Positions 1-33,719 of a DNA stretch of 33,719 nt are shown here, piece after piece (positions within the stretch are counted from its first letter, which is position 1; the number at the start of each line of letters is the position of its first letter). The DNA is from an uncultured Bacteroidota bacterium (lineage in GTDB: Bacteria > Bacteroidota > Bacteroidia > Chitinophagales > LD1): positions 1-33,719 of the forward strand of contig CAIXBT010000290.1 in assembly GCA_903917755.1 (NCBI GenBank), written 5' to 3'. The position numbers and the translations under genes were made by a program. The notes under the pieces are model-generated. The model worked only from the letters and a program-made list of their open reading frames with translations, searched no databases and had not been told where the DNA came from.

Positions 1-217
1 ATTATAATACATCGCTCCATTCATAAATTATTTTCTAATGCATTATTAATATTTAGGTAGTGTAGTATATTGATATTTAGCTCATAAATTCCTCTAATGA
101 GTTTTTAATAAATGCATTTAAAATTTATGTGTTCAAACTGATATCTTTTGTATGTAATTGGCATTCAGTTTGCATAATTTCAGCGCATTAAACTTAACCA
201 CCTAAAAAAATTATTTA

Positions 218-1300
218 ATGAAACAGAAGATTGTACTTTTTGTCTTTGTAGGATTAGTATCCGTATTACTTAGTAGTTATCGCTCAGGATATGCAGCGCG
301 GGCCGGAGGCGATGGCACAGGTGCTACAGGCTCAAGCGGTTGTAGCTGCCATGGTTTCTCAAGCAGTATTGCTACTACAGTAGAACTGGACTCAGCTGGA
401 GTTCCTGTGACCACTTATATTCCGGGAATGGCATATACCGTAAAAATAGCTGCTACTAATGGTACAACTTCCACTCTTTCTTCATTTGGCTTTCAAGTAG
501 CTGTAGTACAATCTACAAATGCCGGTACAAGCGGTGCAGTAGGTGCCGGTACATGGGGCAGTATGCCAACCAATGTACAGCTGACCACTGCAGCCAATTC
601 AGGCTTGCCGATGGATCTGGTAGAGCAGAGTAGCCGTATAGCTGCGACTAGCGGTTCGGGCGGAAACGGTACTACTTATGTCGAATCAATACCTTGGACT
701 GCACCTGCATCAGGTACAGGCTCAGTAGTAATATATGGTGTAATGAATGCAGTGAATGGTAACGGTAGCAGCAGCGGAGATAAAAACAACGTCGCTACTC
801 CGGTCACGATCACTGAGGGTGCGAACTGTCCTGCTTCAAGCATCACCGCCACAGGTCATGTACTCAAAGCTTCTCCATCCGGTGCTATCAGCTACCAATG
901 GTATCTGAATGGCACAGCAATACCGGGTGCTACTTTCATAAGCTATGCAGCTACCACATCAGGCGCTTATACGGTGGCAGTGACTGTCAATTCTAATTGT
1001 ATCAGCACGTCAAATGCATTTAACTATAGTAATGTCGGTATCAATGACCCTTCACTGGCTACTGCGCTTGAGGTATATCCTACGCTGACCACAGGCAAGG
1101 TGAACATAAGGATCAACAGCCCTGTAAATACACTGACCTATAATATATATGGTCTGGATGGACGCAAATATAATATGGGCACAATAGCTGCTGATGCTAC
1201 TAATGCTACAGTGGATATGAGCACTCTCAGCACAGGTTTATATATATTACAACTGGAAAATCAAACTCAATCAGCTACATTCAAAATCGTGAAAGAGTAA
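218..1300 (+). CDS. Secreted T9SS type A sorting-domain protein, choice-of-anchor V-like N-terminal region with a GCSCHG motif
   Basis: Signal peptide; GCSCHG near the N-terminus; C-terminal LEVYPTLTTGKVNI...LSTGLYILQLEN...FKIVKE typical of a T9SS type A sorting domain. Confidence 0.8.
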   Translation: MKQKIVLFVFVGLVSVLLSSYRSGYAARAGGDGTGATGSSGCSCHGFSSSIATTVELDSAGVPVTTYIPGMAYTVKIAATNGTTSTLSSFGFQVAVVQSTNAGTSGAVGAGTWGSMPTNVQLTTAANSGLPMDLVEQSSRIAATSGSGGNGTTYVESIPWTAPASGTGSVVIYGVMNAVNGNGSSSGDKNNVATPVTITEGANCPASSITATGHVLKASPSGAISYQWYLNGTAIPGATFISYAATTSGAYTVAVTVNSNCISTSNAFNYSNVGINDPSLATALEVYPTLTTGKVNIRINSPVNTLTYNIYGLDGRKYNMGTIAADATNATVDMSTLSTGLYILQLENQTQSATFKIVKE

Positions 1301-1329
1301 GAGATACAAAACATATTTTGATTAAGTAT

Positions 1330-1353
1330 AAAGCCGGCTATTATGCCGGCTTT
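1330..1353 (+). terminator. Rho-independent-like hairpin AAAGCCGGC-TATTAT-GCCGGCTTT
   Basis: Perfect 9-bp inverted repeat about 30 nt after the stop codon at 1300. Confidence 0.8.
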
Positions 1354-1385
1354 ATCATTGGTAATAATCCGAAAAATCAGTAATA

Positions 1386-1901
1386 TTGACTATGAAGAAA
1401 AAGATCATCAGTTATGCGCTAATAGTATTGGCGATCACATTAGTAGCTATTCAATTTGTACATCCGGCCCGCAATCTGTCCGGTGAGGTTACAAACGATA
1501 TCTGTACTAAATATCCTATGCCCGATACGGTCAAATCCATTCTGAAAGCGTCCTGCGCAGACTGCCACAGCAATCATACCGAGTATCCGTGGTACGCTAA
1601 TATTCAACCTGTAGCATGGTGGCTCGAAGATCACATCAGTGAGGGCAAGAGAGAACTGAACTTCAATAATTTCGCTGCATACAGGATCGGTCGCCAATAT
1701 CATAAACTCGAAAAAATAGCGAAAGAGGTAAATGAAGGCGATATGCCCATCACTTCCTATACTATCATTCACAGCTATGCCAAATTGGATGAAGGTCAGC
1801 GAAAGCTGGTAGCCGACTGGGCAAATTCTCTGCACGATTCCATCAAGGCCACATATCCCGCTGATAGTCTGAAAGTGGTCAAAAGAAAGCCTGCGAATTA
1901 A
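1386..1901 (+). CDS. Heme-binding domain-containing protein (Haem_bd-like, CADCH motif)
   Basis: N-terminal membrane segment, CADCHSNHTEYPWYANIQPVAWWLEDHISEGKRELNFNNF motif. Confidence 0.85.
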   Translation: MTMKKKIISYALIVLAITLVAIQFVHPARNLSGEVTNDICTKYPMPDTVKSILKASCADCHSNHTEYPWYANIQPVAWWLEDHISEGKRELNFNNFAAYRIGRQYHKLEKIAKEVNEGDMPITSYTIIHSYAKLDEGQRKLVADWANSLHDSIKATYPADSLKVVKRKPAN

Positions 1902-2089
1902 TGATATATGTCATCTCTTGAGATTTGCATATCATCTAAAGGAAAAATAACTTCATAGACTGAATTTATTGTAATAATTGTTTGATAATCTAACCGCAGA
2001 ACTAAACGTATTATCTATATTTAGAATTCCGGAAAAATAAATCACAAATAAATCAACCAGTTGATATTAAAATCTTAATTCTAAGCGAA

Positions 2090-3451
2090 ATGAAAAAAAT
2101 CTACGGTCTTTTCTTTCTGATCATTATGTCGGTTGCCTCATTCAGTCAGATCACTATCACAAAAAATGATATGCCTGTATTCAAAGATACAGTTCGCTAC
2201 AGCACCACGAGTACGATTCTTAATTTTACGAATACCGGTCCGAATTATACCTGGAATTTTTCATCACTGGTAGCCAACGGTCAGGGCATTGATACTTTTA
2301 AATCGGCACTCTCATTAAATATACTTTATGGCTTGTTTTTCGGTCTGACAGATTACGGTATTCCTTCTACCAATAAGATCAATTTCAGCCAGCTGAGCCT
2401 GACCAATGCATATGATTTCTATAAAACCAGCAATTCCTATCTTGAGATCAACGGGATAGGTGCTTCATATAGTGGTATCCCTCTTCCTACTGTCTATACC
2501 ATACCTGATAAGGTTTATCAATTTCCACTTACCTACGGACGGGTAGATGTGTCTCCATATGATGTTAATATCAGTGTCCCATCTGTAGCCGGAGTGCATC
2601 AGGTGGGTACACGTACCAATACGGTAGACGGATGGGGTACCGTGATCACTCCGTTTGATACTTTCCAGTGTCTGCGCCTGAAATCTGTACTCACCGAGGT
2701 AGACTCGATCAATCTGACCGCTCTCGGACTTTCTATTGGTATTCCTCTGCCTACTGTCACCTATAAATGGCTGGCAAATGGTGTCAAGATACCTGTACTG
2801 GAAGTATCCGGTTTTGACCTTTTCGGCGTTTTCATACCAACCAGCGAAAAATTCAGGGATAATGTGAGATTCATACCTCCTCAGTTCAACCTCAGAATCA
2901 ATTTTACAGCTAATAAAACAGTCTGCACTACCGCAGATACAGTCACCATTACGCCCACCGTCAGACCCAATGTATCAGGAACTACTTACGACTATTCCAT
3001 CACTCCAAATACCTTCCACTTTGTGTCAGGCACAGATACCGGTTCACAGATACCTCAGGTACAATTTACGGCACCCGGATTATATACTGTCTCACTGACC
3101 TCTACTGCTCCTGCCGGTGGCACTATACCGGCCTCATCGACCAAAACCAGAACAAACTATATATTAGTCAATCTGCCAAGCGGAATAGGACAAATATCAA
3201 CGTCAAATTTCATACAAGTATTCCCGATCCCGGCTAACGACCATCTGGCATGTCAGCTAGACGGAGATGCCGGCAAACAGGCTACACTGGAGCTTTTGGA
3301 TATCACCGGAAAAGTACTTTACTCGATGACTACCTCACAGCATGGTGAGGTTAATATCCCTACAGCGCAATTGCCCGCAGGTGAATACATCTTCAGAGCT
3401 ACACCAGAGGGTGAGTCAGGATATGTACAAAAGATCAGTATCGTACATTGA
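2090..3451 (+). CDS. T9SS type A sorting-domain-containing secreted protein
   Basis: Signal peptide; C-terminal FIQVFPIPANDHLACQL...LPAGEYIFRAT...YVQKISIVH. Confidence 0.75.
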   Translation: MKKIYGLFFLIIMSVASFSQITITKNDMPVFKDTVRYSTTSTILNFTNTGPNYTWNFSSLVANGQGIDTFKSALSLNILYGLFFGLTDYGIPSTNKINFSQLSLTNAYDFYKTSNSYLEINGIGASYSGIPLPTVYTIPDKVYQFPLTYGRVDVSPYDVNISVPSVAGVHQVGTRTNTVDGWGTVITPFDTFQCLRLKSVLTEVDSINLTALGLSIGIPLPTVTYKWLANGVKIPVLEVSGFDLFGVFIPTSEKFRDNVRFIPPQFNLRINFTANKTVCTTADTVTITPTVRPNVSGTTYDYSITPNTFHFVSGTDTGSQIPQVQFTAPGLYTVSLTSTAPAGGTIPASSTKTRTNYILVNLPSGIGQISTSNFIQVFPIPANDHLACQLDGDAGKQATLELLDITGKVLYSMTTSQHGEVNIPTAQLPAGEYIFRATPEGESGYVQKISIVH

Positions 3452-3537
3452 TCATATCAGGATGTAATTTTACAATTGATCGCTTCTGAATACAGATACC
3501 GAATGTTTATTTTATTTTCGCAGGAAATAAATATACA

Positions 3538-3936
3538 ATGGCGTTAGTACAGTGCAGAGAATGCGGCAAAATGGTAAGCGAAGAGGCAGATATTTGCCCC
3601 TATTGAGGAGCTAAGATGCCAAGCAAAAAAAGAAAGCAAAGAAGACTTTATACTACCATCGCTATATTATTGATCGTGACAGGCCTACTGTCATGGGCTT
3701 ATATTCGTATCAGCCGGGCCCTTGCCCCGCCTGCCAGTAGCACAGTAGCTGCACCCTCAAAAATTCAAAAAGACATACCCGTCAAGGATCAGATCATTCA
3801 GAAAAATGATAAAGAGATCATCAAAGAAATGCTCGATAGTGGTGAGAAAGTAGGTGCCATCTCAAAGAAAACAGGAATAAGGAGAGACGAGATAAGGAAG
3901 ATCAAGAAAGAGAAAGCACAGGAAGAGAAAAAGTAA
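3538..3936 (+). CDS. Zinc-ribbon + single-TM + HTH-like small protein with an in-frame TGA at codon 23 (3604-3606); the ORF track shows only the downstream part 3616..3936
   Basis: ATG at 3538 reads MALVQCRECGKMVSEEADICPY*GAKMPSKKRKQRR... in the same frame as ORF 3616..3936; CxxC...CPYxGA zinc-ribbon pattern. Confidence 0.6.
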
Positions 3937-3938
3937 AT

Positions 3939-4991
3939 TTATACCGCAGGCTCCTGCTGGCTCAGGCAATGCCAGCTACCCAAACCCCAGATCACATCTG
4001 TACTATCGATACCTATCACCTTTCTGTCAGGGAAACATGCAGTGAGGATATCCAATGCTTTTACATCATTCTTATCACGATAGGTCGGCACCACTACAAC
4101 TGCATTTGAAATATAGAAATTAGCATACGATGCTGGCAATCTCTGCTCTTCATAGATCACCGCCGATGGCATGGGCAGTTCAATAATATTTAACTGCTTC
4201 CCGTTTAGCAATCGCATTTGTTTCAACTCTTTTAGGTTCTCCTGAAGAAGCTGATAATTTCCGTCGTTTTTATTGTGCTCCACCACAGTCACTACCGTAT
4301 CCTCATTTACGAATCTGACCGTATCGTCTATGTGCCCGTCTGTATCATCGCCCACTATACCTTCGCTGACCCATAGTATCTGTTTGACACCATAATAGTT
4401 ATAAAGATATTGCTCTATCTGAGCCTGATCGAGATGCGGATTTCTGTTGGGATTGAGCAGACAAGCGGTGCTGGTGAGTAGTGTCCCCTTGCCGTTAAAC
4501 TCTACGGAGCCACCTTCCATCACTATGCCCGGATGATACACAGGTATTTTATATTTCTCCGCTATCAATGTAGGTATGACATCATCTAGATCGTAAGGCG
4601 GATATTTATCTCCCCATGCGTTATATCCCCAATCCACGATGATCTTTTTTTCAGCAGCATCAGGATTGATCAGAAACGCCGGACCGTGATCCCGGCACCA
4701 TGCGTCATTAGTAGGATGATGAAAGAATTTTATTTGCTTAAGATCCACATCTTCTTTCTGCAATTGCTCTTTGGCAAAAGCTTCCATTACAGCATCTGCC
4801 ACATTGATGCATACAAATTCTGCTTGACTGACAGCTTTGATAAACTTAGAGTAAGGCGCATAAACGGTATGGATCTTGCCCGGCCAGCTTGCTTCCTTAT
4901 GGGGCCAGCTGAGCCATGTAGCGGTATGCTTGTGCCACTCAGCAGGGAAACTATAACCCAGCTGAGCCGGTGTTTTCATCACTTCTTTCAT
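3939..4991 (-). CDS. aguA: Agmatine deiminase family protein
   Basis: WCRDHGPAFL, GGSVEFNGKGTLLTSTACLLNPNRNP and C-terminal GLGSWHCLSQQEP motifs. Confidence 0.9.
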   Translation of the reverse strand: MKEVMKTPAQLGYSFPAEWHKHTATWLSWPHKEASWPGKIHTVYAPYSKFIKAVSQAEFVCINVADAVMEAFAKEQLQKEDVDLKQIKFFHHPTNDAWCRDHGPAFLINPDAAEKKIIVDWGYNAWGDKYPPYDLDDVIPTLIAEKYKIPVYHPGIVMEGGSVEFNGKGTLLTSTACLLNPNRNPHLDQAQIEQYLYNYYGVKQILWVSEGIVGDDTDGHIDDTVRFVNEDTVVTVVEHNKNDGNYQLLQENLKELKQMRLLNGKQLNIIELPMPSAVIYEEQRLPASYANFYISNAVVVVPTYRDKNDVKALDILTACFPDRKVIGIDSTDVIWGLGSWHCLSQQEPAV

Positions 4992-5018
4992 GAATGTCTG
5001 ATTGAATGTTGTTCTGGA

Positions 5019-5888
5019 TTAGTCATTATCAATGAATCTCTTTGTGATATCCTGATAGCTGTCTATCCTTCTGTCTCGCAGAAAGGGCCAGTGAGTGCGA
5101 TAATATTCGGATCTCGCCATATCGATCTCCGTGACCACCGTTTCCTCATCATCATGCGAGGCCTTATATAATAATGTTCCAAATGGATTGGCAATGAAGC
5201 TGCCGCCCCAGAATTTCATTTCGCCCTCATCGCCCACACGATTTACGCTTACCACCGGCACACCATTGGCCACGGCATGTGAACGCTGAATGGTCTGCCA
5301 TGCATTATACTGCTCGATATTGGTTTCCGCATCCTGTCTGTGAGCCCAGCCGATAGCTGTAGGGTAAAACAATATCTCAGCACCCATCAAAGCGGTGATT
5401 CGAGAGGCCTCGGGGTACCACTGATCCCAGCAGATCAGCACGCCGACTGTGGCGTAGCGGGTTTTAAAAACCTTGTATCCCGTGTCGCCGGGTGTGAAAT
5501 AAAACTTCTCATAATAACCCGGATCGTCGGGTATGTGCATCTTGCGATATTTGCCCAGATAGCTGCCGTCTGCATCTATCACAGCTGTAGTATTGTGATA
5601 GAGGCCCTGTGCTCTTTTCTCAAACAGAGATGCGATGATCACCACATTGAGCTCAGAGGCGATCTTGGAGAGTGCATCCGTAGATGGGCCGGGTATGGCT
5701 TCTGCCAGCAGAAAATTATCATGATCTTCCACATCACAGAAATAAAGCGATGTAAACAACTCCTGAAGGCAAATGATCTGAGCCCCTTTGGAGGCAGCTA
5801 TTCTGATCTGCTCCATCGTTTTGCTGAGGTTTGCGGCCTTGTCTGCCACACAACTCATCTGGATAGTACCAATTCTGACTACTGACAT
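5019..5888 (-). CDS. aguB: Carbon-nitrogen hydrolase, N-carbamoylputrescine amidase-like
   Basis: Nitrilase-family Glu/Lys/Cys catalytic context (LQELF, GKYRKMHIPDDPGYYEKFYF, VGVLICWDQWYPEA); adjacent to aguA-like gene. Confidence 0.88.
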   Translation of the reverse strand: MSVVRIGTIQMSCVADKAANLSKTMEQIRIAASKGAQIICLQELFTSLYFCDVEDHDNFLLAEAIPGPSTDALSKIASELNVVIIASLFEKRAQGLYHNTTAVIDADGSYLGKYRKMHIPDDPGYYEKFYFTPGDTGYKVFKTRYATVGVLICWDQWYPEASRITALMGAEILFYPTAIGWAHRQDAETNIEQYNAWQTIQRSHAVANGVPVVSVNRVGDEGEMKFWGGSFIANPFGTLLYKASHDDEETVVTEIDMARSEYYRTHWPFLRDRRIDSYQDITKRFIDND

Positions 5889-5974
5889 ATCTTTGATTTT
5901 GACGGTTGCAAATATATGATTTTAGAACAGCTATAACAGACCTGCGGCCACATGTATCATGACCTGGAGTTTTT

Positions 5975-6850
5975 CTATTTTTCTATCGGCTCTGTCCTGA
6001 GTACTTTGAGGGTATAGATCGGCTTTTTTTCCGTACCGATATATAGCTCTACCTGATCCAGTTTATCACCCTTGTATTTATATTTATAAGTAGATGCGGC
6101 TATGGTTTGCTCGCGATTATTATTTGTGAAAGTCACTACTGCATTCATCCTGTCGCCCGCATAGCGAATCGCTCTGATATTCGTGGACTTGTAGATAGTA
6201 TCCATCTGCCTGATGCCGAGATTATATCTCAGTGTTCCTTCTTTCTCCACGATCGTGTCTATATGTCCCAAAGAGTCAAACTGGTACCTGATCAAAACCA
6301 CATTGGATTCTTCATCTTCCTCACGGTCTATCTGTATGGACTCTCGCAGACGATCGAGGCTGTCGTAGCGATAGAAAAAACTACTCTTCTCTGTTTGATT
6401 GGCCAGTATCATACCCTTGTCATTGCAGAAAATATTGCCTTCATAGAATCTCGAGTCAGGGTCATTTTTAAATTGGCAACGCATACCGTTCATCATAAAA
6501 GTATCTGTGAATCCACCCACATCATTTAGCACTTTGATGAAAGCCGTTCCGGTCGAATCAAAAAAATAGGTCGTAACTGCGTTCTGATGTTTTTTGACTT
6601 CTTTTTTGATATTGCCACCAGACTGCACGAATGATATACTGCCTATCTCATTCTTAAGGATATAGTCGCGAGGATACACGATCGGACACTCCAGATCCAG
6701 ATCGAGTATCTGCCCCTGCGCCGCTATGGTGAGTGCCACCTGAATAAGTATCAAAAAATATTTCACTCTTTGTTTATACGTAAAGTATGGAAGATGTGCT
6801 ATGCAAAAGTAAACAATGTGAGTATACCGCTTAAAGAGATATACCTGCAC
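5975..6850 (-). CDS. Hypothetical secreted protein (true start probably internal, near VKYFLILIQ)
   Basis: Long ORF with signal peptide-like segment; no recognised family. Confidence 0.55.
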   Translation of the reverse strand: MQVYLFKRYTHIVYFCIAHLPYFTYKQRVKYFLILIQVALTIAAQGQILDLDLECPIVYPRDYILKNEIGSISFVQSGGNIKKEVKKHQNAVTTYFFDSTGTAFIKVLNDVGGFTDTFMMNGMRCQFKNDPDSRFYEGNIFCNDKGMILANQTEKSSFFYRYDSLDRLRESIQIDREEDEESNVVLIRYQFDSLGHIDTIVEKEGTLRYNLGIRQMDTIYKSTNIRAIRYAGDRMNAVVTFTNNNREQTIAASTYKYKYKGDKLDQVELYIGTEKKPIYTLKVLRTEPIEK

Positions 6851-7011
6851 AAAGCTGCTATCTGTCCCAAAACATGGACTACTGACATCTCGCGGGGTAA
6901 AATATGTAGCCCCGTCATAAGACTATAAGATGACAATTGTAAATTAAATATATATTTTGCTAAAAATAAATCCGCCGATCTAATTCAAGCCGGCAAACCT
7001 AAAACGACTTC

Positions 7012-8421
7012 ATGAAAAAAATCTACACAATTGCCTTTATCATCCTTTCAGTATATGCATCTGCACAGGATTCTTTAAATCTCAAACCGACCTCTCTGCA
7101 TTTTCAGCAGACCTTTGTAATGCAGTACCATCCTGCATTTCATTCTTCAGTAGCGGGGGGTGATAAATCTTTGAACAGCAATGCAGAGAACAATCTGTCT
7201 TCTACGACCACGGTCTATTTCGGGGCAAAAATATGGAAGAACGGTGAGTTTTATTTCAACCCGGAGGTAGCAGCAGGCTCAGGGTTTTCGGGAGCTACCG
7301 GTATAGCCGGATTCTCAAACGGAGAAACATTCAGAGTAGGATCTGCTGCACCATCGGTATACATCGCGCGCCTATTTTTCAGACAGATCATACCGCTATC
7401 CAAAAAACAGACATTCAGGCCTGAAGATCAAAATATCCTGGCCAGAATGGTACCCGAAGAACGTATCATCATTACATTAGGCAAGTTTAGCCTCAGCGAC
7501 ATATTTGATCAGAATGTGACAAGCCATGATCCAAAAGGTAGCCTGCTCAACTGGTCGATGATGGATGCCGGAGCTTGGGACTATCCGTCCAATACCCGCG
7601 GATACACCTATGCCCTATCTGTGAAAGTGGTGAAGAAGCAATTCATTTTACGTTTTTGCACGGCTGTCAATTCACTATGGTCTAACGGACCTGTCGCTGA
7701 TGGGTTCATGCCCACACCTCAAAACTATGCTGATGCACATGGCGAAAATTTAGAGGTGATCATACCTCTCAAAAAAGATTTTACGAATTTCATAAAGATC
7801 ATGGGATTTGCTAACCATGCTAGAATGGGATCTTATGCAGATGCCATCAGAAGCTTACAAAATGACACCTCTCTGGCTAATAGGGAAGTGGTGGGTTCAC
7901 CTACGTCTCTCAATGACAGCTCATCGCACCTCGTTTCGCCTGCAATGGATAAACTCAGGGGCAAAGGTGGACCATATTATGGCAAATGGGGAGTGGTGCT
8001 CAACTGGGAAATGACCATAGCGAAGAAGAATATGATCTTCGCCAGAGCTTCGTGGAATGACGGCAAAAGAGAAACATGGATGTATACCGAGATAGACGAA
8101 TCACTCTGTGTGGGCGCCTTTCTGGCATGTGATAAGATCAAAAGACCGGATGATAAATTTCGTGTGGCGATATCCATCAATGGCCTGTCGAAAGATCATG
8201 GCAACTATCTCAAAGCGGGCGGCTACGGATTTATAATAGGTGACGGACTGGGGCATTATCCGAATGGCATCAGCCCCGAATGTATACTGGAGCTGCAGTA
8301 CAATCTTCACTATCTGATGATGACGATCTCGCCCGACTATCAGTTCATACTAAACCCTGCCTACAATAGCGCTCGGGGGCCTGTGCATGTACTTAGTTTA
8401 AGGGCGCATTTTGAAATATAG
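7012..8421 (+). CDS. Carbohydrate porin (OprB-like)
   Basis: Signal peptide, outer-membrane beta-strand-like composition, FHQQ-type N-terminus and terminal aromatic strand LSLRAHFEI. Confidence 0.65.
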   Translation: MKKIYTIAFIILSVYASAQDSLNLKPTSLHFQQTFVMQYHPAFHSSVAGGDKSLNSNAENNLSSTTTVYFGAKIWKNGEFYFNPEVAAGSGFSGATGIAGFSNGETFRVGSAAPSVYIARLFFRQIIPLSKKQTFRPEDQNILARMVPEERIIITLGKFSLSDIFDQNVTSHDPKGSLLNWSMMDAGAWDYPSNTRGYTYALSVKVVKKQFILRFCTAVNSLWSNGPVADGFMPTPQNYADAHGENLEVIIPLKKDFTNFIKIMGFANHARMGSYADAIRSLQNDTSLANREVVGSPTSLNDSSSHLVSPAMDKLRGKGGPYYGKWGVVLNWEMTIAKKNMIFARASWNDGKRETWMYTEIDESLCVGAFLACDKIKRPDDKFRVAISINGLSKDHGNYLKAGGYGFIIGDGLGHYPNGISPECILELQYNLHYLMMTISPDYQFILNPAYNSARGPVHVLSLRAHFEI

Positions 8422-8687
8422 CCGTCCTGATCAAAATTATTCCCTTTCACACTTTCCCCGGCGAGAACCCAATTTTCGATCCCAGCCAGGCAAAGCATCC
8501 GTCATTTCCAGCTAATATGTATAATTAAGCGCTAGCTGACCCTCAGAGCTTTGTGTCCACTTATCAAGCCCTTCAACTAAGCTTATACATTCAAAACTTC
8601 AATTATGGGGCATTTACCGTAAAGTTGTGGTAGATGTTATGATAAAAGCAGTTCACCTTAAAAATTCTCTTTTTAATTATTTTTCCC

Positions 8688-8703
8688 TACCAATCGTTTG
8701 GTA
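8688..8703. promoter_or_regulatory. Candidate TetR operator TACCAATCGTTTGGTA upstream of tetR
   Basis: 16-nt dyad, 7 of 8 base pairs symmetric; overlaps a TTTG -33-like box, with TAGGTTCG (8721-8728) as a -7-like box. Confidence 0.5.
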
Positions 8704-8785
8704 AATTAAAAAAACCTCTTTAGGTTCGTATTAGTTAGAAAAGCAGAGGGTAATTCTATCCTATTGCAGACCTGATTAAAGCAAT

Positions 8786-9385
8786 ATGCCAAAACAAAAA
8801 GTAGACGAACAATTTATCATCATTCAGTCTCTGAAGTTATTCAGAAAGCAAAGCTATTATCATACCTCAATGGCAGATATAGCAGCAGCTTGCGGTCTTC
8901 AGAAGGGGTCACTTTATCATTACTTTCCGAGTAAGGAAGATCTGATGAAAAAAGTGATCCGTTTCGTCCATGAGTTCTTCAAAAGCAAGGTATTTTCACT
9001 GGCCTATGACAAGAGCCTGAGCCCTAACGACAGGCTTGAAAAGCTATTTGAAGCGGCGCAGGAGATATTCCTCAATGAAGAAACAGGCTCTCTGATGGGC
9101 AACGTAGGGGTCGAAAGTGCCCTGATGGTACCGGAATTCGCTGAATTGGTACGTTATTTTTTTACCGATTTCTTTCATGCCGTCAAAACCATATATCTGG
9201 ACAAATATCCTGAAGAAATAGCTAATGAGCTGGCAGAGCGTAGTGTGGCTGAGATCGAGGGTAGCCTTATGTTTTCGCGTGTTTTTAATGACCATTCATA
9301 CTTGAAGAACACGACCAAACGTATACTCAATCGCCTCGAAAAAGGCAATGTGAGCCGCAGGGTAGAAATGGAAACCAAAAATTGA
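8786..9385 (+). CDS. TetR/AcrR family transcriptional regulator
   Basis: N-terminal HTH SMADIAAACGLQKGSLYHYFPSKEDLMKKVI. Confidence 0.9.
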   Translation: MPKQKVDEQFIIIQSLKLFRKQSYYHTSMADIAAACGLQKGSLYHYFPSKEDLMKKVIRFVHEFFKSKVFSLAYDKSLSPNDRLEKLFEAAQEIFLNEETGSLMGNVGVESALMVPEFAELVRYFFTDFFHAVKTIYLDKYPEEIANELAERSVAEIEGSLMFSRVFNDHSYLKNTTKRILNRLEKGNVSRRVEMETKN

Positions 9386-9398
9386 CCGACCGTTCGTT
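9385..9398. promoter_or_regulatory. Candidate second TetR operator ACCGACCGTTCGTT at the tetR 3' end, upstream of the fad operon
   Basis: 5 of 7 dyad pairs symmetric; fits the shared pattern ACCRAYCGTTYGKT with the site at 8689-8702. Confidence 0.4.
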
Positions 9399-9404
9399 TT
9401 ATGT

Positions 9405-9438
9405 AATTATCAATTGTTGAATTTTCAATGACCAATGA
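9405..9438 (+). repeat. Left arm of imperfect inverted repeat around four-helix-bundle element 1
   Basis: AATTATCAATT (9405-9415), TTTTCAAT (9422-9429), CCAATGA (9432-9438) each have a reverse complement in 9807-9842. Confidence 0.65.
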
Positions 9439-9806
9439 ATACAGAAGAAAACAAGCGGGAAAATATAGTAGTAAAGCGTTCTTTTCAATTTGCACTAGAC
9501 ATAGTGATATATGCTGAAAAGCTGGAAAGCGAAAGAAAGTATGTGATACAAAGGCAACTGCTGAGGTCGGGTACTTCAATAGGTGCCAATGTCAGGGAAG
9601 CATAAAGTGCTGAAAGTATTAGGGACTTTGCTCATAAAATGAAAATAGCAGCAAAGGAAGCAGAGGAGACGAAGTATTGGTTGCTGATTTGTCAGCATTC
9701 AACAAACTATCCTGATTGTGTAGAGTTATTAAATGAAATAAAAGAGATCATTAAAATATTGACCAGTATTATTCATTCAACAAATAAAAAAATTAAAGAT
9801 CGGTGA
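9435..9806 (+). pseudogene. Four helix bundle (S23/IVS-protein/Avd-like) gene, element 1, with in-frame TAA at 9603-9605
   Basis: Reads MNTEENKRENIVVKRSFQFALDIVIYAEKLESERKYVIQRQLLRSGTSIGANVREA*SAESIRDFAHKMKIAAKEAEETKYWLLICQ...; same frame continues to TGA 9804-9806. Confidence 0.8.
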
Positions 9807-9842
9807 TCATTGGGTGTTTCACACAATTGAAAATTGATAATT
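9807..9842 (-). repeat. Right arm of inverted repeat, element 1
   Basis: TCATTGG (9807-9813), ATTGAAAA (9826-9833), AATTGATAATT (9832-9842) complementary to the left arm. Confidence 0.65.
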
Positions 9843-9862
9843 CATTAATTGAAAATTAAAAT

Positions 9863-12298
9863 ATGGAATCAACTTTGTCAGAAAAGAAGGCCGTGGCAGT
9901 GACCACCGCCAAGAACCGTAAAGTAAAGAAAGTCGCCGTGATCGGTTCCGGTGTCATGGGTTCGAGAATAGCCATGCACTTTGCTAACATCGGACTACCG
10001 GTCGTTCTGCTGGATATTATCCCACGCGATGCCAGCGAGGAGGATCTGAAGAAACCGGCAGTGCGCAACAAAGTGGTCAACGATGCTCTGGCTTTTGCAC
10101 TCAAGTCAAATCCATCTCCTATATATGATAAGGGTTTTGCCAATCGTATCACTACGGGCAACTTCACCGACAACATGAACCTGATCAAAGATGCTGACTG
10201 GGTGATCGAGGTGGTAGTAGAAAACCTCAATATCAAAAAGAGCGTATTCGAACAGATCGAGCAGTTCCGTAAACCGGGCACGCTGATCACTTCAAATACA
10301 TCAGGTATACCTATCCACCTCATGACCGAAGGAAGAAGCGATGATTTCAAAGCGCACTTCTGCGGCAGCCACTTCTTCAATCCTCCTCGTTATCTGAGAT
10401 TGCTCGAGATCATCCCTACTACACTGACCCATCCTGAGGTGGTAGACTTTCTGATGAACTACGGAGATGTATATCTCGGCAAACAAACTGTTTTATGCAA
10501 AGATACGCCAGCATTCATCGCAAACCGTGTAGGGGTATTCAGCATAGCAGCAGTTATCAAACTGATGCAGGAAATGGATATGACCATCGATGAAGTAGAT
10601 GCACTGACAGGCACGCTGATCGGCAAGCCTAAGTCTGCTACATTTCGTACCACAGATGTGGTAGGTCTCGACACCATGATCAAAGTAATGAAAGGCGCTT
10701 ACGACAATCTGCCAAACGACGAAATGCGCGACGTAATGCAGGTGCCTGATTGGATCATGACCATGGATGCAAATAAATGGTGGGGCGATAAATCAGGTCA
10801 GGGTTTCTTTAAGAAAAGCAAATCTGCTGATGGCAAAAAATCTTTCGTTACACTCGACTGGAAGACGCTCGAATACAAACCATCTGCCAAGACAAAATCA
10901 GCTACTACCGAGCTGAAAGCCATAGAAGACACTAAGAAACGCCTCGTAGCGGTTTCTAAACAAACTGATAAACACGGTGAGTTTCTCAAAAAACTGACCA
11001 GCTATGTATCAGCTTATGTATCTAACCGTATCCCTGAAATATCTGACGAACTGTATCGCCTCGATGATGCTATGCGCGCAGGTTTCGGCTGGGAACTAGG
11101 ACCATTCGAACAGTGGGATATCATTGGCGTGGAGAAGATCATCGGCGATATCAAAGCTGCCGGTTTTAAACTCGGCGCATGGGTAGACGAAATGCTCGCA
11201 GGTGGTTTCAAAACATTCTACACTGTAGAGAATGGTGTCAGAAAATACTATGACATCAATTCAAAATCATACAAATCTATTCCGGGTCGTGAGGCATTCA
11301 TCATCATGGATAATGTCTTTACTCAAAAAGCAGTTTGGAAAAATCAGGATGCCCGTATCGACGATATCGGCGATGGCGTACTGAACGTATCATGGAGTAC
11401 TAAGATGAACGCTCTCGGTGGCGGTGTACTCGAGGGTATCAATAAGGCCATAGACCTCGCAGAGGCACAAGGTTGGAAAGGAGTAGTACTCGGTCACGAC
11501 TGCCCTAACTTCTCTGCCGGTGCTAACCTCGCCATGATATTCATGATGGCTATCGAGCAGGATTATGATGAACTGGATTTCGCTATCCGCGCCTTCCAGC
11601 ATAGCACAGGCCGTTGCCGTTATTCATCTATACCGGTCGTCGCAGCGCCTCACGGTATGACACTCGGGGGTGGATGCGAGTTTACCATGCACAGCGATGC
11701 AGCAGCAGTATCTGCAGAAACATATATCGGTCTCGTAGAGGTCGGTGTGGGTTTGATACCTGGCGGCGGTGGTACTAAGGAATTGGCACTGCGTGCATCT
11801 GATGCATACTTCGCAGGCGATCCTCAGATACCTACTCTTGCTGAAAAATTTCAGGCTATAGCTACCGCTAAGGTTGCCACTTCAGCATATGAGGGATTTG
11901 CTGTAGGCGTACTCGATAGGAAGAAAGACTTCGTAGTAGTAAATCAATCACGTGTACTCGCAGAAGCAAAACAAAAAGTATTGGAACTCGCAGCAGACGG
12001 ATATGTACAGAAGCCTATGCGCACTGACATCACAGTACTCGGCCGTACAGGTCTCGCGGCCCTCTATGCAGGTGCAGCAGCATTCAATGTAGGTGGCTAT
12101 GCCAGCGCACACGATATGCTGATCGCTAAAAAGATCGCTTACGTACTCTGCGGTGGTGACCTGACCAGCGAGTCTAAAGTGACTGAACAATATCTCTTGG
12201 ATCTCGAAAGAGAAGCATTCCTGTCACTTTGCGGTGAGAAGAAAACCCTCGAGCGTATCCAGTCAATATTGACTAGCGGAAAGCCATTGAGAAACTAG
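9863..12298 (+). CDS. fadN: 3-hydroxyacyl-CoA dehydrogenase/enoyl-CoA hydratase (FadN-type domain order)
   Basis: N-terminal VAVIGSGVMGSRIAMHFANIG NAD-binding motif, C-terminal crotonase region GGGCEFTMHSDAAA; ends LTSGKPLRN. Confidence 0.9.
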   Translation: MESTLSEKKAVAVTTAKNRKVKKVAVIGSGVMGSRIAMHFANIGLPVVLLDIIPRDASEEDLKKPAVRNKVVNDALAFALKSNPSPIYDKGFANRITTGNFTDNMNLIKDADWVIEVVVENLNIKKSVFEQIEQFRKPGTLITSNTSGIPIHLMTEGRSDDFKAHFCGSHFFNPPRYLRLLEIIPTTLTHPEVVDFLMNYGDVYLGKQTVLCKDTPAFIANRVGVFSIAAVIKLMQEMDMTIDEVDALTGTLIGKPKSATFRTTDVVGLDTMIKVMKGAYDNLPNDEMRDVMQVPDWIMTMDANKWWGDKSGQGFFKKSKSADGKKSFVTLDWKTLEYKPSAKTKSATTELKAIEDTKKRLVAVSKQTDKHGEFLKKLTSYVSAYVSNRIPEISDELYRLDDAMRAGFGWELGPFEQWDIIGVEKIIGDIKAAGFKLGAWVDEMLAGGFKTFYTVENGVRKYYDINSKSYKSIPGREAFIIMDNVFTQKAVWKNQDARIDDIGDGVLNVSWSTKMNALGGGVLEGINKAIDLAEAQGWKGVVLGHDCPNFSAGANLAMIFMMAIEQDYDELDFAIRAFQHSTGRCRYSSIPVVAAPHGMTLGGGCEFTMHSDAAAVSAETYIGLVEVGVGLIPGGGGTKELALRASDAYFAGDPQIPTLAEKFQAIATAKVATSAYEGFAVGVLDRKKDFVVVNQSRVLAEAKQKVLELAADGYVQKPMRTDITVLGRTGLAALYAGAAAFNVGGYASAHDMLIAKKIAYVLCGGDLTSESKVTEQYLLDLEREAFLSLCGEKKTLERIQSILTSGKPLRN

Positions 12299-12313
12299 AA
12301 TCAGAAGTCAAGA
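12297..12313 (+). repeat. Left arm of inverted repeat, element 2 (overlaps the fadN stop codon)
   Basis: AGAATCAGAAGTCAAGA matches the reverse complement of 12671-12687 at 14 of 17 positions. Confidence 0.6.
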
Positions 12314-12628
12314 GAGCTTGTTAAAAGTGTTTATGTTCTTTCAAATAAATTTCCGAAAGGAGAAACATATGGTTTGACTTCACAGATAAGAAGGTCTGTT
12401 ATTTCAATACCATCGAATATAGCAGAAGGGTCAGGCAAAAACTCCGATAAGGATTTTGCTAGATTTCTGAGCATCGCAATTGGTTCTTCTTTTGAATTAG
12501 AAACACAATTAATTCTGTGTTTTGATTTGGAGTATATAAACAAAAATGAGTTCGATATTATTATAGACAAAGTAAACGAAGTACAAAAGTTAATTTTCGG
12601 ATTTAGTAAAACATTACAAACACAATAA
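12299..12628 (+). pseudogene. Four helix bundle gene, element 2, 5'-truncated (no ATG; open frame directly follows fadN TAG)
   Basis: NQKSRELVKSVYVLSNKFPKGETYGLTSQIRRSVISIPSNIAEGSGKNSDKDFARFLSIAIGSSFELETQLIL...; canonical N-terminal MxxYxxLxVW segment missing. Confidence 0.75.
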
Positions 12629-12670
12629 AAAATTAAAAAACAAAACCAAAGTCATTGTCATTGACTTGAT

Positions 12671-12687
12671 TCTTGACTCTTGGTTCT
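12671..12687 (-). repeat. Right arm of inverted repeat, element 2
   Basis: TCTTGACTCTTGGTTCT, complementary to 12297-12313 at 14 of 17 positions; 13 nt before the fadA ATG. Confidence 0.6.
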
Positions 12688-12700
12688 AAAAATCTACATT

Positions 12701-13876
12701 ATGCAAGAAGCTTATATAGTGGCAGGTTGCCGCACCGCCATCGGAAAATCAAAGAGAGGAGGATTCAGATTTACATCTCCTGTAGACTTGGGTTACTACG
12801 CTATCACTGAACTGCTCAAAAGAGTACCTGGTCTCGACCCTACACGAATCGACGACCTCATCGTAGGTAATGCAGTACCTGAGGCTGAACAAGGTCTGCA
12901 AATGGCACGCTGGATAGCGTTGCGTTCACTGCCTGTCAATGTACCGGCTTTCACTGTCAACCGTTATTGCGGTTCAGGTATCGAGACCATCGCACTGGCT
13001 ACTGCCAAGATCCGTTCGGGCATGGCAGAATGTATCATAGCAGGTGGAGCAGAATCTATGTCGCTCGTACCTACAGTAGGTTACAAAACAGTACCGAACT
13101 ACGAAGTAGCAAAGACAAATCCTGAATACTATATCGGCATGGGTCTCACAGGCGAGCTCGTAGCTGAAAAATATGGCATCACCCGTCAGGCTATGGACGA
13201 ATTTTCATACAACTCTCACGTCAAAGCTTTTGCCGCTATCGAAGCAGGTAAATTCAAAGAAGAGATCGTGCCAATAGAAGTAGAGGAAGTATACTTCGAC
13301 GGAGTTAAGAAGAAATCAAGAAAAGCAACTGTAGGTGCTGATGAAGGTCCACGCAAAGATACCTCTGTAGAAGGCCTTGCCGCATTGAAACCGGTATTCA
13401 AAGTGAACGGTACCATCACTGCCGGAAACTCATCTCAGACATCTGACGGTGCTGCATTCGTACTGGTAATGAGCGAAAGAATGGTCAATGAACTTGGCCT
13501 GAAACCTATCGCTCGTCTTATCACTTCCGCATCTGTAGGAGTTGATCCTACTATCATGGGTATCGGCCCGGTAGCTGCGATACCGAAGGCGCTGAAACAA
13601 GCAGGTCTGAAACTGGATGATATTGACCTCATCGAGCTCAACGAGGCTTTTGCATCTCAGTCACTCGCAGTGATCCAGGAGCTGGGTCTCAATACCGCAA
13701 AACTCAATGTGAACGGTGGCGCTATCGCACTCGGACACCCGCTGGGATGTACTGGTGCATGGCTCACTCAGAAGCTGTATAATGAAGCTCGCCGTCGTGG
13801 CAGCAAATACGGTATGGCCTCGGCTTGTATCGGTGGTGGTCAGGGTATTGCTGGTATCTATGAATTCATTAGTTAA
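12701..13876 (+). CDS. fadA: Acetyl-CoA acyltransferase (thiolase)
   Basis: [20 protein letters not shown] start, [12 protein letters not shown] active-site Cys, [19 protein letters not shown] and CIGGGQGIA motifs. Confidence 0.92.
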
Positions 13877-13882
13877 GAAGCC

Positions 13883-13915
13883 TTTAGACGATAGATAATA
13901 GACATTAGACCAATG
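13883..13915 (+). repeat. Left arm of inverted repeat, element 3
   Basis: Core TAGATAATAGACATTAGAC (13892-13910) matches the reverse complement of 14303-14321 at 17 of 19 positions; CAATG (13911-13915) pairs with CATTG (14292-14296). Confidence 0.7.
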
Positions 13916-14269
13916 CATAATTATAGAGAATTACATATTTGGAAGAGGTCTATTAAAGTGGCAGTAAATATGTATGAAATCGTTGCTGCTTTCCCTTCGT
14001 CTGAACGCTATGAATTGACGAGTCAAATAAAGAGAGCTGTTGTGTCAATTGCTTCAAACATTGCAGAAGGTGCCGGTCGAAATACAAATAAGGAGTTTAA
14101 TCACTTTCTTGGTATAGCAATTGGTTCATCGTTTGAAGTGTATACCCAACTGGTGATCGCTGGTGAGTTGGGTCTTGTAAAAGAAAAATTACTTCTACCT
14201 GTTTTATCAGAATTGGAAGAGATTCAAAAAATGATTCGCGTATTTAAAGAAACATTAAAAATCAATTAA
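13913..14269 (+). CDS. Four helix bundle protein (S23/IVS-protein/Avd-like), element 3, intact
   Basis: MHNYRELHIWKRSIKVAVNMYEIVAAFPSSERYELTSQIKRAVVSIASNIAEGAGRNTNKEFNHFLGIAIGSSFEVYTQL... Confidence 0.9.
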   Translation: MHNYRELHIWKRSIKVAVNMYEIVAAFPSSERYELTSQIKRAVVSIASNIAEGAGRNTNKEFNHFLGIAIGSSFEVYTQLVIAGELGLVKEKLLLPVLSELEEIQKMIRVFKETLKIN

Positions 14270-14291
14270 TAACCAAAGACGGAAACACTGG

Positions 14292-14330
14292 CATTGTCTA
14301 TTGTCTAACGTCTATAATCTAAAATCTATT
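14292..14330 (-). repeat. Right arm of inverted repeat, element 3
   Basis: CATTGTCTATTGTCTAACGTCTATAATCTAAAATCTATT, complementary to 13883-13915; ends 3 nt before the acyl-CoA dehydrogenase ATG. Confidence 0.7.
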
Positions 14331-14333
14331 ATT

Positions 14334-16130
14334 ATGTCAACTCTCACAGAAAAAAAGGTAGATCTCAAGGGCGGTGAATTCCTGGTAAAGGAATCATCTC
14401 CGGCTAATACTTATATCAGGGAAGAGATCACCGAGGAGCAAAAGATGATAGCACAATCTACGGCGGATTTTATCGCTACCCGTGTGCTTACAAATTTAAA
14501 GCAAATAGATAAGCAAGAGCCAGGCCTTGTAGTAGGTCTATTGCACGAGATAGCCGATCTCGGATTACTCGGTGCTGCAGTGCCGGAGGAATATGGTGGA
14601 ATGGGCGTTGATTTTGCCACAGATACATATATTAACGAAGAAATGGGATGTGGCCACTCTTTTGCTGCTGCTTTTGCCGCACATACCGGCATCGGTACAC
14701 TGCCCATTCTGTATTTCGGTACTGAAGAGCAAAAGAAGAAATATCTCCCAGGCCTGTCGAATGGCAGCATCAAAGCTTCTTACTGTCTCACTGAGCCGGG
14801 TTCAGGTTCTGATGCACTAGGTGCGAAGACCAAGGCAGTATTGACCGAAGATGGCAAACACTATATCATCAATGGCCAGAAGATGTGGATCACCAATGCA
14901 GGATTCGCAGATCTGTTCACTGTTTTTGCCAAGATCGATGGAGAGAAATTCACTGGATTTCTGATCGATGCCAAGGCAGAAGGAATATCATTGGGTGCTG
15001 AAGAGGACAAACTTGGTATCAAAGGTTCATCTACCCGTCAGGTGTTTTTCAATAATGTAAAAGTACCTGTAGAGAATATACTCGGTGAGATCGGCAAAGG
15101 ACATAAGATAGCATTCAATGTATTGAACATCGGCCGCTATAAACTGGGTGTGCTGGCTTTGGGTGGTTCAAAAGAGACCTGCTCTACAGCAGTGAAATAT
15201 GCTAATGAGCGTATCCAGTTCAATGTACCTATATCATCATTCGGAGCTATCAAGCACAAGCTCGCTGAGATGGCTGTGAAAATATATGCAGTAGATGCTT
15301 CTGTCTATCGTACAGCCGGTCTGATCCATGATTATATAGAAACTGCTACCGCCGCAGGCACTGATAAAGTACAGGCTAAATTGCTCGCTGCTGAGGAGTT
15401 CTCTGTAGAGTGCGCCATACTGAAAGTGTTTGGATCGGAAGTAGCGGACTATACAGTAGACGAAGCTGTTCAGGTATTTGGAGGGACAGGTTTCAGCGAA
15501 GAGTATCCTGTAGCACGTGCATATCGCGATTCCCGTATCAATAGGATATTCGAAGGTACTAATGAGATCAATCGTTTGCTCTCAGTAGGTATGCTGGTCA
15601 AAAAGGCAATGAAAGGCGAACTCGATCTTTTCACTCCTGCTATGGCAGTACAGAAAGAATTGATGAGCGTGCCAGATTTCTCTACACCGGATTCAGAAGA
15701 TACATTTGCAGCAGATAGAAAAGCACTGCAGAATGCTAAAAAAGCTATCCTCATGGTAGCAGGTGCAGCCGTTCAGAAATTCATGCAGAATCTGGATAAA
15801 GAACAGGAGATCATGATGAATATCGCTGATATGCTGATAGAATTGTTTGCTTGTGAATCAGCATTGCTCAAGACCGAGAAGCTGGTGAGCATTCAGGGTG
15901 AGACAGCTTGTGCATTGCAGATCGATCTGACCAGAACATATATCTCTGATGCACTGGAGCGTATCAATCTGTCAGGCAAACATGCAGTCACTGCATTCAA
16001 CGATGGCGATATGCTTCGCATCATGCTCATGGGAATTAAACGTTTTACTAAATATGATGCATTCAATACTATAGCGGCCAGAAGAAGGATCGCTGACAAA
16101 CTGATAGCCGAAAACCAATTCTGTTTCTAA
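14334..16130 (+). CDS. Acyl-CoA dehydrogenase family protein (first of tandem pair)
   Basis: CLTEPGSGSDALGAKTKA, KMWITNAGFADLFTVFAKI, YRDSRINRIFEGTNEINRLL. Confidence 0.92.
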   Translation: MSTLTEKKVDLKGGEFLVKESSPANTYIREEITEEQKMIAQSTADFIATRVLTNLKQIDKQEPGLVVGLLHEIADLGLLGAAVPEEYGGMGVDFATDTYINEEMGCGHSFAAAFAAHTGIGTLPILYFGTEEQKKKYLPGLSNGSIKASYCLTEPGSGSDALGAKTKAVLTEDGKHYIINGQKMWITNAGFADLFTVFAKIDGEKFTGFLIDAKAEGISLGAEEDKLGIKGSSTRQVFFNNVKVPVENILGEIGKGHKIAFNVLNIGRYKLGVLALGGSKETCSTAVKYANERIQFNVPISSFGAIKHKLAEMAVKIYAVDASVYRTAGLIHDYIETATAAGTDKVQAKLLAAEEFSVECAILKVFGSEVADYTVDEAVQVFGGTGFSEEYPVARAYRDSRINRIFEGTNEINRLLSVGMLVKKAMKGELDLFTPAMAVQKELMSVPDFSTPDSEDTFAADRKALQNAKKAILMVAGAAVQKFMQNLDKEQEIMMNIADMLIELFACESALLKTEKLVSIQGETACALQIDLTRTYISDALERINLSGKHAVTAFNDGDMLRIMLMGIKRFTKYDAFNTIAARRRIADKLIAENQFCF

Positions 16131-16148
16131 TCTACTAAATACTAAAAA

Positions 16149-17960
16149 ATGAGTACGTCAACAGACACTACAAAAAAGGCAACTTTGAAAGGAGGTGAAT
16201 TCCTTATCAAAGATTCAAGCTGGGAGGATTGTTATATCCCTGAGCAGATCAACGAAGAGCAGCAAATGATGCGCGAAATGGTAAGGGATTTTATTAAAAC
16301 GGAGATCGATCCCGAGCTCGATGCACTGGATCACGATCCTATGCTCACTGTCGGAAAACTTGATAAAGCCGGAGCGCTCGGCCTGCTGGGTATAGCAGTA
16401 CCTGAGGAATACGGTGGTCTGGGCAAAGACCTGATCTCTATCTCTTATGTCACAGAGGTATTAGGTGGCGGACATGGTTTCTCTGTGTCCTATGGTGCAC
16501 ATACCGGTATCGGTAGCTGTCCTATCATCTACTATGGCACAGAGGAGCAGCGCAAAAAATATCTTCCCAAGCTCGCTACAGGCGAATTGAAAGCAGCTTA
16601 CTGCCTCACTGAGCCGGGGTCCGGTTCTGATGCTCTCGGCGCTAAGACCAAAGCTGTGCTTTCTGAAGATGGCAAACACTATATCCTGAACGGTCAGAAA
16701 ATGTGGATCACTAATGCCGGTTTTGCAGACATCTTTATCGTATTTGCTAAGATAGATGGTGATGACAAAAAGTTCACAGGGTTCATTGTTGAGAAGGGCT
16801 TCGAAGGGCTGAGCCTCGGTGCCGAAGAAAAGAAAATGGGTATAAAGTCTTCCTCTACCCGTCAGGTATTTTTTAATAACATGAAAGTGCCTGTAGAAAA
16901 CCTTCTTGGCGAAGCTGGTAAGGGTTACAAAATAGCATTCCAGATATTGAATATCGGTCGCTATAAACTTTGCAACGGCGTACTCGGTGGCAGCAAACGC
17001 GCTCTGGGTGTAGCTGTGAAATATGCTAATGAGCGTCAGCAATTCAAGACTCCTATCGCACAGTTTGGTGCTATCAAGCATAAACTAGGCGAGATGGCCA
17101 TACGTCTTTGGGTAGCAGAATCTGCTTCATATCGTGTATGCGGTCTGATCAATGACAAAGAGCATGAACTGAGATCTGCAGGAGCGTCTATGACAGACTA
17201 TCTCACAGGTGGTGCCGAAGAGTATCAGGTAGAGTGCGCATTGCTTAAGGTGATCGGCTCTGAGGTCCTCGATTTTGTAGTAGATGAGTCATTGCAGGTA
17301 CATGGTGGCTATGGCTTCTCTGAAGAGTATCCTATGGCACGTTCATATCGTGACTCTCGTATCAATAGGATATTCGAAGGTACTAACGAGATCAATCGTA
17401 TGCTTTCTATCGATGCTTTGTTGAAATTTGCAATGAAAGGGAAACTCGATCTGATGACTCCGGGTATGGCTATACAGAAAGAACTCGTATCGGTTCCTGA
17501 TTTCAGCTCACCTGATCCTGATGATATTTTTGGTGCCGAAAGAAAAGCGCTGAAGAATGCCAAAAAAGCATTCCTGCTGATCGCTGGTGGTGCGGTTCAA
17601 AAGCTGATGACGAAACTCGAACATGAACAAGAGGTCCTGATGCACGCAGCTGATGTTTTGATCGAGATCATACAAATGGAATCTGCCATGCTTCGCGCAG
17701 AAAAACTCGTAAACCTTCACGGTCTCGAAGCATCTCAGATATATGTAGATATGGTTAAATGCTTCTTCTTCGATGCGCTGGATCGTATCAATGTAGCCGG
17801 AAGGTCTGCTCTCGCTGGTTTTGCCGAGGGAGATGAACTGCGTATGATGGCTATGGGTCTGAAGAGGTTTACTAAATCAGAATTCATCAATACAAAAAAT
17901 ATCCGTCGCGCTGTAGCTGACAAGCTGATAGCAGAAAATGGATATTGTTTCTGGGATTAA
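16149..17960 (+). CDS. Acyl-CoA dehydrogenase family protein (second of tandem pair)
   Basis: Same motifs; clear paralogue of the preceding gene over full length. Confidence 0.92.
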   Translation: MSTSTDTTKKATLKGGEFLIKDSSWEDCYIPEQINEEQQMMREMVRDFIKTEIDPELDALDHDPMLTVGKLDKAGALGLLGIAVPEEYGGLGKDLISISYVTEVLGGGHGFSVSYGAHTGIGSCPIIYYGTEEQRKKYLPKLATGELKAAYCLTEPGSGSDALGAKTKAVLSEDGKHYILNGQKMWITNAGFADIFIVFAKIDGDDKKFTGFIVEKGFEGLSLGAEEKKMGIKSSSTRQVFFNNMKVPVENLLGEAGKGYKIAFQILNIGRYKLCNGVLGGSKRALGVAVKYANERQQFKTPIAQFGAIKHKLGEMAIRLWVAESASYRVCGLINDKEHELRSAGASMTDYLTGGAEEYQVECALLKVIGSEVLDFVVDESLQVHGGYGFSEEYPMARSYRDSRINRIFEGTNEINRMLSIDALLKFAMKGKLDLMTPGMAIQKELVSVPDFSSPDPDDIFGAERKALKNAKKAFLLIAGGAVQKLMTKLEHEQEVLMHAADVLIEIIQMESAMLRAEKLVNLHGLEASQIYVDMVKCFFFDALDRINVAGRSALAGFAEGDELRMMAMGLKRFTKSEFINTKNIRRAVADKLIAENGYCFWD

Positions 17961-17981
17961 TTTCTCGGATCGTATAAAATT

Positions 17982-18017
17982 AAAAAACCGCTACTTCTCA
18001 GAGGTGGCGGTTTTTTT
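17982..18017 (+). terminator. Rho-independent terminator of the fad operon
   Basis: AAAAACCGCTACTTCTCAGAGGTGGCGGTTTTTTT. Confidence 0.85.
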
Positions 18018-18047
18018 ATGTCATTACCATGATTGAAAAAGAATGAT

Positions 18048-18977
18048 CTAGCTCTTCAGTATCTTGTCATACTTGCTACCATTAGCCGGATCCAGATGTT
18101 TGAGGATGTTTACGATCTTAGTCTTTTCACTTTGCTCCGCACCTGCGAATATCCCTACGATCTCATCGCCTTTGGCCTGCAGAAACATGATAAGCAAAAC
18201 ATTATTGGCATTATCCTTGAAAGCTTTGTCGACCTTTTCCAAAGCATCAGAGATATTGGCACGAGCAGTAGAAGGATCATCATAGAAAAGGTCTATACCC
18301 TGAAAATGATATTGATATAATGCCTGCTTGTATCCATCATATTTACCACTCATCAGGCTGCTGATAATGTTATATCGATTCTTGCCCTGAGTTAGTGGAT
18401 TGCTGTCGAATGCTTTCCAACCCTTAGCATCAGATGCCGTGGACGGTACTTGATTGGTGATCAACTCGGCCATGGTGAAATATTTATCACCGCCCGCTTT
18501 GCTCATAGTGGCATAATCTAGACCGATGATCAGATAAGCATAGTAACCGAGCACGGAAGAAAGATTGGAAGTGTACTGATTGACATTGAAATCTATCGGA
18601 GTATTAGCTGCATAAGTGAATACAAAATCCAGATCACGGAAATTGAGAATAGGTGAATTGTAATTGCTGTTATATCCCGGACGTGAAGACTGAATAGTGA
18701 TCGTCCCCGTATATTGATCCTGAGATACGATACCATCGAGCGTGATATACATAGCGCATTCTATCCTTTCCTCGGGTGCGAAGTTATCCTGAGTCCAGGC
18801 ACGCTGATTCATAAACTCAGTAATCGAATTTTTCAATGCGGTGAAAGTCGAAGGGTCTACTCCTGATATTTTTTGTGTATTCAGATCCACCGTGCAGTGC
18901 AGCTCCTGAGCAGTTGTGTAAGCCGCAGGCAGAAACATCAAAATAAGATATAGATATATGAATTTCGCGACTTTCAT
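18048..18977 (-). CDS. DUF4835 family / PorD-like type IX secretion-associated protein
   Basis: QELHCTVDLNTQKISGVDPSTFTALKNSITEFMNQRAWTQDNFAPEERIECAMYI; conserved position after coaBC. Confidence 0.8.
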   Translation of the reverse strand: MKVAKFIYLYLILMFLPAAYTTAQELHCTVDLNTQKISGVDPSTFTALKNSITEFMNQRAWTQDNFAPEERIECAMYITLDGIVSQDQYTGTITIQSSRPGYNSNYNSPILNFRDLDFVFTYAANTPIDFNVNQYTSNLSSVLGYYAYLIIGLDYATMSKAGGDKYFTMAELITNQVPSTASDAKGWKAFDSNPLTQGKNRYNIISSLMSGKYDGYKQALYQYHFQGIDLFYDDPSTARANISDALEKVDKAFKDNANNVLLIMFLQAKGDEIVGIFAGAEQSEKTKIVNILKHLDPANGSKYDKILKS

Positions 18978-19628
18978 TTATGCGAGCTTTTCGATGTAAT
19001 TGAGAATGTCCTCAGCCACTTCGGTTTTTGATTTAAGATCAAATTTAACCACATTTCTGCTTTTATCAACTATGGTCACTTTATTAGTATCATGCTGAAA
19101 TCCCGCCCCCGGGTCCTGCAATGAATTTAGCACGATCATATCCAGATTCTTTCGCTCCAGTTTAGAGATGGCATTCTCTAATTCGTTGTCAGTTTCCAAA
19201 GCGAATCCTACATAGATCTGATCTTTCCTTTTTAGCTTACCGAGTTCTGCAGCTATGTCTTTTGTTTTTATGAGTTCAAGCATAAAGTCATCTTCCTTCT
19301 TTTTAATTTTGGTGTTAGCCGGGTTTTTCGGAGTGTAATCAGCTACTGCGGCAGCGAATATGATAACATCATTTTCGGCAAAATATTGTGAGCAAGCCTC
19401 ATACATTTCTGCAGCACTCGTCACATCGATCACCTTCACCTTAGGACTATCGGGCCTGATCTGTGTAGGCCCTTTCACGAGTATGACTTCTGCACCTCTG
19501 CTGGCACACTCATCTGCCAGAGCTATTCCCATCTTGCCGGTAGAGAAATTGCTGATATACCTGACCGGATCGATAGGTTCGCGGGTAGGCCCGGCAGTGA
19601 TTAGTACTTTTTTTGAAGTTAGCTGCAT
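18978..19628 (-). CDS. coaB: Phosphopantothenate--cysteine ligase (CoaB domain) as a separate ORF
   Basis: KKVLITAGPTREPIDPVRYISNFSTGKMG...FALETDNELENAISKLERKNLDMIVLNS; likely ATG at 19628 (ORF track extends to 19655). Confidence 0.85.
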   Translation of the reverse strand: MQLTSKKVLITAGPTREPIDPVRYISNFSTGKMGIALADECASRGAEVILVKGPTQIRPDSPKVKVIDVTSAAEMYEACSQYFAENDVIIFAAAVADYTPKNPANTKIKKKEDDFMLELIKTKDIAAELGKLKRKDQIYVGFALETDNELENAISKLERKNLDMIVLNSLQDPGAGFQHDTNKVTIVDKSRNVVKFDLKSKTEVAEDILNYIEKLA

Positions 19629-19680
19629 GGATATATTCTGAGGCCAATTTAGCAATAGAAACAGAAACCAGCTGTTTGTT

Positions 19681-20223
19681 TTATTTTATGAAAGCAGATA
19701 GCGTAGTGATCATAACTTCCGGTTCTGCCATACGACCATCGCCGATCAGACCACTCGCCAGTTCACCATTGTCTACTGGTATCAAATGGTTGCCATAGGA
19801 TTGAAGCAAGTCTATGTTCCTGCGAGTAGAGGGATGTTTCCACATATCAAGGTCCATAGCGGGAGCGAAGAACACGGGGCATTTGGCAGAGAGATAGGTG
19901 GCGAGCAGCATATTGTCGCATTGGCCGTTTGCCATCTTAGCTATTGTATTGGCTGAAGCAGGTGCTATCAGCATCACATCGGCCCACATGCCCAGGTCCA
20001 CATGGTTATTCCAGGTGCCGGCATCATTTTGTAGCTGGCTTATCACATGATTCTTACTGAGCACAGAGAGCGTCAATGGTGTGATGAAATCAGCTGCCGA
20101 GGCTGTCATTATCACTCTGACATCAGCACCCGCCTTGACCAAGAGCCTGACCAGTATGGCGCTCTTGTAGGCTGCTATACTGCCTGTGACACCCAGAATG
20201 ATCTTTTTGCCGTCTAATGCCAT
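19681..20223 (-). CDS. coaC: Phosphopantothenoylcysteine decarboxylase (CoaC domain) as a separate ORF
   Basis: KKIILGVTGSIAAYKSAILVRLLVKAGADVRVIMT...APASANTIAKMANGQCDNMLLATYLSAKCPVFFAPAMD. Confidence 0.87.
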   Translation of the reverse strand: MALDGKKIILGVTGSIAAYKSAILVRLLVKAGADVRVIMTASAADFITPLTLSVLSKNHVISQLQNDAGTWNNHVDLGMWADVMLIAPASANTIAKMANGQCDNMLLATYLSAKCPVFFAPAMDLDMWKHPSTRRNIDLLQSYGNHLIPVDNGELASGLIGDGRMAEPEVMITTLSAFIK

Positions 20224-20239
20224 ATATTTATTTAATTAC

Positions 20240-20282
20240 AAAAGCGCAAAAAGACATATTGTATATAGCCCTTTGCGCTTTT
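20240..20282. terminator. Intercistronic hairpin between rpoZ and coaC (terminator/attenuator-like)
   Basis: AAAAGCGCAAA (20240-20250) and TTTGCGCTTTT (20272-20282): perfect 11-bp inverted repeat with T-run ends. Confidence 0.6.
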
Positions 20283-20303
20283 GCATGATTATTTTTTTGA
20301 AAA

Positions 20304-20606
20304 TTAATCGTTGTAACGATAGCTCAACTGGTCATCCTGAAACTCTTTAGTAGCCAGGATAGTAGGGTGAGGCAATTTTTCGTAGAACTTAGATATTTCT
20401 ATCTGCTCACGATTTTCATGTATTTCTTCCAGAGTATCAGTATGAGAAGCAAAATCTTCCAGTTTGCTATGCAGTTCCAGTTTCAGATCAGCAGAGATCT
20501 GATTGGCACGCTTAGCTACCACAGCTATCGACTCATATGTATTTTGAGTTTTCTTAGCCATCTTTTCCATATTCTGAGTTTCGATGAATGGATTGATCTG
20601 GGTCAT
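20304..20606 (-). CDS. rpoZ: DNA-directed RNA polymerase omega/Rpb6-like subunit (Bacteroidota type)
   Basis: TYESIAVVAKRANQISADLKLELHSKLEDF; position immediately after bamD. Confidence 0.8.
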   Translation of the reverse strand: MTQINPFIETQNMEKMAKKTQNTYESIAVVAKRANQISADLKLELHSKLEDFASHTDTLEEIHENREQIEISKFYEKLPHPTILATKEFQDDQLSYRYND

Positions 20607-20607
20607 T

Positions 20608-21822
20608 TTAATTCTTTTGCTTTTGTCCATCTCTTTTTAGTTTAGTTAAGTTATCCGAAGCGAGAGCGTAGAGTTTTTCCGCTTCTTTGAAATATTTACC
20701 GTTTTTGTACTTATCCACAAAATTATAATAACTTTTGACAGTCCTGTCAAAAAAGTCAACCTTTTTGGCGTCTCTTCTTACTGCATTGGTGTCTGCCTGC
20801 TCTTCTGCGAGATCATAATTGTTTCTTATGATACCGAAATAGCACTTTTCTATGATCTCGTTACACTTTTTGATCTGATCCGGGTTTTTTATCAAAGGGA
20901 GCTGAGTATTGCATTCTTTGATCGCCAGCAGAAACTGTTTCTCACGCTCCTGCAGAATGTATGCAAAGACCTTATCATATGCGGCTTCCGCAGCATAATA
21001 ATGCGCATCCTGCTCATATTTCAGAGCTTCCGCAGTGTATTTACTTTTAGGATATTTATAAGCGAAATTCTTATAAGAATTAATAACTGAATGATATCGG
21101 TCCACCTTCTTGGTCGCAATACTATTCTCGGCATACCTATTATATGATTTCACTACCATAAAAAGAATACGCTCCACATTATCGATATCAGGAAATTTTA
21201 CAAGCAAGTTCTCAAAAGATACCGCTGCTGCCTTGAAATTGCCTGTCTTGTAATACAACTCGGCATTAGAGATCGCTTTTTTCTCCAGCTTCTTACGGAG
21301 AGTGCGGATCATTGTATTGGCCGTATCGACACGTTTGCTGCTCGGATACTGGTTAATGAACGACTGAAATGCATCTATGGCTTTGGTAGTATAGGACTGG
21401 TCTAATTCATATTTGGGAGAGAGCTTTTCATTGCTCATCGCGTTCATATATAGACATTCCTCAGCTTTCTGAGAGGTAGGATAGGTATTTGCAAAACTTT
21501 TAAAATGATATGCAGCTATCATATAGTCGCCTTGCCTGTAGTTAGCCATGCAATACATGTAATATATATCTTCGGTAGACCGCTGGCCCTTCATCAGACC
21601 CATCAGTTCTTCGAAGATCGGGATACACTTGTAGTATTCTTTCTTGTTATACCAGGCGGTCGCTACCTTGAGTTTGTAGTTGATGTCCGGGTTCTTCATC
21701 AGTTTTTCCGGAGTCTCACAGGCCCCGAAAACCAATGACACAATAGCAATGACGATCAATACCAATCGGTATTTGCCTTGAATGCTGCTTTTAGTTTGTG
21801 TGTTCAATTTTGTCAATGTCAT
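20608..21822 (-). CDS. bamD: Outer membrane protein assembly factor BamD
   Basis: Lipobox-like FGACETPEKLMKNPDINYKLKVATAWYNKKEYYKCIPIFEEL, TPR-type repeats. Confidence 0.87.
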   Translation of the reverse strand: MTLTKLNTQTKSSIQGKYRLVLIVIAIVSLVFGACETPEKLMKNPDINYKLKVATAWYNKKEYYKCIPIFEELMGLMKGQRSTEDIYYMYCMANYRQGDYMIAAYHFKSFANTYPTSQKAEECLYMNAMSNEKLSPKYELDQSYTTKAIDAFQSFINQYPSSKRVDTANTMIRTLRKKLEKKAISNAELYYKTGNFKAAAVSFENLLVKFPDIDNVERILFMVVKSYNRYAENSIATKKVDRYHSVINSYKNFAYKYPKSKYTAEALKYEQDAHYYAAEAAYDKVFAYILQEREKQFLLAIKECNTQLPLIKNPDQIKKCNEIIEKCYFGIIRNNYDLAEEQADTNAVRRDAKKVDFFDRTVKSYYNFVDKYKNGKYFKEAEKLYALASDNLTKLKRDGQKQKN

Positions 21823-22136
21823 TTGGAAATTTAGTCTTCCTCTTGTTTTTGGGTTTGCAAAGATAAGCTTTTTAGCTCAAACCCTCATTTCGTAGCTAAA
21901 CTAATGCTAAAATGGACGATTTATTGTCTCAATGGATATTTTAACAGGTATTTGCAGCTTTTAATCATGAACAAATGAGCCGTTCAATAACAAAGGCTAC
22001 TCTTATTTTGCGAGAAGTGTGCAGGTCAGTAGAAGAAGACTTAGCGAAAATGGATTCGGTCAGATAAATAGAGATTTGAATAGTTTATATTCATACATCA
22101 AATACATACAAAAAAATGCAAAAAAGATAGCACTCA

Positions 22137-23300
22137 TCACCGGCGGCAGGCGAGCCAGCTCATCAGCCCGATAGAGGTGAGCAGTGCTTTTTCATCTATA
22201 TCAAATGTAGGAGTGTGAATGGGCGATGTGATACCACGCGAAGGGTCAGCCACCCCTATGCGGTAGAAACAGGCGGGCACTTTCTGGGTATAGAAAGCGA
22301 AATCTTCGGCACCCATCCGGATAGGGAGATCATGTATGGCATCATTGCCCAGATATTCCACTGCCGCGGCACGTGAGCCTTTGGTCAGGGTCTCGTCATT
22401 GATCAGCACCGGGTAACCTTTCAGGATATTGACCTCGCATTTGCCTCCATGCTTTGCAGCGATATCATGGCAGATCGACTTGATCCGCTCATGTTGACTG
22501 GCACGGGTCTGCTCATCAAAACAACGTAATGTGCCCTCTAGTTCGGCGCGTTCGGGTACCACATTGGTCGCACCATCGGCGTTGATCTTGCCAAAAGACA
22601 ATACTGTTGGCACTTTCATATCAGTGAGCGGCTGAAGGGCAAGAAGTATTTCGGCAGAGATGATCAGTGGCGAAATGAAATTTGCCGGCTGTGCAGCATG
22701 TCCGCCACGACCTATCACGGTGAGGTATATTTCATCAGCAGAAGCCATGAATCGCCCTGCACAGAAGCCGATCTGTCCTGCCTCCAGCTCTGTATGCACA
22801 TGCAGTCCATAGATGGCATCCACCCGTGGATCTTCTAACACTCCGGCTTCGATCATTGCATGAGCGCCGCTGGGTATTTTTTCTTCAGAAGGTTGAAAGA
22901 TCAGTTTGATCGTTCCTTCCCATTCATCACGCAGATCCGAAAGGATCATAGCAGCTCCGAGCAGATTAGCTGTGTGTACATCATGTCCGCAGGCATGCAT
23001 TATGCCTGCGTTTTGTGATCTGTAGGGCGTATTGTTTTGTTCATGGATAGGCAATGCATCCATATCAGCGCGCAGAGCTATGCATCTCTTCTCCGGGTTT
23101 CTGCCTCGCAGCAGACCCACTACTCCCGTCCCGGCTATGTGTGTTTGTGCGGGTATATTGAGTTTTTGCAGTTCGGAAGCTACGAGAGCAGCTGTCCGGA
23201 CCTCACATTTTGACAGTTCAGGATGCGAATGTATTTCCCTGCGCAGTGCGACTACTGCGGGGTAATATTTGGCGGCAAGATGTTGTATCTTTTCCTTCAT
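22137..23300 (-). CDS. M20 family amidohydrolase (N-acyl-L-amino acid amidohydrolase-like)
   Basis: ALRREIHSHPELS, ALRADMDALPI, MHACGHDVHTANLLGAA, GRGGHAAQP. Confidence 0.92.
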   Translation of the reverse strand: MKEKIQHLAAKYYPAVVALRREIHSHPELSKCEVRTAALVASELQKLNIPAQTHIAGTGVVGLLRGRNPEKRCIALRADMDALPIHEQNNTPYRSQNAGIMHACGHDVHTANLLGAAMILSDLRDEWEGTIKLIFQPSEEKIPSGAHAMIEAGVLEDPRVDAIYGLHVHTELEAGQIGFCAGRFMASADEIYLTVIGRGGHAAQPANFISPLIISAEILLALQPLTDMKVPTVLSFGKINADGATNVVPERAELEGTLRCFDEQTRASQHERIKSICHDIAAKHGGKCEVNILKGYPVLINDETLTKGSRAAAVEYLGNDAIHDLPIRMGAEDFAFYTQKVPACFYRIGVADPSRGITSPIHTPTFDIDEKALLTSIGLMSWLACRR

Positions 23301-23320
23301 GGTATCAACTGGTGACGGTG

Positions 23321-23701
23321 TCACTTGATCTTTACTTTTGCCCTCACCACAAAGGCACCGGGATATTTAGCTATCACTGCACGTAGCTTGTCATATGCCT
23401 CCAGTCTGGTGGTATAGTCTCCGATACGAAGTTTATAATATGGCTGCTCATACTCTACATAGCACTTTTCGTTAGGCAGGTCTTTATAGAGTTTAGATTT
23501 GCTGTTGTAGGCTTCCTGCCTGTCATTGCTGAAGGATATCTGTATCCGGTATCCATCAGCGACATCATTTTTTCTGTTGAAAGTCTTATAAACGTCTGTC
23601 AGTTCGGTGACCTGACGGTCCTGATGATAGCTGACATTGTCATTCTGAGCAATGGATGTCAGCGACATAAAAGATAATATGATCACTATGCAGTTTCTCA
23701 T
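23321..23701 (-). CDS. SPOR domain-containing protein
   Basis: DGYRIQISFSNDRQEAYNSKSKLYKDLPNEKCYVEYEQPYYKLRIGDYTTRLEAYDKLRAV. Confidence 0.8.
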   Translation of the reverse strand: MRNCIVIILSFMSLTSIAQNDNVSYHQDRQVTELTDVYKTFNRKNDVADGYRIQISFSNDRQEAYNSKSKLYKDLPNEKCYVEYEQPYYKLRIGDYTTRLEAYDKLRAVIAKYPGAFVVRAKVKIK

Positions 23702-23703
23702 TG

Positions 23704-24351
23704 TTATTCGCTTATGATCTTAACACCTTTTGAGGTTCCGATACGGTCAGCCCCTGCATCTATCATAGCCTCTGCAGTGGCCTTATCTCTGATACCCCCC
23801 GAGGCCTTGATCTTAATGTTCTTGGGCAGGTTAGCACGCAGCAGTTTGACATCTTCTACGGTAGCGCCTTTGTCTATATAACCTGTCGATGTTTTTACGA
23901 AATCCACACTCAGTTTGCTGCATAGCTCGCAGGCTTTGATGATCTCTTCTTTGGTCAGGAGGCCAGTTTCCAATATCACTTTCAGTTTGCCGCCGCGCAG
24001 CTGCACGATCGTTCCTGCGCTGGTCAGTTCGTTTTTCAGATAGTTATAGTCTCCTGCCTTCAGCGCTATCATATTTAGCACCATATCTATCTCAGAGGCA
24101 CCTTCATCGATCGCTCTGCGGCATTCTTCGACCTTAGCAGGAGTGGCAGAGTAGCCCATCGGGAAGCCCACTACCGTGGCGATCTTGACCTTAGAGTCTC
24201 GCAGCTGGTTCTTGCATTCACGCACCCAATAAGGTGGCACACATACAGCTGCGAAGCCGTATTGTTTTGCCTCATTACATAGCTGTATGATCTCCTCTTT
24301 AGAAGTATCTGCCTTGAGTATGGTGTGGTCTATTTTTGACGCGAGATTCAT
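23704..24351 (-). CDS. deoC: Deoxyribose-phosphate aldolase
   Basis: IDHTILKADTSKEEI, VGFPMGYS, VDFVKTSTGY, KASGGIRDKATAEAMIDAGADRIGTSKG. Confidence 0.95.
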   Translation of the reverse strand: MNLASKIDHTILKADTSKEEIIQLCNEAKQYGFAAVCVPPYWVRECKNQLRDSKVKIATVVGFPMGYSATPAKVEECRRAIDEGASEIDMVLNMIALKAGDYNYLKNELTSAGTIVQLRGGKLKVILETGLLTKEEIIKACELCSKLSVDFVKTSTGYIDKGATVEDVKLLRANLPKNIKIKASGGIRDKATAEAMIDAGADRIGTSKGVKIISE

Positions 24352-24465
24352 TTCGGAAAATGAAGATAGAGATAAATTTATATTTACAGAGTTTAGGTCT
24401 TGAAGAATTTATAATCCATACGGTGCTGCCGGACTTTATTAATATTGTATCTCAAATTCCGTATA

Positions 24466-25047
24466 ATGCTCGGCCTCAAACTACCTACCGATCCCCGCTG
24501 GGTCAACCTCGCTGAAAAGTCTATCGAAGACATTCTCACAGACCATGCTTACTGTGAGCAGAAGGCTACTTCCACCGGCATTTCGCTGATCCAGAATTAT
24601 CCCGAATATGAAGATATGGTAGATGCCGTGCTGCCCATCGTGACAGAAGAGTGGGGCCATTTCAAAATGGTGCTGGACCTGCTCAAAAAAAGAGGCCTTA
24701 AACTTGGCCCGCAGCGAAAGGATATTTATGTCAACGAACTCATGAAATTCGTTCAGAAAGGTGGCAATCGCAAGCAATCTCTCACCGACAAATTGCTTTT
24801 CAGTGCTATGATAGAGGCAAGAAGCTGTGAGCGCTTCAGGCTTTTGTCAAAAGAAATGAAGGATGAAGAGTTGAAAGAATTCTATAAAAGACTGATGGTA
24901 AGCGAAGCGGGCCACTATAAATTATTTCTAGATCTGGCTATCGAAATAAGCGGCGAAGCATTTGCAGAAAAACGCTGGCAGCAATGGATAGACTACGAAG
25001 CCGAGGTGATCCAAAAGATAGATCTGAGGGGGGATAGGATGCATTAA
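24466..25047 (+). CDS. miaE: tRNA-(ms2io6A)-hydroxylase
   Basis: MLGLKLPTDPRWVNLAEKSIEDILTDHAYCEQKAT, EEWGHFKMVLDLL, ARSCERFRLL, SEAGHYKLFL di-iron ligands. Confidence 0.9.
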   Translation: MLGLKLPTDPRWVNLAEKSIEDILTDHAYCEQKATSTGISLIQNYPEYEDMVDAVLPIVTEEWGHFKMVLDLLKKRGLKLGPQRKDIYVNELMKFVQKGGNRKQSLTDKLLFSAMIEARSCERFRLLSKEMKDEELKEFYKRLMVSEAGHYKLFLDLAIEISGEAFAEKRWQQWIDYEAEVIQKIDLRGDRMH

Positions 25048-25058
25048 AGGATAAATGG

Positions 25059-25648
25059 ATGGAACCAATAATTATTAGTTTGGAGCCTAATCCGGACTAT
25101 TGGCTGGAATTATATTTTGTCAATGGTAATGATACCTTGTTAGGAAACCAATGGGTAAAATATTCATTCAGGTATTTTACTCTCTGCTCTGCTTTGCTGA
25201 TCCTTTTTTTTGTTTTGTATATCTGCGACCATAGTTTTATTCCTGGTGTGTGGGGGCAGCATTCTTTTTTGTACTATGTCTCATAGACTTAATCAGACGA
25301 TTCAAAAAATATTATACATGGCGAAAAGCCGTATTGAAATATCTTAAGGACTTTCATAAAATCACGAGATACGAATTAGCTCTGTCTGAGGATCATATTG
25401 AAACGATCTTAAATGGGCGATCATACAATAAAGAAAAGTGGTCATCTTTTGAAAAAGTAGAACTTACAAAAAGAGGCCTCCGGCTTTATCATCCAAAGAC
25501 CCTCTATCCGATCCCAAGCAAAGCCATGTCACAAGAGAATTTCGACATCCTCTTCAATTTTGCAGAAGAACGCATAAAGTTCTATGAAGGAGTGCCCGAG
25601 GAAGAAGAAGAGGAGGAGGAATATAAGGGCCATAAATGGTCAAATTAA
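25059..25648 (+). pseudogene. YcxB-like two-TM protein split over two frames (25059..25286 and 25250..25648)
   Basis: First ORF ends inside a predicted TM hairpin; second ORF (-1 frame) continues the second TM and a YcxB-like soluble domain. Confidence 0.5.
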
Positions 25649-25995
25649 GCCATCAATATTTCATAAGGAATATCATATAAATCATGCAATGATTTTATCA
25701 TTCTTTTAGAAAGTTCTCGTTTCCTATTTAATACTTCTGATATTTTGCTTTTGTTGCCAATAGCTTTTTCAAGCTCCTTTCGTTCTATTCCCTTTTCTTC
25801 CATAATATATTTAATAGCTTCTACAGCATCAGGAGCTTCGATAGGAAAATTTATCTCTTCATATTTATCTATCAGAGTAGCTAAAATATCCAATTCATCA
25901 TCTTCCAGAGTTCCGGATTTTGCACCCCATAGTACTTCCATACGCTTGAGTGCATCTGCGTGATCCTTCTTTGTTCGGATGGGTTTAATATTCAT
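25645..25995 (-). CDS. higA: HigA-family HTH antitoxin
   Basis: MNIKPIRTKKDHADALKRMEVLWGAKSGTLEDDELDILATLIDKYEE...KELEKAIGNKSKISEVLNRKRELSKRMIKSLH. Confidence 0.88.
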   Translation of the reverse strand: MNIKPIRTKKDHADALKRMEVLWGAKSGTLEDDELDILATLIDKYEEINFPIEAPDAVEAIKYIMEEKGIERKELEKAIGNKSKISEVLNRKRELSKRMIKSLHDLYDIPYEILMA

Positions 25996-25997
25996 GA

Positions 25998-26291
25998 TTA
26001 AATGGTTTTTGCGTCTATTTTATCATAAGCTTTATGCGTACCTATGAATCTAATCCATACTATTTGTTTTCGATAATTAATGGCAGCTATCAAACGATAT
26101 TCATTCCCCTTTATATTAAAGACCACTCTGTCATTTCCCACTACACTTGCATTCCCAAATTGTGCCTTTAACTCATTAAAGTTTTCCCAACCAGCTTTTT
26201 TGATTTGAGCGTACCACAACTTTAGAGGCAATTCCGAATCAGGGTATTTCCCCCAATATTCTCGTAAAGTACTTCGGGCAATGAGTCTCAT
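25998..26291 (-). CDS. higB: HigB-family mRNA interferase toxin
   Basis: MRLIARSTLREYWGKYPDSELPLKLWYAQIKKAGWENFNELKAQF...VVFNIKGNEYRLIAAINYRKQIVWIRFIGTHKAYDKID; abuts higA. Confidence 0.9.
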   Translation of the reverse strand: MRLIARSTLREYWGKYPDSELPLKLWYAQIKKAGWENFNELKAQFGNASVVGNDRVVFNIKGNEYRLIAAINYRKQIVWIRFIGTHKAYDKIDAKTI

Positions 26292-26389
26292 TGGATACAA
26301 AGATAAAATAAAGTTTCCAAAACGGGAACAAAAATTTCTTTAATCTCAGAATAAAATTAGAGTTGCTAAAACCAACACAGAGTTGTCAA

Positions 26390-28099
26390 TCATTCACTGA
26401 CCCTCACATCCTTTACAGATATTTGCAGTGAGACCTTATCATTCCAGACATTCTCTTCTATCTGATAGCACATATCGAAGTGCACATCTTTGACTATCGG
26501 AAATTTATATCCCAAACCAAAACCGATGCCGTCTATGGTGTCGCTATTTATAGGTCTTCGGATCGAAAATTTAATGTGCTCTTCCTTCACTATTTTGCTC
26601 CATTTGCTATCGCGCAGATGCCTGCTGAGAAAGACTGGCTTCATATTGCCTGGGCCGAAGGGAGCCATCTGTGTGATGATATTATAGAACTTGGGATTGA
26701 TGTCTTCCAGAGATAATTCCGCATCGATCTCTATCTCCGGTATCATCTGATCGGGAGTGATCCGTTCTGCCACTACTTTCTCAAATGCCTCAGAGAAATC
26801 TTTAACTTTTTCGGGCAGCATAGTGAGCCCGGCAGCAAATTTATGTCCGCCGAATTGTATCAGGTGCTCGCGACACTGGTCTATCGCCTCATAGAGGTCA
26901 AATCCTTTCACAGATCTACCGGAGCCGGTCACTTTGCCATCAGATAGCGTAAGTACGATAGTGGGGCGGTAGTAGTTTTCTATTAGCCTCGATGCCACAA
27001 TACCGATCACGCCCTTATGCCAGTTCTCATCATACAGTACGGTCGATTTTCGCTGTAGCATCGACTCATCCGTTCCTATCATATCGAGTGCCTGCTGGGT
27101 TATACTTTTGTCGAGGTCTTTTCGCTCCTGATTGAACTGTTGCAATGTGTCTGCATGACCGTCTGATGCGGCATCCTCTTCGGCTATCAGCAGTCTTACT
27201 GCATGTTTGGCATCGTCTATACGTCCTGCAGCATTGATGCGAGGTCCTATGATGAAAACTATATCTGAGATATCCAGCCTTTTGTCGATATCTGCTACTC
27301 CCATGAGCGATTTTAATCCCATGGAGGGTGAAGTATTCAATTTCTCCAGACCATGAAAAGCCATTATCCGATTTTCGCCTGTGATCGGTACAATGTCTGA
27401 AGCAATACTCACGCAGACCATATCCAGATATTGATATGTTTTTTCTTTAGGTATGCCCTGCTGCTGTGCGAATGCCTGTATTAGTTTGAACCCGATACCG
27501 CAGCCGCTGAGCTCCTTATATGGATAAGGGCAATCTTCCTGCTTCGGATCCAGGACTGCTATTGCTGCAGGCGCCTCATCTCCCGGTGTGTGGTGGTCAC
27601 AAATAATGAAGTCAACACCTTTGCTATTGGCATAATCCACTTTGTCATTTGACTTGATGCCACAGTCCAGCGCGATGATGAGGGAGAAACCATTGTCGGC
27701 TGCAAAATCGATCCCCTTTGAAGATATTCCGTAGCCTTCTGTATATCGATTGGGGATATAAAAATCGAGATTGGGATATATGCTTCGAAAAAAACTGAAA
27801 ACCACAGCCACAGAGGTAGTACCATCTACATCATAGTCACCATATATCAGGATCTTCTGCCCCTTTGCTATCGCATCGGTTATTCGATTGACGGCATTTG
27901 CCATACCCTTCATCAGAAACGGATCATGGAGACTATCCAGTGATGGCCTGAAAAAATTCCTTGCCTCATCGAAGGTCTCTATCCCCCGCAAAACAAGCAG
28001 TCGGCATAGGGCCGGATGTATCTTGAGCGATTGCCACAGAGCAGTCACTTTAGTTTCATCTGCGAGGCGGACGGTCCAGCGTTTTTCTAATCGGGGCAA
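26390..28099 (-). CDS. recJ: Single-stranded-DNA-specific exonuclease RecJ
   Basis: ILIYGDYDVDGTTSVAVVFSF, ALDCGIKS, FIICDHHTPGD, GPRINAAGRIDDA, RSVKGFDL, QFGGHKFAAGLT. Confidence 0.95.
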   Translation of the reverse strand: MPRLEKRWTVRLADETKVTALWQSLKIHPALCRLLVLRGIETFDEARNFFRPSLDSLHDPFLMKGMANAVNRITDAIAKGQKILIYGDYDVDGTTSVAVVFSFFRSIYPNLDFYIPNRYTEGYGISSKGIDFAADNGFSLIIALDCGIKSNDKVDYANSKGVDFIICDHHTPGDEAPAAIAVLDPKQEDCPYPYKELSGCGIGFKLIQAFAQQQGIPKEKTYQYLDMVCVSIASDIVPITGENRIMAFHGLEKLNTSPSMGLKSLMGVADIDKRLDISDIVFIIGPRINAAGRIDDAKHAVRLLIAEEDAASDGHADTLQQFNQERKDLDKSITQQALDMIGTDESMLQRKSTVLYDENWHKGVIGIVASRLIENYYRPTIVLTLSDGKVTGSGRSVKGFDLYEAIDQCREHLIQFGGHKFAAGLTMLPEKVKDFSEAFEKVVAERITPDQMIPEIEIDAELSLEDINPKFYNIITQMAPFGPGNMKPVFLSRHLRDSKWSKIVKEEHIKFSIRRPINSDTIDGIGFGLGYKFPIVKDVHFDMCYQIEENVWNDKVSLQISVKDVRVSE

Positions 28100-28269
28100 A
28101 TCATTTATTTATATCTGCAAGAAAGAAAAAATATTTTTAGCAATGATGCAAATCAGAGTCTCAGTTTCATGTTTTGCAAACGGGTTCAATACAGTTATTG
28201 TAAAAGATACTGACTATCAGTGATCAAAGAAACAAAAATCTGCTTACATTTATAGTAAAATAGACCCCG

Positions 28270-29730
28270 ATGAGAAAGTTATATCTTTTGATGTTGTTTG
28301 CATTTTGCAGCATCGTTTCTAATGCGCAGAGGGCACCGAAAGCAATCAATGACGTGGCTCGTATATATGAAAACGGGACGGTAGTCATAAATGTTCTGGC
28401 CAATGATTCAAATTTCAATCAGCCGGATTCGGTTTGCTTGACCAGTGTATGGGGTGGCGCCACAGGATGGGCTACAGTTCAGGGATGCATGACGGTTACA
28501 TTTCACCCGCTCAACCCTACTTTCGTAGGGGTTGATACTTTTTATTATAGATCATGTGACCAACTGTTGCCTGCACTTTGTGATACCGGACGAGTGATCG
28601 TAACGGTACTTATCGAGGCACCGAAAGCACTCAATGATACGGCAACATTGATACAAGGAGATTCGATCACGATGAATGTGCTGGCTAATGACTCAAATTT
28701 CAATCCTCAGGATAGCATACGCATTACCGGTATATGGGGGGCGCCTGCAGGTTGGGCTACGATCTTAGACAGTACACAAGTGAAAGTTCGATCCACCAAT
28801 CCGAATTTTTACGGCCTCGTGTACATACGCTATCGTTCATGCGATACAAGGGTAGTGGGTCTGTGCGACACTGGCACGGCGGTGGTGAACATCATACGCA
28901 CACCGAGGGCTTATCTTGATTCAGCATCGCTGATACAACCCGACACAGCCTTTATCAATGTGTTGGCCAATGATTCTGATCTCAATGCGCTGGACTCAAC
29001 ATGTATCACCAACATTTGGGGTATGCCGACAGGATGGGCTACTGTGCAGGGATGCGGGCAGATCGTTTTCAATCCCACCAATTTTAATTATTTCGGCAGT
29101 GATACTTTCTACTACAGGTCATGCTATACTCAGATCCCGACACTATGTGATACCGCGAAAGTAGTAGTGCAGGTCATTCTGCCTAAACCTCAGGTGGACT
29201 TTCTGTGGACTGAAGACTCGCCCTGTGTGGCACAGGTGGCCAATAACTCCACCCTGACCGACTCGGTGAAATGGGTGGTGAGCTATCTGACCAATAATGG
29301 TCATAATGATACTCTCTATAATGCCAGTCAGTTTTCTCTTGCTGCCACTATGGTAGATTCTGCTTTCGAAGCGCAGGTATGTCTCACAGGTTTCAATCCG
29401 GCAGGCGATACCACTATCTGTTATACTTTCTGGATACAATGCTCCCTTAGTAGCGGCATCCGGCAGATAGCGGACTCTCATCTCAGTGTGTATCCTGATC
29501 CGGCCTCTGAGCGGATATTTATAGACATGTCTAAAGTAGATCGCTCTGCTATAGGTGATGCCTCGATGATAGTGATATATGATATGATCAGCCAGGAACT
29601 CAGATCAATTCCTCTCAGTGAAATAAGCAATGCAATATCTGTCAGTGATCTGAGTGCGGGTATATATCTGATAGGGATCAAAGATGGTCAGAACCGAAAT
29701 GTGCTGAGCAAGTTTGAGGTAATGAGATAA
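28270..29730 (+). CDS. T9SS-sorted secreted protein with three tandem cadherin/Ig-like repeats
   Basis: Three 94-95-aa repeats containing VLANDS...FYYRSC...LCDT; C-terminal LSVYPDPASERIFIDMS...LSAGIYLIGIKDGQNRNVLSKFEVMR. Confidence 0.8.
   Translation: MRKLYLLMLFAFCSIVSNAQRAPKAINDVARIYENGTVVINVLANDSNFNQPDSVCLTSVWGGATGWATVQGCMTVTFHPLNPTFVGVDTFYYRSCDQLLPALCDTGRVIVTVLIEAPKALNDTATLIQGDSITMNVLANDSNFNPQDSIRITGIWGAPAGWATILDSTQVKVRSTNPNFYGLVYIRYRSCDTRVVGLCDTGTAVVNIIRTPRAYLDSASLIQPDTAFINVLANDSDLNALDSTCITNIWGMPTGWATVQGCGQIVFNPTNFNYFGSDTFYYRSCYTQIPTLCDTAKVVVQVILPKPQVDFLWTEDSPCVAQVANNSTLTDSVKWVVSYLTNNGHNDTLYNASQFSLAATMVDSAFEAQVCLTGFNPAGDTTICYTFWIQCSLSSGIRQIADSHLSVYPDPASERIFIDMSKVDRSAIGDASMIVIYDMISQELRSIPLSEISNAISVSDLSAGIYLIGIKDGQNRNVLSKFEVMR
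28333..29185 (+). repeat. Three in-frame tandem repeats of about 285 nt
   Basis: Repeat starts at about 28333 (APKAIND), 28618 (APKALND), 28900 (TPRAYLD). Confidence 0.8.
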
Positions 29731-29743
29731 ATATAATTAAACA

Positions 29744-29804
29744 ACATAGGCGACATAGTGATCATAGAAGTGAGGCAAATCACTTCGTTCCTATGTGTTC
29801 TATA
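29744..29804. repeat. Gene-less inverted repeat of ACATAG-type quasi-repeats (possible bidirectional terminator)
   Basis: ACATAGG (29744-29750)/CCTATGT (29790-29796) and GAAGTGA (29767-29773)/TCACTTC (29780-29786), followed by TTCTATATTTTTT. Confidence 0.55.
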
Positions 29805-29828
29805 TTTTTTAGATGGTTTAAAAAAATG

Positions 29829-30029
29829 TCAATGCATCGCCTTATGTGAGCCATCGCAGAATGGCCACTTCTGGCTGAGCCTGCATCTGCAAAATGACAT
29901 TTGCGGCAGTTTGGTCAATGTTTTGCCATCTTCATCATGTACTTCAAAATCACCCTTTATTACCAAAGGGCCATGTGGTCGGAGGGTGACTTCTGTATGT
30001 TCTTTTTTATCTGTATGCAGTTCTTCCAT
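29829..30029 (-). CDS. CDGSH iron-sulfur domain-containing protein
   Basis: FCRCRLSQKWPFCDGSHKAMH. Confidence 0.92.
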   Translation of the reverse strand: MEELHTDKKEHTEVTLRPHGPLVIKGDFEVHDEDGKTLTKLPQMSFCRCRLSQKWPFCDGSHKAMH

Positions 30030-30197
30030 ATTGCAAATATGGTGGAATTATCATGGAATATTAATTGTGACTTCACCACTATTGCCATCACAGTTATGCC
30101 GAGAGGATTTTTCCAGCCATTTGCTATTGCTCGCATTTATTTTTTATGAAAAATCAATATATTAGAGTTGATTTTCAATCACCTAAAACATATTTTT

Positions 30198-31097
30198 ATG
30201 ATAAAATATACTATCATAACAGTCATGATGGCTGTCCTTGTTTTATCAGCCGCCGCACAGCCCAGAGAGCGGGTAGACAGGCCCGGTGGCGGCGCTGACA
30301 ATGGCCAAACGGAGTTTATGCTGCGTGGCATTTTCAATCAATCGCACAACCGCGTGACTTCGGGCAATCTGCCAAAGTCTACATATGCCGATTATGCAGC
30401 TGCCAGAGATGCTTACAAAAACAGCCCCAAAGCTCAAAGATCTTTCCTCAGCATGATAGCCCGATGTGATTCTTTTTATGAGCAGGGCATTCCCGAATAT
30501 ATCAGCAACAAAGTAAAAGAGTATAAACAATCATATCTCTCAGATGTCGCTCAAAAGAAAGAGGATCCCCGCTCTCTTTATGCTAAAATGAAAAGCAGGA
30601 AAACGGAAATGGAAAAGTATGTAGGACTATTGCCGCCCAATGCAGCCGTCTTGCCCGAACTGACTTCCTATAAGGATTCTGTGGTCAGCATGTATGACTG
30701 GTGCGAAAAGTATATGAACGGCGGTGAGTTCACTGCCTTCAAAGATGCTAAAGAAAAGGAAACCATCAGTAAGCGAGAATTCCCCAAGGCCATGGCCTCC
30801 AATCCTACATGGGACCAGGGTGCCCGAAAAGCTGCTACCAGCCAGATAGGGAATGATATCAAGATCCTGAAAAGCGCTGTAGTCACAAATGGATGGAGGA
30901 TCATAAAAAATGATGTCGATATCCCAAAATACCGTGTACAGGTAGTAGCTGTGGGCTTTAGCAGAGGCGGCAAATGCTTCTATCGCGAGGTTGAAGTACA
31001 GCAAGACTACTCCGGTGGTGGCACTTGGAATAATAGCTACGACTATAATGCAAACAATGCAATAGACATGGAGTTGCCCTGCGAAAAACTACACTAA
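30198..31097 (+). CDS. Hypothetical secreted protein
   Basis: Signal peptide MIKYTIITVMMAVLVLSAAAQ; no recognised family. Confidence 0.6.
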   Translation: MIKYTIITVMMAVLVLSAAAQPRERVDRPGGGADNGQTEFMLRGIFNQSHNRVTSGNLPKSTYADYAAARDAYKNSPKAQRSFLSMIARCDSFYEQGIPEYISNKVKEYKQSYLSDVAQKKEDPRSLYAKMKSRKTEMEKYVGLLPPNAAVLPELTSYKDSVVSMYDWCEKYMNGGEFTAFKDAKEKETISKREFPKAMASNPTWDQGARKAATSQIGNDIKILKSAVVTNGWRIIKNDVDIPKYRVQVVAVGFSRGGKCFYREVEVQQDYSGGGTWNNSYDYNANNAIDMELPCEKLH

Positions 31098-31098
31098 A

Positions 31099-31130
31099 AA
31101 AGGCGTAAAGAATCTTTTCCTTACGCCTTT
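31099..31130. terminator. Bidirectional terminator between convergent genes
   Basis: AAAGGCGTAA (31099-31108) / TTACGCCTTT (31121-31130). Confidence 0.8.
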
Positions 31131-31150
31131 GATATTTTCCAAGCGAGTTA

Positions 31151-32773
31151 TTATCTCGCTACGTTGACGCTTCTTTTTTCACGGATCACAGTCACTTTGA
31201 CCTGACCCGGATAGGTCATTTCCTTTTCGATCTTCTGTGCTATCACGAATGATAGTTCTTCAGATGCTTTATCATCTACCTTGTCAGCTTCTACGATTAC
31301 GCGCAGTTCACGGCCAGCCTGGATAGCATATGCTTTCTCCACACCTTCGAAATTCTGCGCGAGTATCTCAAGGTCTTTGATACGCTGCAGGTATCCCTCC
31401 ATGATCTCACGACGTGCACCCGGACGTGCACCTGATATAGCATCGCAAGCCTGTACGATAGGAGAGATGACATACTTCATTTCCATCTCATCGTGGTGCG
31501 CGCCTACGGCGTTCACTATCGCTGCATGTTCGCCATACTTTTCGCAGAGCTTAGCGCCGAGCAGGGCGTGAGACAATTCAGATTCTTCATCAGGCACCTT
31601 ACCGATATCGTGGAGCAGACCTGCGCGTTTTGCGAGCTTAGGATTGAGGCCCAGTTCTGCTGCCATAGTAGCGCAGAGGTTAGCCACCTCGCGTGAGTGC
31701 TGAAGTAGGTTCTGTCCGTATGATGAACGGAAACGCATCCTACCCACATAGCGGACGAGTTCGGAATGTAAACCCTGGATGCCAAGGTCTATCACTGTAC
31801 GTTCGCCGATCTCGCGGATATGGTCGTCAAGTTGTTTTTTAGTCTTCGCTACTACCTCTTCGATACGGGCCGGGTGTATACGGCCGTCGGTCACGAGGCG
31901 CTGTAGCGACAGTCTCGCGATCTCACGACGAATAGGGTCATAGCCTGATATGATGATAGCCTCTGGAGTATCATCTACCACAAACTCGCAGCCTGTAGCA
32001 GCCTCCAGTGCGCGGATATTCCTACCCTCACGACCGATGATCTGGCCTTTCATTTCGTCGCTTTCGAGATTGAATACAGACACCGTATTCTCTATTGCAT
32101 TTTCTGCAGCAGTACGCTGTATAGATTGTATGATGATCTTCTTAGCTTCTTTGTTGGCATTGAGCTTGGCAGTGTCTACTATATCTTTCATGATAGATAG
32201 GGCGCTGGCTTCGGCCTCTTTGCGCATAGAGTCTACGAGTTCCTTTTTTGCGTCCTCTTTGGACAGAGAGCTGATCTGCTCGAGTTTGTTCACGAAAGTC
32301 TCATGACTTTTTTCGAGTTGCTCTTTTTTGCTATTCAGTACATCCAGTTGTTTATTGAGATTGTCGCGTATCGCGTCGTGTTCTTTATCTTTTTTAGATA
32401 CCTCGGCTTCTTTTTTTGATGCTTCGGCCAGTTTGCTACTGGCATCGAGTTGCTGTTGTTTGATCTGTGCTTCTTTCTCTACCAGTTTCTTGCTTCGCTC
32501 TGCTATTTCCTGGTCGTTTTTGGCTTTCAACTGCAGGAAGTGTTCTTTGGCTTCCAGTTGTTTGTCTTTCTTTGTGTTTTCGGCGTTGCGATTGGCGTCT
32601 GCTATTATCTTTTCTGCGGCTGACTTGGCTTCTGTTACTTTCTTTTCGGCTTCGGCTTTTGCTTCAGCTTCTATTTTCTCCACACTACTTTTGGTGGAAC
32701 CCTTACCTGCAAAAAATCCAACAGCAACTCCAACTAAACCGAGAACTATTGCGATGATGATCGTTGTTCCCAT
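31151..32773 (-). CDS. rny: Ribonuclease Y
   Basis: N-terminal [26 protein letters not shown], coiled coil, [59 protein letters not shown]. Confidence 0.95.
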
Positions 32774-32818
32774 TTTATTGTTGCTTTGTTTTTTATAATG
32801 AATGAATAAATAAATACC

Positions 32819-32878
32819 AATTGACAATTGATAATTTACAATTGATAATGCGCTTTTGCCAATTATCCATTGTCAATT
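32819..32878. repeat. Gene-less inverted repeat between zapA and rny
   Basis: AATTGACAATTGATAATT (32819-32836) vs AATTATCCATTGTCAATT (32861-32878): 17 of 18 complementary. Confidence 0.7.
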
Positions 32879-32917
32879 ATTAATTTACAAGTACCTGTTT
32901 ATGGGAGAAAATGCGCA

Positions 32918-33208
32918 TCAATGCGCCTGTGTGAGTATCTGTTCAAGTTCTGACAGTTTCTGCTCAAAGTCGGTATCCTCTATGATGATCTTCTTTTCAT
33001 TTCTCATGTGCTCTACCGCAAATAGCAGCAGCACCATTGCCAGGTAATCCTGCTTATCTTTGCCATCATACATACGCTGGTATTCCCTGATCTTTTCATT
33101 CACCAGTTTTACAGCTTTCAGTACCTCCTCCTTTTCTTTCTCCAACACCCTCAGGGGATAGATCCTATCGGAAACCGTCACATTGATCTGCACTAACCCA
33201 TCCATCAC
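32918..33208 (-). CDS. zapA: Cell division protein ZapA
   Basis: VQINVTVSDRIYPLRVLEKEKEEVLKAVKLVNEKIREYQRMYDGKDKQDYLAMVLLLFAVEHM; adjacent to rny. Confidence 0.85.
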   Translation of the reverse strand: MMDGLVQINVTVSDRIYPLRVLEKEKEEVLKAVKLVNEKIREYQRMYDGKDKQDYLAMVLLLFAVEHMRNEKKIIIEDTDFEQKLSELEQILTQAH

Positions 33209-33493
33209 TTAATCATTTAACAATGCAATACTATTGTCTATTTCCCTGATGTACTCGTTTATCTTCCTTTTCAGGGCGGCAGTATCCTCACCGTCCTTAA
33301 AAGAATGCGCTAATTTAATGATTTTTATCTTATTATTTAAGTCTTCTATGATAAGCTCCTGACTTTCAACCTGTAATTTGAGTTTTTGGGCCTCTTCGCG
33401 GGCTTTGACGAGGGCTGCATCCCGTTCAGCTATCTGCCTGAAAAGCCACTGAGTACGTCTGATGATGAGTTCTAAACGGTCGGTATGAGTCAT
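33209..33493 (-). CDS. Conserved small coiled-coil protein upstream of zapA
   Basis: Coiled-coil composition; tightly linked to zapA. Confidence 0.6.
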   Translation of the reverse strand: MTHTDRLELIIRRTQWLFRQIAERDAALVKAREEAQKLKLQVESQELIIEDLNNKIKIIKLAHSFKDGEDTAALKRKINEYIREIDNSIALLND

Positions 33494-33634
33494 TGATCGG
33501 TTAAAAAATTATGAGTATAAAGTTAATCAGGAAATCGGAAAATCTGCAACACCCCGATAATTTTGTCATTTGAGCATTATTGGTTCATCGTAATAATGCA
33601 TACCTGGAAAATAGAAATATTTTAATTTAGAGAT

Positions 33635-33719
33635 ATGGGAATGCAAAGTTTATTATACCATGGATTTGGTATAAAGGATCAGGAGTATATCAGGACCTCT
33701 TATGAGGGCGGGGAGATCG
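33635..33719 (+). mobile_element. 5' end of an ISL3-family-like transposase gene, truncated by the window edge
   Basis: Reads MGMQSLLYHGFGIKDQEYIRTSYEGGEI, resembling the N-terminus of ISL3 transposases. Confidence 0.6.

Follow-up and report, generated by a model that had tools for sequence, protein, structure and literature searches.

Genes for the 23S rRNA-intervening-sequence protein (IVP, or S23; PF05635) have, to our knowledge, no known function and are usually treated as curiosities of 23S rRNA. The closest described setting is the intervening sequence (IVS) of the Coxiella 23S rRNA, whose complementary ends form a 28-bp stem that is cut by RNase III, in vitro too, and which carries GACAGAT heptamers before the start codon of its S23p gene (PMC4990558). 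The Xanthomonas campestris S23p is a homopentamer of four-helix bundles (PMC4990558), and Avd, a protein of diversity-generating retroelements, has a four-helix-bundle fold homologous to that of IVP (PMC10053308). Heptamers have also been described on their own: MacGregor 2015 (PMC4679880) reports TAACTGA direct repeats ahead of start codons, names this single unit and mentions neither intervening-sequence nor S23 nor four-helix genes. Among open-licence papers, we found no description of IVP cassettes standing between cistrons.

We analysed a 33,719-nt stretch of DNA from an uncultured Bacteroidota bacterium, referred to here as the window, which contains a Pfam-supported beta-oxidation (fad) operon composed of tetR (8786-9385), fadN (9863-12298), fadA (12701-13876) and two acyl-CoA dehydrogenase genes, fadE1 (14334-16130) and fadE2 (16149-17960); its fadA is 90-92% identical to those of congeners. 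The tetR-fadN, fadN-fadA and fadA-fadE junctions hold one PF05635 gene each. An earlier note, made from the sequence alone, had placed a four-helix-bundle gene at each of these three successive junctions, which the PF05635 matches (3/3) bear out, and had enclosed each gene in its own complementary arms; we located these inverted repeats, and the population test given below puts them beyond chance.

In the first element, the left heptad arm (9404-9436, + strand) overlaps the IVP start codon and forms an inverted repeat with the right heptad arm (9826-9858, +; 33 nt, 79%), which ends 4 nt before the fadN ATG at 9863. The gene between them (9435-9806, +) matches PF05635 and is broken, a point on which the earlier note is corrected: it contains an in-frame TAA at 9603-9605, where its orthologue in G002, a sister species, has CAG. 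The second element, too, needs correction: it is a remnant. Its IVP frame (12299-12628, +) matches PF05635 from profile position 7, without a start codon or N-terminus, and runs in frame directly after the fadN stop TAG; its left arm (12296-12313, +), which overlaps that stop codon, is therefore a truncated remnant. This arm forms an inverted repeat with a right arm of the TTGATTC TTGACTC TTGGTTC type (12671-12688, +; 18 nt, 83%), 12 nt before the fadA ATG at 12701, and the unit is common to the element's nearest relatives, L025 and L106. Only the third copy is intact. Its 118-residue IVP gene (13913-14269, +; PF05635, 119 bits), for which the closest solved structure is PDB 2gsc (X. campestris XCC0516, E 6.7e-18), lies between a left heptad arm of the TAGACAT type (13883-13910, +) and a right heptad arm of the GTCTAAC type (14296-14323, +) that form an inverted repeat (28 nt, 79%), and the right array as a whole spans 14291-14333, reaching the fadE ATG at 14334. 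Predicted RNA folds pair the cassette ends in all three elements, with folding z-scores of -2.3, -4.7 and -1.6 for elements 1, 2 and 3; these are modest singly, and the weight therefore rests on the population test of the arms.

Across 131 non-redundant IVP loci, own arms reach a median score of 27, while mismatched arms and dinucleotide-shuffled flanks each give 16 (Mann-Whitney p about 1e-53), so shuffled sequence does not give equally good arms. When strong own-arm complementarity is taken as a score of 25 or more, 63% of these loci show it and, among 334 ordinary genes from a congener, only 2 do (0.6%); four-helix-bundle genes are thus enriched in flanking inverted repeats, and about 37% of the loci have no clear arms at this threshold. 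Chance as the source of the arms is rejected on these controls. The earlier note was right about complementarity and missed a strict 7-nt periodicity: identity is 0.46-0.47 at lag 7, 0.41-0.43 at lag 14 and 0.38-0.39 at lag 21, where about 0.29 is expected, and the best lag is 7 in 76 of 102 elements. By inspection, all seven PF05635 genes of the window genome stand between inverted 7-nt-periodic arrays, and these seven cassettes have seven different arm units. The three IVP proteins in the window are only 28-43% identical to one another and are therefore not recent tandem duplicates.

IVP genes are common well beyond this locus. PF05635 genes occur in 54 of 61 relatives, with up to 12 per genome, and IVP/S23 genes in 233 of 297 genomes sampled across the phylum, with up to 15 per genome among the matches listed; a search of genome contigs with a single protein returned five loci, and a search of phage records no match. 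Cyanobacterial plasmids carry the same cassette architecture with GC-rich heptads such as TCCCTAC. On plasmid pANA02 of Anabaena sp. 90 (L244), a type I-D CRISPR locus has an annotated IVP gene between its cas6 and cas4 genes, and a figure legend that deals with CRISPR-linked genes also names IVP (PMC10910872).

Several comparisons argue that arms and gene move as one unit. The loci L133 (in G006) and L121 (in G002), from sister species, share a 448-nt block of 75% identity whose ends are exactly those of the arms, and beyond it they have no homology; L133 lies behind a histidine-ammonia-lyase-like gene and L121 before an mnmE-like gene, and each site is without an IVP in the other species. 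In G025, two cassette copies that are 80% alike occupy unrelated sites 2.6 kb apart, and the second (L155, G025:C323, about 3255-4017) holds an extra small reading frame (MKKNKNLMRLDQF...) as well as the IVP inside its arms. Between loci in unrelated surroundings, the median arm similarity climbs steadily as the IVPs become more alike, from 24 below 30% IVP identity to 33 at 50-60%, 43 at 60-70% and 58 or more above 70%. We consider it very improbable that there is no mobile unit at all, that is, that IVPs are ordinary genes whose 7-nt repeats arose by slippage in AT-rich gaps and whose arms match by chance or through local template switching. Tandem arrays can indeed grow by slippage, and solo heptad arrays exist without an IVP, but own arms are far more complementary than mismatched arms, shuffled flanks or the flanks of ordinary genes, and this speaks against it, as do arms that track IVP lineage over unrelated contexts and homology blocks bounded by the arms.

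Comparison with close relatives revealed the same junctions in filled, empty and decayed states, and relatives did not prove to carry the same genes without inverted repeats. Within the genus, only the window genome and G002 have a cassette at the tetR-fadN junction, and the window genome, G002 and G003 have one at the fadA-fadE junction. The fadE1-fadE2 junction is filled in five congeners (G001 and G003-G006) and not in the window, where an 18-nt right-end scar, TCTACTAAATACTAAAAA (16131-16148, +), lies at the position of their full cassette; in another genus (L080, L077) this junction has arms without an IVP. In several filled/empty comparisons the intergenic DNA was replaced, not cleanly split, and a target-site duplication was not defined, the junctions compared being too diverged. 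Other material is found at these positions as well: the fadA-fadE1 junctions of three congeneric loci (L067, L068 and L070) hold other small open reading frames and a small gene that we take, from its sequence, to be GIY-YIG-like, without an IVP cassette, and L251 (G004:C2) has a different palindromic repeat (TTGTAGAGACGCAA...TTGCGTCTCTACAA) at a junction where G003 carries an IVP cassette.

The IVP tree, which has few columns and many unresolved forks, requires a switch between fad and non-fad locations at least 14 times, and on it the arm units go with the protein clades; the locus sample behind it leans to fad loci, some having been retrieved by way of fadN. These alternating locations and the filled and empty junctions mark the fad operon as a place where cassettes land repeatedly. 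The earlier suggestion of IVS-like elements that might be mobile is thus supported by filled and empty junctions, by arm-to-arm blocks and by arms that travel together with their IVP, and we think it probable that each of the three elements is a copy of a mobile cassette of about 430-470 bp, which settles in gaps between co-directional genes. This cassette consists of a left heptad arm, an IVP gene and a right heptad arm in inverted orientation, and does not itself carry a transposase. No mobilising enzyme was found: reverse transcriptase (RVT_1, PF00078) was looked for in seven congeneric genomes, in assemblies that are 73-97% complete, and occurs in none of them, which disfavours movement through a resident reverse transcriptase, and Y1 transposases are present in all seven, with nothing that ties them to the cassettes.

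The placement of the cassettes bears on how they may be tolerated and expressed. At 99 of 114 non-redundant Bacteroidota loci the IVP gene is co-directional with both neighbours, and at loci with clear arms the median distance from the end of the right arm to the following gene's first in-frame ATG is 9 nt. Co-directional placement would mean expression from the host promoter: inserted in this way, and usually with its right arm a short distance from the following start codon, the cassette could be read from the host operon promoter at low cost. At one locus (L259/L113, G002:C438) the downstream gene has the right heptad arm within its N-terminal coding sequence (SQQPTVNSQQT), so that its protein is altered relative to congeners.

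The position of the right arm, which mostly lies directly against the following start codon, would also suit a host-beneficial regulatory module, in which the IVP binds its arms in operon mRNA and controls downstream translation or stability, mobility being incidental. The pairing of the arms in predicted RNA folds agrees with such a role, and so does the strong constraint under which the resident IVP and its arms stand at one junction shared by five species; but the same junctions lack the cassette in congeners, two of the window's three copies are broken, insertions stand before functionally unrelated genes, arm mismatches have no G-U preference, and some cassettes, including three of six on cyanobacterial plasmids, are antisense to both neighbours. 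On balance we find this explanation rather unlikely.

The constraint itself is seen in resident copies. Between IVP orthologues dN is 0.10-0.21 and dS is at or beyond saturation; in the two measurable pairs dN/dS is about 0.06, compared with 0.05 for FadN. Such strong constraint is unusual for a purely selfish element. In the fadE1-fadE2 cassette of the five species, third codon positions are 38-59% identical between the more distant pairs, the right arm is 93-100% identical over 29 nt, and a 24-nt core of the left arm is present in all five; this core was picked by an exact pattern, which makes its 100% identity circular, and it is its presence in all five that counts. Because the arms are kept while third positions diverge, these alignments suggest that the arm sequence itself matters, beyond pairing.

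The same observations weigh on the idea that the arms pair into a double strand within the polycistronic mRNA, where RNase III (or RNase Y) would cut and so separate the cistrons, as happens with the fragments of 23S rRNA. This processing is conceivable because it is established for rRNA IVSs, with in vitro RNase III cleavage (PMC4990558), and the prevailing co-directional orientation and the predicted pairing of the arms are compatible with it. Arm mismatches, however, comprise 113 G-U and 152 A-C pairs, both in similar excess over the composition fit and unlike stems kept for RNA pairing, so selection for an RNA stem is rejected as something that the arms indicate; the arm sequence is, moreover, conserved beyond the needs of pairing. 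We regard a processing role for the cassettes as possible but doubtful. Returning to the mobile cassette, an oligomeric IVP may recognise the 7-nt-phased arms of its own cassette, in DNA or in the mRNA stem, which would explain both the co-travel of arms and protein and their constraint. Taken together, the comparisons show a mobile arm-gene-arm cassette in operon gaps that is constrained while resident.

Cassettes decay into solo arrays and into hairpins that lack the IVP, and structures of both kinds are common. The window holds an IVP-less heptad hairpin of AATTGAC/AATTATC units (32821-32890; 29-nt arms, 12-nt gap), between genes that we take, from their sequence and general knowledge, to be zapA-like and rny-like (minus strand), in the leader of the latter. 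In 400 kb of a congener, a stretch with no IVP gene among the matches listed, there are 15 IVP-less heptad arrays against none in a Markov control, and two solo arrays face each other as a hairpin. Elsewhere (L313, G005:C12:300723-300925), an expanded TACTTAA/TACTAAA array of about 15 units has a matching left array opposite and no IVP gene.

Many intergenic heptamer repeats may be solo cassette ends, and 23S rRNA IVSs may be members that landed in rRNA. The broadest form of this proposal, in which IVP serves as the recognition protein for a class of mobile elements that lack a transposase and whose 7-nt-phased terminal arrays co-evolve with it, and both the 23S rRNA IVSs and the heptamers of Bacteroidota, Cyanobacteria and Beggiatoaceae are its insertions or relics, is one that we put forward tentatively and think more likely wrong than right. 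If IVP genes do belong to cassettes with 7-nt-phased arms that travel between operon junctions, a single testable frame would cover the role of IVP, the origin of rRNA IVSs and the source of intergenic heptamer repeats, and the pairs of filled and empty junctions are natural material to measure the effect of a cassette on operon expression.

Among described systems, REPIN/RAYT and MITE-type elements likewise comprise short inverted-repeat units without their own transposase and dispersed, gene-less hairpins, whereas the cassettes differ from these and from IS elements in having no fixed terminal sequence common to copies, in their lineage-specific heptad arms and in encoding a protein. They differ from Avd and diversity-generating retroelements in that none of the seven congeneric genomes has a match to reverse transcriptase. 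TAACTGA repeats and STRRs, the heptamer repeats of Cyanobacteria, are likewise tandem 7-nt units of intergenic gaps, often directly ahead of a start codon, and occur in Bacteroidota, Cyanobacteria and other groups; the cassette heptads, by contrast, comprise many units that differ by IVP lineage and are inversely paired around IVP genes. Closest are the 23S rRNA IVSs of Coxiella and Leptospira, where a PF05635 gene likewise lies within complementary ends in about 430 bp; heptads beside the gene are a shared trait, those of Coxiella standing next to the start codon. The window cassettes have the PF05635 protein and the complementary ends of an IVS and lie between protein genes of an operon, not in a 23S rRNA helix; in addition, their arm unit varies from copy to copy and genomes carry many copies (up to the 15 noted above). 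They function like IVSs, but the defining rRNA location is absent; the best reading of them is as an intercistronic, mobile counterpart of the 23S rRNA IVSs.
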